This document shows, piece after piece, positions 1 through 64,000 of a stretch of DNA of 64,000 nt (position 1 is its first letter; each line of letters starts with the position of its first letter). The position numbers and the translations under genes were made by a program. The stretch is taken from assembly GCA_030614915.1 (NCBI GenBank), contig JAUXAG010000005.1:1-64000 (forward strand), read 5' to 3'. The notes under the pieces were generated by a model. The model was not told the origin of the DNA, did no database searches, and saw only the letters and a list, made by a program, of their open reading frames with translations. This stretch comes from Actinomycetes bacterium. Its GTDB lineage: Bacteria; Planctomycetota; Phycisphaerae; JAACET01.

Positions 1-819
1 CTGCAGCCCAGATAAAGGGGGAAGCTTTAGTTGGCCGTTGCTTTTGAGGGTGCTTTTTACGCGGCGTTTGGCGTGGCGGAGGTACTCGGCGGAGATATCG
101 ATGGTGATATAGTGCCGGTCCAGTTGGGCGGCTACGGCGGCGGTGGTGCCTGCCCCGCAGAAGGGGTCGAGAACTAAGTCGGCGGGATTTGAACTGGCTC
201 TAATAATCCGGGCGACGAGGGCCTCGGGCAGTTGGTTTGGTCCGTCTGCCCGCTCGCTGAATGTTCCGCAAACGCGGGGGAAGACGACCCAGGTGTCGTC
301 GGGGATTTTGCCGGCGGGATTGGCCCGGTGGTCGGCGTACTGCTTCTGGCGGTCCGATAAGACCCGCACCGAATCGTCGTTGAAGGTGAATTTCTTCTCA
401 TCGGCTACGAAGTAGAAGATGTGGATGTGGGAGCGGGCGAACTTTTTTTTGGTGTTTTGGCCGAAGGTGTAGTGCCAGATGATCCAGTTGCGGAGGGTGA
501 GGTCGAGTTCTCGGCCGATGATGCGGACTTCGGCGGCGTAGTCGTCGCCGATGGCAATGTACAGTGAGCCGCTGGGCGAGAGGACGTGCTTGCAGGCCTG
601 CATCCATTGTTCGGTCCAGGCGAGGTAGTCATCGTGGGCGAGGCTGTCGTGGTAGCGGTCGTACTCGTAGCCGATGTTGTAGGGTGGGTCGGCGATGATA
701 AGGTCGGCGCATCCGGCGGGCAAGTTGGGCAGGAGTTTCAGGCAGTCGCCGCGGAGGATTGTATCCAGCGGCGGCGCGTTCTTGACAGCAGAGGCGGTGT
801 GGGGCTTTTGAGCGGTCAT
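1..819 (-). CDS. DNA (N4/N6) methyltransferase, beta class, 3' end outside window
   Basis: The frame is open from an ATG at 819 to the left edge (273 codons, no stop), so the gene is partial. It should transfer a methyl group from S-adenosylmethionine to adenine N6 or cytosine N4 in DNA. Motif IV (ADPPYN) lies near residues 44-49, and motif I (LDPFCGAGTT) comes late, near residue 220. The order motif IV, target-recognition region, motif I is that of beta-class enzymes such as CcrM. The start overlaps the stop of the upstream aminopeptidase gene by four bases (ATGA), so the two are probably translationally coupled. No restriction endonuclease is visible on this side, so it may be a solitary regulatory methylase, but the left neighbour is unseen. 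The family call is firm; the target sequence cannot be told. Confidence 0.88.
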   Translation of the reverse strand, partial: MTAQKPHTASAVKNAPPLDTILRGDCLKLLPNLPAGCADLIIADPPYNIGYEYDRYHDSLAHDDYLAWTEQWMQACKHVLSPSGSLYIAIGDDYAAEVRIIGRELDLTLRNWIIWHYTFGQNTKKKFARSHIHIFYFVADEKKFTFNDDSVRVLSDRQKQYADHRANPAGKIPDDTWVVFPRVCGTFSERADGPNQLPEALVARIIRASSNPADLVLDPFCGAGTTAAVAAQLDRHYITIDISAEYLRHAKRRVKSTLKSNGQLKLPPLSGLQ

Positions 820-1964
820 GTTTGGATAGGTTGTGGCCAAGTGGTCTCGAGGAAGCGTCCGTTTTTCTGGATGAGTTTTCCATCGGCGAATACCTCTCCG
901 CCGTGTCGCAGGTCGCAGACCATGTCCCAGTGTAGGCCGGAGGTATTCTTTGAACCGGTCTCGGGGTATCCCTTGCCCAGGGCGAGATGACAGGTGCCGC
1001 CGATTTTCTCGTCGAAGAGGAGGTTCCGGGTGAATTTTTGGACTTCGTAGTTGGTGCCGAGGGAGAGCTCGCCTAGGAAGCGTGCGCCTTGGTCCTGGTC
1101 GAGCATGGTGGTAAGGAAGTCCTGGTTTTTTGTGGCGGTGGCCTCGACGGCTTTTCCGGCTTTGAAGGTCAGGTGGATGTCGTCGACGTGGCGACCATCG
1201 CGGATGGCGGGGAAGCTATAGCGGATGTGGCCTTCGACGGAATCTTCGACGGGACCGGTGAAGACTTCGCCGTCGGGAAAGTTCATGTCGCCCAGGCAGT
1301 TTATCCATTTGCGTCCCTCGATGCCGAAGCGGATGTCCGTGTCGGGGGCTTTGATGTGTAGCTCTTTGCATTTGTTGAGGTAGTCGGCGACGCGTTGCTG
1401 TTGCTCGGCGAGTTTTTTCCAAGCGGCAACCGGATCGTTGTGATGCAATAGGCAGGCTCGGTAGAGAAAGTCCTCATACTCGGCGAGAGACATTTCCGCC
1501 TCTTGGGCATAGGCCAGAGTCGGGTAGGCGGTGAGTGTCCAGCGGAGTTGGCCCTCGGCGGCCCGTTCGAAAAAGCGTTCTTTGAGAGGTTTGCGAGCTT
1601 GACTCAACAGGGCCGGTCTAGCGGGGTCTATATTGCTGAGGGCCCGGGTGTTGCTTGTGGCAAGCACTCTGATACTAACGTCGATCTGTTCGACTTCCTG
1701 GCGGTCGAGGTCGGATACGAACTTGAGCTGTTCGTCGGAGGCGTTTTTTAACATGACTTCGCTAATGCCAGTTAGGTCAGAAGTTTCTTTGGGCAAGAGT
1801 TTGATGCGTGGGTGTCCGCCGGCTTTGAGGGTTTGTTTGAGCAGGGCCAGGATCAGGGGCTCAGCCAAGGTCGGACCTTTTATACTTACCAGGTCGCCGG
1901 GTTTGACACCGGCTGAGTATCTGATAAGGACCTGGGCCATTTTTTCAACACGTGGATCGAGCAT
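816..1964 (-). CDS. M29 family metallo-aminopeptidase
   Basis: A 382-residue protein of the thermophilic aminopeptidase T/S family (M29), which removes N-terminal amino acids using a dinuclear metal site. The expected ligands are all visible in the C-terminal half: Glu in NFPDGEVFTGP, Glu in FLGELSLG, His in GGTCHLALG, and His plus Asp in GLHWDMVCDL. The start is the ATG at 1964, preceded by an AGGAG ribosome site about ten bases upstream. The frame stays open further 5' only as a shadow of the epimerase gene. There is no signal peptide, so it is cytoplasmic, probably in peptide turnover. Its TGA overlaps the ATG of the methyltransferase. Confidence 0.9.
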   Translation of the reverse strand: MLDPRVEKMAQVLIRYSAGVKPGDLVSIKGPTLAEPLILALLKQTLKAGGHPRIKLLPKETSDLTGISEVMLKNASDEQLKFVSDLDRQEVEQIDVSIRVLATSNTRALSNIDPARPALLSQARKPLKERFFERAAEGQLRWTLTAYPTLAYAQEAEMSLAEYEDFLYRACLLHHNDPVAAWKKLAEQQQRVADYLNKCKELHIKAPDTDIRFGIEGRKWINCLGDMNFPDGEVFTGPVEDSVEGHIRYSFPAIRDGRHVDDIHLTFKAGKAVEATATKNQDFLTTMLDQDQGARFLGELSLGTNYEVQKFTRNLLFDEKIGGTCHLALGKGYPETGSKNTSGLHWDMVCDLRHGGEVFADGKLIQKNGRFLETTWPQPIQT

Positions 1965-2131
1965 AGTGACTACTCCTAGGAGAATGAGTTTTCGCTTTAG
2001 CCGATTGTACCGGGCGCGTTGCGGACTCTTCAAGGTCTTTCTGGACCGTTTGCGTCTCTGCGGACCGGTCCTGCCGGAAGAAGTATGTCTGGTTTTTTGC
2101 CGGACCCGATCAGGAAAGAGCGGAACGGCCC

Positions 2132-3067
2132 CTAGAGATTGGCTTTGTACCAATCGATGGCCAGGCGGAGGCCCTGCTCGAAATCTATGCGGGGTTTGAA
2201 GCCGAGGAGCTCTTCGGCCCGGGTGATATCGGCCAAGGAATGTTTGATGTCTCCGGGTCGAGGGTCGGTGTACTGGGCGGGAGTGTCGGTGTCGAGCAGT
2301 TCGCGGAGGATAGCGAGGATGCGGTTGAGAGAGATCTGTTTCTGGCAGGCGATGTTGATGACTTGGCCTTGGGCGTTTCTGGCGTCGGCGGCAAGGATGT
2401 TGGCTTGGACCACGTTGTCGATGTAGGTGAAGTCGCGGGTTTGCTCGCCGTCGCCGAAGACTACGGGTTGTTTGTTGCGTAGCAGGGCGGAGACGAAAAG
2501 GGGAATCACGGCGGCGTATTGGCTGGTGGGGTCCTGGCGGGGACCAAAGACATTGAAGTAGCGCAGAGAGAAGGTTTCCAGGCCGTAAGTCTCGTAAAAG
2601 ACGCGGCAATAATGCTCACCGGTTAATTTGCTTACACCGTAAGGACTGATCGGGGCGGGGGGCATGTCTTCCTGCTTGGGCAGAACAGCGGACTCGCCGT
2701 AGACTGCCGAACTGCTAGCGAAAACGAAGCGTCGGCTGTTGGCTTGCTTCGCGGCCCATAGCATGTTGACTGTGCCGTTGACATTGACGGCATTGCTGGT
2801 GGCGGGGTCCTCAACTGAGCGGGGCACGGAACCCAGGGCGGCCTGATGGAGGACTACTTCCATATCGGCGCAGGCCTCCTGGCAGCAGGCTGGATCGCGG
2901 ATATCTGCTTCGATTAGATCGATGCGGTCCTGTATCTCGGTAAGGTTCTCCCTTTTGCCGGTGGCAAAGTTGTCCAGGACACGTACGGCGTGGCCGGCAT
3001 CCAACAAGGCTCGGACGAGATTCGAGCCGATAAAACCCGCCCCGCCGCTAACGAGATAATTGGCCAT
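2132..3067 (-). CDS. NAD-dependent epimerase/dehydratase (UDP-hexose 4-epimerase type)
   Basis: An extended short-chain dehydrogenase/reductase of 311 residues. The Rossmann glycine motif GGAGFIGSN is at residues 8-16, the catalytic SSS triplet near 118-120 and YxxxK at Y143-K147, followed by RYFNVFGPRQDP, typical of sugar-nucleotide epimerases and dehydratases of the GalE/WbpP group. It likely converts a UDP-sugar for envelope polysaccharide synthesis; the exact sugar cannot be read from sequence. The start is the ATG at 3067, giving the canonical MANYLVSGGAGFIG N-terminus. It stands 167 bases upstream of the aminopeptidase and is divergent from the YlbF gene. Confidence 0.9.
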   Translation of the reverse strand: MANYLVSGGAGFIGSNLVRALLDAGHAVRVLDNFATGKRENLTEIQDRIDLIEADIRDPACCQEACADMEVVLHQAALGSVPRSVEDPATSNAVNVNGTVNMLWAAKQANSRRFVFASSSAVYGESAVLPKQEDMPPAPISPYGVSKLTGEHYCRVFYETYGLETFSLRYFNVFGPRQDPTSQYAAVIPLFVSALLRNKQPVVFGDGEQTRDFTYIDNVVQANILAADARNAQGQVINIACQKQISLNRILAILRELLDTDTPAQYTDPRPGDIKHSLADITRAEELLGFKPRIDFEQGLRLAIDWYKANL

Positions 3068-3220
3068 TGGTGGAACTCCAATAAGAGATTACTGAGCCAT
3101 GAATCCATCAGTATCGGCTAAAGCTGTGTGTGGGCCAGGTTGGTCCTAGGCTGTAAGTATATACCAATTCAGGGCTGGGGACCAGTACTGGGTGTCAGTT
3201 TTAGCAGTGCTGGTTCGATG

Positions 3221-3250
3221 TTTACAGCGGGTGCGTGGGCCTTGTACAAT
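3221..3250 (+). promoter_or_regulatory. Candidate sigma-70 promoter of the ylbF-like gene
   Basis: TTTACA (3221-3226) and TACAAT (3245-3250), each 5/6 to consensus, are separated by 18 bases and end about 60 bases before the ATG at 3311. This is read by eye only. Confidence 0.5.
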
Positions 3251-3310
3251 GCCTGTGCAAGCCGCGGGGCAGGTGGGGCTTGATACATTTGCTGTGGTAC
3301 GAGGTGAACT

Positions 3311-3697
3311 ATGAATCAAGAGCTCGACAAGATTATTGCTGAGGCGGGCAAGCTGGGCAGATCAATAGCTGAGACTGCGGCTAGCAAGGCTTTTTTAGAA
3401 AGTCGAGAACAGTTGGATAACGACAATCAAGCTCAGGAGTTGGTTGAGGATTATCAAAAGCAGTTACAGAAGATTGCTGAATTGGAGCGGGCCGGTAAGC
3501 CCATTGAGCCGGAGGATAAGTATAAGCTGACGGATTTGCAGCAGAAAGTGGCTTCAAATGAAACGTTGAAGTGCTGGATGAAAGCCCAGGCTGATTTTTC
3601 TGAACTGATGGGCAAGGTGAACAAGGCGATCTCTGAGCCGTTCCAGGACACCCGACCGGGGCAAACCGATCAGGGGTCCGCCCAACGGGGCGGGTGA
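3311..3697 (+). CDS. YlbF/YmcA family protein
   Basis: A 128-residue, strongly helical and charged protein matching the YlbF/YmcA (DUF964, Com_YlbF) family in length and pattern: an N-terminal helix with AxxLGxxIAET, a central QxLVEDYQKQLQKI helix, and a KYKLTDLQQKV...NETLKxWMKAQADFSELM second half. In Firmicutes, YlbF and YmcA form the Y-complex that tunes RNase Y and mRNA maturation; elsewhere the role is not established. The ATG at 3311 follows an AGGTG sequence. The C-terminal tail after about residue 110 is Gly/Gln rich and probably disordered. It is a single gene, divergent from the epimerase. Confidence 0.75.
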   Translation: MNQELDKIIAEAGKLGRSIAETAASKAFLESREQLDNDNQAQELVEDYQKQLQKIAELERAGKPIEPEDKYKLTDLQQKVASNETLKCWMKAQADFSELMGKVNKAISEPFQDTRPGQTDQGSAQRGG

Positions 3698-3937
3698 TAT
3701 TCGTAAGCGTGTTTTCTGCAGGTATTTGCGCCAGAAACAGGACCCTAGATGTTGTGGTTGTGGGGTATGGGAGCCTTCGGGGGATTAGCTGTTGGAAGTG
3801 GGGCGACAAGTGTGGAAAACCTGTTGGAATAAGGCGCCTAACCGGATATTTAACAACAGGTTATCCACTGTACGTTTCTGGGCAGAATAGCCGGTTTGGG
3901 ATCAAGTTGAGGATAGAAAATTTTTTATTTTTCGGGA

Positions 3938-3977
3938 TTGACACCACTAGATATGGGACCTAAGCTATAGATTGGGT
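3938..3977 (+). promoter_or_regulatory. Candidate nrdJ promoter overlapped by two NrdR-like boxes
   Basis: A perfect -35 TTGACA (3938-3943) stands 17 bases before a weak -10 TAAGCT (3961-3966). The core CTAGATAT (3947-3954) and the sequence CTATAGATTG (3965-3974) both resemble the centre of the NrdR operator consensus acaCwAtATaTwgtgt. NrdR boxes normally occur as a pair over ribonucleotide reductase promoters. The about 18-base offset here is not a whole number of helical turns, and the outer bases fit poorly, so the NrdR call is tentative; the promoter is somewhat better supported. Confidence 0.35.
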
Positions 3978-3978
3978 T

Positions 3979-4012
3979 GGCTGAAACCTCGAAGTGGCGG
4001 CAATTTTCAGCC
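3979..4012 (+). other. Leader hairpin upstream of nrdJ
   Basis: GGCTGAAA (3979-3986) pairs perfectly with TTTCAGCC (4005-4012) around an 18-base loop. A TTTTT run follows about eight bases later. It could be an attenuator in the long nrdJ leader. Confidence 0.4.
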
Positions 4013-4103
4013 CGGTGGGGTTTTTCAGGTGTGTCCAGCTGAAGCAGGATCATGTCTGGTAGTTTTTTAGCTGGCCCGTGAGCATTCACAGTAGGATGGT
4101 TGG

Positions 4104-4132
4104 TTGTAGGGGCGAATCACCGTGGGTGATTC
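4104..4132. repeat. Inverted-repeat element of the GTAGGGGCGAATC type
   Basis: GAATCACC (4114-4121) and GGTGATTC (4125-4132) form a perfect 8-base inverted repeat with a three-base loop, preceded by GTAGGGGC. This resembles short palindromic interspersed elements with GTAGGGGCGA-type ends that I recall from many bacterial genomes. I see only one copy here, so its repeat status is from memory, not from this window. Confidence 0.35.
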
Positions 4133-4273
4133 CCGGGTTCGCCGATCGCTGTGTGTGATGTATGGCGATTGGGGGCTTGTCCCGATTTTCCGCTAGGCTT
4201 TTTGCAGGGAAGGAGCTTGAGCGGCGTAGGGGCTTCGTCACTTTTTGAGGGCAATGAACACGGAGGATTCAGC

Positions 4274-7200
4274 ATGGCCAAGAGCGGCAAGAGACGATCC
4301 CAGACGAAATCGAGCCAGAGCGTTTCGCCGCGGGGGCTTAGTGTATCTTCGGGGGGGGGAAAGTCGGGCACGGGACTGAGGATCGAGCGGGTATTTTCGG
4401 ATGCCGGCTGCAGTCCCTTCGAGCAGGTTAGCTGGGACAAGCGTTCGGTGGCCATTACCGACGAATCCGGCAAGGTGGTTTTCGAGCAGCACGACGTGGA
4501 GGTGCCAGCGGAGTGGTCGGACTTGGCGACCAAGGTTGTGGCCAGCAAGTATTTTTACGGGGAGGTTAATTCGGCTGGGCGAGAAAAGTCTGTGAAAGAC
4601 CTGGTACACAGGGTGGTCAGGACCATAGCGGACTGGGGCCTGGAGCAGGGCTACTTTGGGGGCCCAGCCGAGGTGGAGGTCTTTTATGATGAGCTATGCT
4701 ATTTATGCCTGAATCAGTACGGGGCGTTTAACTCGCCGGTTTGGTTCAACGTAGGGCTGTTCCATCAGGCGGGCGTTGCTGGCTCGCGGGGTAATTATTT
4801 TTGGAACAGGGAGCAGGGGGCAGTGGCCCGATCGGGCAATACCTACGAACATCCGCAGGCCTCGGCGTGTTTTATCCAAGCGGTGGATGACACCATGGAA
4901 GACATCATGCGTTTGGCAACGTCGGAGGCGATGTTGTTTAAGTTCGGCTCGGGTACGGGCACGGACTTATCGACGCTGCGGTCAAGCCGAGAGAAATTGG
5001 CCGGCGGGGGCAAGCCTTCCGGTCCGTTGTCGTTCATGAGGGTTTACGATCAGATTGCGGCGGTGGTCAAGTCCGGGGGTAAGACACGCCGGGCAGCGAA
5101 GATGCAGAGTCTCAAAGTGGACCATCCGGATATCAAAGAATTCATCACCGCCAAGGCCCAGGAAGAGCGCAAGGCTTGGGCGCTGATAGAGCAGGGTTAC
5201 GACCCTTCGCTTAATGGTGACGCCTACGGCTCGATCATGTTTCAGAACAGCAATTTTTCGGTGCGGGTCAGCGACGAATTCATGGAGGCGGTTGTTGCTG
5301 ACGGGGATTGGACGACGCGGGCGGTGACTACCGGTGAGCCGGTGGAAACGTACAAGGCCCGTGAGCTGCTGCGGCTGATCGCCGAAGGCACGAGCATCTG
5401 TGGGGACCCGGGAATCCAGTACGACAGCATGGTGAACAAGTGGCATACCTGCCCGAACAGCGGGCGGATAAATGCCTCTAACCCCTGCTCGGAGTACATG
5501 TTCCTGGACGATTCGGCCTGTAATCTGGCTAGTGTGAACCTGATGAAATTCCGAGCCGAGCAGGGGGATTTTGATATTGATCGTTTCTTACATGCGGTGC
5601 GGATTTTTATCATAGCCCAGGAAATTCTGGTGGATAACGCGTCTTACCCGACGGAGCCTATTTGCCGTAACTCTCATCTTTTCAGGGCGTTAGGGTTGGG
5701 TTACGCGAATCTGGGCTCGTTGATAATGTCGCTGGGGCTGCCTTATGACTCGCAGGAAGGTCGGGCCCTGGCCGGCGCGATCACGGCCCTTTTGACGGGC
5801 AAGGCCTATGCGGTCTCGGCGGAGCTGGCCCGGGTGCAGGGTCCGTTTGCGGGCTTCGCGGAGAATGAGGTGCCCATGCTGGCCGTGATGCGTAAGCACT
5901 GCTCAACGTTGGATAATGTCAATCCGGAGCATTGCCGGGGCCAGATACTTTCCGCGGTCCGAAAGGTTTGGGACCAGGCTATCCGCATGGGTAGTCGGTA
6001 TGGCTTTCGTAATGCCCAGGTCACTGTGCTGGCACCGACGGGGACGATCGGTTTTATGATGGATTGCGATACGACGGGGGTCGAGCCGGACATTGCCCTG
6101 GTGAAGTATAAACTTTTAGTCGGCGGCGGAAGTTTCAAGATGATCAATCGCACGGTGCCTCTGGCGTTGAAGGCGCTGGGTTATAACCCGGCCCAGGTGC
6201 GGGAGATTGACGACTACGTTCTGGCAGAAGGGACCATCGAAGGCGCGCCGCACCTGCGTGAAGAGCACCTGGCGGTCTTCGACTGCGCTTTCAAGCCGGC
6301 CAAGGGCAAACGGTCAATTGCATATCTGGCCCATCTGAAGATGATGTCTGCGGTTCAGCCGTTCCTGTCGGGGGCAATTTCCAAGACCATCAATATGCCC
6401 AACGAAGTTAGCGTGCAGGAGATTATGGATACTTACATCGAAGGGTGGAAACTGGGGCTCAAGGCGGTGGCTATCTATCGCGACGGCTCGAAACGTTCGC
6501 AGCCACTCTCGACCGATAAGAAAAAGCAGGCGGGCAAATCGCCAGGAAAGGCAGACAGGGCGAACAGGATTACGATGGGTTCTAGAGGTGGGGGGGAGGT
6601 GGTGTTCGACGGTCGGCCGCGGCGCAAGCGCCTGCCGGCGACGCGGAGGAGCATCACCCATAAGTTCGATGTGGGCGGCCACGAGGGCTATCTGACCGTG
6701 GGGCTGTATGAGAACGGTGAGCCTGGCGAGCTGTTCATTACCATGGCCAAAGAGGGCTCAACGGTGGGGGGGATGATGGATGCCTTCGGGACGGCTATTT
6801 CACTGACGCTGCAGTATGGGGTGCCATTGGGGACGATGGTGGAGAAGTTTTCGCACTCGCGGTTTGAACCGTCGGGCATTACGGGTAACCGGGAGATACC
6901 GTTTGCCAAGAGTATCGTGGATTATATTTTCCGCTGGCTGGCAATGGAGTTTATCCAGGGGTATCGGCAGGCCAACAGTCCGCAGCGCACGGCCAAGGCG
7001 GGCCCGACGGGCCGGGCGGTGATGGTCGGCGCGGGGGCGGTACTTAGTGACGCCAAACCGGTTGATGCGGCGGGCAACGGCGGGGCAGGTGGTAATGGGG
7101 GCAATGGTGATGGGGCGGGCAACGGCGGGAAGGATAAGAAGAAAAGTCCCTTATTGGAACCGGTTCAAGCAGGGGCGTTGCCGGTTAGCGGGGGCCAAGC

Positions 7201-7438
7201 GAGCCTGCCGAGGGCGAGGCTGGCGTTGCCGGTGGCTGTTGAACAGAGCGATACCAGCGTGGCGGTGAAAATTTCGCCGGGCTTGGCCGAGCGCTACAGC
7301 CACTTGGCGGCCATGCAGGCTGAATACGGGCGGTTTCAGACTGACGCACCGATTTGCGATAACTGCGGGGCCATCACCGTGCCCAACGGGCGGTGCTATC
7401 GCTGCTATAATTGCGGATCATCAATGGGTTGTTCGTAA
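4274..7438 (+). CDS. nrdJ: Adenosylcobalamin-dependent (class II) ribonucleotide reductase
   Basis: A 1054-residue class II reductase that makes dNTPs without oxygen using vitamin B12. The conserved NPCSE motif has Cys405 and Glu407; Cys199 (SACFIQAVDDTMEDI) is the likely partner of the redox pair. PTGTIGFMMDCDTTG and SGAISKTINMPNE are family landmarks. A low-complexity Gly/Asn-rich linker (about residues 935-955) leads to a C-terminal Cys-rich tail (CDNCGAITVPNGRCYRCYNCG) that supplies the reducing and zinc-ribbon cysteines. The ATG at 4274 is chosen because it follows CGGAGGATTC; the frame extends 41 codons upstream without family similarity. A hairpin terminator follows. Confidence 0.96.
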   Translation: MAKSGKRRSQTKSSQSVSPRGLSVSSGGGKSGTGLRIERVFSDAGCSPFEQVSWDKRSVAITDESGKVVFEQHDVEVPAEWSDLATKVVASKYFYGEVNSAGREKSVKDLVHRVVRTIADWGLEQGYFGGPAEVEVFYDELCYLCLNQYGAFNSPVWFNVGLFHQAGVAGSRGNYFWNREQGAVARSGNTYEHPQASACFIQAVDDTMEDIMRLATSEAMLFKFGSGTGTDLSTLRSSREKLAGGGKPSGPLSFMRVYDQIAAVVKSGGKTRRAAKMQSLKVDHPDIKEFITAKAQEERKAWALIEQGYDPSLNGDAYGSIMFQNSNFSVRVSDEFMEAVVADGDWTTRAVTTGEPVETYKARELLRLIAEGTSICGDPGIQYDSMVNKWHTCPNSGRINASNPCSEYMFLDDSACNLASVNLMKFRAEQGDFDIDRFLHAVRIFIIAQEILVDNASYPTEPICRNSHLFRALGLGYANLGSLIMSLGLPYDSQEGRALAGAITALLTGKAYAVSAELARVQGPFAGFAENEVPMLAVMRKHCSTLDNVNPEHCRGQILSAVRKVWDQAIRMGSRYGFRNAQVTVLAPTGTIGFMMDCDTTGVEPDIALVKYKLLVGGGSFKMINRTVPLALKALGYNPAQVREIDDYVLAEGTIEGAPHLREEHLAVFDCAFKPAKGKRSIAYLAHLKMMSAVQPFLSGAISKTINMPNEVSVQEIMDTYIEGWKLGLKAVAIYRDGSKRSQPLSTDKKKQAGKSPGKADRANRITMGSRGGGEVVFDGRPRRKRLPATRRSITHKFDVGGHEGYLTVGLYENGEPGELFITMAKEGSTVGGMMDAFGTAISLTLQYGVPLGTMVEKFSHSRFEPSGITGNREIPFAKSIVDYIFRWLAMEFIQGYRQANSPQRTAKAGPTGRAVMVGAGAVLSDAKPVDAAGNGGAGGNGGNGDGAGNGGKDKKKSPLLEPVQAGALPVSGGQASLPRARLALPVAVEQSDTSVAVKISPGLAERYSHLAAMQAEYGRFQTDAPICDNCGAITVPNGRCYRCYNCGSSMGCS

Positions 7439-7463
7439 CTCCTGGAGGAGCTGAGAGTAACTA

Positions 7464-7505
7464 GACCACCTGGGGAGCTCGCTTCGGCGGGCTCCCCAAG
7501 TGGTC
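7464..7505. terminator. Strong hairpin between convergent nrdJ and HEPN cassette
   Basis: A near-perfect stem of about 20 base pairs (GACCAC-TGGGGAGC... against GCTCCCCA-GTGGTC) with a TTCG-type loop lies just after the nrdJ stop. No T-run follows, so it may be a bidirectional structural terminator or an RNA-processing hairpin serving both convergent genes. Confidence 0.65.
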
Positions 7506-7566
7506 GGCTTCGCCCACGCAGCTCGGGCCGTATAATCGCGCAACGTGACGGCTCTTTTTCACGTGC

Positions 7567-7917
7567 TTATATTGTCTCCTGGATGGCTGTGGCGAGGCGT
7601 GATGCTACACCCACTTGGACCTCGGCATCCCTTTTGGTAAAGGTACGGTAGCGCTTTCCGATATCGTAGTCTGCCTGGGTTCGCTGGCCATGAAGATCAC
7701 CTAGTTTTTGTCCCAGTTTCCTGTCCACATGATTGTCAAGATATTTTTTGAGAAACTGATGTACATCCTTGCGAGGAACTATTGTTTTCTTACTCACGCT
7801 GTTTCTAGTTATATGAAAAACACCATAGTAGGCTCGGCTTATCGCTGATCGCCAATGTGGTTCGGTGTTGTTTTCAGCAAGTTCTTGGGCGAGGGAAAAG
7901 AACTCTGTAGGACGCAT
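7567..7917 (-). CDS. HEPN-domain-like protein
   Basis: A 116-residue all-helical protein. The pattern HWRSAISRAYYGVFHITRNS near residues 21-40, followed by a C-terminal LHGQRTQADYDIGKRY, is the signature of HEPN/nucleotidyltransferase-associated proteins. HEPN proteins are often RNases or partners of toxin systems; the strict catalytic RxxxxH is not evident (the helix reads RAYYGVFH, R-x6-H), so an active RNase is uncertain. It starts one base after the stop of the preceding 228-residue gene, so it is the last gene of a three-gene operon. Base composition is more AT-rich than the flanking genes. Confidence 0.7.
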   Translation of the reverse strand: MRPTEFFSLAQELAENNTEPHWRSAISRAYYGVFHITRNSVSKKTIVPRKDVHQFLKKYLDNHVDRKLGQKLGDLHGQRTQADYDIGKRYRTFTKRDAEVQVGVASRLATAIQETI

Positions 7918-7918
7918 C

Positions 7919-8605
7919 CTATTCTTCCATTTGTATGTCTATTCTTATCTTGTCCGCTTCGGATCCGGCAATGTGGTCAGTAAACTTCTCTATAATCGCC
8001 TCGTAATAGCTTATTGCTTCGTCGACTCCGCAATTGAGCCTGATAGGGATACTTATCCACCAATAATCTTCAACTTCCGGATCGGTTTGTATTTCTGGCG
8101 CACCCGGTTTGCAGAAAGGCACCGTTTCCACGGCCAGTTTAATAGTGCTCTGTATTGCTACTCGCAATTGTTCCGAAATTGGCAAATCAGTAGAATAAGG
8201 CTGAGAAATTTCAGTTATGGCTGTCGTAGTTTTTTGTACAACTGTCCAGTATTCACCGAGAGGGTATCTGCTCCAAATACTATCCAAAATATGTTTAAGC
8301 CCTTCTATTACGGGCTCATACTTCGGGGGTCTCCATTCTTCAAAGACAGCTTGCTCAACGAACTGAATGTAAAGGCTTTCCTCTCCCGGCAAGGAAGACA
8401 AGAAACCGCTTAAAAGGTCTGTTTTGTCCTTATCCCTCTCTTCCACCAGAACCTTCAAGGCGGGCGCCAGATTGACGTTATGTTCGAACCACGACTCAAG
8501 TCGGATCTTCCCTCCTTGGAATTCAGCTAGCCGAATCCTTTGCCCAGTAGTCTTGAGAACGTTATCTACTTGATCTATATCTGTGATACTGTCGGTAGCA
8601 ATCAT
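7919..8605 (-). CDS. Conserved-looking protein of unknown function
   Basis: A 228-residue soluble acidic protein that I do not recognise. No signal peptide, membrane segment or nucleotide-binding loop is seen. It has a Trp/Tyr/Pro-rich middle and a VEDYWWISIPIRL segment near residue 180 that looks like a beta strand followed by helices. Its ATG overlaps the stop of the upstream 223-residue gene, and it ends one base before the HEPN-like gene, so the three are surely cotranscribed. The shared motif of FCKPG here and FCAGN in its neighbour, each in a similar position, hints that the two proteins may have related C-terminal halves, but the similarity is too weak to assert. Confidence 0.65.
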   Translation of the reverse strand: MIATDSITDIDQVDNVLKTTGQRIRLAEFQGGKIRLESWFEHNVNLAPALKVLVEERDKDKTDLLSGFLSSLPGEESLYIQFVEQAVFEEWRPPKYEPVIEGLKHILDSIWSRYPLGEYWTVVQKTTTAITEISQPYSTDLPISEQLRVAIQSTIKLAVETVPFCKPGAPEIQTDPEVEDYWWISIPIRLNCGVDEAISYYEAIIEKFTDHIAGSEADKIRIDIQMEE

Positions 8606-9273
8606 TGTGTAATGGCCACTCTCTTGTAAAAGGAACGCCGGTACTCGACTAACTCAGCCACTGCGTCCAGATTTCGCAAGGAATCGTCAATGTCGCTCGA
8701 AAATTTATATTCATAATTGAAGTTGAGTCTAATGGGATTCTCAGGATTTTTCGGTTTCACAATTCCTACCGAGAGGTTACCTGCGCAGAATGGAAATGTG
8801 GCTGCTAAAGCGGGCGACAATTGTTGGGTTTGAAAAGCTTTTCTGCCCCTGGAGTAATCAATGCCTAAATCAGTAAGAAATCGCTCTTCTTCATCGCCAT
8901 TCTCAAAAGACAGATCACAATGGAGATTGATTCCCCCTAATGTCAACGGAGTATACTTCAAGAGTTTACCGAAATAGCTTTTAGTAATCTCTATGATTGG
9001 GCTCTTTACGGGATCTCTTCCAGTTGCATCCGCTGCTTGGTACCGATCCTCTTGCACGAGAAAAGAGTATTTGCCATACGCAATCCGGCTTATTGGTGGT
9101 GTTGAGAAGAACTCCGTAAATGCGTTTTCACCTTCCTTCAACTCTCGGAAGAATGGTTCACTCTTCGGTAAGACGTCGTATTTAACCAAAAAGTCGTGAT
9201 TGAGAATTTGGGGGTTATGCCTACCCACTAAGACGATACTGAATAGTTTCTGAGTTGCTTTAGCCATGACCAA
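8602..9273 (-). CDS. Protein of unknown function, first gene of HEPN cassette
   Basis: A 223-residue protein with no signal peptide or membrane helix, which I do not recognise. It shows alternating beta-strand-like segments (KLFSIVLVGRHN, YGKYSFLVQEDRY, GGINLHCDLSF, RLNFNYEYKF) and ends in a helical, basic tail. It might distantly resemble the sporadic TIGR04255-type families, but I cannot confirm that. The start may be the ATG at 9273 or the next one (MAKATQK) at 9267. A perfect TATAAT lies about 45 bases upstream. Function is unknown; the operon with a HEPN-like protein suggests a defence or toxin-like role as a hypothesis only. Confidence 0.65.
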   Translation of the reverse strand: MVMAKATQKLFSIVLVGRHNPQILNHDFLVKYDVLPKSEPFFRELKEGENAFTEFFSTPPISRIAYGKYSFLVQEDRYQAADATGRDPVKSPIIEITKSYFGKLLKYTPLTLGGINLHCDLSFENGDEEERFLTDLGIDYSRGRKAFQTQQLSPALAATFPFCAGNLSVGIVKPKNPENPIRLNFNYEYKFSSDIDDSLRNLDAVAELVEYRRSFYKRVAITQ

Positions 9274-9317
9274 GTTCGCTTTTTGTTAGTTTAGCCTACC
9301 CGAGACACTATTACACA

Positions 9318-9323
9318 ATTATA
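9318..9323 (-). promoter_or_regulatory. -10 element of the HEPN cassette
   Basis: A perfect TATAAT on the minus strand, about 45 bases before the first gene of the cassette. No good -35 stands at the right distance, so an activator or an atypical promoter is possible. Confidence 0.4.
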
Positions 9324-9481
9324 CGCCAGCCACAAGACTAAAGTTTTAGGAAGTATCGACCAGATTTTACCAGAGCGTGAGGCACAATAGCAGCTTCACA
9401 GAGCCGAGAGAGAGCAAAGGGGAACAGAAAGCTCCTCCGCCCTATAGGCGTTATTCACAGCGCCGCCCATAATTTCCTGAT

Positions 9482-9509
9482 TTGAAAAGTTGGCAGAGTC
9501 GGGCATAAT
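9482..9509 (+). promoter_or_regulatory. Candidate promoter of the PBP4-type gene
   Basis: TTGAAA (9482-9487), a 16-base spacer, then CATAAT (9504-9509); each hexamer is 5/6 to consensus. It lies about 63 bases before the ATG at 9572. Confidence 0.45.
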
Positions 9510-9571
9510 GAAGCCAGGAGAGAAGGGCTCCAGGCTAGTTGGTGGATTGGCCGATGTTGGTATAGTCTCTT

Positions 9572-11026
9572 ATGAAAATGGGCTATTCTCACAGATATTT
9601 GAGTAGCAAGGCCACATTGGCGGCTTTGTGTCTGGCGGTGCTGTTGGCGGGGTCGGTAGCGTTTGGTCAGGATGCGAAACTACAGGCAAAGCTCGACAAG
9701 CTGCTGCGGCACAAGGATGTGTATCCATGGAAGGTCAGTGTACTGGCAGTAGAGGCCAAGACGGGGCGGAGGATTTTTGCCAGCCGAGAGAGTCGTGCTT
9801 TGATCCCGGCCAGTAATATGAAGCTGGTGGTAACGGCCGCGGCCCTGAGCCGATGGGGAGCGGATTATGAGTTCGGCACGCTGTTGGCTCGGCGGGGTAA
9901 TGATATTGTGGTGATCGGCTCAGGCGATCCGGGATTTGCCGAGCCGGCTCTGCAGGTCAAATACGGGCAGGACCCGACCAGTGTGTTTCGCGAGTGGGCT
10001 AAGATAGTCAAAAAGGCGGGGCTGAGCAAAGCAGGCGATATTATTATCGATGACAGCATTTTCGATGGGCAGCTTGTTCATCCGCATTGGCCGAAGAAGC
10101 AGTTGAACCGCTGGTACACGCCCCCGGTGGGGGGATTGAACCTGTGGGAGAACTCGGTGGGCGTGTGCAAGATCAGCCGGGGTTCTGGCAAGTTGAGGCT
10201 GTTGGTGGAGCCGGGGTTGAATTATCGGCCGGAATCCAAGCGGGCGCCCCTGGGACATCGACAGGTAAGTATCAGCGGTGGTCCGGAGGATGGAAAGAAT
10301 TGGACTGGGGGTATTGTTGTCCGCTCAGACAAGCCGGGGGCGACCATGGCAGCTGATCCGGGCGTGTTTTTCGGCTCGGTGTTCCGGGCGGTGCTGGGCA
10401 AAGAGGGGGTCTCGGTGAGCGGGCAGGTGGTTCGTAAGAAGCTCAGCGACGCTGAGGGGAAACTGGATGAGCAGGTGGTAATACTGGCCCGGGCCGGTAC
10501 GAAGCTGACGGATATTATCGAGCGGGCTAACAGGCAGAGCCGAGCGCTGTTCGCTGAGTGCCTGCTCAAGCGGCTGGGTAGCGACGGGCGGAGCTCGGGC
10601 AGCTGGGAAAAGGGCTCGACGGCGGTGGGCAGATTCCTAGCTGAGCAGACGGGGGCGAAGACTGAAGAGTTTGTGATTGCTGACGGCTCAGGTCTGAGCA
10701 GGAAGAATCGTCTGAGTCCAACGGTGCTGGTGGTGGTGCTGAAGTATATGGCCGCTAGGCCCGACGCGGCGGCCTTTCGCCAGAGCCTGGCGATCTGGGG
10801 GTGGAAGGGCACGCTGCGAACACGATCGAACAAATCGGTGCTAGCCAGGAGGGTATTTGCCAAGACCGGTTACATCAGAGGGGTTCGCAGTCTATCGGGG
10901 TATGTCCGCAGCACAAAGGGCAAATTGGTAGCGTTTTCTATTTTGATGAACGAGGTTCCGGACGGAAAAGGCTGGCGGGCCAAGCAACTGCAGCAGGATA
11001 TCTGTGAACTGTTAGTAGGTTATTAA
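9572..11026 (+). CDS. dacB: D-alanyl-D-alanine carboxypeptidase/endopeptidase, PBP4 (S13) family
   Basis: A 484-residue periplasmic penicillin-binding protein that trims D-Ala from, or cuts cross-links in, peptidoglycan. An N-terminal signal peptide ends near GSVAFGQ (residues 27-33). The active-site motifs are SNMK (nucleophile Ser81, Lys84), DGSGLSRKN (the SxN motif, about residues 372-380) and KTG (about residue 431). Length and the long insertion between the first two motifs match the S13 family. The ATG at 9572 or the one two codons later gives the same signal peptide. It begins a plus-strand run of envelope and housekeeping genes. Confidence 0.93.
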   Translation: MKMGYSHRYLSSKATLAALCLAVLLAGSVAFGQDAKLQAKLDKLLRHKDVYPWKVSVLAVEAKTGRRIFASRESRALIPASNMKLVVTAAALSRWGADYEFGTLLARRGNDIVVIGSGDPGFAEPALQVKYGQDPTSVFREWAKIVKKAGLSKAGDIIIDDSIFDGQLVHPHWPKKQLNRWYTPPVGGLNLWENSVGVCKISRGSGKLRLLVEPGLNYRPESKRAPLGHRQVSISGGPEDGKNWTGGIVVRSDKPGATMAADPGVFFGSVFRAVLGKEGVSVSGQVVRKKLSDAEGKLDEQVVILARAGTKLTDIIERANRQSRALFAECLLKRLGSDGRSSGSWEKGSTAVGRFLAEQTGAKTEEFVIADGSGLSRKNRLSPTVLVVVLKYMAARPDAAAFRQSLAIWGWKGTLRTRSNKSVLARRVFAKTGYIRGVRSLSGYVRSTKGKLVAFSILMNEVPDGKGWRAKQLQQDICELLVGY

Positions 11027-11070
11027 GGTGGCGTTTGGGGAGCAGAAAAAAACGTTGGAGGGAACAAGCA

Positions 11071-11505
11071 ATGACCGACGAAGAAATCAAGAGAGCTATA
11101 TGGCAGACAGTGGAAAAGGGGCAGAAGGCTTTTGTCTATACTACGGTGGATGGTAAAGGGTATCCGCGGGGGCGGTACATGGGGGCGGTGATGATCAAGG
11201 ATGGGGTGATGTATATGGCCAGCTTCAGCGAGGCCCGCAAGATCGAGCAGATCAAGGTGAATCCGCGGAGCGAGCTGATCTTCGCGACCCAAGACTACAA
11301 ACAGGTGGCAACTCTGGGGGGCAAGTCGAGGGTTGAAGAGTCACTGGAGCTGAAACGAGCGTTCTGGGAGGCTAATCCCAGTTGTAAGGATTACTTCAGC
11401 GGTTACGACGCTGCGGAGTTTGGGCTGATTGCATTTAGTCCACATTCGGGTGAATACCTGGACCCACAGGTGCAGCACGCGCCTTTTGCGGTGGCTTTAC
11501 CCTAG
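11071..11505 (+). CDS. Pyridoxamine 5'-phosphate oxidase-like flavin-binding protein
   Basis: A 144-residue split-barrel protein of the pyridoxamine 5'-phosphate oxidase-like superfamily: an N-terminal helix, then KAFVYTTVDGKGYPRGRYMGAV, MYMASFSEARKIEQIKVNPRSELIFA and a final helix. Such proteins bind FMN, F420 or heme; the substrate here is unknown. It is not necessarily true PdxH, as it is short and lacks that enzyme's C-terminal region. The ATG at 11071 is preceded by GGAGGGA (11056-11062). It lies between dacB and rnpA, 44 bases after the former and 25 before the latter, so probably in one transcript. Confidence 0.8.
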   Translation: MTDEEIKRAIWQTVEKGQKAFVYTTVDGKGYPRGRYMGAVMIKDGVMYMASFSEARKIEQIKVNPRSELIFATQDYKQVATLGGKSRVEESLELKRAFWEANPSCKDYFSGYDAAEFGLIAFSPHSGEYLDPQVQHAPFAVALP

Positions 11506-11530
11506 GCTGGAGGAGGGGTATAATCGGGCA

Positions 11531-11920
11531 ATGGCCGGCAGCGGGCGAGAGTCTAGATTGGGGCTGAAGCGGCGGCAGCGGATTGTCAGCGGTCGCCGTT
11601 TTTCGCAAATTTACGCCCAGCGGTGCAGTGTGGCGGACTCGGCTTTGATTGTTTATGCGGGGGCCAACGAGCTGGGTTTTTCACGGGTGGGCTTGTCGGT
11701 CTCTCGCAAGAACGGCAACGCGGTGCGGCGGAACCGGATTCGACGGCTTCTGCGGGAGGCCTTTCGGTTGAGCCAGCAGGATATTCCGTCGGGATTTGAC
11801 TATGTGTTGATACCTCGGCAGCCGGTGCGGGATAGTCTGGCCGAATATCAGCAGAGCCTGCTGCACCTGGCGGAAAAGGCTGCTGGGATAGCCGGCAAAT
11901 CCAGCTCAGGGCCGACCTAG
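11531..11920 (+). CDS. rnpA: Ribonuclease P protein component
   Basis: A 129-residue basic protein that helps the RNase P RNA mature tRNA 5' ends. The family signature is clear: LKRRQRIVSGRRFSQIYAQR at the N-terminus, RVGLSVSRKNGNAVRRNRIRR (the RNR motif) centrally and YVLIPRQPV toward the end. The start is the ATG at 11531. In most bacteria rnpA sits between rpmH and yidD/yidC. Here neither rpmH nor yidC is adjacent, and yidD follows only after a sulfatase-fold gene. Confidence 0.93.
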   Translation: MAGSGRESRLGLKRRQRIVSGRRFSQIYAQRCSVADSALIVYAGANELGFSRVGLSVSRKNGNAVRRNRIRRLLREAFRLSQQDIPSGFDYVLIPRQPVRDSLAEYQQSLLHLAEKAAGIAGKSSSGPT

Positions 11921-12044
11921 ACTGATCCTGTCTCCTCAGCAGATTTGTAAAGCAGGTGACTGTCAGTGGGATCTCATAAATAGTTTTTTGCACGGCGTAT
12001 TTTCGGTTACAACATTAGTAGGATGTAAACGGGAGGAATCGGCG

Positions 12045-13565
12045 GTGACACCACGAACCGGCAGGCGCAAGGCGCGGAATCGCACACCGGCGGTGGAGGG
12101 ACCAAGCCGGCAAGCATCAGGCTTCGGCAAAAGCGGTTCGACTGTTCTTCGCGGCTGGAAAGGGTTGGCTTTGCTGGGGGCGGTTTTGTTGGTGGTGGGG
12201 TTGGGCGCATTGTGGTTTTGGCATCGCGAAGACCGGCCTGTGAATATCGTCCTGATTACGCTGGAGTCCGTGCGGCCGGATCATATGGCCTGCTTCGGCG
12301 GGAAGCGCGTAACCTGTCCGAACCTTGACGCCCTGGCCAAAGAGGCAATGCTCTATGACGATTGTCATTCGGTCACCAGCTGGACGCTGTCCGCTCATGC
12401 GAGCCTATTTACCGGTCTGTATCCTAGTGCACATCAGACGAGGAGGCCCCACAGCAAACTGGGCGACTCCTACACTACCGTTGCGGAGGTCCTTTCTGGG
12501 CGGGGATACCAGTGTGCCGGAGTCGTCAGCGGACCGTTCCTGCAAACACAGCACAACCTTCACCAAGGATTCGAGTATTACAACGATTCTCCGAGTGAGC
12601 TGACACAAAAACTCGCCCATGGGGACATCACCAACCCGGAGATGGAACGCCTTCTACGCGATTTTGTGACCAAACGGCGTGATAAGAATAGGCCTTTCTT
12701 TCTTTTTGCCTATTTTTGGGACCCTCATTACGACTATATACCACCGGCGCCCTACAATGAAATGTTTGTGAGCCCTGATTGTGAGCAGATTGACGTTACC
12801 CGATATGAGAGCAGCAAAACGGTGCATGCGAACATCACCGAGGGCCACCTTGAGTATGTAATCTCACAGTACGACGGCGAAATATACTGGACGGACGAGC
12901 ATTTGGGCCGATTCTTCGACCTTCTCAAGGCTGAGGGACTATGGGACAACACGGTCATAATCGTAATGGCTGATCACGGTGAGGAATTCTTCGAGCACGG
13001 AAAGAAAGGGCACAAGAACAATCTTTATGTCGAGAGCGTGCAGGTGCCATTGATTATCAAGTACGCCAAAGGGGGCCCGCAGGGGCGTGATTCGCGGCTG
13101 GTGAGCTTTGTGGACATTTTCCCGACCATTCTGGACTTGACGCACACAACTGCTGCCCCATTTCCGCATCAGGGTCGATCTTTGCTCGAGGCTTCACCGT
13201 CGCCGGAGCGGGCCATCTTCTATGAACTGCTTTCACTTTGGTACCGCAGGAGGCCCGCCGGTCTGGGCGGAGCTCCCAAGGTCCACACGAGAACAGAACA
13301 ATGGTTCGCGATTCGACAAGGCAATGACAAGCTGATCAAGGTAATCAGGCCTGACCGGACGGAGCTCTACAACGTTCGCAAGGACCCCCAGGAGCAGGAG
13401 GACGTTTCGGGTCAGAATTCTGCCCGAACGCAAGAACTGGCTAATAAACTCAAGCAGTGGCAAGAACTAATGCGGGCGGTGGCGGTAACCTATGGGGCTG
13501 GCGGCAAGGCTGAGCTGGACGAGAAACAGCTGGAACGCTTGCGATCCCTGGGGTATGTGCAGTGA
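12045..13565 (+). CDS. Membrane-anchored sulfatase-fold hydrolase with Thr in place of the formylglycine Cys
   Basis: A 506-residue alkaline-phosphatase-superfamily enzyme. A single membrane helix (about residues 40-58) follows a basic N-terminus. The N-terminal metal motif is LITLESVRPDHM, with Glu where Asp is usual. The sulfatase signature CxPSR is replaced by TLSAH, so the nucleophile position is Thr114, as in phospho- or phosphoglycerol transferases, rather than formylglycine. MADHGEEFFEHG and GHKNNLYVE supply the distal metal ligands. It therefore may not be a sulfatase; a phosphate or phospholipid headgroup hydrolase or transferase is possible. The GTG at 12045 is chosen because GGGAGG precedes it by eight bases. 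It separates rnpA from yidD. Confidence 0.82.
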   Translation: MTPRTGRRKARNRTPAVEGPSRQASGFGKSGSTVLRGWKGLALLGAVLLVVGLGALWFWHREDRPVNIVLITLESVRPDHMACFGGKRVTCPNLDALAKEAMLYDDCHSVTSWTLSAHASLFTGLYPSAHQTRRPHSKLGDSYTTVAEVLSGRGYQCAGVVSGPFLQTQHNLHQGFEYYNDSPSELTQKLAHGDITNPEMERLLRDFVTKRRDKNRPFFLFAYFWDPHYDYIPPAPYNEMFVSPDCEQIDVTRYESSKTVHANITEGHLEYVISQYDGEIYWTDEHLGRFFDLLKAEGLWDNTVIIVMADHGEEFFEHGKKGHKNNLYVESVQVPLIIKYAKGGPQGRDSRLVSFVDIFPTILDLTHTTAAPFPHQGRSLLEASPSPERAIFYELLSLWYRRRPAGLGGAPKVHTRTEQWFAIRQGNDKLIKVIRPDRTELYNVRKDPQEQEDVSGQNSARTQELANKLKQWQELMRAVAVTYGAGGKAELDEKQLERLRSLGYVQ

Positions 13566-13640
13566 AGCGAGTTGACTTCGGTGTTTGATTTTTCCGTCAG
13601 CCTGCGACGTGCCAGGTCGGGGAGGCAATTGGCTTCTAGA

Positions 13641-13934
13641 ATGAATAGGTGGACCTCTAGGTTTGTTTTAGAAAGGTTGGTCGACTTATCGACCGGGGCG
13701 TTGGTCGGCATGGCCCGGTTCTACCAGTTGGCGATTTCGCCGTTGCTGGGTGCCCATTGCCGATATACACCCCGTTGCAGCGAATACTTTATTCAATCGG
13801 TGCGTCGGCGCGGCCTTGTACTGGGGACTCTGGGGGGGCTGTGGCGAATTTGCCGCTGCCATCCGTTGGCCAAGGGCGGTTACGACCCGGTGCCGGCGGG
13901 AAAGGGTTGGCAGACAGAAGCAAAGAAGGAATAA
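13641..13934 (+). CDS. yidD: Membrane protein insertion efficiency factor YidD
   Basis: A 97-residue protein with the YidD (DUF37/PF01809) core: [31 protein letters not shown], then the helix and a final [14 protein letters not shown]. YidD is a small amphipathic, membrane-associated helper of YidC-mediated insertion. The ATG at 13641 fits the family length; the frame continues 23 codons upstream to a TTG, which would give an unusual extension. It is followed three bases later by folP. Its usual partner yidC is not in view. Confidence 0.9.
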
Positions 13935-13937
13935 ACG

Positions 13938-14819
13938 GTGACCACCCAGACGAAGGGGTACGTGATTGAATCTGGCGGCTTGAGGCTGGACCTGAGCGGG
14001 GAGCCTTTGATCATGGCGGTGCTCAATGTTACGCCGGATTCTTTTAGCGATGGCGGCAAATACATTCAGAGGGATGCAGCAGTCAAACGGGGCCTGGAGA
14101 TGATGGCCCAGGGGGCGGATATTATTGACGTGGGTGGCGAATCAACTCGGCCGGGTTCAGAGCCGGTAGAGGCGCAAGAGCAGATCAATCGGGTGATTCC
14201 GGTGATCGAGGAATTGGCCGGGCGAGGCGATAAACCGATATCAATTGATACGAGCAACTCCGCGGTGGCCAGAAGAGCGCTGGCAGCGGGAGCGAGTATG
14301 GTCAACGATGTGAGTGCGGGCCGAGCCGACGAGCAGATGTTCGAGCTGCTGGCAGAGGCTGGTTGCCCGGTGGTGCTGATGCACATGCTTGGGACGCCGG
14401 CGAACATGCAGGTTGAGCCCTGCTATGAAGATGTGGTTGGCGAGATCGCGGCATTTTTGGCCAGGGCTGTCGATAGGGCCATGGCGGCAGGTGTACACCG
14501 GGATCGAGTGATAATCGATCCGGGGATCGGCTTCGGCAAGACGGTCGAGCATAACCTGGAGATTCTGTGCAAACTTGGCGAGCTGACGCGCCTGAACCGG
14601 CCGATTCTGGTGGGTACTTCTCGAAAGAGCTTCATCGGGCGGGTACTGGGCCTGGAATCCCCGGCCCAGCGGATTTGGGGCACGGCAGCGACGGTGGCCT
14701 TGGCTGTGGCCGCCGGTGCGCATATCCTGCGAGTGCACGATGTAGCCCAGATGGGCCAAGTGGCCAGGATGGCTTATGCGGTTAGGCGGGGGCAGATGCC
14801 AAAGAATGCCAGGCATTGA
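13938..14819 (+). CDS. folP: Dihydropteroate synthase
   Basis: A 293-residue TIM-barrel enzyme that condenses p-aminobenzoate with dihydropterin pyrophosphate in folate synthesis. The signature sequences are all present: MAVLNVTPDSFSDGGKY near residues 25-41, IDVGGESTRPGSE near 62-74, and GTSRKSFIGRVLG near 230-242. Translation starts at a GTG (13938), three bases after the yidD stop. Folate supply also feeds the methyl branch of the Wood-Ljungdahl pathway, for which the carbonyl branch is encoded at the right end of the window. Confidence 0.95.
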   Translation: MTTQTKGYVIESGGLRLDLSGEPLIMAVLNVTPDSFSDGGKYIQRDAAVKRGLEMMAQGADIIDVGGESTRPGSEPVEAQEQINRVIPVIEELAGRGDKPISIDTSNSAVARRALAAGASMVNDVSAGRADEQMFELLAEAGCPVVLMHMLGTPANMQVEPCYEDVVGEIAAFLARAVDRAMAAGVHRDRVIIDPGIGFGKTVEHNLEILCKLGELTRLNRPILVGTSRKSFIGRVLGLESPAQRIWGTAATVALAVAAGAHILRVHDVAQMGQVARMAYAVRRGQMPKNARH

Positions 14820-14898
14820 ATTGATTTGTAAGCTTGATATCTGATATTCAGATGGGTATTTATATATAGGGCCGGCGGCTTGATTTGAGGTTTCTCGG

Positions 14899-15894
14899 AT
14901 GGTTAGAAAAGCCTTTATTGTGCTGGGATTGACTATGGTGGCGATAGCGGGGGGCTGCGCTATGAGCGGCATGAGCCGAACCAGTCGAGCCGCGGAGCAC
15001 TATGCCAGTGCAGCCATACTCATGGACGATTTTCAGATAGAGTCGGCTCTGGCGGAGCTGGACAAGGCCATTGCTCTGGACGACAAGATGGTGCTGGCGT
15101 ATTCGGTCAAGGGGGACATATATCGGCTGGAAGGTCGCTACGACGAGGCGGCAGTGTCCTACGAGCGAGCGGTGGAGCTGGACCCGGTTTCCTTTCACGA
15201 CCAGTATTCTCTGGGGCTGGTTTACCAGGTACTGGAGAAGCTGGAGAAAGCGGTGAAGGCTTACTACCGGGCCTGCCTGCTGCAGCCGGAACACTATGAG
15301 GCGAACTTCAATCTCAGTACTTGTTACCTGCAACTGGACAAGCTGGACGAGGCCGAGAAGTACTGCCGGCGGGCGATGGAACTGGACCAGAGCCGGGCCC
15401 AGACCAAGGTCAATATGGGAGTGATCCATGACCTGCGCAAGAACTATGACGAGGCTATCCAATCATACAAGCGGGCTATTGAGCAGGACCCGAGCCAGCC
15501 GGAGGTGTTTGTGAATCTCGGCAGGGTCTATTTGAAACGGCAAAAGTACGTGGCTGCGGAGAAGAATCTGCGGCGGGCAGTGGAACTTGATCCGGACCTG
15601 GCGGTGGCCCGTGAACGGCTGGGGCTGTGCCTTTACCGCCAGCGGAAGTATGAGGCGGCTTTGGCTGAGTATGAGCGAGCACTTGGGCTTGACGGGGCCA
15701 GCGCCGCGGCTCACCTGGGGGCGGGGGTCACGCAGATGGCGATGTATCTGAGAGACAGCAAGCGCGAGGAACTGCGAACGCGAGCGCTTGGACACTGGCG
15801 GCGATCGTTGCAGCTCGATCCGGATCAGCCCAAGCTGCAGGGGATTCTAAACAAGTACAGCGGCTCGGAAGTGAAGGGCGCGGGGGCAGAATAA
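14899..15894 (+). CDS. TPR-repeat lipoprotein
   Basis: A 331-residue protein with a signal peptide and a lipobox ending at Cys20 (AIAGGC), followed by about seven tetratricopeptide repeats (for example ALAELDKAIALDDKMVLAYS, AVSYERAVELDPVSF, AIQSYKRAIEQDPSQPEVFV, AEKNLRRAVELDPDLAVARE). It probably sits at the inner or outer membrane facing the periplasm as a protein-interaction scaffold. The ATG at 14899 has a GAGGTTTC stretch upstream. It resembles PilF/NrfG-like TPR lipoproteins in layout, but no pilus or cytochrome genes are near. Confidence 0.8.
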   Translation: MVRKAFIVLGLTMVAIAGGCAMSGMSRTSRAAEHYASAAILMDDFQIESALAELDKAIALDDKMVLAYSVKGDIYRLEGRYDEAAVSYERAVELDPVSFHDQYSLGLVYQVLEKLEKAVKAYYRACLLQPEHYEANFNLSTCYLQLDKLDEAEKYCRRAMELDQSRAQTKVNMGVIHDLRKNYDEAIQSYKRAIEQDPSQPEVFVNLGRVYLKRQKYVAAEKNLRRAVELDPDLAVARERLGLCLYRQRKYEAALAEYERALGLDGASAAAHLGAGVTQMAMYLRDSKREELRTRALGHWRRSLQLDPDQPKLQGILNKYSGSEVKGAGAE

Positions 15895-15998
15895 GGGATT
15901 TGGGCGAGGAAGTCCCGTAGAAAGCTGCAAGTTTGTCGCGGGGTTCTGTTGAGACTTAGCAGACGATAATCGGTGGGTGGGGTCTTTTTGGTTTCTGG

Positions 15999-16574
15999 CT
16001 AGAGGTACATACTTATCGCATCTGCAACTGCGTTGGCGCACGCTTGCTGTCCTGCTTGGCTCAAGTGTACTTGGTCCTCGGCGAGATACTCATCAGCTTT
16101 GTCAAATACCACCCTATGTAGGTCGTTTATGGGAATATCGTATTTATTCATCAATTCACGGGCTGCTTGGTTGTATTGGTCGATTTCTTCATTTCGAAAT
16201 GACCATGTATCAGTCGTGAAAGGATGGTTGGGATGGACTGGTGTGCTTGTCGCCCAGATCACATATGGTGTTATGTCCCTTAGATCCTTGAGAATGAATT
16301 CGAGGTTGCCAATATATACGTCAATGGGCATCTGTATTGGACGTCTGCCTGGACAATGTCCGCAATCGTGAAGTCCATTGTTCCAGTGAACGATCTTCGG
16401 TTTTCCTAAATCCTCAATCCATCGAGCCAGTGATACTAACGTATAAAGACTGAATTGGCAGTTCTCTTGCGGGCCAACCACTTGTGCTCTGTCTGATAGT
16501 TTATTGATTACAATAGGCTCATAGCTCTGGCGAATCGAATCACCCAATAAAAGGACTTTGGCTAATGTTGACAT
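15999..16574 (-). CDS. SGNH/GDSL-family hydrolase
   Basis: A 191-residue esterase-type protein. Block I is LLLGDSIRQSY (Ser12), block III is HWNNGLHDCG (oxyanion Asn) and block V is DQVHLSQAGQ, where Asp and His of the catalytic set sit. It has no signal peptide, so it should be cytoplasmic. Substrate is unknown; related enzymes deacetylate sugars or lipids. It is transcribed against its neighbours and is visibly more AT-rich than the genes on both sides, so it was probably acquired separately. Confidence 0.82.
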   Translation of the reverse strand: MSTLAKVLLLGDSIRQSYEPIVINKLSDRAQVVGPQENCQFSLYTLVSLARWIEDLGKPKIVHWNNGLHDCGHCPGRRPIQMPIDVYIGNLEFILKDLRDITPYVIWATSTPVHPNHPFTTDTWSFRNEEIDQYNQAARELMNKYDIPINDLHRVVFDKADEYLAEDQVHLSQAGQQACANAVADAISMYL

Positions 16575-17008
16575 GTCTTTTCCTTATTTGATCATCAGTC
16601 GAAATTGACTCGCAAGGCGTCTTTGGCCATCGGTCCGTCAGGTTATCCAGGTTTTGAAGGGAACAACGCTGACTGATTCCTTCAAGGGTGCTTATTCTAT
16701 CACAGTTGTGTCTTTCTGCAACCGGCTATCCGGACATCCAGTGGTGATAGGACGATTGGCACGCGGTTGTTATGAACCGGCGTGCTGTTTGGGTTAGGGG
16801 CAAAGCTTGTGGAGAAAGGGGCCCGGGGTGGCGGAAGGTCCGGAAATCTGCGGAGGTTATCGGAAGGGTGGTCTCGAGCAGCGGGGGCTAAGAAACTCAT
16901 CAACACCCCCGGCAACTCAGCCGATATAACTTTCGGCACGGTAGTTATATCGGAGCTTACAAGGCCTTGGCGGTGTGTGAGCTGAACAGATGTAGCCGAG
17001 TAAATACG
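16575..17008. other. 434-base intergenic region with two tandem hairpins
   Basis: No gene is supported. The right part carries two inverted repeats in a row just before the TPR gene at 17009: CGGGGG/CCCCCG (16882-16887 with 16906-16911) and a perfect 11-base one at 16921-16953. The left part near 16575-16750 should hold the promoter of the SGNH gene, but I see no clear one. Confidence 0.5.
16921..16953. repeat. Perfect 11-base inverted repeat upstream of TPR/CheW pair
   Basis: CCGATATAACT (16921-16931) and AGTTATATCGG (16943-16953) are exact reverse complements around an 11-base spacer. The AT-rich arms and short spacing suit an operator or an RNA hairpin in the 5' leader of the gene at 17009. 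Confidence 0.6.
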
Positions 17009-17434
17009 ATGAATGACGAACGAGCAACGGCGGATGAATTTGTACGGCGGGCCAGGCGGCTGGCGGAGGATTTTCAGCTCCCCCAGGCCCTGTTGGCGGC
17101 TCGGCGGGCCAGACAATTGGATGAGTTCAACGTGGAGGCCCATTACCTCGGCGGTGTGCTGGCTCGGCGAATGGACCGCCTGGATGAGGCTGTTCAAGCC
17201 TTGGAGCGGGCCTGCTACCTGGAGAAGAGCTTGGTGATGGGGCACTTTCTGCTGGGGCATACCTATCAGCAGAAAGGAAAGGATGCCTTGGCGAGGCATC
17301 ACTACGGGCAGGTGCTTGAGACCTTGGAGGGCAGAGCAGCCGATGAGCCGGTGCGATTCGCCGAGGGTATGTCGGTGCAGATGCTGAGGGATTTATGTGC
17401 GGCGGCACAAGAGGTCGCTAGTGAGATGGGGTAG
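17009..17434 (+). CDS. Small TPR protein resembling the C-terminal domain of CheR
   Basis: A 141-residue protein made of tetratricopeptide-like helices: LPQALLAARRARQLDEFNVEAHYLGGVL, RLDEAVQALERACYLEKSLVMGHFLLGHTYQQKGKDALARHHY. The end, ETLEGRAADEPVRFAEGMSVQML, is very like the tail of TPR-carrying CheR methyltransferases, where a DEPVPxSEGLTxGRL segment follows the repeats. Here the methyltransferase domain itself is absent. The ATG at 17009 is preferred over upstream TTG. It is followed ten bases later by a CheW-like gene, which fits a chemosensory or scaffold role, but no CheA, receptor or CheB is in this window. Confidence 0.72.
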   Translation: MNDERATADEFVRRARRLAEDFQLPQALLAARRARQLDEFNVEAHYLGGVLARRMDRLDEAVQALERACYLEKSLVMGHFLLGHTYQQKGKDALARHHYGQVLETLEGRAADEPVRFAEGMSVQMLRDLCAAAQEVASEMG

Positions 17435-17444
17435 GAGGAATTCG

Positions 17445-17918
17445 ATGGCTGCGACGAAGAAATCTGCGGTTGTGGGTGTCGAAGCGAAAGAAGATACCGT
17501 CCAATTACTGTTGGCTTTTCCGGTGGCGGATCAATGGTTCGCTCTGCCCGCCCAGAGCGTAGTGGCTGTAATAGAGGCGGATCGACTGCAGCCCTTGGCG
17601 GGTAATTCTGCGGACCTGGTGGGTTACGTGGGGGTGCGTGGTGGAGAGGTTCTGGTGCGGGATATGAGCGCGGTGCTGGCGCCGGGAGCGTCGGGTGGGC
17701 CGGCTGAACAAATCATATTGTTCCGAGGCGTTTCATCATGGGCAGGTCTGACCACGGTGGGCACAGCGGAGATGGTCAGCGTGCCTGTGGGGCAGATAGA
17801 GGGTAAGTCGGATTCGGAGCATACCCTCCGCTTGTCAACAGGCAGGTGGCGAGCTGGCCAGCGGACTATAACTGTGCTGGATCCGGAACTTCTGGTTAAC
17901 AGTGTCTGCCCGAACTGA
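17445..17918 (+). CDS. CheW-like domain protein
   Basis: A 157-residue protein with the CheW fold pattern: LLLAFPVADQWFALPAQSVVAVIEADRLQPLAG, a GYVGVRGGEVLVRDMSAVL core and a C-terminal ITVLDPELLV. CheW domains couple receptors to the kinase CheA. The ATG at 17445 has a very good ribosome site, TAGGAGGAATTCG. The usual INLRG-type glycine motif reads VGVRGGEVLVRD. Together with the preceding CheR-like TPR protein it looks like a fragment of a chemosensory array or an adapted signalling scaffold. Confidence 0.8.
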   Translation: MAATKKSAVVGVEAKEDTVQLLLAFPVADQWFALPAQSVVAVIEADRLQPLAGNSADLVGYVGVRGGEVLVRDMSAVLAPGASGGPAEQIILFRGVSSWAGLTTVGTAEMVSVPVGQIEGKSDSEHTLRLSTGRWRAGQRTITVLDPELLVNSVCPN

Positions 17919-17930
17919 TTTTCCACTTCA

Positions 17931-17960
17931 TTGACGCAGGTGTTGAAAGGGAGCTAAGAT
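17931..17960 (+). promoter_or_regulatory. Candidate promoter of the metallopeptidase-like gene
   Basis: TTGACG (17931-17936), an 18-base spacer, and TAAGAT (17955-17960) precede the ATG at 18011 by about 50 bases. Confidence 0.4.
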
Positions 17961-18010
17961 AGCCTCTGTGGGGATGCTACGCAGGGCTGCTGGAGTGGTG
18001 GGGTGAGCCA

Positions 18011-18976
18011 ATGAGCCGAAGATATGCAATTTCTATTGTGTTGTTGATTTGGCTTCTCGGCCTTGGGGTGGGATTGTGGATGGCCCGGTGGTGGCAGCCG
18101 GGTGCGGCGGAGCCTACAGTAACCGGCTCGGGTCCGCGAGAGGAGAGGCGTTGGCAGCGGGCCCAGCGGGAGACGGTTGGGCCTGGGGGCATAAGCGATG
18201 CGGAGTTTGCGGCCAAGATCGAGCAGGTGCGCCGAGAGATGGGGCCGGGCTTTCGGGCAGCCATCGTCAAGCCGTTCGTGGTGACTTCCAATCAGTCGGC
18301 AGAGGACTTTGAGGGAATCTGCCGGCATACTATTCGCTGGGCGGTCCAGATGTTTAATAAGGATTTCTTTTCCAAAGGTCCGGACAAGATCATTACCATT
18401 TACCTGTTCAGGGACAAGGAATCTTACCAGAAGTACGCCCGGTCGCTGTTCGGCCAGCAGCCCACTACGCCGTACGGTTATTATTCACCCCAGCACGAGG
18501 CCCTGGTGATGAATATAGGCACAGGCACGGGTACGCTGGTCCACGAGATTGTGCATCCGTTGTTGGCGGCGGATTTTCCGGCGGCGCCGAGCTGGTTCGA
18601 TGAGGGTTTGGCCTCGCTGTACGAGCAGTGCAGAGAGCGGGACGGACGAATTGCCGGGATGCTTAACTGGAGGTTACCGGTACTGCAGAAGGGGCTGCGG
18701 GCGGGGCATTTTGTGAGTCTGGAGAAATTACTGGCCGGCAGCAGAGAAGAATTCTACGAAGATCCGCAGGGGATGCACTATGCCGAGGCGCGCTACTTGT
18801 GTTATTATCTGCAGGAGAAACACCTGTTGCGGAAATTCTATTGGGAGTTCAAAAAAAATCATTTGGCGGCCCCGACGGGGATAAAGACGCTGTTGAAGGT
18901 TACGGGCAAAGATTCGCTGAAGGAGTTGGAGAGGGAGTGGCTGGAGTTTTTGGCCCCGCTGAGTTACAACCGCTAG
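18011..18976 (+). CDS. Membrane-anchored gluzincin-type metallopeptidase-like protein
   Basis: A 321-residue protein with one N-terminal membrane helix (about residues 7-26) and an extracytoplasmic body. The zinc-site motif HEIVH (about residues 178-182) is followed by WFDEGLASLYEQ, where the Glu would be the third ligand, as in gluzincins and in DUF1570-type planctomycete proteins. Substrate is unknown. It starts at the ATG at 18011 and is followed 24 bases later by the propeller-like gene, so they may act together in the envelope. Confidence 0.75.
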   Translation: MSRRYAISIVLLIWLLGLGVGLWMARWWQPGAAEPTVTGSGPREERRWQRAQRETVGPGGISDAEFAAKIEQVRREMGPGFRAAIVKPFVVTSNQSAEDFEGICRHTIRWAVQMFNKDFFSKGPDKIITIYLFRDKESYQKYARSLFGQQPTTPYGYYSPQHEALVMNIGTGTGTLVHEIVHPLLAADFPAAPSWFDEGLASLYEQCRERDGRIAGMLNWRLPVLQKGLRAGHFVSLEKLLAGSREEFYEDPQGMHYAEARYLCYYLQEKHLLRKFYWEFKKNHLAAPTGIKTLLKVTGKDSLKELEREWLEFLAPLSYNR

Positions 18977-19000
18977 GGGGCTGGCGGAAAGGAGTTGGCG

Positions 19001-20173
19001 ATGAGCAGGCGGGATACGGCTTGTGGTTTGCTGGCGGTGGCGGCGATGGTGATCTACATGTTGGCCTGTGGTTCTCGGCCGGCCTGGAGCCCGGACTCCA
19101 AACGGGTGGTCTTTGCTTATCTGGACCAGGAAACGGAAACGAGCGGATTGGCCCTGTATGATTTGCCGACGGGCCAGGTTAAGCGGATCTTGCAGAACAA
19201 GGGGAAGATGATCTATCAGCCGCTGTGGTTGGGCAAGAAAGAGCAGGTTGTGGCGCTGGGAGCTAGGGGGGAAACGGCGGTGGATATAATCCAGGTGAAC
19301 CTGGAGACGGGCGAAGACAGGTTGATTAAGAGCGTGGCTGCCAAGCAGGCGATTACAGCTATGCTTATTCCGCCGGTGTTGGTGGACCAGCGGTATCTGT
19401 TGTTTTCGTTTGACCCGGAAGGGGACGAAGTGGACTATAGTCTGCACCGGCTGGACCTTCAGACGGGTGAGCTGAATGTCGTGCCAGATAGTGCGGACCG
19501 TTATCTGTTTGAGATCGGCGAGAGCTGTTTTTACCTGGCTGGCAGCGAAGACGGTTTGGAATTGGGGAGTATGGATACGCGGCGGCTGAAGTTCCGCCGA
19601 TTGGCGAAGCTGGACAAAGAGATTTACGGGGACTTGAAACTTGGCCTGGCGGGCAAAGGCAACGGGGCGGAATTCGCGGTTGTGACTGTACGCGAGGAGG
19701 ATGGAAAAGAGTTGGTGATTCTGATCATCAATCGGCGGGGCAAGGTAATCAAAGAGATAGAGATTTTGGCTGGCATTGATGTGGATTCTACAAAGCTGTC
19801 CCACATGGTCTATGGTCCCAAGGGTAAGAGTTTGTGGGTTCCGGTGGTCAAGGCGGTGGCTGTGGAAGGCGCTGCCGAGGAGGCGGACGAGAAGAAGGTA
19901 GAGTTCAGGTTGTCGCTGCTGGAGGTGGGTGTAGAGAAGGGCAGTTATCGAACGGTGATCGAGGCGCAGGTGGATGATGATGAGTATTTTATGCAGCCGA
20001 GTATTTCTCCGGATGGCAAGTGGCTGGCGGTTGATGTGCTAGAGCCGAAGGACGAGCCGAGAAGCGTGTTGTATTTGGTAGATCTGACGAGTGCCCAGCG
20101 GAAGGTAACCAAGGTAGCTCTGCCGGCAGTTGAAATTGAGGCTGAGCCTGTTGAGGCGGAGAAAACTGAGTAG
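19001..20173 (+). CDS. TolB-like beta-propeller protein, possibly a lipoprotein
   Basis: A 390-residue exported protein. The N-terminal hydrophobic stretch ends in MLACGS, which may be a lipobox. The body has WD40-like/TolB-like repeats, such as RPAWSPDSKRVVFAYLDQET near the start and MQPSISPDGKWLAVDVLEPKDEPRSVLYLVDL near the end, with TGQVKRIL and TGEDRLIK strands between. This suggests a six- or seven-bladed propeller used for protein binding in the periplasm. The ATG at 19001 follows GGAAAGGAG. Specific function is unknown. Confidence 0.72.
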   Translation: MSRRDTACGLLAVAAMVIYMLACGSRPAWSPDSKRVVFAYLDQETETSGLALYDLPTGQVKRILQNKGKMIYQPLWLGKKEQVVALGARGETAVDIIQVNLETGEDRLIKSVAAKQAITAMLIPPVLVDQRYLLFSFDPEGDEVDYSLHRLDLQTGELNVVPDSADRYLFEIGESCFYLAGSEDGLELGSMDTRRLKFRRLAKLDKEIYGDLKLGLAGKGNGAEFAVVTVREEDGKELVILIINRRGKVIKEIEILAGIDVDSTKLSHMVYGPKGKSLWVPVVKAVAVEGAAEEADEKKVEFRLSLLEVGVEKGSYRTVIEAQVDDDEYFMQPSISPDGKWLAVDVLEPKDEPRSVLYLVDLTSAQRKVTKVALPAVEIEAEPVEAEKTE

Positions 20174-20190
20174 TTCCAGTAGGTGTGGCG

Positions 20191-20766
20191 ATGATCCTGG
20201 ATGAATTGGCCCGCGAAATTTTCGGCTTTTTGTGCCATCAGGATCCGGCCAGGACGTGGGAGCCGGGCGGGGCGGTTTTGGTGATGTGTGCCCGGTGCGT
20301 GGGGGTTTATGCGGGCTTTGCGCTGGCAGTGCCCATGTTGGCAGTGGGCAGCCGACTGGGGGGCAAAGCAATGCTGTGGGCGCACGGGGCTTCGGTAGTA
20401 CAGGTAGCGGTGTTTGGTTTTCATCTGCTGCCGGCTGGGGCGACGCTGCGGACGCTGAGCGGCCAGGTATTTGCCGTGGGGGTGATGTATTTTCTGTTCC
20501 AGGCAGTGCGGCGGGCTGAGTCGAGCCCGCCAGAAACAAGGGGCTGGCGGTTAATTGGCTATCTGTCGGGGACGGCAGCGGCGGTGATAGGGTTGCAATG
20601 GCTTGTGCGTCTGGACCAACCTTGGGCGGCTACGGTGGTGGATGTTTTGGCGCTGGTAGGGCTGGGTGTGTTTGGGGGCTTGGCTGCGGTGTTGCTGGTC
20701 GAGGTTGTCGGATACCGGCGGGGGCCCGGAAGGCTGGTTGTTGCTGATGGCGCAGGCGGTAGCTAA
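20191..20766 (+). CDS. DUF2085 membrane protein
   Basis: A 191-residue integral membrane protein with about five hydrophobic helices. The FGFLCHQDPARTW and VMCARCVGVYAGF motifs near residues 9-48 are the Cys-containing signature of DUF2085 (CHQ...CaRCxGiYxG). Biochemical role is unknown. The ATG at 20191 is preceded by AGGTG; a GTG two codons earlier is possible. Its stop overlaps by four bases the stop of the convergent TrkA-C gene. Confidence 0.82.
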   Translation: MILDELAREIFGFLCHQDPARTWEPGGAVLVMCARCVGVYAGFALAVPMLAVGSRLGGKAMLWAHGASVVQVAVFGFHLLPAGATLRTLSGQVFAVGVMYFLFQAVRRAESSPPETRGWRLIGYLSGTAAAVIGLQWLVRLDQPWAATVVDVLALVGLGVFGGLAAVLLVEVVGYRRGPGRLVVADGAGGS

Positions 20767-21551
20767 TCCGGTTTGGCCTGGCGTTTCTTTTCTTGTTCGT
20801 GTTCTTGTTTGTTTTGTTCTTTGACGACGGCTTGTTGCTGGGCGACGGCCTTTTTGTGGGCGGTGTCGCCCCGGTAGCCGGCCCGGCGGCGGTCGAGTTC
20901 TGCCAGGGCTTCTTGCCGGCCGTAGAGGATCATGGTGTCTTTTTCAGAGATTTTGGTTTTGCCGGTGGGTGCGCCTATATAGGTGCCGTCGGCCCTTTGA
21001 ATGCCCAGGACCAGGACGCCTTCTCCGGTCAGGTCGAGTTCGCCGAGGGTTTTATCAGCCACCCAGTCTTTGGGCTGGACCTGGGTTTCAGTTACGGTGT
21101 ATCGGCCGGCCAGGTGGAGCAGGCTGGAGTAGTCGCGGACATCAAGTGTTGTCCAGCGGCGCAGGGCCAGGCTGATAAGGCGTGAGAGTTTTCGTCCAAT
21201 CCACTCGCTGGTGAAAACGATCCACAAGATAAGCACGCCGGCGGCGATATATATCAGGCGGGCGAACACGGCCTTCGTATCGGCGTTCATGAACGATAAG
21301 ATCAGGGCGGAGACGGCTGTGGCGAAGACGGCATGGCCGAGGATCATCAATGCGCTGATGATTCGGCGGCGGACGGGATGTCCGGCTATGGCTTCGGATT
21401 CCTTGGTGGTAAAGCCCACCCCGAAGAACGCGGACTGGGTCTGAAAGCGGGCCAATTCTTCCGAGAGCCCGGTGAATGCTAGGGCTACGGTGGCCACGCG
21501 AACGACCAGCAAGGACAGAGCCAGGACGATAATTAGAGCAACGGCAATCAT
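20763..21551 (-). CDS. Membrane protein with C-terminal TrkA-C (RCK-C) domain
   Basis: A 262-residue protein with one N-terminal membrane helix, the motif FFGVGFTTKESEAIAGHPVRR that resembles the pore or gate segment of potassium transport proteins, two further helices (about residues 65-120), and a TrkA-C domain (about 155-225: TVTETQVQPKDWVADKTLGELDL...GVLVLGIQRADGTYIGAPTGKTKISEKDTMILYGR). The tail is a long charged Lys/Gln coiled stretch. It lies 59 bases downstream of V-ATPase subunit D. In Enterococcus hirae the sodium V-ATPase operon ends with the Ktr-type potassium gene ntpJ, so a role in potassium homeostasis coupled to the ATPase is plausible. It is not a full KtrB channel. Confidence 0.72.
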   Translation of the reverse strand: MIAVALIIVLALSLLVVRVATVALAFTGLSEELARFQTQSAFFGVGFTTKESEAIAGHPVRRRIISALMILGHAVFATAVSALILSFMNADTKAVFARLIYIAAGVLILWIVFTSEWIGRKLSRLISLALRRWTTLDVRDYSSLLHLAGRYTVTETQVQPKDWVADKTLGELDLTGEGVLVLGIQRADGTYIGAPTGKTKISEKDTMILYGRQEALAELDRRRAGYRGDTAHKKAVAQQQAVVKEQNKQEHEQEKKRQAKPD

Positions 21552-21610
21552 AGACAGTTCCCGTTAGTCTATCGGCTGATCGAGCTTGGGAGCGAAGTGC
21601 TTTTTGTTTT

Positions 21611-22225
21611 TTATCGGATTTTCTGGGCTACGCGCATTAGCCGATTGATGTTGTCGCGTTCGATTTCTTCGAGTTTGCCCTTGATGTGGCGGATGGTGTC
21701 CTGGAGGTCGGGTATGACCACGCGTTCGAGGACGTTGACCCGTCGTCTGGTGCGTTGGAGTTCCGTGGCCATGAGGTAGGCCTGCTTCTCCTTCTGGGCG
21801 AGCTCGAGGACGCGGTCTATGACCTTTTCCATGGCCCGCAGGGAAGCGTCGAGCTCAGCGGAGGTGGTGGCCAGGCCGTAGTACAAACCGCCGCTGACGA
21901 TTTCCTTGGCCAAGGAGGGTACACGGATGTTCATAATGCGGACGAAACTCAGGACCAGAGAGAGCCGGATGGTGGGATTAAGCAGGGCGACATCGAGGTT
22001 GGCGGGCTCCATGGTAGCCCGGGCCATGACGAAGCGCTGGCCGACCTGGAGCAGCTCGCGCTCGACGGTTCGGCGGAGCTGGCCGAGCTGGCGGGACAAC
22101 TCCATGAGCTGGCGGCTGAGCTCGTCGCGTTTTTCGCTGAGCAGGTGGTGGCCGCGGTGAGCCAAGGCCAAGCGCTTGCGAATTCGCAACAGCTCCATTC
22201 GATTGGGGTTGACGTTGAGAATCAT
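21611..22225 (-). CDS. ntpD: V-type ATP synthase/ATPase subunit D (central stalk)
   Basis: A 204-residue protein with the two long coiled-coil helices of subunit D, the rotor shaft. The N-terminus NPNRMELLRIRKRLALAHRGHHLLSEKRDEL and the C-terminal segment TRRRVNVLERVVIPDLQDTIRHIKGKLEEIERDN are family signatures. It is the last ATPase gene of the operon, 45 bases after subunit B, and is followed by the TrkA-C gene. Confidence 0.96.
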   Translation of the reverse strand: MILNVNPNRMELLRIRKRLALAHRGHHLLSEKRDELSRQLMELSRQLGQLRRTVERELLQVGQRFVMARATMEPANLDVALLNPTIRLSLVLSFVRIMNIRVPSLAKEIVSGGLYYGLATTSAELDASLRAMEKVIDRVLELAQKEKQAYLMATELQRTRRRVNVLERVVIPDLQDTIRHIKGKLEEIERDNINRLMRVAQKIR

Positions 22226-22270
22226 GAGGACTTTTCCGAAAGCTAACGGTAACTACGGGCGGCGAATCTG

Positions 22271-23665
22271 CTAAGCTTTTGCAGTCCTTTCCTGAGCCTG
22301 GGGGAGATACTTATCCAGGTACTCATCCCGAATGCGCTTTAGCTCGGCCTTGGGCAGCACGGTCAGCAGGTCCCAGCCGAGATTTAGTGTCTGCTCGATG
22401 GAGCGGTTTTCGTAGTCGCCCTGGCTGATGTAGCGGTGCTCGAAGGCCTCGGCGAAGGTTACATAAGTCTGGTCCATTTCGCTAAGGGCGGCTTCGCCGA
22501 GCACGGCGGCCAACTCCTGGGCGTCCTTGCCGTGGGCGTATGCGGCGTAGAGTTGGTTGTAGAGATCGGCATGATCCTCGCGAGTCTTGTCCGGTCCGAT
22601 ACCTTTGTCCTTGAGTCGGGATAGCGAAGGCAGCACATCGACCGGCGGCGAGATGCCCTTTCGCTCGAGGGGACGGGAAATGATGATCTGCCCTTCGGTG
22701 ATGTATCCGGTGAGGTCGGGAATGGGGTGAGTTTTATCGTCCTCGGGCATGGTTAGGATGGGGATCATGGTGATGGAGCCCTTTTTGCCTTTGATGCGTC
22801 CGGCCCGTTCGTAAATGGTGGACAGGTCGGTGTAGAGATATCCGGGATAGCCGCGCCGGCCGGGCACCTCTTTGCGGCTGGCGGCAATCTCGCGGAGGGC
22901 TTCACAATAGTTGGTCATGTCGGAAAGGATGACCAGCACATGCATGTCTCGCTCGAAGGCCAAGTACTCCGCAGCGGTCAGGGCGACGCGAGGTGTGGCA
23001 ATGCGCTCAATGGTCGGGTCGTCGGCTAGGTTGATAAACAAGACGGCTCGCTCGATGGCTCCGGTGTCGGTCAGGTCGTTGATGAAGAGCTGGGCCTCGT
23101 CGAAGGTGATTCCCATGGCGGCAAAGACGACGGCGAAGTCCTCTCCAGAGCCGAGCACGGTGGCTTGGCGAGCGATTTGGACGGCCAAGCGGTTATGGGG
23201 CAGGCCGGAGCCGGAGAATATGGGCAGCTTTTGGCCGCGCACCAGAGGATTCAGGCCGTCAATGGTGGAGATGCCGGTCTGGATAAACTCGTTGGGATAA
23301 TCGCGGGCGTAGGGGTTGATGGGGTTGCCGTTGATGTCGGCCCAGCGTTCAGCGATCAGGGGCGGGCTTTCATCGCGGGGCAGACCCAGGCCGCCAAATA
23401 CCCGGCCGAGAATATCCGGGGCCAGGGCTAATTCGACGCCTCGGCCGAGAATGCGGATGCAGGACGAGGGGATGTCGATGCCGCTGGTACCTTCAAAGAC
23501 CTGGATGAGGAGCTTGTCGCGGTCGACTTCGAGGATTTGTCCTCGGCGGATGCTGCCGTCGGGCAACTCGATTTCGACTATGTGACCGAACTTAGCTTCA
23601 GTAACTGATTCGACCAGGAGCAAAGGACCGGAAATACTGCCGACTGTTTTGTATTCTTTGAGCAT
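22271..23665 (-). CDS. ntpB: V-type ATP synthase/ATPase subunit B (non-catalytic)
   Basis: A 464-residue protein homologous to V1 subunit B and F1 alpha. It starts [19 protein letters not shown] and carries [25 protein letters not shown], where the degenerate P-loop (SGSGLPHN) marks the non-catalytic subunit, plus [23 protein letters not shown] and [14 protein letters not shown]. The ATG at 23665 follows GAGGTAG; nine further upstream codons are in frame but overlap the end of subunit A. Confidence 0.97.
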
Positions 23666-23681
23666 GTCTACCTCACAATGG

Positions 23682-25502
23682 TCACGATTCACTCGGACTA
23701 GCTTGGGCAGCGGGGGCGGTCTGTTGGGTGCCGGAGAGCTTGCCCAACTCGGTGTCTATCTGTTTGAGCAGGTTGGAGATCTGCTCGATGTCTTCTTCCT
23801 TGATGTATCTAGCCCGGCCGATGGCCTCGCGCAGGGGCGAAGAGATGAGGGCGTTGATGTCGGCGCCGCGTTTTATGGCCAGGAGTCCCTGCCGATGGAA
23901 ATTCAAGATGGCCGAGAGCAACAGGTGCTGCTTTTTCATGGAGGTGTGGGTGTCCACCTCGTGGTAGGCGTTTTGGTGGAGGAAATCTTCGCGGATGGAG
24001 CGGGCGGTCTCCAGGGCCAACTGCTCGGCGGGCGAGAGGGCTTCAGCCCCGACCAGGCGGACGATTTCCTGGAGCTCGGCTTCTTCCTCGAGGAGTCGAT
24101 TGGTGGTAGCGATCATCTCGGTAATATCTTCAGCGATGTTTTGCTCGAACCATTCGCCCAGGACATCCTTATAGAGCGAATAGCTACGGAGCCAGTCGAT
24201 GGCTGGGAAGTGCCTTCGCGCAGCCAGCGTAGCTTCGAGACTCCAGAATACCTTTACGACGCGGAGGGTAGCCTGGACGACCGAGTCGGACAGGTCGCCG
24301 CCGGGAGGCGAGACGGCGCCGATGACCGAGAGGGCGCCTTCGCGGGCCTCGCCGTTGTTTCCGGCCAGGCACTGGGTACGTCCGGAGCGCTCGTAGAAGC
24401 TGGCGATGCGGGCGGCCAGGTAGGCGGGGTATCCTTCCTCAGCGGGCATCTCTTCCAGGCGGGAGGAGATTTCACGCATGGCCTCGGCCCATCGGCTGGT
24501 GGAGTCGGCCATGAGGGCCACGGTGTAGCCCATATCGCGGAAGTATTCGGCAATGGTGATGCCGGTATATACGGAAGCCTCGCGAGCGGCGACGGGCATG
24601 TTGGAAGTGTTGGCGATGAGCACCGAACGTTTCATCAAGGGCTCGCCGGAGCGGGGGTCCTTTAGCTCGGGGAACTCCATGAGCACGTCGGTCATTTCGT
24701 TGCCCCGCTCGCCGCAGCCGACATAGACGACGACTTCGGTGTCGACCCATTTTGCGAGCTGGTGCTGGACGACGGTTTTTCCCGAGCCGAACGGGCCGGG
24801 CACACAGGCGGTCCCGCCTTTGGTGATGGGGAAGAGCATGTCGATTACCCGCTGGCCGGTGAGCAGTGGTTCGGCCGGTGAGAGTCTTTTGGCATAGGGT
24901 CGCGGCTGGCGTACGGGCCAAGTCTGCATGAGGCGCAAGTCGACGGGTCCGTCGGCGGTTTCGACTTGGCCGATAATATCGGTTACGGTATATTCGCCGG
25001 CGTTTAGGTTGCTGAGTTTTCCGCTTACGCCGGGCGGGACCATGATTTTGTGGATGAGGGAGACGGTTTCCTGGACTTGGCCGAGTATTTGTCCGGGGCC
25101 GACCTGGTCGGGGAGGTTTTCGGCCAATTCGAATTTCCACTTTTTCTCGCGGTCGAGACCGGGCAGGCTGGCCCCGCGGCCGATGTAGTCTCCGCCGGCT
25201 TCGTAGAGTTCGTCCAGTGGTCTCTGAATGCCGTCGTAGATACTCTCGATCAAACCGGGCCCCAGTTCGACGCTCAAGGGTCGGCCGGTGAGGTAGACGG
25301 TTTCGCCGGGACCAATGCCGGCGGTTTCCTCGTAGACCTGTATCCAGGCGAGGTCTCCTTTGAGTTCGATGATTTCGCCGACGAGTTTTTGTTCGCTGAC
25401 GCGGACGACGTCGTACATTCTGGTGCCGGACATGTTCTCGGCCACGACCAGGGGCCCGGATACGCGGACGATTCGGCCTTGCTTGTCAGACTGCTCGGAC
25501 AT
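23682..25502 (-). CDS. ntpA: V-type ATP synthase/ATPase subunit A (catalytic)
   Basis: A 606-residue catalytic subunit. The Walker A motif GPFGSGKTV lies at residues 236-244, followed by [15 protein letters not shown] (the catalytic Glu region) and [35 protein letters not shown]. The insertion of about 90 residues between the N-terminal barrel and the nucleotide domain (roughly 115-200) is the A-subunit non-homologous region. The TAA of the upstream F gene coincides with this ATG (one-base overlap). Confidence 0.97.
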
Positions 25503-25888
25503 TACTTACTCTCCGTGTTGGTGGACGCGGATGCGTCCGGGCTGTTTTTGCTTGTTTGCGGCGATTGGGCGGCTGCGTCCCAGATATCGGTGCCGGTGGC
25601 CCGGCGAAGTGCGGTGCGGAGTTGCTGTATGGCTTGTCCGGTGCTGGGCTCAATGAAAGGCAAGGCGATGACACAAGGGGTGGGCTGCTCCTGGACGCTC
25701 TCAAAGATGGGGGCCAGGGCTGGGGCAAGTGCTTCGTGCAGGAGGATCACGGCGAAGTTTTCTTTGAGCATGGCTTGGGCCTGTTCGCGGGCCTGGGCAT
25801 TGTTCTCGACGGGGAAAGTCACGGCGCCAACGGCCCCGAAAGGCATGACGAAATCTTTTGGTCCAAGCGCTGCTATCCTGGCGTTCAC
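25502..25888 (-). CDS. ntpG: V-type ATP synthase/ATPase subunit F
   Basis: A 128-residue protein: a Rossmann-like N-terminal domain (MNARIAALGPKDFVMPFGAVGAVTF... AMLKENFAVILLHEALAPALAP) and a C-terminal stretch PCVIALPFIEPSTGQAIQQLRTALRRATGTDIW typical of subunit F, which sits at the top of the central stalk. The tail after about residue 112 is low-complexity Ser/Thr/Gln. By position it corresponds to ntpG of Enterococcus hirae. Confidence 0.88.
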   Translation of the reverse strand: MNARIAALGPKDFVMPFGAVGAVTFPVENNAQAREQAQAMLKENFAVILLHEALAPALAPIFESVQEQPTPCVIALPFIEPSTGQAIQQLRTALRRATGTDIWDAAAQSPQTSKNSPDASASTNTESK

Positions 25889-25910
25889 TTCTTGCGTTTT
25901 CCTGTTATTA

Positions 25911-26942
25911 TCAGGTGGCGAAGGTCAGGGCTAATCGGTCTCGTATAGTCTCTGCGGGCAGATTGGCCTGCTTGGCAGAGAAGATCAGGCGGACGGAGCG
26001 AATCTCCTGCTCAGCCCCGAGCAGATAAGCGACCAGAGGCTCTGGGCCGGCTACCACCTGATTGGTGGCTTTGAGATAGTCGGTGAGATAATCGTCGCAG
26101 TACCTCTCCAGATGGAGAAAAGAGTCGTCGGCTACGAGGCTGCCCAGGCCGTGCTCGATGAGCTGGGCGTAGGGCGTGGCGAAGAACATTGCCGAGATTG
26201 CTTCCCAGGAGGCGGCTAAGGCCCCTTGCAGTCGGGAAAGCTCGATCAAGCCGCCGGGTAGGAAGGTACTGGCAAGCAGCTTGGAATCTTCTTCGAGCCA
26301 TTTGAGCCGAGCCATGCTGCGGATGTTGCCCAGGTCGGCGAGCAATGCGCACAGGCCCAGGAGGTATTGGTTGTTCAGTTCAGCGGCCAAAGTCCTGCGG
26401 TACATGATTGCTCCGCGGTCAACGGCCAAATCGATATTGCGGGGGTTCTTGTCGTCGTAGTAGGCGACGATGGCGTCTTGGATGGCCCGGGCCATGTCGG
26501 GCGGCAAGGCGTCGTATTTTTCGCCTTCAAAATCTTGCTGCAGTTGATCCGGGTTGATGAAACCCAAATCGCTGAGCGGCAGTTCGGGGGAGTTTTCGAT
26601 AAGGGTGCGGCGAAGGAGTATCTTTAGATTGCGGAAGTCTTCGGGACCCTGGAGGAAGCGTTTGAGGGGCTCGTCCAGACACATGGGGATTATCAGTTCA
26701 TATGCGGCCGAGCGGAGATCTTTCAGGCGGGTTTCAATCTTTTCGGAAAGTGTTCCGCCCTCGGTGGAGGGGGCGTAGGGAGTGCCGGCCAGGCGAGCGA
26801 CCATTTCGTCGAGACTGATGCTGTTGGCCAGGTCGTTCAGGCGGGAGCTGTCCAGCAGACGGGTCTGGAGCACCCGGAGGGCGCCTACGGCAAAGGCGTA
26901 GCGCCAATCTTCACGAAATTCGCCAGTCCAAAGAGCTGCCAT
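25911..26942 (-). CDS. ntpC: V-type ATP synthase/ATPase subunit C (d-type socket)
   Basis: A 343-residue, largely helical protein of the V-ATPase AC39/subunit C family, with the three-domain helical layout and motifs such as ARLAGTPYA, NLKILLRRTLIE, YYDDKNPRNIDLAVDRGAIMYRRTLAAEL and EPLVAYLLGAEQEIRSVRLIFSAKQANLPAETIRDRLAL. The last, at the C-terminus, is highly diagnostic. It connects the central stalk to the membrane ring. It lies 15 bases after the subunit E gene. Confidence 0.94.
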   Translation of the reverse strand: MAALWTGEFREDWRYAFAVGALRVLQTRLLDSSRLNDLANSISLDEMVARLAGTPYAPSTEGGTLSEKIETRLKDLRSAAYELIIPMCLDEPLKRFLQGPEDFRNLKILLRRTLIENSPELPLSDLGFINPDQLQQDFEGEKYDALPPDMARAIQDAIVAYYDDKNPRNIDLAVDRGAIMYRRTLAAELNNQYLLGLCALLADLGNIRSMARLKWLEEDSKLLASTFLPGGLIELSRLQGALAASWEAISAMFFATPYAQLIEHGLGSLVADDSFLHLERYCDDYLTDYLKATNQVVAGPEPLVAYLLGAEQEIRSVRLIFSAKQANLPAETIRDRLALTFAT

Positions 26943-26956
26943 AGCGTGCTACCTTA

Positions 26957-27562
26957 TTACTCCGGTGCCTCGGAAGAAGCTGGGAAGAGCATTTTTGCAA
27001 GTTCAGGCTCAAGCTCACGGCGAGCCTGAGTGAGCAAGACTTCCCAGGTTACCTTTGTGTTGATTTTGCCTGCGGCCAAGAGAAAACCACCCGACCCGGG
27101 TATCTTGTCTTGGGACAACTGGAGCGAAGCGGTTTTATCCGACTGCTTGTTGGCCTGGTCCAAGAGTTGCTGGTCGAGGTGTTTTTCACCCTCGGCGGCC
27201 ACGACGGTTTCGTTGCCGGTAGAGACCGCCTGTTTGAGCAGATCGACGAGGAATTGGCGGTATTCGTCAGGGGGCATGTCGGTGAGCGTTCGCTTGGCAG
27301 TGGTAAAGACCTCATCGAGGACCTGGTGCTTGGCCTGGAGGAGCTCGGCGGTGATGGCCTGGCGGGCGGCGGCTAAGATGCGGTGCTGCTCCTGCTGGGC
27401 GTCCTGGTCGCTATCGGCCTGGATTTGCTTGTCCAGGGCGTCGAGGTCTTTCTGACCCTGGTCCTGGATCTGCTGTACCTGCTTCTCGGCCTCGTCGAGG
27501 ATTTGCTGGGCCTGCTCGTCGGCTTCGGCCAGAATCTTAGTTGATACGGGTGTTGCAATCAT
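26957..27562 (-). CDS. ntpE: V-type ATP synthase/ATPase subunit E (peripheral stalk)
   Basis: A 201-residue protein with a long N-terminal coiled coil rich in Gln, Glu and Ala (ILAEADEQAQQILDEAEKQVQQIQDQGQKDLDALDK...) and a globular C-terminal domain ending in FLLAAGKINTKVTWEVLLTQARRELEPELAKMLF. This is the E subunit of the stator. The ATG at 27562 is preferred; one ten codons further upstream is in frame. It follows subunit K by about 80 bases and precedes C. Confidence 0.9.
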   Translation of the reverse strand: MIATPVSTKILAEADEQAQQILDEAEKQVQQIQDQGQKDLDALDKQIQADSDQDAQQEQHRILAAARQAITAELLQAKHQVLDEVFTTAKRTLTDMPPDEYRQFLVDLLKQAVSTGNETVVAAEGEKHLDQQLLDQANKQSDKTASLQLSQDKIPGSGGFLLAAGKINTKVTWEVLLTQARRELEPELAKMLFPASSEAPE

Positions 27563-27645
27563 AACTACTTTTCCAAGATTAGGGTTGGACAAACAAACAT
27601 ACTTTATAATCCTTACGGTGGTGAGCCGGACGTCCTCGTTTGGCT

Positions 27646-30129
<2,484 letters not shown>

Positions 30130-30130
<1 letters not shown>

Positions 30131-30444
30131 TATAACCCACGAATATTCCGGACAACCAGCTCTACTGCCGCCCCGATGTGTTGTTGAGCTGTTTGGAGCA
30201 TCTGCTGGGCGGACTTTTTGCCGTTTTGGCTGATTTGCTCGGCCAGCTGCTGGGCCCGACCCTTGGCCTGTTCGATGGCTTGAGTAATCCGCCCGGAACG
30301 GCTCTTGCGGAGCTTCTCGAGCTTGTCAGCGATGAGTTTGTGTGCCTGGGCGATCTTGTCTGCGGCCTGTTGGCGGGTTTGGGCGATGGTCTGCTCGGCA
30401 CGGGCCTCGGCCTCACGAATCTGCTGCAATAATTCCATAGCCAT
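30130..30444 (-). CDS. ntpF: V-type ATP synthase/ATPase subunit G/H (peripheral stalk)
   Basis: A 104-residue, entirely helical, Gln/Ala/Glu-rich protein: MELLQQIREAEARAEQTIAQTRQQAADKIAQAHKLIADKLEKLR... It has the length and coiled-coil form of subunit H (archaeal AhaH; NtpF), which pairs with E in the stator. The start is the ATG at 30444, eight bases after GGAG; the frame is open 44 codons further but with Cys/His-rich, non-family sequence. It is the first gene of the operon. Confidence 0.85.
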
Positions 30445-30747
30445 GGATAAACTCCGTTCTCGATAAGCCCCGAGCCCATAGAAACATCCGAGTCCGGTTT
30501 GAGGCGTATGACAAAGCTCGGTTAAGCAATGATTCTGAGCGATTCTACAGTAGAGAAGTAGTTTATAAACTGGCAAATGTTTGTCAAGAGCATTTTGCTG
30601 TGCAGCTATTCAGACGCCCACACTTTTATCATCGTGGAAATGGCAGATCAGGCCAATGAAAAGTGAAAAGAGGCGGCACTATTTTCGCTGTGGAGCGGCC
30701 GTGAGGTGCTGGTCAGTACTGTTAAGCGGGTCTATGCCGGACTTCGG
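30445..30747. other. 303-base region between V-ATPase operon and nitroreductase
   Basis: No gene is supported. It holds the likely V-ATPase promoter (30560-30587, minus strand). Confidence 0.5.
30560..30587 (-). promoter_or_regulatory. Candidate sigma-70 promoter of the V-ATPase operon
   Basis: On the minus strand, a perfect TTGACA (30582-30587), a 16-base spacer, and TAAACT (30560-30565, 4/6; a TATAAA overlaps it). The start codon at 30444 is 116 bases further on, leaving a moderate leader. Confidence 0.5.
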
Positions 30748-31239
30748 TTACCACTCTTGCCAGTGGACCATGGTGGGCAGGGACTTTTTGGGCTTTTGCG
30801 AGCCGGGCAAAGCGGGCTGACCGATGGGCAGAAAGATCATCAGGCGGAGATGCTCCGGGATGCCCAGGTAGTCCTTGAATTCGGGTTCTTTTGGCAGGGT
30901 GGTTCCCTCGACCCAGGTACAGCCGTAGCCCATGGCGGTGATAGCCAGGAGCATGTTCTGGGCGGCGGCGGAGATATCTTCGAGCCAATAGGGGGATTTT
31001 TCAGGGTCGGCTACGATGGCGATGATGGCTGAGGCCTTGGCGATGAAGGCCTGGGCGGTGGCGATCTTCTCGATGTCCTTGGCAGCGGTGAGAACCAGGA
31101 AGCTGAAGGGCTGAATGTTTTTGCCCGAAGCAGCCCGTCGGCCGGCATCGAGAATTCTCTCAAGATCACCACGGGGAATCTCCACGGGTTTCAGATCGCG
31201 GCAACTGTAACGCTTGGCAATGGCTTCGAAGAGTTCCAT
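30748..31239 (-). CDS. Nitroreductase-family flavoprotein
   Basis: A 163-residue, short nitroreductase-fold protein. The N-terminus ELFEAIAKRYSCRDLKPVEIPRGDLERILDAGRRAASGKNIQPFSFLVL has the RRS-type FMN-binding pattern, and MLLAITAMGYGCTWVEG plus LGIPEHLRLMIFLPIGQP are also family motifs. It uses FMN and NAD(P)H to reduce an unknown small substrate. It lies 39 bases downstream of metY on the same strand, so is possibly cotranscribed. Confidence 0.9.
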   Translation of the reverse strand: MELFEAIAKRYSCRDLKPVEIPRGDLERILDAGRRAASGKNIQPFSFLVLTAAKDIEKIATAQAFIAKASAIIAIVADPEKSPYWLEDISAAAQNMLLAITAMGYGCTWVEGTTLPKEPEFKDYLGIPEHLRLMIFLPIGQPALPGSQKPKKSLPTMVHWQEW

Positions 31240-31278
31240 AGCAAAGCCTCCTGCGCAGAGGGCTGTGGTTGGGGGTGT

Positions 31279-32589
31279 CTATTTACCGAGGGCGGTTTTG
31301 AGGGCCTGGTCCAGGTCGTCCTTAATGTCTTCGATATCTTCTATGCCAATGCTCAGGCGGATGTATTCATCGGTTACTCCGGTGGCGGCCTGCTCTTCGG
31401 GGCTGAGCTGCTGATGGGTGGTTGAGGCTGGGTGAATGATCAGGGTTTTGGCGTCGCCGATGTTGGCCAAGTGGGAAGCCAGCTTGACGTTGTTGATGAG
31501 TTTGATGCCGGCTTCTTTTCCGCCACGGATGCCGAAGCCGATGATGGCCCCGGCCCCGTCGGGCAGATATTTCTTGGCGCTAGCATGATGGGGGTGGTCT
31601 TTGAGGCCGGGGTAATTGACCCACTGGACGGCTGGATGCTCGGCCAACCATTCAGCCACGGCTTGAGCATTTTGGCAGTGCCGGGGCATGCGGAGATGGA
31701 GGGTCTCCAGGCCGATCAGGAACAGGAAAGCGGCAAAAGGACTCATGCATCCGCCCATGTCACGGAGCAGGTGGGTGCGGATGTGGACGACATAGGCGAT
31801 GTTTCCGACGGGCTTGAGGGCCTCGGTGAAGATCACACCGTGGTAGGCGTCGTCGGGGCTGCAGAACTCGGGCCATCTGTCGGGATTATCTGCCCAGGGG
31901 AATTTTCCGCTGTCGACGATGACCCCGCCGATGTGTAGGCCGTGGCCGCCGATGAACTTGGTGGTGGAGTAGATTACGATGTCGATGCCGTGCTCGATGG
32001 GTCGGAAGAGGACGGGGGTCGTGACGGTGTTATCGCAAATTACCGGCAGGCCCTGGGTATGGGCGATCTCGGCGATTTTGTCAAAGTCCGGCACGTCATT
32101 CTTGGGGTTGCCGATGCTCTCGAGGTAGAGGCAGCGGGTGTTTTCATCGACGAGCTTTTCGATCTGCTCGGGATGGTCGGGGTCGAAGAAGCGGACTTGG
32201 ACGTTGAGCTTCTTGAAGGTCTGGGTAAAGAGGGTCCAGGTGCCACCGTAGAGGTTAGTGGAGGAGATGAAATTTTGGCCGGCATGGGTGATGGTCAGGA
32301 TAGCGGCGGTGATAGCGGCCTGTCCGCTGGCAAAGGCCAAGCCTGCTGCTCCAGCGTCCATGGCGGCGAGGCGTTTTTCCAGCACGTCATTAGTGGGGTT
32401 CATCAGGCGGGAGTAGATGTTCCCGAATTCCTTGAGGGCGAAGAGGTTGGCGGCGTGGTCGGTGTCGTGGAACACGTAGCTGGTGGTGGCGTAGATGGGC
32501 ACAGCCCGTGCGGTGGTGGTCGGATCGGGCTCTTGGCCGGCGTGCAGGGCCAAGGTTGCCAAACGGTAATTCTCCTGAGAGCTGCTCAT
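31279..32589 (-). CDS. metY: O-acetylhomoserine sulfhydrylase (Cys/Met PLP family)
   Basis: A 436-residue PLP enzyme that makes homocysteine from O-acetylhomoserine and sulfide. The N-terminus has TLALHAGQEPDPTTTARAVPIYATTSYVF; GNIYSRLMNPTNDVLEKRLAAMDAG and the lysine motif YSTTKFIGGHG (about residue 210) are diagnostic, and length matches MetY rather than the shorter MetB/MetC. The ATG at 32589 follows AAAGGATAAGTCC. In the leader a hairpin (GGCTCA...TGAGCC) can form; no SAM riboswitch signature was found. Confidence 0.94.
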   Translation of the reverse strand: MSSSQENYRLATLALHAGQEPDPTTTARAVPIYATTSYVFHDTDHAANLFALKEFGNIYSRLMNPTNDVLEKRLAAMDAGAAGLAFASGQAAITAAILTITHAGQNFISSTNLYGGTWTLFTQTFKKLNVQVRFFDPDHPEQIEKLVDENTRCLYLESIGNPKNDVPDFDKIAEIAHTQGLPVICDNTVTTPVLFRPIEHGIDIVIYSTTKFIGGHGLHIGGVIVDSGKFPWADNPDRWPEFCSPDDAYHGVIFTEALKPVGNIAYVVHIRTHLLRDMGGCMSPFAAFLFLIGLETLHLRMPRHCQNAQAVAEWLAEHPAVQWVNYPGLKDHPHHASAKKYLPDGAGAIIGFGIRGGKEAGIKLINNVKLASHLANIGDAKTLIIHPASTTHQQLSPEEQAATGVTDEYIRLSIGIEDIEDIKDDLDQALKTALGK

Positions 32590-32726
32590 GGACTTATCCT
32601 TTCTTGTGGGGGCTCAACACTCTTGGGCTCTGAGCCAAGCAGTATCTTTCCTATCAGGTCGAAGCATGGCCGTCAAGCCGGAAGAAGGGCGCGGATCGCG
32701 GCGAGCGCGAGATTAAGCCACAGAGC

Positions 32727-32755
32727 TTGAAAAACTTGGCAGAGCTGACTAATAT
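32727..32755 (+). promoter_or_regulatory. Candidate promoter of the DUF488 gene pair
   Basis: TTGAAA (32727-32732), a 17-base spacer and TAATAT (32750-32755), about 100 bases before the ATG at 32856. Confidence 0.4.
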
Positions 32756-32855
32756 GCCTGGGGAGAGAAGCTGTATATGGCCGATTCTGAAAAGGCAGCG
32801 GTATTTGCACGATGTTTAGTGGTTGAGCGGGGCAGCATGGCGAGAGGATAGTGTT

Positions 32856-33320
32856 ATGACTCAACATGCGTCTACTCGGGCGGCGAAGACTGTGTATACG
32901 GCGGGTTATGAAGGAGAATCTATCGACACGTTTTTCGAAAAGCTCCTTGAGGCCGGCGTCCAGCGCCTTGTAGACGTTAGATATAATGCAATTTCGCGTA
33001 AATACGGTTTTTCCAAGGGAAGGCTGAGGGAACTCTGTGAACAACGGAATATAGATTACGTTCATCTGCGTGAGCTGGGGATTCCGTCATCCCAGAGAAA
33101 GTCGCTTAAGACCGTTGGAGATTACCAAGAATTGATGCGAGAATATGAACGCTCAATTTTGCCGAAAGCAGCTCATGTTCAGGAGGAAGCTCTTCGTCTC
33201 GTGCAAGAGTTGCCATCCGTACTGGTCTGTTTTGAAGCGGACGTAAGTTATTGCCATCGAGGGAGGCTTGCTGAGGCTGTTTCCTCTGAGGCCGGTATGA
33301 CTGTGGTCCATTTGCCGTAA
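32856..33320 (+). CDS. DUF488-family protein
   Basis: A 154-residue protein with the DUF488 signatures: TAGYEGESIDTFFEKLLEAGVQRLVDVRYNAISRKYGFSKGRL near the N-terminus and VLVCFEADVSYCHRGRLAEAV near the end, with the CHR motif. DUF488 proteins are small and widespread, of unproved biochemical role, often found in accessory gene clusters. The ATG at 32856 fits; a further eleven upstream codons are in frame. It is followed 14 bases later by a hypothetical gene and is somewhat AT-richer than its surroundings. Confidence 0.85.
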   Translation: MTQHASTRAAKTVYTAGYEGESIDTFFEKLLEAGVQRLVDVRYNAISRKYGFSKGRLRELCEQRNIDYVHLRELGIPSSQRKSLKTVGDYQELMREYERSILPKAAHVQEEALRLVQELPSVLVCFEADVSYCHRGRLAEAVSSEAGMTVVHLP

Positions 33321-33334
33321 CTACGGGGGACAAT

Positions 33335-34117
33335 ATGGCTGAGAGAGTAAAGGCTTTGGTCACTGTAAAAACGTATCCGCTACCATCTGAATCCCATGGC
33401 GAGTTGGTCTGTACTGCCGGTGTTAGGGAGGACGGCAGCTTCATACGGTTGTATCCTATTGATTATCGAATGCGCCCATACTGGCAGTGGTACAAAAAGT
33501 ATCAATGGGTTGAGTTGGAGCTGGAGAAGAATGCGAAGGATCCGCGAGCAGAGTCCTATCGGCCAGTGAGCGAGATAAGACCGATTGGGGAACCGTTGTC
33601 GACAAAGAACCGGTGGGCGGAGAGAAAACGATATGTTCTTGGCAAGGGCGTGCAGACTATGTGCGAACTGCAGGCTAGCTCACAGGGGCAGTGTTCTTTG
33701 GGAATAATTCGGCCCGGTCAGGTCCTGGATTTCAAGGCGGAGCCTGCTGATCGCGAGTGGAAGCCTGAATGGAAGAAGCTGTTCCAGCAAAAGTTACTTT
33801 TTGGACCCCAGCAAAAGCCTTTGGAAAGGATTCCGTACACGTTTTCCTATGTTTTCAAGTGTGAGGAACCGTCGTGCACAGGCCATACAAAGATGATTGT
33901 AGACTGGGAGGTGGGGCAGCTTTACCGGACTATGCGCGACAAATTTGGAAGCGAAGAAGTGGCTGTTGAGAAGGTGAGGGAGAAGTTTTTTGGACAGATA
34001 TGCGCCGATGGCATCGACACGCATTTTTTTGTTGGGACCATACGAAAGTACGGACAGTGGATAATCCTTGGAGTATTCTGGCCCAAGAAGGAGGTAGCCG
34101 GGCGGCAAAGCTGCTAG
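33335..34117 (+). CDS. Hypothetical protein paired with DUF488
   Basis: A 260-residue soluble protein that I do not recognise by name. It has Trp/Tyr-rich strands (RLYPIDYRMRPYWQWYKKYQWVELELEKNAKDPRAESYRP), a central RKRYVLGKGVQTMCELQ, a CxxxxCTGH segment (CEEPSCTGH, about residues 176-184) that could bind a metal, and a helical C-terminus. I believe such a protein often accompanies DUF488, but this is recollection only. The pair probably forms one functional unit, 14 bases apart. Confidence 0.75.
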   Translation: MAERVKALVTVKTYPLPSESHGELVCTAGVREDGSFIRLYPIDYRMRPYWQWYKKYQWVELELEKNAKDPRAESYRPVSEIRPIGEPLSTKNRWAERKRYVLGKGVQTMCELQASSQGQCSLGIIRPGQVLDFKAEPADREWKPEWKKLFQQKLLFGPQQKPLERIPYTFSYVFKCEEPSCTGHTKMIVDWEVGQLYRTMRDKFGSEEVAVEKVREKFFGQICADGIDTHFFVGTIRKYGQWIILGVFWPKKEVAGRQSC

Positions 34118-34586
34118 CACAGCGCGGCGTAAGCGGCGATGGTGAGTATAAGCAGGGGGTACTTGCGGCGTATAAAGAAAGCCAAAGTCTGCATAAAACT
34201 GCTCAAATTCTTGAAAGTCAAAAGAAACCTTCTACTCTCCAGGTGTATAGATAACAAGCAAAATGTGGGCCAACAGTATTGGCCGGGCGGTTTTTCTAGG
34301 ACTTCCTCTGCAAGGTCAAGGACCGTAGGGAATTACGCCTTTTTTGTATCCGGGCCAGCGGAAGTTGTTATCAGACTCCCAGGGGCGACGTTGTCGAAAA
34401 ACAACGCGATTTGAGCCGGGCCCGGCAGTGCCTGCGTGTAACTCCTTGACAATCCTATAGTAAATGATAGTATCTGCTGGATAAGATTATCCGTGGTTTT
34501 GCAGCAACAAGAAGGCTAGCACCTGCGGGCAGGGCCGTTAAACGGATAGCTACTGTCAAATGGCATTGCAGAAAAGGTGTGGCTAG
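34118..34586. other. 469-base intergenic region before glyS
   Basis: No supported gene: a 91-codon frame (34139-34414) overlaps another in a different frame, has no ribosome site and no family pattern. The region has a perfect 12-base palindrome GCCGGGCCCGGC (34415-34426) and the probable glyS promoter at 34446-34473. Confidence 0.5.
34446..34473 (+). promoter_or_regulatory. Candidate promoter of glyS
   Basis: TTGACA (34446-34451), a 16-base spacer, and TAGTAT (34468-34473). It precedes the ATG by 113 bases. Confidence 0.5.
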
Positions 34587-36098
<1,512 letters not shown>

Positions 36099-36100
36099 TC

Positions 36101-36490
36101 ATGGCTGAGCAAATCAGAATCGTCAGTGGCGAAGTGGAGTTGAAGGCCCAGCTGAACGAGAGTGTTAGCGCCGGGGCCTTGGTAAAAAAACTACCGTTGG
36201 AGTTGCGGATGAGTCGCTGGGGTGATGAATACTATGGTGATTGCGGAGTGTCGGTGGAAGAGGGCCCGGAGGCTCGGGAGCTTATGGAGGTTGGTGAGGT
36301 GGCGATTTGGCCGCCGGGCTCAGCCCTGTGCATCTTCTTCGGTCCTACCCCGGCCAGCACGGGCGAGGAGCCCAGAGCAGCCTCGAAGGTCAATCCCATT
36401 GGGCGAATCAGCTCCGGGGTGCAGGCGTTGAAAAAACTGGGCCCATCCATCCAGGTGCGGGTGGAATCGGCAACAAAGGCCGAGACTTGA
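36101..36490 (+). CDS. Cyclophilin-like domain protein (PF04126 type)
   Basis: A 129-residue protein with a cyclophilin-like barrel pattern (DUF369/TM1367 family): VELKAQLNESVSAGALVKKLPLELRMSRWGDEYYGDCGV, then VGEVAIWPPGSALCIFFGPTPAS, and INPIGRI-like VNPIGRISSGVQALKKL. The catalytic residues of true peptidyl-prolyl isomerases are not conserved in this family, so activity is unknown. It starts two bases after the glyS stop, so is cotranscribed. Confidence 0.8.
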   Translation: MAEQIRIVSGEVELKAQLNESVSAGALVKKLPLELRMSRWGDEYYGDCGVSVEEGPEARELMEVGEVAIWPPGSALCIFFGPTPASTGEEPRAASKVNPIGRISSGVQALKKLGPSIQVRVESATKAET

Positions 36491-36518
36491 GGGCCAGAAT
36501 GTCCTGCAGGGAAGGCAA

Positions 36519-37373
36519 ATGGCTTATAAGCTTGAAAGACCTCTTTTGGCCGACGGATACCGCAGCAGCTTCTATTGCTGGGACGGGCAGGGGCATGTGG
36601 GTGATTGTCTGTTGTACCTGCACGGGATCGAATCGCATGCAGGCTGGTTCATTGAGAGTGCCTCGCTGATCAACACCCGCGGCTGGCCGGTGGTACTGGC
36701 CGAGCGCAGAGGCAGCGGGCACAACAGCGAAGATCGCGGCCATGCCCGCAGCTACAGACAGTTGTTGAGCGATGTGTTCTGCGCGGCTCGTTATTGTCAG
36801 CAGCACTGGCCTGCTTGCCGGGTGCACCTGGCGGGGGTGAGCTGGGGCGGTAAGCTGGCCCTGGCGGCGGCGCTGGAACGCCCGGAGTTTTTCGCTTCGC
36901 TGACTATGATAACCCCGGGGATTTTTCCGCTGGTGAGTTTGCCGGTCAAGCAGAAATTGGCTGTTTTGTTCAAGCACCTGTTCAAGCCCAAGGCGATGAT
37001 GGTGGTGCCCCTGGAAGATGTGAAGCTTTTTACGGATAACCCCGAGCAAATCGATTTTATCGAGCAGGACGAGTTGCGTCTGCACCGGGCGAGCGTGAGT
37101 TTTTTCTGGTCGTCCTATCAGTTGGACAAGTTGATCGAGCGGAAAGGTCATCGGCTGGCCATGCCGGTGCACCTGTTGCTGAGCGGACGGGATCGGATTA
37201 TCGATTCGGAAAAGACGCGGGCCTGGTTCGAGCGCTGCAAGGCCCCGGAGAAACATCTGAGCGAATTTCCTGATTCGGCGCACACCCTGGAGTTCGCCCG
37301 GGACAACCGTGGTTTTCTGGAAGCCTTTGGCGGATGGTTGGATAAACAGTCCCAGCAGGAGTCGGGAAAATGA
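36519..37373 (+). CDS. Alpha/beta hydrolase, lysophospholipase-like
   Basis: A 284-residue hydrolase without a signal peptide. The oxyanion segment is LLYLHGIESHAGWF, the nucleophile elbow GVSWGGK (Ser about 109), the acid in LLLSGRDRIID and the catalytic His in DSAHTLEF. The cap domain is the helical stretch around residues 125-190. It resembles monoacylglycerol lipase or lysophospholipase types; substrate unknown. Its TGA overlaps the ATG of the next hydrolase gene. Confidence 0.85.
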   Translation: MAYKLERPLLADGYRSSFYCWDGQGHVGDCLLYLHGIESHAGWFIESASLINTRGWPVVLAERRGSGHNSEDRGHARSYRQLLSDVFCAARYCQQHWPACRVHLAGVSWGGKLALAAALERPEFFASLTMITPGIFPLVSLPVKQKLAVLFKHLFKPKAMMVVPLEDVKLFTDNPEQIDFIEQDELRLHRASVSFFWSSYQLDKLIERKGHRLAMPVHLLLSGRDRIIDSEKTRAWFERCKAPEKHLSEFPDSAHTLEFARDNRGFLEAFGGWLDKQSQQESGK

Positions 37374-38569
37374 AGCGTTTCAAGATAGGACCCAGGGTGG
37401 TGTGGGCCATGGGAGTTTTGGTCTGGTCGGGGCTTATGGTCGGCTGCGGGGGCAGGGGGCTATTCGGTGGCATTTGGGCCGAGAAGATTCAGGTCCAGAC
37501 TCATTACGCCGAGACCGCGGACGGCTGGACGTTGCAGGTGGACCGTTATCAGCCGACGAAGCCCGACCCGGCGAACAATCCGGTGGTGCTCTGTCATGGC
37601 CTGAGCTACAACAACCGCTTTTGGGATTTGACCAGCGAGAATTCACTGGCCCGATACCTGGCCGAACGGGGCTACGATGTCTGGACGGTGTCTCTGCGTG
37701 GGGCGGGGTTTTCCGATCAACCCTTGGCCAATGTGATACGCAAGATCGGAACGGGCTCGATTGATCCGGGGTTCTTGCTTACAGCCCAGAATCGCAAACT
37801 CGACAAGGCAATCTTTTCGGAGTATTGCGTGGACGATCACATCAATTATGACGTGCCGGCAGTGATTGCGCTGGTCAAAGAGAAAACTCAGGCCAAGAAA
37901 GTGCACTGGGTGGGCCATTCGATGGGCGGGATGATTATGTTTGCCTATCTGGGTACTCATCCGGCCTCGGCCAAGGATGTGGACACCTTTGTGGCCGTAT
38001 CGGTGCCCATGATTATGTTTCATCCACTGAACAAGGCCATGCAGATGCAAGTGGATAATGCCGCTGCTCTAAAAGCCGGCAATCTAGTCTTATCGACTAG
38101 CGGCGATGCTTTGGTAGCCAAGATACTGGGCAAGTGGGCACCGCCGACCGTCTCGGAAAGCTTGTTTCTAAATCGCGACAACGTTGAGGACGGCACATTA
38201 AGGCTCTTGGCTCAGTGGGCGCAGGAGAGCATATCGACCGGACAACTCACCCAATTACTGGACCTGGCTGCGGAGGAAGAGTTCTATTCGCTTGACAAGA
38301 AGGTGAACTACACAGCCTTGCTAAGCAAGGTAACCACACCGACTTTTTTCTTGGTGGGCCAATTGGACAACATGTCTACCGTTGGAGCTGTGAAATACAG
38401 CCACCGGGAAGTTTCCAGCCAGCAGAAGCAGTACAAGTTGTTTGGGCGGATCAACGGGGACCGGGCTAATTACGGGCATGATGATATCATCATCGGGCGG
38501 CACGCCAGGGCAGAGGTGTTCCCCGAGATTCTCAAATGGCTGGAAAACCGTAAGGGAGAATTCCCATGA
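37370..38569 (+). CDS. Alpha/beta hydrolase lipoprotein
   Basis: A 399-residue hydrolase with an N-terminal signal and lipobox (SGLMVGC, Cys about 24), so likely membrane-attached outside the cytoplasm. The oxyanion segment is VVLCHGLSYNNRFWD, the nucleophile elbow GHSMGGM (Ser about 183), the acid near FLVGQLDNM and the last His in YGHDDIIIG. This is the pattern of acid lipase-type enzymes. It overlaps the upstream hydrolase by four bases (ATGA) and the downstream membrane gene likewise, so the three are coupled. Confidence 0.87.
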   Translation: MKRFKIGPRVVWAMGVLVWSGLMVGCGGRGLFGGIWAEKIQVQTHYAETADGWTLQVDRYQPTKPDPANNPVVLCHGLSYNNRFWDLTSENSLARYLAERGYDVWTVSLRGAGFSDQPLANVIRKIGTGSIDPGFLLTAQNRKLDKAIFSEYCVDDHINYDVPAVIALVKEKTQAKKVHWVGHSMGGMIMFAYLGTHPASAKDVDTFVAVSVPMIMFHPLNKAMQMQVDNAAALKAGNLVLSTSGDALVAKILGKWAPPTVSESLFLNRDNVEDGTLRLLAQWAQESISTGQLTQLLDLAAEEEFYSLDKKVNYTALLSKVTTPTFFLVGQLDNMSTVGAVKYSHREVSSQQKQYKLFGRINGDRANYGHDDIIIGRHARAEVFPEILKWLENRKGEFP

Positions 38570-38997
38570 AGAAATACCTAAGATTAGGCTTGTTCGGGTT
38601 CTTGGTCTGGTTGATACCTTTTGTGGTGTCATTTTTTATATTTGGGTTGAAGACTTCGTCGCTGGCGTTGTTCGAATCAATCATGCCGGTGGTCGTGGTT
38701 ATTTGCACGGTGGTGTTTTCGGTCGTGTACCTCAGGAAGGTCAGAGCTGATTTTCTGAAAGAAGGGATTGTCGTCGGAATAGTATGGCTGGTGATTTGTC
38801 TTGTATTTGATCTTCTGCTTTTTATGGAAGGTCCAATGAAGATGACCTTTGCGGATTACATGATGGACATTGGGCTGGTGTATTTGACGATCCCGACAAT
38901 AACTGTTGGTTTTGGCTGGCTGCTTGGAAAAAGTTCCGAGCGGGCGGATCTGATTAAACCATTTGTGGCCTGCTGCCCACAGACTCATCCAAGTTAA
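38566..38997 (+). CDS. Small four-helix membrane protein
   Basis: A 143-residue integral membrane protein with four hydrophobic helices (about residues 7-27, 34-55, 66-88 and 97-118). I do not recognise its family with confidence. Its ATG overlaps the TGA of the lipoprotein hydrolase, so it is translationally coupled. The DNA is AT-richer than the genes before it. After the last helix it ends in a short Cys-containing tail. Confidence 0.68.
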   Translation: MKKYLRLGLFGFLVWLIPFVVSFFIFGLKTSSLALFESIMPVVVVICTVVFSVVYLRKVRADFLKEGIVVGIVWLVICLVFDLLLFMEGPMKMTFADYMMDIGLVYLTIPTITVGFGWLLGKSSERADLIKPFVACCPQTHPS

Positions 38998-39095
38998 ATA
39001 CGCGTACAGACCAATTGCAATAGGCCTGTCATCTGCCCCCCACTCCCTCACTGCCTCAACGCCGAGGGGAGAGGTCGCGGGCTCGGGTGTTCACT

Positions 39096-39314
39096 CTAAT
39101 CTTTGTTGCCCTCATCTGATACACATTCGAGCAAATCACCAGGACTGCAGTTCAGTGCTTTACATATGGCATCCAGAGTTGAGAACCGGAACGCCCTGGC
39201 TTTATTAGTCTTCAGGATTGATAGATTATTGACCGCTATCCCTGTAACCTCAGCCAGATCCTTCAACTTCATCCTTCGATCTAAAAGCACATAATCTAAG
39301 CGCACACGGATCAT
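39096..39314 (-). CDS. Small XRE/YozG-type HTH transcriptional regulator
   Basis: A 72-residue protein that is almost entirely one helix-turn-helix domain: VRLDYVLLDRRMKLKDLAEVTGIAVNNLSILKTNKARAFRFSTLDAICKALNCSPGDLLE. This matches the Cro/CI-type regulators of the YozG family, which usually pair with a DUF2975 membrane protein. Such a gene is present 12 bases upstream (39327-39800). It likely autoregulates the pair. Confidence 0.88.
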   Translation of the reverse strand: MIRVRLDYVLLDRRMKLKDLAEVTGIAVNNLSILKTNKARAFRFSTLDAICKALNCSPGDLLECVSDEGNKD

Positions 39315-39326
39315 TTCACACCTCTA

Positions 39327-39800
39327 CTAAACCGTCGTTCTTGATTCTTCTATCATCGGCATAACTAGACGCAACAGCCTTCCCAAGCCGATCAAAATCA
39401 CAAGCTTTGCTGTCATCAGCAACAAGCCTGCCGGAATTTCCCACGCTAACGGGGCGAAGGCATAAAAATATGGTAAAACAGACTGCAGCAGGACTAACGT
39501 GGCGTAGAGGTACATAACCTTATCCGCTCTGCGAAGAAACCATCCTGGCTTATATTCACGGTCGAATATGTAGGTTATAAGCTGCGCCAATCCTAGGGCA
39601 AAAACTCCCAGATACAGGTGACCGACAACAACCGAAGGCAGAATAAAATAGCTTATCATTCTCGCGTCTATATGCGTATTAATGACGGACCATACAACTA
39701 CAAAAACTCCTCCCCCCATAAGAACCCATCCAGCCACTCGCAGGACAGTACAATACGCACTAACTGACTTTTTGTTTTTTCCGAGACTCGAAGTGCTCAT
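39327..39800 (-). CDS. DUF2975-like small membrane protein
   Basis: A 157-residue protein with about four membrane helices and a long linker, partnered with the HTH gene as DUF2975/YoaS-type proteins are. The internal motif ALGLAQLITYIFDREYKPGWFLRRADKVMYLYA recurs as a divergent copy in the gene at 49937-50449 (AQ-x-I...D-x-[ED]-Y-x-P-x-W-x-L-R). The ATG at 39800 follows AAGGAGAATACT. The function is unknown, but the promoter at 39845-39872 may be under control of the HTH partner. Confidence 0.7.
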   Translation of the reverse strand: MSTSSLGKNKKSVSAYCTVLRVAGWVLMGGGVFVVVWSVINTHIDARMISYFILPSVVVGHLYLGVFALGLAQLITYIFDREYKPGWFLRRADKVMYLYATLVLLQSVLPYFYAFAPLAWEIPAGLLLMTAKLVILIGLGRLLRLVMPMIEESRTTV

Positions 39801-39844
39801 AGTATTCTCCTTGTTGACAGCCACCGTTCACTTTCCATACTAAT

Positions 39845-39872
39845 ACTATAGCGTTATTCGATAATAAGACAA
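39845..39872 (-). promoter_or_regulatory. Candidate promoter of the DUF2975-like/HTH pair
   Basis: On the minus strand, TTGTCT (39867-39872), a 16-base spacer and TATAGT (39845-39850) precede the start at 39800. Within the spacer, TTATCGAATAA is a near palindrome in AT-rich DNA and could be an operator for the HTH partner. Confidence 0.45.
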
Positions 39873-40091
39873 TGATAAATAATAAATTTTTCATGAAAGT
39901 CATACACAGTCGGCCCCCAGCACGTAAGTAACCTAAATGTCGGGACTTGCGCTAGAACCAGCTATACTACGACCACCTCCCCGCTTTTTTGGCCATGGCT
40001 GCACATGATCCCATCTGCCCTCCGTGGCTCAAGGGCGAGCGGAGAGGGGTGAGATGGCCTTTGCCTGCGGAACTGATTTGGAAAATATGGG

Positions 40092-40964
40092 TCAGGCTTC
40101 TTCTTCGGCGCGGTTGCGGAAGAGCTTGTGGCTAAGCAGCAATCCGAGCATGGCCCCGAGAACGCCGGGGCCAAGAAAATCTACGGGCAAAAAATTACCC
40201 AGCGGATTGTTGGGCAAAGGTTCGCCGGCTTCTGAGCTGAAGCAGGCCAAGGCCAGGTAGGCGAAGAAGCCGAGAAGGGGCAGAGCAATCCAGCAGAAAA
40301 GAGAGCGCGAGGGTCGAAAGGCCTGGTGAGCGGCCAAGGTCGACAGGAAACCGGCAGCGAAGGCGGCAAAGATGATTTGGCTGCGTTCCGAGGCGTAAAC
40401 TGTGTAGACTTCGACGCCGGCGAGGGCCGTTTTGGCGGTGGTGGCTACCAGGAAGGCCGCTACGAAGGCGACGACCAGGGCTAATCCCAGGGCCTGCAAA
40501 GCGGTGGCCAGCGAGAATTGACGCTGCTGATGGTGGCCTGCATGTTCTGCCGGAGCCAGATGAGCCAGGATGATTTTGCCCAGCCGGTGGACGCCATAGA
40601 ATAGAATAATCAGGAGTAAGGTCTCGACGGCAAAGGTCAGATAAGAAGCCTGAGCCCCATAAGCCCAGTGGGCGCGGACGGCTTTTCCGCTGCGAACGCT
40701 CAGTACGCACAGGCCGGCGGCAAAGACCAGCACGGGCAGATCGGGCAGCCGCCGCCGGCAAATCAGGGCCGTCAGCACGGTCGAGACCAGGGCGACGACC
40801 GCCAGCAGCAGCCAGGAGAGGGGCAGGTTTTGGTCGTAAATGAAACTGACCGGGTCGTTGAACACGTTGGGCCGAGCCGCGGGCCAAACGAGCAAATAGA
40901 CCAAAGCGACGCTAATGGCGACGACGGGGAATAAACGCACTCTGGTTCGCAGGTCACCGAGCAT
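40092..40964 (-). CDS. Polytopic membrane protein of unknown function
   Basis: A 290-residue protein with about eight hydrophobic segments, from LFPVVAISVALVYLLVWPAA at the N-terminus to LGPGVLGAMLGLLLSHKLF at the end. Hydrophilic residues are concentrated in a short His/Gln loop (EHAGHHQQRQ). I recognise no transporter signature. The start at 40964 is preferred over a TTG six codons upstream. It lies downstream of PIG-L by 90 bases but on the same strand. Confidence 0.65.
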   Translation of the reverse strand: MLGDLRTRVRLFPVVAISVALVYLLVWPAARPNVFNDPVSFIYDQNLPLSWLLLAVVALVSTVLTALICRRRLPDLPVLVFAAGLCVLSVRSGKAVRAHWAYGAQASYLTFAVETLLLIILFYGVHRLGKIILAHLAPAEHAGHHQQRQFSLATALQALGLALVVAFVAAFLVATTAKTALAGVEVYTVYASERSQIIFAAFAAGFLSTLAAHQAFRPSRSLFCWIALPLLGFFAYLALACFSSEAGEPLPNNPLGNFLPVDFLGPGVLGAMLGLLLSHKLFRNRAEEEA

Positions 40965-41053
40965 ATTAGGTTTGTCTCCCAAGCGAGACTATCGAGAAGA
41001 GCACGCGGGGCAATTATAGCGAAGTCCGGTTAAAAGGCCAAGACCTGTCCGGG

Positions 41054-41755
41054 CTAGGGGAGTAGTCTTTCGGTTCTGAGTCTTCCCCAGGAGTTTAGTT
41101 TTCTGAAGGCCTCTGCGTAAGTGACGCCGCATTGGAGGCCACGGAATTTGGCTACGGTTTCCAGCATGCTAATAGGTTCGAATTTGTGATGCCCTTCGAG
41201 CCACTGGAATTGGCTCCGGTGGCAGAGGAACATTCTCTTCTTGGTTTCTATGTAGTCGGTGATGTCTACGTAATCGGTAGGCTCGAAGCCCACGCCGGCC
41301 ACGGTGTCCATGTAAAACACGGGGGTTATGTCTTCGTGGGCGGGAAGACTGGTTTTGTAAAGGGGCACGGTTGCAGAGAAGGAAGCATCGAAGACCAGTT
41401 GACTGGTGATGACGTGGTCAGCCATGTAATCATTGGGGCTGTGCGTGAAGATCACGTCGGGCTTGGCCTGGCGGATGATATCCACGGTTTTGATGCGCAT
41501 TTGCTCGGTGGGATAGAGGTCGAGGTCGCCGGCTATGGGTCCGAGGACTTCGGCGGCTATTAGCTTGGCGGCGGCTTTGGCTTCATTGCCCCGAGTTTGG
41601 GCCAACTCTTCGGGGGTGATATTGGTGCCGCCCTTATTACCGCTGCACAGATGGGCCATTATTACCTCGTGGCTGTTGTCTGCGTACTTGGCCAGAGTGC
41701 CCCCACAGTATAATTCTAGATCATCGGGATGTGCCCCTACTGCCAATACGCGCAT
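41054..41755 (-). CDS. PIG-L/LmbE-family N-deacetylase
   Basis: A 233-residue zinc-dependent deacetylase. The N-terminal metal motif AVGAHPDDLELYCGGTLAKYA (His8, Asp10-Asp11 region) and the third ligand in FTHSPNDYMADHVIT are those of the PIG-L family, which removes acetyl from N-acetylglucosamine conjugates, as in bacillithiol or mycothiol synthesis. Thiol cofactor synthesis cannot be inferred without the partner genes. It is 30 bases downstream of lysA. Confidence 0.9.
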   Translation of the reverse strand: MRVLAVGAHPDDLELYCGGTLAKYADNSHEVIMAHLCSGNKGGTNITPEELAQTRGNEAKAAAKLIAAEVLGPIAGDLDLYPTEQMRIKTVDIIRQAKPDVIFTHSPNDYMADHVITSQLVFDASFSATVPLYKTSLPAHEDITPVFYMDTVAGVGFEPTDYVDITDYIETKKRMFLCHRSQFQWLEGHHKFEPISMLETVAKFRGLQCGVTYAEAFRKLNSWGRLRTERLLP

Positions 41756-41785
41756 TTTGTTTTGCTCCTTAATTTTAATAGGCTT

Positions 41786-43060
41786 TTACTCCAGAGCGGT
41801 TAGGTCGTCATAGGTTTCCCGTCGGCGAATGGTCTTGTGCTCAGCCCCGTCGACCAGCACCTCCGGTGCCCGGGGGCGAGAATTGTATTGGCTGGCCATG
41901 GTGGCGCAATAAGCACCGGCGGTGAAGATGGCTAACAAGTCGCCTCGCTGGACCGGCGGCAGCAATCGATCCTTAGCAAAGAAGTCGGTGGGCTCGCATA
42001 TGCCACCGACCACGTCGACCTTTAGCAAGCCGTCGATGGCCGGTTCGGCGGTTCGGGCGGGTGGCACAAAGCCCTGGGCCGGCTGGACGGGCCAGATAAA
42101 GTGAAAGGCATCGTACAAACTCGGGCGGATCAGGTCGTTCATAGCGGCGTCGACGATGACGAAGCGCTTCGGTCCGGATTCCTTGACGTAGACTACGCGG
42201 GTAAGCAGCAGGCCGGCGTTGGCGGAGATGAATTTGCCGGGCTCGATAGCGATGCACAGGTCCTTGTCGCGGAGCATGTCCACTATGGCGTCGGCGTAGG
42301 CTGGAGCAAGCGGTACGGTGTCGGTTTGGTAGTCGGCTCCGAATCCGCCGCCCAGGTCGAGCCATTCGATTTTGTGACCGCGGGCCCGGAGGGTATCGAC
42401 GAGGTCGAGCATCTTGGTCAGGGCTTCGACGAAGGGGTCGATGGCGGTGATCTGGGAGCCGAGGTGCATGTGCAGGCCGACCAGATTCAGACCGGGCAAA
42501 TCAGAGTATTTCTCGAAAAAGGCGGTGACCTCTTCGAGGTTCACACCGAACTTGGTAAGCTTTTTGCCGGTGGTGATGTAGCGGTGTGTCTTGGGATCCA
42601 CGTCGGGATTTACGCGCAGGATGGCGTTAGCCTTTTTACCGGCAGCAACGGCCAATCGGGAGATGTTTTGGGCTTCGGGAGCGGATTCCAAGGCGAAAAA
42701 GCATATGCCGGCTTGCAGGGCTTGGGAGATTTCCTGGTCGGTCTTGCCCACTCCGGCGAAGACGACTTTGGCAGGGTCGCCGCCAGCTCGGATGACGCGG
42801 GCCAGCTCGCCTCCGGAAACTATGTCGAAGCCTGCCCCGGCCCGGTCCAGGAGGTTGAGGATGTGAATGTTCGAGTTGGCCTTTACCGAGTAGCAGATCA
42901 GCGGGTCGAGCGGGGCAAAGGCCTTGGCCAACTGCTGATAGTGGTGCAGGAAAGTGGCCGAGCTGTACACGTAAGTCGGGGTGCCGAGCGAAGAGGCTAT
43001 CTCAGTAAGAGGAACCTGCTCACAATACAACTGTCCGGATTGGTAGTCAAAATAATCCAT
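41786..43060 (-). CDS. lysA: Diaminopimelate decarboxylase
   Basis: A 424-residue fold-III PLP enzyme that makes lysine from meso-diaminopimelate. The PLP lysine motif ICYSVKANSN is about residue 57; GLHMHLGSQ, LDLGGGFG and EPGKFISANAGLLLTRV follow, with DAAMNDLIRPSLYDAFH, GGICEPTDFFA and AGAYCATMASQYNSRPR at the C-terminus, all characteristic. The ATG at 43060 is used; a GTG two codons upstream is equally possible. It heads a minus-strand set with the PIG-L gene. Confidence 0.95.
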   Translation of the reverse strand: MDYFDYQSGQLYCEQVPLTEIASSLGTPTYVYSSATFLHHYQQLAKAFAPLDPLICYSVKANSNIHILNLLDRAGAGFDIVSGGELARVIRAGGDPAKVVFAGVGKTDQEISQALQAGICFFALESAPEAQNISRLAVAAGKKANAILRVNPDVDPKTHRYITTGKKLTKFGVNLEEVTAFFEKYSDLPGLNLVGLHMHLGSQITAIDPFVEALTKMLDLVDTLRARGHKIEWLDLGGGFGADYQTDTVPLAPAYADAIVDMLRDKDLCIAIEPGKFISANAGLLLTRVVYVKESGPKRFVIVDAAMNDLIRPSLYDAFHFIWPVQPAQGFVPPARTAEPAIDGLLKVDVVGGICEPTDFFAKDRLLPPVQRGDLLAIFTAGAYCATMASQYNSRPRAPEVLVDGAEHKTIRRRETYDDLTALE

Positions 43061-43127
43061 GGCCACAAGGTAGTGGCAGGGCTGGGGACAGTCAAGGCTT
43101 TGCTCTGAAGCCTACGCTGATGCGGGG

Positions 43128-44555
43128 TTATGTTTCCACCAGTGGTCCTTCGGCTATAACGGTGGGTTGAACTGGCTCGGGCTCGATGACCCGCATGTGT
43201 TTCCATTTGCCGCCGCGATAGCGGAGGTAGAAGCCGACAGCCAGAGCAGCAATGTAAGCCATGATAAAGGCAAAGGCGGTTCTTACACCGGCTCCGAAAT
43301 AGGTAATGCTCAGGTAGACGGGTAGGACCATAACCGACCAGGAGACCACTGCGGTAAAAACGAGGATGAAGAGGGTGTCGCCAGCGCCTTTGAGGGCGGC
43401 TGAATAGATGATGACCGCCCCGTCGACAAGGCTGTAACAGGCTACGAAGATCAGCAGGGCTCTGCCCAGTTCGAGCATGCGGGCAGGGTCGTTGTTACCG
43501 TGGCGGGAATGGAAGACCCCGAGAAGGGTTTCGGGGAACAGGACAAAGACCGCGGCGATCAGGCCCATGTAAACCGTGACCATCCGCAGGGCGGCGCTGG
43601 TGGAACGCTGGGCAAGGTCGGGGCGGTTGCGTCCGAGGAACTGGCCCACCAGTGTGGACGTGGCAATGCCAAAGCCGATTATGGGCATAAAAGCCAGATG
43701 ATTGATGGTAAAGACGGCGGTGGTGGTGGCTAACTCGGTGGAGCCTTTTCTGCCAACGAGAAAAACGAAAAAGGTGAAGGCGCTAACGTCTACGAAAAAG
43801 TGCAGGCCGCTGGGAATACCGTAACGGAGCAGCCTTCGAAAAAGGTCCTTGTCCAGGCCGACGCGGGAGGCGGTGTGGAAGTGGTGTCTGTTGGCGGGGC
43901 TGAAAAACAAGATGGACAGGATCAGGACACTGAGTGCTTGAGAGATGACTGTGGCCCAGCCGGCTCCGACCAGTCCCCAGGCGGGAAAGCCGAACTTGCC
44001 GAAAATCCAGCAGTAATTTAGAACGACATTGACAGTGTTTACGACAAAGCTCACGGCCATGATCGTGTACATTTTACCCCGCCCGGTGTAAAAGCCGCTC
44101 AGGGCTGCCTGCAGGACGACGAATCCGCCGCCGAGGACGAGGATTCGAAAGTACTTTACTTCCAGGATGCGTATAGCGGGGGCATGGCCAGCGAAATTCA
44201 TGATGGGCTGCGCCAGGGGATAGAGGGTCCACATGAGGACCATGGCGAGCAGGCCGAAGTAGATTCCCTGCCAGACGGCTGGGCCGATGCGGTGCTCTCG
44301 TCCGGATCCGCAATATTGAGCTACAAAGGTGCTGACGTAAGCGGCGGTGCCGAGAAAGAAGGCCAAGATTGTGAAACTGGCGATGCCGGCGGGGAGGCTG
44401 GCGGCCAAGGAGTCCTGGGAGTACCAGGCGACGAACATGCGGTCGGCGAAGTGCATGATGGAAACGCTGGAGGTGCTGAGGATCATGGGCCAAGCCAGGC
44501 GGAGCACGTGGCGATATCCGCCGTCCAGCTGGTTATTGTTCAAGTTCTCAGACAT
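43128..44555 (-). CDS. MATE-family multidrug/metabolite exporter
   Basis: A 475-residue transporter with twelve hydrophobic helices and the MATE halves repeated. The N-terminal half begins HVLRLAWPMILSTSSVSIMHFADRMFVAWYS and the second carries GFGIATSTLVGQFLGRNRPDLA, typical of the family. MATE proteins export drugs or metabolites in exchange for sodium or protons; with the likely sodium economy of this organism a sodium antiporter is possible. The extreme C-terminus is a charged Glu/Pro tail. Confidence 0.92.
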   Translation of the reverse strand: MSENLNNNQLDGGYRHVLRLAWPMILSTSSVSIMHFADRMFVAWYSQDSLAASLPAGIASFTILAFFLGTAAYVSTFVAQYCGSGREHRIGPAVWQGIYFGLLAMVLMWTLYPLAQPIMNFAGHAPAIRILEVKYFRILVLGGGFVVLQAALSGFYTGRGKMYTIMAVSFVVNTVNVVLNYCWIFGKFGFPAWGLVGAGWATVISQALSVLILSILFFSPANRHHFHTASRVGLDKDLFRRLLRYGIPSGLHFFVDVSAFTFFVFLVGRKGSTELATTTAVFTINHLAFMPIIGFGIATSTLVGQFLGRNRPDLAQRSTSAALRMVTVYMGLIAAVFVLFPETLLGVFHSRHGNNDPARMLELGRALLIFVACYSLVDGAVIIYSAALKGAGDTLFILVFTAVVSWSVMVLPVYLSITYFGAGVRTAFAFIMAYIAALAVGFYLRYRGGKWKHMRVIEPEPVQPTVIAEGPLVET

Positions 44556-44609
44556 GCGTTAAGTAAGACTATTCCTTGTAAGATCGGGGGGAACTACTGC
44601 AGCGATTGA

Positions 44610-45413
44610 TCAGAAAACAGCGGCAATTATTCTGGGGACGAAGAGGACGATAAGGTTATAAGTAATGTGAGCACCGACGGTAATGCCGAATCCACGCAGT
44701 ACGTACAAACCGGTGAAATAGACGCCACCCAGGAAGTAGAACCCAAAACGGGGCCAATCGAAGGGCACCGGCTCAGGTCCAAAGTAAAAATGGTAGGCCC
44801 CGAACAGCAAGGCCGAGGCGATGGCAGCGAACAGCAAGGCGTAATCTTTGGAAAGATCGCCGAGCCTGGTTAGCAGCAGGGCAATGATGGAGATCAGGGC
44901 CAGGCGGAAGAGGAGCTCTTCGTAGATACCGGCGCCAATCATCAGCACGGCCATACCAGCTGCGGAGTTCAGTTCGCTCGGATCGGCAGACATCAATACC
45001 CCGGCGGCCGCTGGTGGGGATGATCCGGTTACAACAAGGTTGCATAATACCCACACTGGCCAGGCGAACAGAAAACTCTCTACGGCCATGCCAAAGATGG
45101 TTCTGGCCCGGACCTGCCAGGGATAAGCCTTGGCCCAATGCCAGATCAACAAAACTATGACCACCACCAGACCGGGTAAATAAAGACCCCCATAACCAAA
45201 AAGGCTCAAGAGTCCCCTGAGCATGGCTAGGGCGGCGTTAACCTGTGTATCGCCAGCGGGGGAATGGCTGGCAAATACCAGAATGCCAATCTGGTGGAGC
45301 ACGAGGATGGGCAGGAGGAATACCAGGCAGTTCAAGGGCCTGGTGGTGGCGGTGATGTAGCTGACGTGCTCGGGCCAGGGGGGCTGCGGTTTGGCTTTGG
45401 GTGGAACGGGCAT
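44610..45413 (-). CDS. CPBP-family intramembrane glutamic protease
   Basis: A 267-residue membrane protein of the CAAX-protease and bacteriocin-processing (CPBP) family. Motif 1 is IGAGIYEELLFRLALIS (EExxxR), motif 2 LLFGAYHFYFG (FxxxH) and motif 3 VGAHITYNL (HxxxN/D), in the right order among about seven helices. Substrate unknown. The ATG at 45413 is preferred, since the upstream in-frame start is a TTG. Confidence 0.88.
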   Translation of the reverse strand: MPVPPKAKPQPPWPEHVSYITATTRPLNCLVFLLPILVLHQIGILVFASHSPAGDTQVNAALAMLRGLLSLFGYGGLYLPGLVVVIVLLIWHWAKAYPWQVRARTIFGMAVESFLFAWPVWVLCNLVVTGSSPPAAAGVLMSADPSELNSAAGMAVLMIGAGIYEELLFRLALISIIALLLTRLGDLSKDYALLFAAIASALLFGAYHFYFGPEPVPFDWPRFGFYFLGGVYFTGLYVLRGFGITVGAHITYNLIVLFVPRIIAAVF

Positions 45414-45629
45414 ATGGGCCTTTTTCCAAGAGCTTGGCAAGAGTTCTGCCAATGTGCACTACCGGCCAGACAATCTACCAGAACAGGTGGGAAGGAACTT
45501 ACAAAAAAATCGAATCAAGCGTAAAATGATGCTTGTCTCGGGCCAAGGTCCTTGCAGGCCTCGGTTGCTGGTCCGGCCGGAGCTTATGAACAGGATATCG
45601 GAGAATCTGGTTTTATGGAGCGAAAAGCC

Positions 45630-46370
45630 ATGAAAAAGAATACTTGCCTTGCGGTTTCGGGGCTAACCTTGTTTCTTTTTGCCGGGCGAGCCTGGGCCGA
45701 GCAGGGCCAGTCCCCAACGCTGCTGCAGTTGTATGTCATCGATGGGGGGTGGATCGTCTGGTTCATCCTGGTGCCCTTGAGTCTGATTACCATCGGGCTG
45801 GCGGTGGGGTATGTGTTGACGATTCGCTCTTCAGTGCTGCTTCCGGAAATGGAGCAGAGTCAGTTGGCTACTCTTTTGGCGGCAGGGCAGGATAAACAGG
45901 CCCTGGAGTTTCTGGCGGAGAAGGAGAGCTTTCTAGCGGGGGTGGTGACTGCTGGGCTCAAACATGCTGGGGCGGGCAGAGCCGCGGCGATCGGGGCGGC
46001 CGAGGAAGTTGCCGAGCAGCGCACGGTAGGACTCTTTCGCAAGGTGGAGATATTGAGCATCATCGGCAATATTGCCCCGATGATCGGGCTGTTCGGTACG
46101 GTTTACGGGATGATCATGTCGTTTCAGCAAATGGCGGCGGCGACGCTGACCCAAAGGCCGGTGGAAGTGGCGGCCGGTGGTATCCGCACGGCCTTGGTTA
46201 CCACCTTCTGGGGGTTGCTGGTGGGGATACCAGCTCTATGCGTGTATGCCTTGTTCCGCAGCAAGATAGAGGCTTTGGCCAGTAATGTTATGCTCAAGGC
46301 GGAGCAACTGCTCGAAGGTTACGAACAGGCCGCTGCCGGCAAGGCTGCTGCGGCCAAGGAGCAGGAGTAG
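45630..46370 (+). CDS. exbB: ExbB/TolQ/MotA-type proton channel protein
   Basis: A 246-residue protein that uses the ion gradient to energise the outer membrane together with ExbD. A signal peptide ends near GRAWAEQG; helix 1 (GGWIVWFILVPLSLITIGLAVGYVL) is followed by a cytoplasmic domain and helices 2-3. GNIAPMIGLFGTVYGMIMSFQQMA and GGIRTALVTTFWGLLVGIPALCVYALF are the TolQ/ExbB signatures. The ATG at 45630 follows GGAG by about ten bases. It begins a four-gene plus-strand operon. Confidence 0.92.
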   Translation: MKKNTCLAVSGLTLFLFAGRAWAEQGQSPTLLQLYVIDGGWIVWFILVPLSLITIGLAVGYVLTIRSSVLLPEMEQSQLATLLAAGQDKQALEFLAEKESFLAGVVTAGLKHAGAGRAAAIGAAEEVAEQRTVGLFRKVEILSIIGNIAPMIGLFGTVYGMIMSFQQMAAATLTQRPVEVAAGGIRTALVTTFWGLLVGIPALCVYALFRSKIEALASNVMLKAEQLLEGYEQAAAGKAAAAKEQE

Positions 46371-46375
46371 CGGCT

Positions 46376-46816
46376 ATGGGCAAACGACTGCGACCAGCCA
46401 GAGGCTCAGGGCTGAACATAAATCTCACCCCGATGATCGACGTGGTTTTTCTGCTGCTGATTTTCTTTGTGCTGATCGCCCAGTCCAGCCGGTGGCGGTG
46501 GGCCCAGGTGGAACTGCCCGAGCCCGAGCCCAGCGCGGCCAAGTACGTTTACAGCAGTGACGTGCTGACCATCACCGTGATTTGCAACCAGCAGGGTAAG
46601 CTGCTGGCCTACCAGGTCCAAGGGCAGATGATCAGCCCCGAGCAGGTGGGGATACTTACTCAGAAGCTACAGGATCGCAAGGAGGCCAACCCGCAGGTGG
46701 AGGTGAATCTACGTGCTGACCGCAGGGCTGACGGGCAGGTTGTGGAAGCGTTGATGGCAGCTTGTGCGCAGGTGGGGATTTCTCACGTGAATCTGGTGGC
46801 GGCTATGGAACAGTAG
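46376..46816 (+). CDS. exbD: ExbD/TolR-type protein (first copy)
   Basis: A 146-residue protein with a short cytoplasmic N-terminus, one membrane helix containing the conserved Asp (INLTPMIDVVFLLLIFFVLIA, Asp near 22) and a periplasmic domain with LRADRRADGQVVEALMAACAQVGISHVNLVA. It starts five bases after exbB and forms the energising complex with it. Confidence 0.92.
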   Translation: MGKRLRPARGSGLNINLTPMIDVVFLLLIFFVLIAQSSRWRWAQVELPEPEPSAAKYVYSSDVLTITVICNQQGKLLAYQVQGQMISPEQVGILTQKLQDRKEANPQVEVNLRADRRADGQVVEALMAACAQVGISHVNLVAAMEQ

Positions 46817-47353
46817 GTGGCTTTGGAGTTTATGTTTAGCAAGCGATACATCCAGAAGCCGCATCCGGCACAGATCGCTTACGGCCGAACGTTCAGCAAA
46901 GCGCTGCGGAAGGCTCGCCCAGGGCGAAAGTCGCTGCTGGGGGTGTCGCTGACGGGCATGATCGACGTGGTCTTCAATCTGCTGATATTTTTCGTGGTGA
47001 TTACCACGGCCCCACAGCGGGAAGGATTTTTGGCGGGCGAGCTGCCGTCGGCATCTCCACTGCAGGGGGGTATGGAGGTGCCGGCCCTTCCGATCATGAT
47101 TAGCGTTTATGCGGGAAACAGCTTCGACGACTGCCAGGTGGAGATGGGCGGCTTCGAGCATGGTCCGGAGAGTTTTAGAGAATTGTACGGGGTCCTGGCG
47201 GGTATGCACGCAGACGGCGGCGGGCTCTACGAGGTGGACAATCCGGTGGTGCTGAACCTGGGCGCGGGTGTGAGCGTGGACCAGATGGTCAAGACCTATA
47301 ACGCGGTGGTGCTGGCCGGGTTTAATAATATCCAGTTCGTACGGAGCAGATAA
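46817..47353 (+). CDS. ExbD/TolR-type protein (second, divergent copy)
   Basis: A 178-residue second ExbD-like protein. The membrane helix again carries an acidic residue (VSLTGMIDVVFNLLIFFVVITT), but the periplasmic domain is longer and unlike the first. It begins with GTG at 46817, directly after the stop of the first exbD. Two ExbD proteins per ExbB are common in planctomycete-like TonB systems. No TonB gene is adjacent; instead a large TPR protein follows at once. Confidence 0.85.
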   Translation: MALEFMFSKRYIQKPHPAQIAYGRTFSKALRKARPGRKSLLGVSLTGMIDVVFNLLIFFVVITTAPQREGFLAGELPSASPLQGGMEVPALPIMISVYAGNSFDDCQVEMGGFEHGPESFRELYGVLAGMHADGGGLYEVDNPVVLNLGAGVSVDQMVKTYNAVVLAGFNNIQFVRSR

Positions 47354-49915
47354 TTGAGACCCGCGTATCTGATGGCCCTGGTGATGGCATTGATGCTCTG
47401 TGGAGCGGCTCGGCTGCCGGGCCAATCGGCTGTACAGGAGGAGCTGGGGCGGATCGAGAGGCTGAAAAAGGTTTATCAGGATCCCGGTCAGGAGCCGCTG
47501 GAGCGGGCTCGGGCCCTGGAGCAGATTATAGCGGCGTATGAGGAGCTGGTGGGGTCCGAATCGAAAACGCCGCGCACGGTGCGGCAAATACTGGATGGTG
47601 AAATAAAGTGGCGGCTGATTTTGGCCAAGCTGCTGGTGGCCGAGCGGGCCAGGCAGGGACGATTTGCCGTGGAGGAACTGGGCCTGGCTGGGGATTGGGC
47701 CAAGGATCTGAGCGGAACCTTGGATCGGCTCGATTTGTTGCTCAAGCAAACGAATGAACGGCTCGAGCAACTGGGCCGACATATGCGAGCCGACGCCCAG
47801 TTTGAGCGCAACTATGTGGTTACCGGCCTGAGCCTTCGGGTCGGCCGGGCCAAGACCAAGGCGGACTACTATCGGGGGTGGATTTGCTTCTATCGAGCAC
47901 TTTTGAGCAACCAACGGAGCGAGCAAAAGCAGCTGCTGGAATCGGCCATCGAATATCTGCGTCGCTGTGTCGCCACCGAACGGGCCAGCAAAGACGCTGG
48001 CGGTCAGGAACGCCCTGTGCTTGGCGAGAAGGCAGTGCTACTGATGAGCAAGGTCCTGCGCCGGCTTGGTCGGCTGGGCGAGGCGGATAAACTGCTGAGC
48101 TGGCTGGAAGGCCAAGGACTGGACGAGCAGTCGGCCTATCAGGTGGGATTGGAACGCTGCCGATTGTTGGGCGATCAGAGTTATCACGACATGGCTTTGG
48201 CTGGGTTGAAACAGATGCGTGACTGGTGCGGGGGCAAAAGGGCCTTTGACCAACTTCCCGTGCGCTTGACGCTGGCCTATCTTCAATGCAGCATCCAGGC
48301 GGCCAAGGCTGCGAAGCTTGCCGAGGACGGAGATATCGAAGCAGCTCGGCAGATCAGTCGGCGGCGTCTGGAAGGGCTGGCGGAAATCTTTCGGGTCCAA
48401 AAGAGTGAACAGATCAGGGGCATTATCTACGAGCAGCTGCGCAAGACGCGCTTGGCCGATGCGTCGGGCGAGGCAGTGGCCGCTTTGGAGCTACTGGCTG
48501 TGGGGGTGGGCTTGGCTGAGCAAGGCAAGACAGCGGCAGCGTTGAAGTTCTTCGATGAGTTGCTGGGCCGAACCGATTCGGCCGGGCGTCAATTGCACGC
48601 TGAGGCCCTGTGGCAGGCAGGCAAAGCGGGACAGGAAAGAACGCCCCTGCGGGCCTGCGATTACTTAGGGCGGTTGGCGGAAGAATTCGGCGACTCGCCA
48701 CAAGCCGAGCCGGGGCTGATATTGGCGGTGCAAATCTCGGCCAAGCTGTGCCAGGACAAGCCTGATGAACAGGCCGCCGAGCAGGTCTGTTTCGAGGCCT
48801 TGGGGCGCTTGATGAGCAGGTATCCAGCGGGAGAGCAGGCCAAGCACTGGCGGTTCTATTGGGCGGGGCTGTTGAGCAAGCGTGGGGAATTGGCCAAGGC
48901 GGCTGAGCAGTTTGGGCAAATATCCAAGGAGCACCCGCGGTATGTGCAGGCACGCTACTATCAACTGGACTTGCGGAGGCAATTACTCGATGGCCAAGCG
49001 GCCCCGGGCAAGGCGGTGGAGTATGCCCGTTTGGCCCGGGAGTTCTTGGCCCTGGATAGCTATGTTCGCTCCGGCGGAGGTCCGGCTGAGTATAGGGACC
49101 AAACGGCGCGGAGGTTTGGGGCCCGGGCCCGGCTGGAGGCGGTGAAAATATTTTGCGTGGAGCTGGGCGAGCCGGAAACGGCTTTGCTGCAGTTGGAGAG
49201 TTTCTCATCTGATTTTGCCGGGGAGGAGGAGCTGCTGGGGCAGGCTCGGCGGTATCGGGCGGTGGCCCTGACCCAGCTGGGCCGACTGGGTGAGGCCGGG
49301 CACTTGAGTTTGCAACTGCTGCGGGATGATCCTGGCCAAGCGGTAGAGATTACAGATGCGGTGCTGCGGAGGATGGATGAGACATTTGCTGATTTGCTCA
49401 TGAGTGATTTGTCGGCTGAAGATCGGGAGCTGGCCCGGGGGTGGATGGAGTTGGCCCGGGCTCGGCTGGAGCTTGCCCAAAAGTCGGATTTGCCGGGGGA
49501 GCGAAAGGCTCAGACGATTGTGGCTGGCACGGAGATGCTGGGGCGGGCAATGTTCGCCGCGGGTGAGCTAGATGAGGCCTTGGATGTTTTTGAGAGATTG
49601 GAGCGGGCGCAGCCGCACTCGGCCCAATATATTCGGATGGTGGGCAAGATCTTGTTGGCTCAGAAGAAATACGATGCGGCGGCGAAGCAGTGGGAGCGGC
49701 TGATTCGTGGTCTGGAAAGGAACTCGCCGGCGTGGTTCGAGGCCTGGTACTGGGCCCTGCGCACCAACTTCGAGGCCGGTGGAGACCGGGAAAAGATCGC
49801 CCGGCGAATAAAACAACTCCGGGAACTGGATGAGGAGATGGGTTCGGCGCAGAGTTTAGCGAAGTTTGAGAAGCTGCTGGCCGAATTGGCCAATGAGTCC
49901 CTATCGCCTAATTGA
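47354..49915 (+). CDS. Large periplasmic TPR-repeat protein
   Basis: An 853-residue protein with an N-terminal signal (LMALVMALMLCGAARLPGQ) and many tetratricopeptide-like helical repeats across almost its whole length. It begins with TTG immediately after the second exbD, so all four genes are one operon. The same ExbB-ExbD-ExbD-TPR arrangement is seen in planctomycetes. It may connect the energised inner-membrane complex to outer-membrane partners; direct function is unknown. Confidence 0.8.
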   Translation: MRPAYLMALVMALMLCGAARLPGQSAVQEELGRIERLKKVYQDPGQEPLERARALEQIIAAYEELVGSESKTPRTVRQILDGEIKWRLILAKLLVAERARQGRFAVEELGLAGDWAKDLSGTLDRLDLLLKQTNERLEQLGRHMRADAQFERNYVVTGLSLRVGRAKTKADYYRGWICFYRALLSNQRSEQKQLLESAIEYLRRCVATERASKDAGGQERPVLGEKAVLLMSKVLRRLGRLGEADKLLSWLEGQGLDEQSAYQVGLERCRLLGDQSYHDMALAGLKQMRDWCGGKRAFDQLPVRLTLAYLQCSIQAAKAAKLAEDGDIEAARQISRRRLEGLAEIFRVQKSEQIRGIIYEQLRKTRLADASGEAVAALELLAVGVGLAEQGKTAAALKFFDELLGRTDSAGRQLHAEALWQAGKAGQERTPLRACDYLGRLAEEFGDSPQAEPGLILAVQISAKLCQDKPDEQAAEQVCFEALGRLMSRYPAGEQAKHWRFYWAGLLSKRGELAKAAEQFGQISKEHPRYVQARYYQLDLRRQLLDGQAAPGKAVEYARLAREFLALDSYVRSGGGPAEYRDQTARRFGARARLEAVKIFCVELGEPETALLQLESFSSDFAGEEELLGQARRYRAVALTQLGRLGEAGHLSLQLLRDDPGQAVEITDAVLRRMDETFADLLMSDLSAEDRELARGWMELARARLELAQKSDLPGERKAQTIVAGTEMLGRAMFAAGELDEALDVFERLERAQPHSAQYIRMVGKILLAQKKYDAAAKQWERLIRGLERNSPAWFEAWYWALRTNFEAGGDREKIARRIKQLRELDEEMGSAQSLAKFEKLLAELANESLSPN

Positions 49916-49936
49916 ATTTCCGTTTCGAATTGGGGT

Positions 49937-50449
49937 TTATTGCGTTTGAGTTGAGGACCTTGATTGTGTGAGAATTGGTCGAATTCTTCGTAGAAATTCG
50001 GCCAGGCTGATCACGATCAGTAACCTGGCGAGTAGAGAAACTAGCCCTGGCAGTTCTAGGTACACGGAATCCCAAGTCATTTCAAAGGACAAGATGCTAC
50101 GCGTTATGACCTTATCACTTATATAATATCCCAGCAGGATTGCTCCGTAAATGATCAGGAGTTGAGGCCCATAACGAAGAGTCCAACTCGGATAGTAATC
50201 GTCGTCTAGTAGGCACTTTATGAACTGAGCTACTGCCAAGAAAAGCAACGACATCGGCAATTTTGCGATAACGCCTGATGAAACCAATAAAAACATGGGA
50301 GATGCGAATTCCCCTTCAACTGATGCCAGTAGCCATAATAATACACTCTCAATGGCTACAGCAGAGATCATAAACCAGCCCATAATTCTAAAAACAGAAC
50401 CGATGACTCTCAAGAATCGCTCATGCCGCTCGATTAATAGCTTGAACAT
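49937..50449 (-). CDS. Small membrane protein homologous to the gene at 39327
   Basis: A 170-residue protein with about four hydrophobic segments. The segment FLAVAQFIKCLLDDDYYPSWTLRYGPQLLIIYGA aligns with that of the DUF2975-like protein at 39327-39800, and both end in a similar LLxxxARLLIVISLxxFLRR-like helix. Here no HTH gene is next to it. The ATG at 50449 is chosen for its GGAGATG ribosome site; upstream in-frame codons exist. It is AT-rich relative to the flanking genes and ends convergent with the TPR gene. Confidence 0.65.
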   Translation of the reverse strand: MFKLLIERHERFLRVIGSVFRIMGWFMISAVAIESVLLWLLASVEGEFASPMFLLVSSGVIAKLPMSLLFLAVAQFIKCLLDDDYYPSWTLRYGPQLLIIYGAILLGYYISDKVITRSILSFEMTWDSVYLELPGLVSLLARLLIVISLAEFLRRIRPILTQSRSSTQTQ

Positions 50450-50561
50450 ACAACATCTCCTTTTTGAGTTTCTGCGCGTAAATATGCCTTTGTGCATTTA
50501 ACGGGATTTTCAATTGCTATCTCTAATTCGCATTTATTGAGCGGCTTTGTTTTTCCTCTGT

Positions 50562-51947
50562 TTAGTCTGCAAGACCTAGTTTCCTCATTTTACTCTGTAA
50601 GGTAGTTCGTGGGAGGTTCAGGAGTTTTGCGGCTTTGCTTTGTGAGCCGTCGGCCAGGCGCAGGGCCCAGCGGATGAGCTCGGCCTGGACGGCGTCGGTG
50701 AGCCCGGATATATCCACAGTACCCCTGGCGGGCAGATTCAAGCTGAATAGACCCTTGGCGGGCGGGCGGTGAGTGATCTCAGGGGGAAGGTGGGCGACGG
50801 TGAGCCGACCGGCGGAGCAGAAGGCGACGCTGGCTTCGATGACGTTTTCGAGCTGACGGACGTTGCCGGGCCAATCGTACTCGATGAGGTAATGCAGGGC
50901 TTCGGGGTCCAGCTTTGGGGGAGCCTTTTTTTGTCGGGCGGCGTAGTGAGCGACGAAGTGATCGGTGAGCAGGGGGATGTCCTCCTTGCGCTGGGCGAGG
51001 GGGGGCAGCTCGATGCGGATAACGTTCATGCGGAAGAAGAGGTCGGCGCGGAATCGGCCGGCGTCGACAAGTTGCTGCAAGTCAGCTTTGCAGGCGCAGA
51101 TGATACGGCAGTGCACGTCGATTTCGCTCTCGCCGCCGACGCGGAGCATCTTGCGCTCCTGGAGGACACGGAGGAGCTTGGTCTGCAACTCCAGAGGGAT
51201 GTCGTCGACGTCGTCGAGGAAGAGGGTGCCGTCGGCGGCAGCTTCGAATCGGCCGATCTTGCGGCGATAAGCGCCGGTGAAGGCCCCGCGTTCGTGGCCG
51301 AATAGCTCGCTCTCCAATAATTGGGGCGAAAGGGCTACGCAACTGACCGGGACAAAGGGTAAGGCCCGGCGGACAGACTGAAAATGGATGGCCCGGGCGA
51401 GCAGCTCCTTGCCCGAACCGGTTGGGCCCTTGATCAATACGGTAGTGCTGAGGTCTTTGACCAGGTTGACGGCTTCGAATATTTCCCGCATTTTTCTGCT
51501 GCGTCCGATGACGTTGCCCAGGGCGAAGCGGCGTTCGGCGTCTTGTTGGAGGCGGTCACGATCGGCGCGCAACTGGAGGAGCTCGAAGAGCCTTTCGATT
51601 TTGACCAGGAGCTCTTCGGCGGATACCGGTTTGGGTAGGTAGTCGGCGGCGCCGAGCTTCATGGCGGCAACAGCGTCGGAGACCGTGGCGTAGCCGGTCA
51701 TGACAATCACCGAGATGGACTGGTCGCGCTGCTTGAGCTGTTTTAGAAAGTCGATGCCGTCGGTACCGGGCAGGCGGACGTCGGTAATGATAAGCTGGGG
51801 GGCGAGTTTATCCAAGTCTTGCAGGGCCTGGTCGGCGGTGGCGAAGGCGGTGATGCTGTAGCCGGCCTCGCTGAGACGTTCGGTAAGAGCAGCGGTGATG
51901 ATCGGGTCGTCCTCTACCAGGACAATGATTTTGTCTGCTTTGTCCAT
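50562..51947 (-). CDS. NtrC-type sigma-54-dependent response regulator
   Basis: A 461-residue enhancer-binding protein. A receiver domain (residues 1-120, phospho-acceptor Asp56, conserved Asp13-Asp14 and Lys106) is followed by an AAA+ domain with Walker A GPTGSGKE (174-181), the sigma-54-contact loop GAFTGA (221-226) and DGTLFLDDVDDIPLELQTKLLRVLQ (Walker B), and a Fis-type helix-turn-helix (QSKAAKLLNLPRTTLQSKMRKLGL). It is the last gene of the operon that starts with cooC, divergent from the CODH/ACS operon, which has a sigma-54 promoter. The kinase next door is its likely partner. Confidence 0.96.
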   Translation of the reverse strand: MDKADKIIVLVEDDPIITAALTERLSEAGYSITAFATADQALQDLDKLAPQLIITDVRLPGTDGIDFLKQLKQRDQSISVIVMTGYATVSDAVAAMKLGAADYLPKPVSAEELLVKIERLFELLQLRADRDRLQQDAERRFALGNVIGRSRKMREIFEAVNLVKDLSTTVLIKGPTGSGKELLARAIHFQSVRRALPFVPVSCVALSPQLLESELFGHERGAFTGAYRRKIGRFEAAADGTLFLDDVDDIPLELQTKLLRVLQERKMLRVGGESEIDVHCRIICACKADLQQLVDAGRFRADLFFRMNVIRIELPPLAQRKEDIPLLTDHFVAHYAARQKKAPPKLDPEALHYLIEYDWPGNVRQLENVIEASVAFCSAGRLTVAHLPPEITHRPPAKGLFSLNLPARGTVDISGLTDAVQAELIRWALRLADGSQSKAAKLLNLPRTTLQSKMRKLGLAD

Positions 51948-51952
51948 GGTCC

Positions 51953-53065
51953 TTACTCGGGGGGAGCGGTTTTTTCGCCGGAACGCTGGGCTGGTTCGTA
52001 GCGGGGCAAGGTAACGTTGAAAATGGTACCCCCTCCGGGTCTGCCATTGACGGATATTCGCCCGCGATATTCGGCAATGATGTTGGCGCTGACGCTGAGG
52101 CCCAGCCCGGTGCCTTTGCCGTCGGCTTTGGTGGTAAAAAACGGGTCGAAGATTTTTTCCCTAAGGTGCTCGGGCACACCGCAGCCGTTGTCGGCAATGC
52201 TCAGCAGAAGCGTCTGGTCGTCCTGCAGGGCCAAGGTCAGCTCGACCCGGCCGTCAGCCCGGCCGACGAGAGAGTCCAGAGCGTTGTTGAGCAGATTGAT
52301 GATCATCTGGGCCAGGGCGTGTGAGTCGGCATAAACCTGAGCGTCGGGAGCTTCGATGGAGCTGCTGATCTGGGCCTGCTGCTGACGGGCTCGAGGGCGC
52401 AAAAACTCGATGGACTGGAAGACTACGTCGGCCAGGCGGATAGGCTGCCGCTGGGCGGGGGCTGGCCGACCAAAGGCCAGAACCCTTTGCACCGCGGATT
52501 GGATGCGTTCGAGGCCCTGCATGATCAGCGGGAGGAAGCGGTTGATTTTCTCCCAGTTGCCGGGGTTGTCGCGGATAATGCGGACCGATTCCATTATGCC
52601 GGCAAGTGGGCTGTTGATTTCGTGGGCGACGGCGGCGGCCAACTCGCCGAGAATGGCCATCTTCTCGGCCCGCATCATGTGGCCGGAAGAGGCGGGGCGC
52701 TCGGCCTGATCTTCGAGCAGTACGGCGGTGCCCAGGTAATCGCCGCTTTGGTTGGTGGCTCGGGAATAGTGGGCCGCGACGCTGGAGCTGTGCAAATCGA
52801 ATCGGCCTTGCAGTTGGGGCGCTTGGCCGTGACGCAAGGCGTCGATAGCTAGAATGGTGGCGTCTGCGAAGGGTCCGGCGAGTTTGCGGATGGACCGGCC
52901 GGGCAATTTCTTCGGGTCTTCGGCCAATAGTACGGCGGCTTGAGAGTTGGCGTAGACCAGGCGGTCGTGACTGTCGAGCAATACCAGGCCGTGACTGCTG
53001 TGATCGAGCAGGGAGAGCAAAAGGGCCTGGTCGTCTGATAAGTGTTGGTCTGAGCGGGGAGTCAT
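51953..53065 (-). CDS. Cytoplasmic PAS-domain histidine kinase
   Basis: A 370-residue histidine kinase without membrane helices. A PAS-like N-terminal domain (about residues 15-120: LLSLLDHSSHGLVLLDSHDRLVYANSQAAVLLAEDPKKLPGRSIRKL) precedes the H-box AVAHEINSPL (His148), the N-box INLLNNALDS and the G boxes DNGCGVP and GKGTGLGLS. The missing membrane part means it senses an intracellular signal. The stop is followed at five bases by the NtrC-type gene. The start is the ATG at 53065; further in-frame upstream sequence overlaps the receiver gene. Confidence 0.93.
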   Translation of the reverse strand: MTPRSDQHLSDDQALLLSLLDHSSHGLVLLDSHDRLVYANSQAAVLLAEDPKKLPGRSIRKLAGPFADATILAIDALRHGQAPQLQGRFDLHSSSVAAHYSRATNQSGDYLGTAVLLEDQAERPASSGHMMRAEKMAILGELAAAVAHEINSPLAGIMESVRIIRDNPGNWEKINRFLPLIMQGLERIQSAVQRVLAFGRPAPAQRQPIRLADVVFQSIEFLRPRARQQQAQISSSIEAPDAQVYADSHALAQMIINLLNNALDSLVGRADGRVELTLALQDDQTLLLSIADNGCGVPEHLREKIFDPFFTTKADGKGTGLGLSVSANIIAEYRGRISVNGRPGGGTIFNVTLPRYEPAQRSGEKTAPPE

Positions 53066-53066
53066 T

Positions 53067-53474
53067 CTACGACCTCTGTGATCTGAGAAACTTCTCCAGG
53101 TGGGCGGCGATTTCGGTCGGTGCAGTACCCTTGTCCAGAAAGCCTCGGGCAGGACAGTAGCCGGGCTCGTCGAGTTTGCTCTTGAGGTCCAGGCCGAAAC
53201 GCTCGTCGGCGGCGGAAAGTATGAAAGCCGGAAGAGCGTCAAGCCGACCGGCCGCTTTGAGTTCCCTGGCCCAGCGCAAACCGGCATCCGGCTCGTCGAG
53301 CATGATATCCAACAGGAGCAGATCAATTTTCTCGTCGTCGAGAATGTCTTCAGCCTGGCTGGGTGTCTCGGCCCAGAGGATTCGGCCGAGATGAGCCTCG
53401 AGGAACGGTTTGAGTGAGGCCGCGTAATCGGCGTCATCGTCGACCATCAGGATGTTCCACTTTCTGCGAGCCAT
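53067..53474 (-). CDS. Stand-alone receiver-domain protein
   Basis: A 135-residue CheY-like receiver: KWNILMVDDDADYAASLKPFLEAH, phospho-acceptor Asp56 in LLLLDIML, and a C-terminal DKGTAPTEIAAHLEKFL with the conserved Lys. It has no output domain. It ends one base before the kinase begins and sits 14 bases after cooC, suggesting a phosphorelay or phosphate-sink role in the cooC-linked two-component system. The ATG at 53474 is chosen. Confidence 0.85.
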   Translation of the reverse strand: MARRKWNILMVDDDADYAASLKPFLEAHLGRILWAETPSQAEDILDDEKIDLLLLDIMLDEPDAGLRWARELKAAGRLDALPAFILSAADERFGLDLKSKLDEPGYCPARGFLDKGTAPTEIAAHLEKFLRSQRS

Positions 53475-53488
53475 GTTTTTTGTTTGTC

Positions 53489-54256
53489 CTATCCGGTTTC
53501 GGGCCATATGGCTGTGGCGATCTGTTCGACGTAGCGGCGTTGCTCGGAGGTATCGAGCCAGCAGGAGCGACCCTCCAGGTCGGAGCGGGCGATGGCGGGG
53601 TCGTAGGGCAAAGTACCCAGCAGGGGCAAGTCGTTCAGCAGGGATTCGAGTGAGCTGGTGTCCAAACCCTCGGGGAGCTTGTTGATTACCGCGGCGACGT
53701 TATCGATGCCGATCTGCTGGGCTAATCGCCGAACGTTCAGCGCGGTCTGGATGCTGCGCTGGCCGGGCTCGGTTACCACGATCATGTTGGATACGGACTT
53801 GGCGGTGGCCCGGCTGAGGTGCTCGACGCCAGCTTCCATGTCCAAAATCACGATCTGCTCGGGACTCAAGAGCAGATGGGTGACCAGGGCTTTTAGCAGG
53901 GCGCTTTCGGGGCAAATGCATCCGCCTCCGCCGGTGGCTGCCCCGCCGAGTACCAGCAGGCGGATGCCGTCGAGTTTGTGGCTGAATCGATCGGGGATAT
54001 CGTCAACCTTGGGGTTGAGCTTGAAATAGCCGCCGTAGCCGGCCTGGGCGTCGGTGCGGTCGAGGATGAACTGACGCATGTCGGAAATGGGGGTAATCTG
54101 GGTCTGGGTGGGGATGCCCAAGGCCCCGGCCAAGTTGGCGTCGGGGTCGGCGTCGACGGCGATGACGTCCTTGCCTTTTTCTGCCCAATACCTGGCCAAA
54201 AGGGCTGCCAAGGTGGTTTTGCCAGTGCCGCCTTTTCCGGAAATGGCCAGCTTCAT
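53489..54256 (-). CDS. cooC: CODH maturation ATPase CooC
   Basis: A 255-residue deviant-Walker ATPase (MinD/ParA fold) that helps nickel insertion into CO dehydrogenase. Walker A is GKGGTGKTT (residues 7-15), followed by VIAVDADPDANLAGALGI. The GGGGCICPESALLKALVTHLLL segment contains the CxC motif seen in CooC proteins, and ILDMEAGVEHLSRATAKSV is the switch region. It is the first gene of the minus-strand operon, divergent from cooS. Confidence 0.93.
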   Translation of the reverse strand: MKLAISGKGGTGKTTLAALLARYWAEKGKDVIAVDADPDANLAGALGIPTQTQITPISDMRQFILDRTDAQAGYGGYFKLNPKVDDIPDRFSHKLDGIRLLVLGGAATGGGGCICPESALLKALVTHLLLSPEQIVILDMEAGVEHLSRATAKSVSNMIVVTEPGQRSIQTALNVRRLAQQIGIDNVAAVINKLPEGLDTSSLESLLNDLPLLGTLPYDPAIARSDLEGRSCWLDTSEQRRYVEQIATAIWPETG

Positions 54257-54321
54257 GATCTTTTCGACCTCTAGTTATAAGGTAAATAACGAAAATCAGG
54301 GTGATTTGCCCTGCGGACAGT

Positions 54322-54350
54322 ATTCTAAGAGGGGAAAACTGAAAAGGCAA
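54322..54350 (-). promoter_or_regulatory. Candidate sigma-70 promoter of the cooC operon with operator-like repeat
   Basis: On the minus strand, TTGCCT (54345-54350), a 17-base spacer, and TAGAAT (54322-54327, 5/6). The inverted repeat GGCAAA-CCT-TTTGCC (54346-54360) overlaps the -35 hexamer, so a regulator bound there would be expected to block or assist this promoter. Confidence 0.5.
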
Positions 54351-54373
54351 ACCTTTTGCCGAAAATACGGCAG

Positions 54374-54390
54374 TTTTTCGGGGCGAAAAA
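54374..54390. promoter_or_regulatory. 7-base inverted repeat, candidate upstream activator site
   Basis: TTTTTCG-GGG-CGAAAAA is perfectly symmetric and lies about 190 bases upstream of the sigma-54 promoter, in the usual range for NtrC-type binding. A second repeat, GCCGA-TTAC-TCGGC, is at 54457-54470. Confidence 0.4.
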
Positions 54391-54456
54391 GCCGATACTT
54401 GGAAGTTCATGTTGTAAGAGCTTTTAATAAAGTATGTTATAGAAGAACTGGTCTTG

Positions 54457-54470
54457 GCCGATTACTCGGC
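54457..54470. promoter_or_regulatory. 5-base inverted repeat, second candidate upstream activator site
   Basis: GCCGA (54457-54461) pairs with TCGGC (54466-54470) around TTAC, about 92 bases upstream of the sigma-54 -24 element. Its size and position suit an enhancer, but its sequence does not clearly match the other repeats. Confidence 0.35.
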
Positions 54471-54561
54471 ACTAAGGTGAGCGTCTGCTGAACAGTGGTA
54501 GTGGCAAGGTGGCTATCTGTCTCTATAAGGGCATCTTAGGGAGAATTGGAAGCGAAGTTGG

Positions 54562-54578
54562 CGGCACGGGCTTTGCTT
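54562..54578 (+). promoter_or_regulatory. Sigma-54 (-24/-12) promoter of the CODH/ACS operon
   Basis: CGGCACGGGCTTTGCTT matches the sigma-54 consensus TGGCACG-N4-TTGCW: GG at 54563-54564 and GC at 54575-54576 are separated by the required ten bases. The predicted start of transcription is near 54588, leaving about 90 bases of leader before the cooS ATG. The divergent operon encodes an NtrC-type activator. Confidence 0.75.
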
Positions 54579-54679
54579 ATAAACAAGAAGGGACGGAGTC
54601 TCTGCGCAAGGTCCTGTCCCCACAAAGGTTGTTTAGGCTATTTGGTGAAATATCTCCTACATTCTTGGGAGGCTGTAAC

Positions 54680-56635
54680 ATGAGTTCGAAGGATAATTCA
54701 ATAAGTATTGACCCTGCCAGCGAGCAAATGCTGGAATCGGCGGCGTCTCAGGAACTGGAGCTCGCTTGGGATCGCTACCAGGCTATGCTGCCGCAGTGCG
54801 GTTACGGGCAATTGGGTTTGTGCTGTAAGATTTGCGTGATGGGTCCCTGCCGGATCGATCCTTTCGGGCAGGGGCCGCAGAAGGGAATATGCGGGGCGAC
54901 GGCGGATATTATTGCGGCTAGGAACCTGGCACGCATGATTGCCGGCGGGGCAGCGGCCCATTCGGATCACGGGCGGGATGTGGCCCACACTCTGTTAACG
55001 GCGGCTAGTGACCCTAACTGCGATTACAAAGTCATTGATGAGAAAAAGATCCGGGCCTTAGCAGAGGAGTTCGGCATCGCTACCGAGGGCAAGAGTAAGG
55101 AAGAGCTAGCCAAGGCCGTAGCCGAAATGTCTTTTGCCGAATTCGGCCAGCAGCACGGCGAACTCAAGTTTGCCCAGCGGGCCCCCGACGATCAAAAGAA
55201 GCGTTGGCGGGAGCACAGGGTCATGCCCCGGGGGATTGACCGTGAGATAGTCGAGATTATGCACCGGACGCACATGGGTGTGGACAACGATCCTAAGAAC
55301 ATCATCCTGCAAGGAATCCGGGCGGCCCTAGCCGATGGCTGGGGCGGCTCGATGATAGCCACGGAACTTTCCGACGTGCTTTTCGGCAGACCAAACCCGC
55401 TGAAGTCGATGGTCAACCTTGGGGTGATGAAGGCCGACGAGGTGAACATCCTGGTTCACGGGCACGAGCCGACGCTGTCGGAGATGTTGGTAGCTGCCAG
55501 TCAGGATCCGGAGATGATTAAATTGGCCGAGAGCAAAGGAGCCAAGGGAATTACTTTGGCGGGCATCTGCTGCACGGCTAATGAAATATTGATGCGGCAC
55601 GGCATTGCCATCGCGGGCAACTTCCTGCAGCAGGAGCTGGCCCTTTCGACAGGGGCGGTTGATGCTATGATCGTGGATGTGCAGTGCGTGATGCCGGCGT
55701 TGGGTGAATTGGCCAAGTGTTTCCACACCAAGCTGATCTCGACCAGTCCCAAGGCCAAGTTCCCCTTTGCTGAGCACATAGAGTTTGACGAATCCAAGGC
55801 CCTGGATATAGCCAAGCAGATTATCATCACGGCTATCGAAAACTTCCCCAAGCGCAAGGGCAAGAACGTCTGCATTCCGGACATCCGGGAGAACATGGTG
55901 GCGGGCTTTACGGCTGAGAGTGTGTTTGAATTTCTTGGTGGGCGTTATCGGCCGAGTTATCGTCCGTTGAACGAGGGGATCATAACCGGGCGGCTGCGTG
56001 GGGCTGCGGCCATTGTGGGCTGCAATAACCCCAAGATAAAACACGACTACGGCCACGTTACCATGACCAAGGAACTGCTGGCCAACGATGTGCTGGTGGT
56101 AACGACCGGGTGCACAGCCATTGCCGATGCCAAGGCGGGGCTGCTGGATCCGGGCGAGGCCTTGCAGTACTGCGGCAAGGGCTTGCAGGAAATTTGCCGG
56201 GCGGTGGGAATTCCACCGGTGCTGCACCTGGGGTCCTGTGTGGATATCAGCCGGATTCTGGTGGTCCTGTGCAACGTTGTGTCCCAGGGCGGGCTGGGCG
56301 CAAGCATTGCCGATTTGCCGGCGGCCGGGGCTGCTCCGGAGTGGATGAGTGAAAAAGCTGTGGCCATCGGCTTCTACGTAGTGGCTTCCGGCGTCTATAC
56401 CGTTTTAGGCCAACCTTTGCCGGTGCAGGGAGCCGAAGGGCTGACCAAATTCCTGTGTCAAGATATAGAGGATATTTTCGGGGGCAAGTTCGCCTTTGAG
56501 TCCGATCCTGTTGAGGCGGCGCACATGATGCTGGATCATATCGACCGCAAGCGGAGCGAGCTGAAGCTGGCTCCGGTGCTCTATCCGGTGCCATATGCGC
56601 CGAAGGAAGTAGCCGAGGCGGCCGTGGCCGTGTAA
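54680..56635 (+). CDS. cooS: Anaerobic Ni-Fe carbon monoxide dehydrogenase, catalytic subunit
   Basis: A 651-residue CODH that interconverts CO2 and CO. Cys40, Cys48, Cys49, Cys52, Cys57 and Cys71 in the N-terminus supply the D- and B-clusters. The Ni-Fe-S C-cluster ligands appear intact: His262 (VHGHEPTL), Cys298 (GICCTANE), Cys336 (VDVQC), Cys448 (IVGCNNPK), Cys478 (TTGCTA) and Cys520 (HLGSCVD). The start is the ATG at 54680, just after GGGAGG. It is the first gene of the operon and is followed 27 bases later by a CooF-like ferredoxin. Confidence 0.97.
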   Translation: MSSKDNSISIDPASEQMLESAASQELELAWDRYQAMLPQCGYGQLGLCCKICVMGPCRIDPFGQGPQKGICGATADIIAARNLARMIAGGAAAHSDHGRDVAHTLLTAASDPNCDYKVIDEKKIRALAEEFGIATEGKSKEELAKAVAEMSFAEFGQQHGELKFAQRAPDDQKKRWREHRVMPRGIDREIVEIMHRTHMGVDNDPKNIILQGIRAALADGWGGSMIATELSDVLFGRPNPLKSMVNLGVMKADEVNILVHGHEPTLSEMLVAASQDPEMIKLAESKGAKGITLAGICCTANEILMRHGIAIAGNFLQQELALSTGAVDAMIVDVQCVMPALGELAKCFHTKLISTSPKAKFPFAEHIEFDESKALDIAKQIIITAIENFPKRKGKNVCIPDIRENMVAGFTAESVFEFLGGRYRPSYRPLNEGIITGRLRGAAAIVGCNNPKIKHDYGHVTMTKELLANDVLVVTTGCTAIADAKAGLLDPGEALQYCGKGLQEICRAVGIPPVLHLGSCVDISRILVVLCNVVSQGGLGASIADLPAAGAAPEWMSEKAVAIGFYVVASGVYTVLGQPLPVQGAEGLTKFLCQDIEDIFGGKFAFESDPVEAAHMMLDHIDRKRSELKLAPVLYPVPYAPKEVAEAAVAV

Positions 56636-56662
56636 CCGACCAGGGATATTCGAGGTATCGTT

Positions 56663-57205
56663 ATGAAAGGCAGCATATACGTCGAGTTGAGCAAGTGCCT
56701 GTCGTGTCACTCCTGTGAGTTGGCCTGTGCCCTGGAGCACTCGGAATCGAAAGAATTGGCTAAGGCCATCTACGAGGACCCAGCTCCGGTGGCGAGGGTT
56801 CGGGTGGAAGCGGTCGAAGGGGCGGCTATTCCGCTGCAGTGTCGGCACTGCGAGGATGCGCCCTGCGTTACCATCTGCCCGTGCGAGGCCATCGAAAAGC
56901 TGGGGCCTGAACAGGCGGTGATCATCCATGAGGATAAATGTATCGGCTGCAAGTTCTGCATTGCCGTGTGCCCCTTTGGGGTGGTTAGTCTGCGAAGTGA
57001 CGGCAAGGTGGCTCTGAAGTGTGATCTTTGCCTGGGCCGAACTGAGGAGGGTCTGGAACCGGCCTGTGTCAGTGCCTGCCCTAGCGGGGCTCTGCGTTTT
57101 CTCTCGGCTGAGGAACTGAGCAAGCAGAAGCGCCAGGCTGCCGCCAAGCGGGAATACCAGGCGGCCCAGTCGGGCAAGGAGCAGGCGAAGGAGGAGCAGA
57201 CGTAA
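56663..57205 (+). CDS. CooF-like ferredoxin with four 4Fe-4S clusters
   Basis: A 180-residue iron-sulfur protein of the DmsB/CooF kind. Four cysteine sets are visible: CLSCHSCELACALEH, CRHCEDAPCVTICPCEAI, CIGCKFCIAVCPFGVV and CDLC...CVSACPSGAL. It should carry electrons from CODH to partner enzymes. The final 35 residues form a Lys/Glu/Gln-rich tail. It starts with ATG 27 bases after cooS. Confidence 0.93.
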   Translation: MKGSIYVELSKCLSCHSCELACALEHSESKELAKAIYEDPAPVARVRVEAVEGAAIPLQCRHCEDAPCVTICPCEAIEKLGPEQAVIIHEDKCIGCKFCIAVCPFGVVSLRSDGKVALKCDLCLGRTEEGLEPACVSACPSGALRFLSAEELSKQKRQAAAKREYQAAQSGKEQAKEEQT

Positions 57206-57221
57206 AGTTGGACTGTCCGCG

Positions 57222-57262
57222 CTGCCGAACTCGGCTGCGAACTAATGGGTCGAGTTCGGCAG
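57222..57262 (+). terminator. 12-base-pair hairpin inside the CODH/ACS operon
   Basis: CTGCCGAACTCG (57222-57233) and CGAGTTCGGCAG (57251-57262) are exact reverse complements around a 17-base loop, followed by ACTTTTAC. It resembles a leaky terminator or mRNA-processing hairpin between the ferredoxin and NuoE-like genes, and could set the ratio of upstream to downstream products. Confidence 0.5.
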
Positions 57263-57321
57263 ACTTTTACAGGGAGCGAATACAGCGGCGAGTTTTTCGG
57301 TTAAGGCAATGAAGGTGTTCT

Positions 57322-57807
57322 ATGCCAGGTGAAAAGTCGGCAAGCGTCGAAGAAATAGACGTATCGGCGGCCAGGAAGATAGCAGCTGGCCATCGGGCCC
57401 AGGGTAATTCCCTGGTAACCGTGCTGCAGGATGTCCAGACGGAGTACGGCTATCTGTCGGGCGAGGTCCTGGAGGCGGTGGCTGAGGAAATGGAGGTGCC
57501 TTTTTCTCAGGCTTATGGGTTGGCCACTTTTTACTCGTCTTTCAGTCTGCAGCCGCGGGGTAAACACCACATCTGCGTGTGCATGGGCACGGCCTGTCAC
57601 GTGCGCGGGGCGGCTAATATCCTGGAAAAGCTCGAGCGGGACCTGGGTATCAGCTCTGGAGAAACCAGCGAAGATTTGAAACACAGCCTGGAGTCGGTGA
57701 ACTGCCTTGGGGCATGTGCACTGGGTCCGGTGGTAGTGGTTAACGATGCTTACCACGGTAAGGTTAGCAGCCGGGACGTGGACAAGATAGTCGCAGATCT
57801 GGAATAG
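57322..57807 (+). CDS. NuoE-like thioredoxin-fold 2Fe-2S protein
   Basis: A 161-residue protein of the 24-kDa NADH dehydrogenase subunit family (NuoE/HydC/HymA). The helical N-terminus NSLVTVLQDVQTEYGYLSGEVLEAVAEEM and VPFSQAYGLATFYSSFSLQPRGKHHICVCMGTACHVRGA are classical. The four cysteines are CMGTACHV and NCLGACALGP. It feeds electrons to the NuoF-like partner 31 bases downstream. It is not followed by a hydrogenase subunit here. Confidence 0.94.
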   Translation: MPGEKSASVEEIDVSAARKIAAGHRAQGNSLVTVLQDVQTEYGYLSGEVLEAVAEEMEVPFSQAYGLATFYSSFSLQPRGKHHICVCMGTACHVRGAANILEKLERDLGISSGETSEDLKHSLESVNCLGACALGPVVVVNDAYHGKVSSRDVDKIVADLE

Positions 57808-57838
57808 GTGGTCCACCGTAAGGGATAGTTGAGAAGAT

Positions 57839-59734
57839 ATGAGTACAGTAGCCACAGCGAAACTGGCCAGTCTTGAGGAACTGGAGGCCCTGCGCAGCTC
57901 GATTCGGGTTGAGCAGCAGAAGACGCAGACTACGGTGGCCCTCTGCTGTGGGACGGGTTGTCAGGCCTATGGTTCGGGGCGTTTGATCGAGGTTTTTGCC
58001 GAGGCCCTGGCCAAGGAAGGTCTGGAAGATAGCGTGCGTGTGCGAGCGACGGGCTGTCATGGCTTTTGCGAACGCGGGCCGTTGGTGGTTATTCATCCGA
58101 AGGGGACATTTTACCAGCGGGTTGGGCCCGATGATGTGGGCGAGATAGTAGCCAAAACGGTAAAGCAGGGCGAGCTGATCGAGCGGCTGCTCTATGTGGA
58201 CCCCCAGACGAAGGAAAAGGCGCAAACGGAAGAGCAGGTCGGTTTCTACAAGCATCAACACCGTTTGGTCTTTGGGAACAACGGGGCTATCGATCCGAAG
58301 AGTATTAGAGATTACCTGGCGGTGGGGGGCTACGCGGGGCTGGCCAAGGCTCTGAGTGAGTTGAAGCCTGATGAGCTGATTGAACAGATCACCGAGTCCG
58401 GATTGCGGGGTAGAGGCGGCGGTGGATTCTTGACCGGGCGCAAGTGGCGCTCCTGTCGAGAGGCTGAGGGTGAGCCGAAGTATGTTCTTTGCAACGGCGA
58501 CGAGGGCGACCCCGGGGCGTTCATGGACAGGAGCATCATGGAGGGCAATCCGCACTCAGTGCTGGAAGGTATGGTCATCGGCGCCTATGCCATCGGCTCG
58601 AATCACGGGTATATCTACGTGCGGGCTGAGTACCCCCTGGCGGTGGAGAACCTGGGAATCGCCATCCGCCAGGCCGAGGAGCTTGGCCTGCTGGGCGAGG
58701 ATATCCTGGGGACGGGCTTTGATTTTGAGATTCGGATCAATCGCGGGGCGGGGGCTTTTGTCTGCGGCGAATCGACGGCGTTGATGGCTTCGATCGAGGG
58801 CAAAATCGGCGATCCCCGAGCCAAGTACATTCATACCACGGACGTGGGGCTGTTCGGCAAGCCCTCCAATCTGAACAACGTGGAGACCTGGGCCAATGTG
58901 CCGCTGATCGTCAATCGCGGGGCCGAGTGGTTCAGTTCTATGGGTACCGAAAAGAGCAAGGGTACCAAGGTGTTCTCGCTGGTGGGCAAGATCAACAACA
59001 CCGGCCTGGTGGAAGTACCCATGGGTGTAAGCCTGCGGGATATCATTTACAAGGTTGGCGGGGGTATTCCCGACGGAAGGAAGTTCAAGGCGGTGCAGAT
59101 CGGCGGGCCGTCCGGCGGCTGCATCCCCGAGAGTCTGCTGGATACGCCGGTGGATTTTGAGCAGTTGACCGAGCTGGGAGCGATGATGGGCTCTGGCGGG
59201 CTGATCGTCATGGACGAGGATACCTGCGTGGTCGATATCGCTCGCTACTTCATGAATTTTCTCTGCGAAGAGGCCTGCGGTAAGTGTACACCCTGCCGGG
59301 AAGGCACGAAGATCATGCTGGATATTCTCGGCAGGATTTGCCAGGGCAAGGGTGAAGCTGAGGATATGGACAAGCTGGAAGCGTTGGGAGAGCAGGTTCA
59401 GTTGACCTCACTGTGCGGCCTTGGAACCTCGGCTGCGAATCCAGTGCTTTCGACGCTGCAGTATTTCCGCGAAGAGTATGAGACGCATGTGAAAGACAAG
59501 CGCTGCCCGGCCGGCGTTTGCCGGCAGCTGATAACGTTCTCGGTGACGCCGGAGGCCTGTACTTCCTGTGCGATGTGCGTTAAGGCTTGTCCGGTCGAGG
59601 CCATCAGTGGGGGAACCAGAAAAGGTAAAGGTAAAGATAGGGTAAGGGTTCCAGCCCTGATCGATCAGGACAAGTGTATAAAGTGTCGGGCCTGCCACGA
59701 GGCCTGTAAGTTCGATGCCGTGGTGATATCGTGA
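57839..59734 (+). CDS. NuoF-like NAD(P)H-binding flavin/Fe-S subunit with extra clusters
   Basis: A 631-residue HymB/HydB-type subunit. An N-terminal thioredoxin-like 2Fe-2S domain ([15 protein letters not shown] ... [13 protein letters not shown], about residues 38-90) precedes the FMN and NAD(P) domain ([46 protein letters not shown]), an SLBB domain and the N3 cluster motif [14 protein letters not shown]. The C-terminus has two further 4Fe-4S motifs, [16 protein letters not shown] and [16 protein letters not shown]. It overlaps the next gene by four bases. Confidence 0.95.
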
Positions 59735-60534
59735 GTCAAGACAGCGGTGAAAAATTGGTGAAGCTGACCATCGACGGGCGGGAGGTACAGGCCCGGTCCG
59801 GGGATACGGTGCTGGAAGTGGCTCGGCAGATGGGAATCGAGATACCGGCGTTGTGTTATCATCCGGTGCTCGGCGGGGCTGGGGCTTGCAGAGTGTGTAT
59901 GGTGGAGATAGTGGCCTGGGGCAGGCGGCGAATGGTGGCCAGTTGCGTTTACCCTGCCCGAGAAGGCCTGGAGGTATATACCAATACCCAGAAGGTTCTA
60001 ACGGCCAGGCGAGCGGTGATATCTATGTTGCTGGCCAAGGCGCCAGCGGCTAAGGCGGTGCAGGAATTGGCTGAGCGATACGGCGTGACCGAGCCTGCCT
60101 ACGAGCCGAAAGACCCCCAGGGCCGTTGCATACTCTGCGGCCAATGCGTGCGGACTTGCAATGAATTAATCAAGGCAGGGGCAGTGTACTTTACCTATCG
60201 CGGTCAGGAAAGAAAGGTGGGCACACCTTACGATGCGGAATCGGCCCAGTGTATCGGTTGCGGGGCCTGCCAAAATCTTTGTCCCACCGGCAACATACGT
60301 ATACGCGACAAGGCCGAGTGTCGGGCGGTGCTGACCTGGAATACGGATTTGGCCTGGCAGATGTGCAGCCGGTGCGGGCAGAGATACCTGCCGGCCCGAC
60401 TGGTGGAACACCTGCGGAAGAGTCTCCCGGCAGGTGCCGAGTTGCTGGAGGTTTGTCCGCGCTGCCGACGAGAGGGGACGGCAGAGGATTTCGCCCGGGC
60501 AAGTGTAACGGCTGAACAAAGCAGTAAGCTCTGA
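59731..60534 (+). CDS. NuoG-like 2Fe-2S/4Fe-4S protein without hydrogenase domain
   Basis: A 267-residue protein. A plant-type 2Fe-2S domain (residues 1-80, [21 protein letters not shown] and SCVYPAREG) is followed by [18 protein letters not shown] and [16 protein letters not shown] (4Fe-4S pair, about 130-190) and a zinc-ribbon-like end ([10 protein letters not shown] ... CPRCRREG). The H-cluster domain of FeFe hydrogenase and the molybdopterin domain of formate dehydrogenase are both absent, so it is an electron-transfer subunit only. The GTG at 59731 overlaps the stop of the NuoF-like gene. Confidence 0.88.
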
Positions 60535-60608
60535 ATGGAGCTGTCGAATTTTCAAGAGGCAAAAAAAGAACACTATCAATCCAGCAAATGATTTTGAGGT
60601 GAAAGCGC

Positions 60609-62792
60609 ATGTCACATGAAGTAATCAGTGCGGTAATCAGGGGAGCCACCGGATTCGTAAACGAGGCCCAGGAGAAGCTCACGGCTGCCTTGGCCAAGCA
60701 CGGCTCGGACAAGGAAGTGAGTTTTCCGGAAACAGCTTTTTATCTGCCCATGGCCTGTGCCCTGATGGGCATCGAGGCTAAGAAGCTCTCCGACCTGGGG
60801 CCGATCGTCGAGCACTGCAAAGATATTCTGCCGCCGGTGCCGGCCAAGACGCTGTGGATGCCCTATCTGGGTCACGGTCTAGACGCCGGGGCGGCTACCT
60901 TGCTGGCTAGCGAGGTTACCTGTGCCCTGCGCTATCTGGAGGGGGAAAAGATAGAGGATGGTTTTGAAGGGTTCATGTCCGACACGGTTCTGCGGGAGTT
61001 GGGCATCCAACTGGTCGATGGGCGGATGCCGGGTTTTGCGGCTATCCTGGGTCCGGCTCCGAGCAACGAGATCGCAGTGAGCACCATCCGCGAGCTGCAG
61101 AAGCGCAGTATCCTGAGCTTTATCATCGCCAACCATAAGGGCAAGAGCATGTTCGACCAGCTCACCGAAGAAGGTGTGGAGATGGGCTGGAGCACTTATA
61201 TCGTTCCGGTGGGGCGGGACACTCAAGCCGGGAGCTACGTGCTGGACTGGGCCATGCGCGGGGCGCTGACTTTCGGCGGGCACAAGAAAGGGGACTTTGT
61301 TAGTTGTCTGAAGTACACCCGGGACCGGATTTTTGCTTTCGGGATAACCTTCGGGCCGATACCAGATGATTGGTACGCGATGGGAGCTGGGGCTATTCTG
61401 ATGGGCTTCCCGGTGATTTCCGACTGCCAGGCCACGCCGGAGGTCAGGCCCACGGGGGTAACGCTGTACGAGGCCCTGGTTCACGAGACTGATTACAGCA
61501 AACTGGTCAGCCGCTGCATCGAGGTCCGCGGCGTGCAGGTCAAGGTCGAGGAGATCGACATTCCCGTTTCCTACGCGGCAGCCTTCGAGGGCGAGCGGGT
61601 CCGCCGGGAGGATATGCACGTGGAGTTCGGCGGGAAATACTCCACGGCTGTGGAGTTCCTGCGGATGCGCGAGTTGGACGCAGTGGAAGACGGCAAGATA
61701 GAGCTGATCGGCTCGGACATCGACAAGGCCGAGGCCGGCGGAGCTATGGACCTGGCCGTGGTGGTAGATGTGGCTGGGCGAAAAATGCAGAGCGATTTCG
61801 AAGGTATTCTGGAAAGGCAGATACACACTTATCTCAACCACGCTATGGGGGTGATGCACACCGGCCAGCGCGACCAGATCTGGCTGCGGGTGAGCAAGAG
61901 CTCATACGGGCAGGGATTCAGGCTGGAGCACTTCGGAAGGATTCTGCACGCCAAGCTGCACGAAGGCTTTGCCGGGATCGTAGACAAGGTGGCGGTTACC
62001 ATTTACACGGATAAGAAGGATGTGGAAAAGATACTGCCCGAGGGCCGCAAAGCTTTTGACGCTCGCGACGACCGCATCGCGGGGATGAGCGATGAGTCGG
62101 TGGATATTTTCTACTCCTGTACCATTTGCCAGAGCTATGCGCCGAACCACGTTTGCGTAATTACGCCGGAACGGCTGGGATTGTGCGGGGCCTACAACTG
62201 GCTGGACGGCAAGGCGGCCTTCGAGATTAATCCGGCCGGTCCCAACCAGCCGATCAAGAAGGGCAATGTCATCAACGAGCGGATGGGCGAATGGGAGGGA
62301 GTCAATGCGTTCGTATATGATAAATCCAACCGGAGTGTGGATCACTTCAGCGCCTACTCGCTGATGGAAAACCCCATGACCAGTTGCGGGTGCTTCGAGT
62401 GTATCCTGGCCATCGTGCCCGAGGCCAACGGGGTGATGATCGTCAATCGTGAGTACCCGGGCGACACTCCCATCGGTATGCCCTTCAGCACTTTAGCCGG
62501 GTCGGTTGGCGGAGGGGCCCAGACGCCGGGCTTTTTGGGCGTGGGAAGGCTGTATCTGACCAGCAAGAAGTTTATTTCGGCCGAAGGCGGGCTGGGCAGG
62601 CTGGTGTGGATGCCCAAGGAGCTCAAGGAGGCCATGCGCGAGCGTCTTTCCGCCAGGGCCAAGGAGGCCGGCCTGGGAGAGGACTTCATGGACAAAATTG
62701 CCGATGATAGCATATGTACGGACAGCGAAGGGCTGATGGAGTTTCTGACCAAGGTGGAGCACCCGGCTATGGCCATGGAGGCACTTTTTTAA
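60609..62792 (+). CDS. acsB: CO-methylating acetyl-CoA synthase, catalytic subunit
   Basis: A 727-residue full-length bacterial ACS that joins CO, a methyl group and CoA to make acetyl-CoA. The A-cluster ligands match the Moorella thermoacetica enzyme with a constant shift of two: Cys504, Cys507, Cys516 and Cys526 for the 4Fe-4S cluster (Moorella 506, 509, 518, 528), and Cys593-Gly594-Cys595 for the distal nickel (Moorella 595-597). The N-terminal CODH-contact domain is present, unlike the shorter archaeal subunit. The start is the ATG at 60609, ten bases after GAGGTG. Confidence 0.98.
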   Translation: MSHEVISAVIRGATGFVNEAQEKLTAALAKHGSDKEVSFPETAFYLPMACALMGIEAKKLSDLGPIVEHCKDILPPVPAKTLWMPYLGHGLDAGAATLLASEVTCALRYLEGEKIEDGFEGFMSDTVLRELGIQLVDGRMPGFAAILGPAPSNEIAVSTIRELQKRSILSFIIANHKGKSMFDQLTEEGVEMGWSTYIVPVGRDTQAGSYVLDWAMRGALTFGGHKKGDFVSCLKYTRDRIFAFGITFGPIPDDWYAMGAGAILMGFPVISDCQATPEVRPTGVTLYEALVHETDYSKLVSRCIEVRGVQVKVEEIDIPVSYAAAFEGERVRREDMHVEFGGKYSTAVEFLRMRELDAVEDGKIELIGSDIDKAEAGGAMDLAVVVDVAGRKMQSDFEGILERQIHTYLNHAMGVMHTGQRDQIWLRVSKSSYGQGFRLEHFGRILHAKLHEGFAGIVDKVAVTIYTDKKDVEKILPEGRKAFDARDDRIAGMSDESVDIFYSCTICQSYAPNHVCVITPERLGLCGAYNWLDGKAAFEINPAGPNQPIKKGNVINERMGEWEGVNAFVYDKSNRSVDHFSAYSLMENPMTSCGCFECILAIVPEANGVMIVNREYPGDTPIGMPFSTLAGSVGGGAQTPGFLGVGRLYLTSKKFISAEGGLGRLVWMPKELKEAMRERLSARAKEAGLGEDFMDKIADDSICTDSEGLMEFLTKVEHPAMAMEALF

Positions 62793-62889
62793 AATCAAAT
62801 ATCAAAAATAAAAATGCAAAATGACAAATCAAAATTTAAAAAGCGGATAAGCGACAAATAAGTAGCTCAGACAATATCGGAGGATTGTT
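62793..62889 (+). repeat. AT-rich oligo-CAAAAT tract between acsB and acsC
   Basis: From 62791 to about 62840 the sequence is nearly G-free and made of repeats of CAAATATCAAAAAT/AAAATGCAAAAT units, in sharp contrast to the GC-rich genes on both sides. It looks like the AT-rich low-complexity linkers that I recall from planctomycete and related metagenome assemblies. The last 20 bases hold GGAGG, the ribosome site of acsC. Confidence 0.5.
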
Positions 62890-64000
62890 ATGGCTTTGAC
62901 AGGACTGGCAATATTCAAGCATTTGCCCAAGACCAACTGCAAGGAGTGCGGCTTTCCGACCTGTTTGGCTTTTGCGATGAAAGTAGCAGCCGGGCAGGAG
63001 GGTCTGGATTCGTGCCCCACGATGACCGACGAGGCCCGGGCGGCGTTGAGCGCGGCCAGCGCCCCGCCGCAACGGCTGGTCAAAATCGTCGGTCCCAAAA
63101 GCGAAGTAGCCGTTGGTCAGGAAACAGTGATGTTCCGTCATGACGAGACCTTTCACAATCCGACGGGCGTGGCTATCCAGGTTTCCGATGCACTTGGCGA
63201 CGAGGAAATCAAGGCCCGCTGCCAGGCGATTAAGGCTCTGACTTTTCACCGGGTGGGTACGGATATCAGCGTGGACCTGGCGGCGGTGAAGAACGATTCG
63301 TCCGATGCGGCCAAGTTCGCTTCGGTGGCCAAGACCGTCAGCGAGCAGACCGAATTGCCGCTGCTGCTGATCAGCGCCGATGCCGCAGCCCTCAAGCAAG
63401 CTGCCCAGGGCTTGGGCGACGGGGTCAAGCCTCTCTTGGTTCCCAGCAACGGAGCCCTGGAAGGTGCGGCGGAGCTGGCCAAGACGGGCAAGTATCCGCT
63501 GTGCGTGACCGACGGCAACCTTGAGGCCTTGGCGGGCGTGAGCGAAAAACTCAGCCCCGACGTGCCGGACCTGGTGATTTCTCCGGGCGAGCAGGCGAGT
63601 CCCAAGGTAATCGAATTCCTGACCACCGCCCGTCGGGCAGCGTTGAAAAAGAAATACCGCCCGCTGGGTTTTCCGGCTTTGGCGTATGCAACGGAGTCGG
63701 ACCCGGCCAAGGCAGCTATCCGGGCCAGCTCCTATGTGAGCAGGTACGCGGGTATCGTGGTGCTTGATACGATCGAGCCTTGGGCGGTGGTGGCGGTGCT
63801 GACCACGAGGCAGAATCTTTACACCGATCCGCGAAAGCCAGTCCAGGTGGAGCCCAAACTCTACGAGATCAGCAGCCCCAGCGACAGCGATCCACTGTTG
63901 ATAACTACTAACTTTTCGCTGAGCTACTACAGCGTGGAAGGTGAGCTGACCGCGGCGAGGCTGCCGGCGAGGATTCTGGCGGTGGATACGGAAGGCACGT
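62890..64000 (+). CDS. acsC: Corrinoid iron-sulfur protein large subunit (CODH/ACS gamma), cut by window edge
   Basis: The first 370 codons of AcsC, the subunit that, with AcsD, carries the methyl group on a corrinoid from methyl-tetrahydrofolate to ACS. The N-terminal 4Fe-4S motif is CKECGFPTCLAFAMKV ... DSCP (about residues 18-40). It is followed by the TIM-barrel part (DSSDAAKFASVAKTVSEQTELPLLLIS, PLCVTDGNLEALAGVSEKL, PLGFPALAYATESDP). The start is the ATG at 62890, just after GGAGGATTGTT. The corrinoid-binding C-terminal region lies beyond the edge. Confidence 0.95.
   Translation, partial: MALTGLAIFKHLPKTNCKECGFPTCLAFAMKVAAGQEGLDSCPTMTDEARAALSAASAPPQRLVKIVGPKSEVAVGQETVMFRHDETFHNPTGVAIQVSDALGDEEIKARCQAIKALTFHRVGTDISVDLAAVKNDSSDAAKFASVAKTVSEQTELPLLLISADAAALKQAAQGLGDGVKPLLVPSNGALEGAAELAKTGKYPLCVTDGNLEALAGVSEKLSPDVPDLVISPGEQASPKVIEFLTTARRAALKKKYRPLGFPALAYATESDPAKAAIRASSYVSRYAGIVVLDTIEPWAVVAVLTTRQNLYTDPRKPVQVEPKLYEISSPSDSDPLLITTNFSLSYYSVEGELTAARLPARILAVDTEGT

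Follow-up and report, generated by a model that had tools for sequence, protein, structure and literature searches.

Candidate regulator sites and a predicted sigma-54 promoter between cooC and cooS at a CODH/ACS locus of Phycisphaerae

The interval between cooC and cooS is probably a shared control region, in which an NtrC-type regulator acting at two conserved copies of one palindrome would activate cooS and tune the cooC operon. The two copies, called sites 1 and 2 here, are most likely where an NtrC-type regulator, itself a product of the cooC operon, would bind. The interval (54257–54679, 423 bp, 45% GC) lies in a window of 64,000 nucleotides, the whole stretch of DNA analysed, and divides two sets of genes that point away from each other.

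Gene order and inverted repeats

We infer from gene order and spacing that each of the two gene sets is a single operon. The genes concerned are:

50562–51947, minus strand: NtrC-type response regulator (PF00072, PF00158, PF02954), fourth gene of the putative cooC operon
51953–53071, minus strand: histidine kinase (HisKA, HATPase_c); a PAS match falls short of the Pfam cut-off
53067–53474, minus strand: stand-alone receiver-domain protein (PF00072), between cooC and the kinase gene
53489–54256, minus strand: CooC-type (MinD/ParA-like) ATPase (PF01656), first gene of the putative minus-strand operon
54680–56635, plus strand: cooS, anaerobic CO dehydrogenase catalytic subunit, first gene of the putative plus-strand operon
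60609–62792, plus strand: acsB-type CODH/ACS alpha/beta subunit, downstream of cooS in the same direction

The cooS product scores 665.1 bits against TIGR01702 (cut-off 478) and the acsB-type subunit 992.1 bits against NF040764 (cut-off 800); between them the plus strand encodes ferredoxin-like and NuoE/F/G-like proteins. The name cooC is based on protein family and on the place beside cooS, no cooC model having matched. The stand-alone receiver protein (53067–53474, minus strand) is possibly a phosphate sink or an alternative output. After acsB, an open frame beginning with a KECGFPTC stretch (62890–64000, plus strand) runs off the window, and we take it to resemble the large subunit of the corrinoid iron-sulfur protein. 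The longest open reading frame listed for cooS starts at GTG 54509 (window 54509–54680). We rejected this start as too long, because ATG 54680 and the bases just before it are conserved in the alignment of all three species of the genus and a predicted sigma-54 promoter lies inside the longer frame; ATG 54680 is the likely start.

The initial annotation had listed four inverted repeats between cooC and cooS, and all four are present in the sequence:

54346–54360, no strand: repeat 1, GGCAAA-CCT-TTTGCC
54357–54372, no strand: TGCCG...CGGCA pair, the same as operator site 1
54374–54390, no strand: repeat 2, TTTTTCG-GGG-CGAAAAA, not conserved
54457–54470, no strand: GCCGA-TTAC-TCGGC, the core of operator site 2

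The TGCCG/CGGCA pair had been listed as a minor feature, and its identity in sequence with the repeat at 54457 had been missed. Between 54346 and 54470 there are eight inverted repeats with arms of at least five bases and gaps of 3–10, against a mean of 1.45 (P 0.005), and four with arms of at least six and the same gaps, against 0.40 expected (P 0.010). The null was 1000 dinucleotide shuffles, and nested arms on one centre were counted separately, in the shuffles as well. The form GCCGN6CGGC occurs twice in 54257–54679; among 20,000 shuffles, 30 had one copy and none had two. It is hardly credible that the repeats have all arisen by chance in an intergenic stretch richer in AT. Inverted repeats this short occur often and repeat 2 fits chance, but the excess over shuffles and the conservation, at fixed spacing, of two of the four repeats argue against it.

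Conservation of the sites and of the cooS promoter

We found cooS at E ≤1e-100 in 17 of 101 genomes (the source genome, which is counted, and 100 relatives). The footprint alignment covers three species only, namely the source (G000) and the other two species of its genus, G001 and G002, with cooS at 90% and 85%, respectively. The features on which the argument turns are:

54357–54372, no strand: candidate operator site 1, TGCCGAAAATACGGCA, core GCCGAWWAnnCGGC at 54358–54371, five pairs kept in all three species
54456–54471, no strand: candidate operator site 2, GGCCGATTACTCGGCA, core 54457–54470, proposed main enhancer
54562–54577, plus strand: predicted sigma-54 promoter (-24/-12) of cooS, CGGCACGGGCTTTGCT, conserved in three species
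54346–54361, minus strand: possible sigma-54 -24/-12 element of cooC, CGGCAAAAGGTTTGCC, containing repeat 1
54322–54350, minus strand: possible sigma-70 promoter of cooC, with -35 TTGCCT (54350–54345), 17 bp, and -10 TAGAAT (54327–54322)

In the three-way alignment the spacers are invariant in 32 of 175 columns, and identity extends to 71 of 176 fourfold degenerate positions in cooS. With both we compared three blocks that had been chosen by eye once the alignment had been seen. The block at 54345–54372, which holds site 1 and the cooC promoter sequence, is invariant in 22 of 28 columns (Fisher P 6e-10 against spacers and 1.5e-4 against fourfold sites), that of site 2 (54457–54471) in 13 of 15 (1.2e-7 and 5.5e-4), and that of the cooS -24/-12 element (54561–54580) in 17 of 20 (3.6e-9 and 1.3e-4). 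The cooS leader (54581–54660) is also above the spacers, with 42 of 85 columns invariant, for which the proposed reading gives no reason. Phylogenetic footprinting had been suggested in the initial annotation as the check on its repeats, with conservation of none of them as the outcome that would count against it; two of the four are conserved, at fixed spacing. When the loci of four other families were added, with interval ends that are approximate and taken from BLAST matches, the 7-sequence alignment held no common block.

Sites 1 and 2 read TGCCGAAAATACGGCA and GGCCGATTACTCGGCA in the source genome, TGCCGAAAAACCGGCA and AGCCGATTATCCGGCA in G001, and TGCCGAAAAAACGGCA and AGCCGATTATCCGGCA in G002. 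We therefore derived the consensus GCCGAWWAnnCGGC, since the two sites share one sequence in three species. Site 1 keeps its five outer pairs in all three; site 2 has five in the source and four in the relatives. From the start of site 1 to the start of site 2 is 99, 99 and 98 bp in the three species, and from the start of site 2 to the cooS -24 box 105, 105 and 106 bp. The bases separating sites 1 and 2 and the -24 box are largely unconserved, though these spacings keep to 1 bp. Measured from its centre, site 2 is 98.5 bp away from the cooS -24 box and 102.5 bp from the possible -24 box of cooC; for the centre of site 1 the distance to the cooS -24 box is, by arithmetic, 197.5 bp. A distance of about 100 bp from -24 is normal for an enhancer. 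As expected of upstream activating sequences, both sites are palindromes about 80–200 bp upstream of a sigma-54 promoter and are conserved together with their spacing. NtrC-type activators usually have a close pair of sites, and an interval of 99 bp is unlike that. In a search of the interval for IHF sites, IHF-like matches occurred in G002 only.

The repeats at 54374–54390 and 54457–54470 had both been placed at enhancer distance from the -24 box, and their centres are indeed about 180 and 98 bp before that of cooS. The claim holds for the second, which is conserved (13 of 15 columns), but not for repeat 2, where 4 of 18 columns are invariant, as in the spacers (Fisher P 0.44). We rejected repeat 2 as an enhancer site; it is probably a chance feature.

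It is extremely unlikely that the repeats are RNA hairpins or terminators, such as the plus-strand hairpin TGCCG-AAAATA-CGGCA with GTTTTTC after it. A scan of 54200–54720 for terminator-like structures gave three against 0.6 expected, but the T run follows this hairpin in the source and G001 and not in G002, no plus-strand gene was recognised directly upstream of it, site 2 has no T run, and Rfam gave nothing at gathering score in the whole window. The missing T runs and the empty Rfam search led us to reject a terminator or RNA element.

The reading of a sigma-54 promoter at cooS, with its -24 box, is supported: CGGCACGGGCTTTGCT at 54562–54577 is kept in all three species, and all three genomes carry rpoN (PF04552, DNA-binding domain, above cut-off). 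The promoter has the near-consensus form CGGCACG-N4-TTGCT in each species and fits GGN10GC, with GG at -24, GC at -12 and 10 bp between. It scores 14 of 15 in the source genome, G001 and G002 on a consensus and weights of our own. This conserved element is a candidate sigma-54-dependent promoter of the CODH/ACS operon. The form YGGCACGN4TTGCW occurs 5, 6 and 6 times in the three genomes against one match in each control, and 11 of the 17 matches lie outside mechanical open reading frames. Several precede groEL or sit between dnaK and clpB, positions which suggest that the form is functional in the genus.

The near-consensus sigma-54-type sites at chaperone genes are found at L171, L172, L176, L181, L185 and L186, distributed over G000, G001 and G002. 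Chaperone genes were identified by Pfam for L172, L181 and L186, and by look at the sequence for L171, L176 and L185; at L171 groES comes first, and L181 has two sites between divergent dnaK and clpB. These positions suggest sigma-54 control of chaperones in the genus. Chaperone groups are among those described as enriched in Planctomycetota in the relevant passages of PMC12316311.

The palindrome is less distinctive genome-wide. Single copies are not enriched (9, 5 and 5 in G000, G001 and G002, against 9, 5 and 6 in the reversed control), and the evidence for operators therefore rests on pairing, place and conservation. A search of 298 genomes of the class for the pair pattern (GCCGANNANNCGGC twice, 70–100 bp between) gave 12 genomes with it, and four with the reversed control. 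Three of the 12 are the species of the genus, at the cooC–cooS place; in the other nine the matches, judged by eye, look GC-rich and coding. We also built an operator matrix from the six sites themselves, so that its scores are circular and informative only as the gap to the next-best sites. G002 alone has a third, weaker operator-like site, GGCCCAGTGATCGGCA (L002:1323–1338), between site 2 and the cooS promoter, which scores 10.5 against 19–22 for the six defining sites.

Strict matches to the motif in G000–G002 number 19: the six sites here, two coding matches in the locus (window 53419–53432, in the receiver gene, and G001:C122:3084, in cooS) and 11 elsewhere. Nine of the 11 are in mechanical open reading frames of at least 80 amino acids and two are intergenic, one about 575 bp ahead of a gene for elongation factor Tu (L162) and one just upstream of an alpha/beta-hydrolase gene (L168); neither intergenic sequence holds a GGYAN6YTGC site. 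No second target confirms the motif, because GCCGN6CGGC is missing within about 800 bp of all 14 other sigma-54-type sites in the three genomes; for three of these it occurs farther off, inside an open reading frame. Among the 11 motif matches and these 14 sites there is no second promoter that combines motif and sigma-54 site, and a wider regulon was not found in the G000–G002 matches examined.

The cooC promoter and the proposed circuit

On the cooC side, the element CGGCAAAA-N3-TTGCY (CGGCAAAAN3TTGCY) keeps both boxes in all three species while N3 varies. It lacks the consensus C and G after GGCA. It has GGN10GC in all three species, half of it being operator sequence, and its TTGC also fits a sigma-70 -35 box. 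This TTGC stands exactly at the -12 distance from CGGCA, for which P(TTGC) is about 0.004 by composition. The pentamer CGGCA (54357–54361, minus strand) is common to site 1 and the possible cooC -24 box. Read as sigma-70, the promoter is TTGCYT-N17 followed by TAGAAT in the source and G001 and TATAGT in G002 (TTGCYT-N17-TAKART), which is the top match in the leaders of the first two and equal-top with two others in G002. The cooC promoter can be read either way from its sequence, and both forms may be used.

The initial annotation had repeat 1 lying on the cooC -35 box. This overlap is real (TTGCCT, 54350–54345, minus strand), and the sigma-70-type match concerned is the only one in 54200–54720, a count at chance level (0.7 expected). 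It had also taken repeat 1 as a sign that the cooC operon is autoregulated by its own activator. Autoregulation is plausible, but repeat 1 is a weak basis for it, its six-base arms shrinking to four: the GCAA/TTGC pairs are kept in all three species, and both relatives lack the outer and inner pairs. The four that remain fall on the promoter boxes, GGCAA and TTGC, and the sigma-54 consensus itself contains a GCA...TGC complementarity. Repeat 1 is better read as cooC promoter sequence than as an operator. That it is nevertheless an operator through which an activator controls the cooC operon is very unlikely: GCAA-N7-TTGC is kept in all three species and lies on the promoter, but two of the six pairs are lost in both relatives, the remaining four are promoter boxes, and the repeat is unlike the repeated motif GCCGAWWAnnCGGC. 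We do not favour it as an operator on account of the lost pairs. The TGCCG-N6-CGGCA of site 1 appears the better candidate for an autoregulatory operator, because its five pairs are kept in all three species where repeat 1 is down to four. Autoregulation of cooC through site 1 is plausible since the site overlaps or abuts the cooC promoter, ending 6 bp from the sigma-70 -35 box.

It is possible, but doubtful, that cooC is instead transcribed from a constitutive sigma-70 promoter (TTGCYT-N17-TAKART), both sites being only cooS enhancers and autoregulation being absent. The sigma-70 match, top in the source and G001 and equal-top in G002, keeps its place despite a diverged spacer; a -10 box of five of six bases at 16–18 bp from TTGC occurs in 2.7% of shuffled G002 leaders, and the -35 hexamer lies outside site 1. 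However, a dimer at site 1, 6 bp from the -35 box, would probably touch RNA polymerase. The placing of TTGC exactly at the -12 distance from CGGCA (P about 0.004) and the single sigma-70 match in the interval, at the level of chance, also argue against this alternative.

The regulator (50562–51947) has a receiver domain, an AAA+ sigma-54 activation domain with GAFTGA, invariant in all three species, and a Fis-type HTH, each with a Pfam match above cut-off. It is NtrC-like rather than NtrC itself, because its score against TIGR01818, the NtrC equivalog model, is 417.3 bits, below the cut-off of 558.6. The orthologues are 92% (G001) and 83% (G002) identical. In G002 cooC, the receiver gene, the kinase gene and the regulator gene follow in the same order on one contig, and in G001 they fall on two contigs. 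No part of the regulator's HTH sequence could be tied to GCCGAWWAnnCGGC. It is unlikely that another regulator binds sites 1 and 2 while the NtrC-type protein of the operon binds sites that we did not recognise. No direct evidence connects the HTH with the motif, and the genome encodes at least four other NtrC-type proteins at E ≤1e-80, but the palindromes stand next to a gene of the NtrC type, as far from a sigma-54 promoter as an enhancer would be, and regulator and sites co-occur in the genus and are both absent from the other-family loci fetched.

We return to the regulator encoded in the cooC operon as the protein that probably acts at both sites. Observed in three species are the regulator gene, rpoN, the sequence of the sigma-54 promoter, and sites that are conserved together with their spacings; from these we infer that the regulator binds the sites, that looping takes place, that the gene sets are operons, and in which sense autoregulation works. 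The NtrC-type regulator would bind as dimers to both copies of GCCGAWWAnnCGGC. Site 2, midway between the operons, would be the enhancer, from which the activated regulator would loop to sigma-54 RNA polymerase at 54562–54577 and turn on the CODH/ACS operon. Site 1 would perhaps assist in this activation from its place about 197 bp ahead of the cooS -24 box. At site 1 the regulator would disturb the cooC promoter, sigma-54 or sigma-70 alike, and so limit its own operon, the effect probably being negative at high occupancy. We propose only tentatively a dedicated two-component sigma-54 switch on the CODH/ACS (Wood-Ljungdahl) operon in which CGGCA is at once an operator half and the activator's own -24 box. 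If this is true, an activator covering the -24 box shuts its own promoter, and the same dimer is the distal enhancer of a metabolic operon.

Distribution, related systems and meaning

Upstream regions of cooS were examined at 93 of 99 loci, the other six being without a start or enough sequence. A sigma-54 score of at least 13 of 15, again on our own consensus and weights, was found within 400 bp of cooS in five of the 93, where shuffles expect 0.95. These are four loci of the genus (three species, one contig being present twice, L021 = G001) and L058. A double GCCGN6CGGC occurs upstream of cooS only in the genus, and a single one in L011, L013, L019 and L056. The regulator and kinase genes adjoin cooC in the genus, whereas five stretches with cooC and cooS from other families (L102–L106, 8–9 kb each) gave no kinase or NtrC match; four of these are divergent, and in L106 cooC is not adjacent. 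The best matches to the regulator outside the genus are 43–45% identical, and their flanks (about 1.5 kb) hold no cooC or cooS match. The circuit thus appears to be a genus-level arrangement among the loci examined. In L096, from Thermodesulfobacteriota, an NtrC-like match of 40% (1066–2028, minus strand) lies about 4 kb upstream of a cooS without a sigma-54 score of 13, possibly pointing to further sigma-54 activators near CODH genes.

Activator genes beside a divergent sigma-54 target are known from systems of the ZraSR/zraP and pspF/pspA types, where shared upstream sites also affect the activator's promoter. The locus resembles them in that the activator gene adjoins a divergent sigma-54 target with shared upstream sites; signals and targets are other, and the motif here is GCCG-N6-CGGC. 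The nearest described layout that we found is the orp1/orp2 region, by analogy with which this kind of switch is already known. Passages of PMC3897727 describe how the Desulfovibrio vulgaris enhancer-binding protein (EBP) DVU2106 activates the divergent sigma-54 operons orp1 and orp2 from palindromic sites, at -131 and -88 in the shared region; a site overlaps the sigma-70 promoter of the EBP gene, which results in a negative loop, and the system requires IHF sites. Like that region as described there, ours has divergent operons, a predicted sigma-54 promoter, palindromes in the shared region and a site overlapping or abutting the promoter of the EBP operon. In contrast, the target here is CODH/ACS, the EBP has a receiver domain, and IHF-like matches are found in G002 only.

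Dedicated regulators of CO oxidation genes have been described, namely the anaerobic, CO-responsive CooA, RcoM and CorQR (PMC4703632, PMC6557876). In the passages concerned CooA and RcoM are haem-based CO sensors, CorQR is an archaeal pair with a 4-vinyl reductase domain, and sigma-54 is not described for any of them. The system here would likewise be dedicated to CODH genes, as the passages present those, but made up of an NtrC-type activator, a histidine kinase and a stand-alone receiver protein. CooA is also named as the likely regulator of a CODH operon in a passage of PMC9888536. For Bradyrhizobium sp. DOA9, RpoN sites have been predicted ahead of coxS and xdhC/coxF (PMC13207237, 2026), again a sigma-54-type promoter predicted at CO dehydrogenase genes; however, in the table passage the enzyme is the aerobic (cox) one, the sites are predictions only, and no enhancer sites are given. 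The D. vulgaris sigma-54/EBP regulons inferred by comparative genomics in PMC4641369 similarly have, in the part that describes them, EBP genes in or divergent from sigma-54 operons. Its main text does not contain 'CO dehydrogenase', nor does that of PMC12316311 contain 'carbon monoxide' or 'CO dehydrogenase'. In the titles and starts of abstracts searched, with subscription journals mostly outside the search, we found no sigma-54 or NtrC-type control of a CODH/ACS operon.

The repeats are thus confirmed and their earlier interpretation is partly supported. Given a list of inverted repeats, footprinting tells the likely sites from those due to chance, and the GCA...TGC within the sigma-54 consensus can mimic such a repeat. 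Should cooC turn out to have a sigma-54-dependent promoter, one unusual detail would be that an operator half-site is also the -24 box. The analysis provides exact, testable sites for control of the CODH/ACS operon in a lineage represented here by draft genomes only, and it suggests that the CODH/ACS pathway may be controlled by a sigma-54 two-component system, beyond the CO-sensing CooA, RcoM and CorQR.
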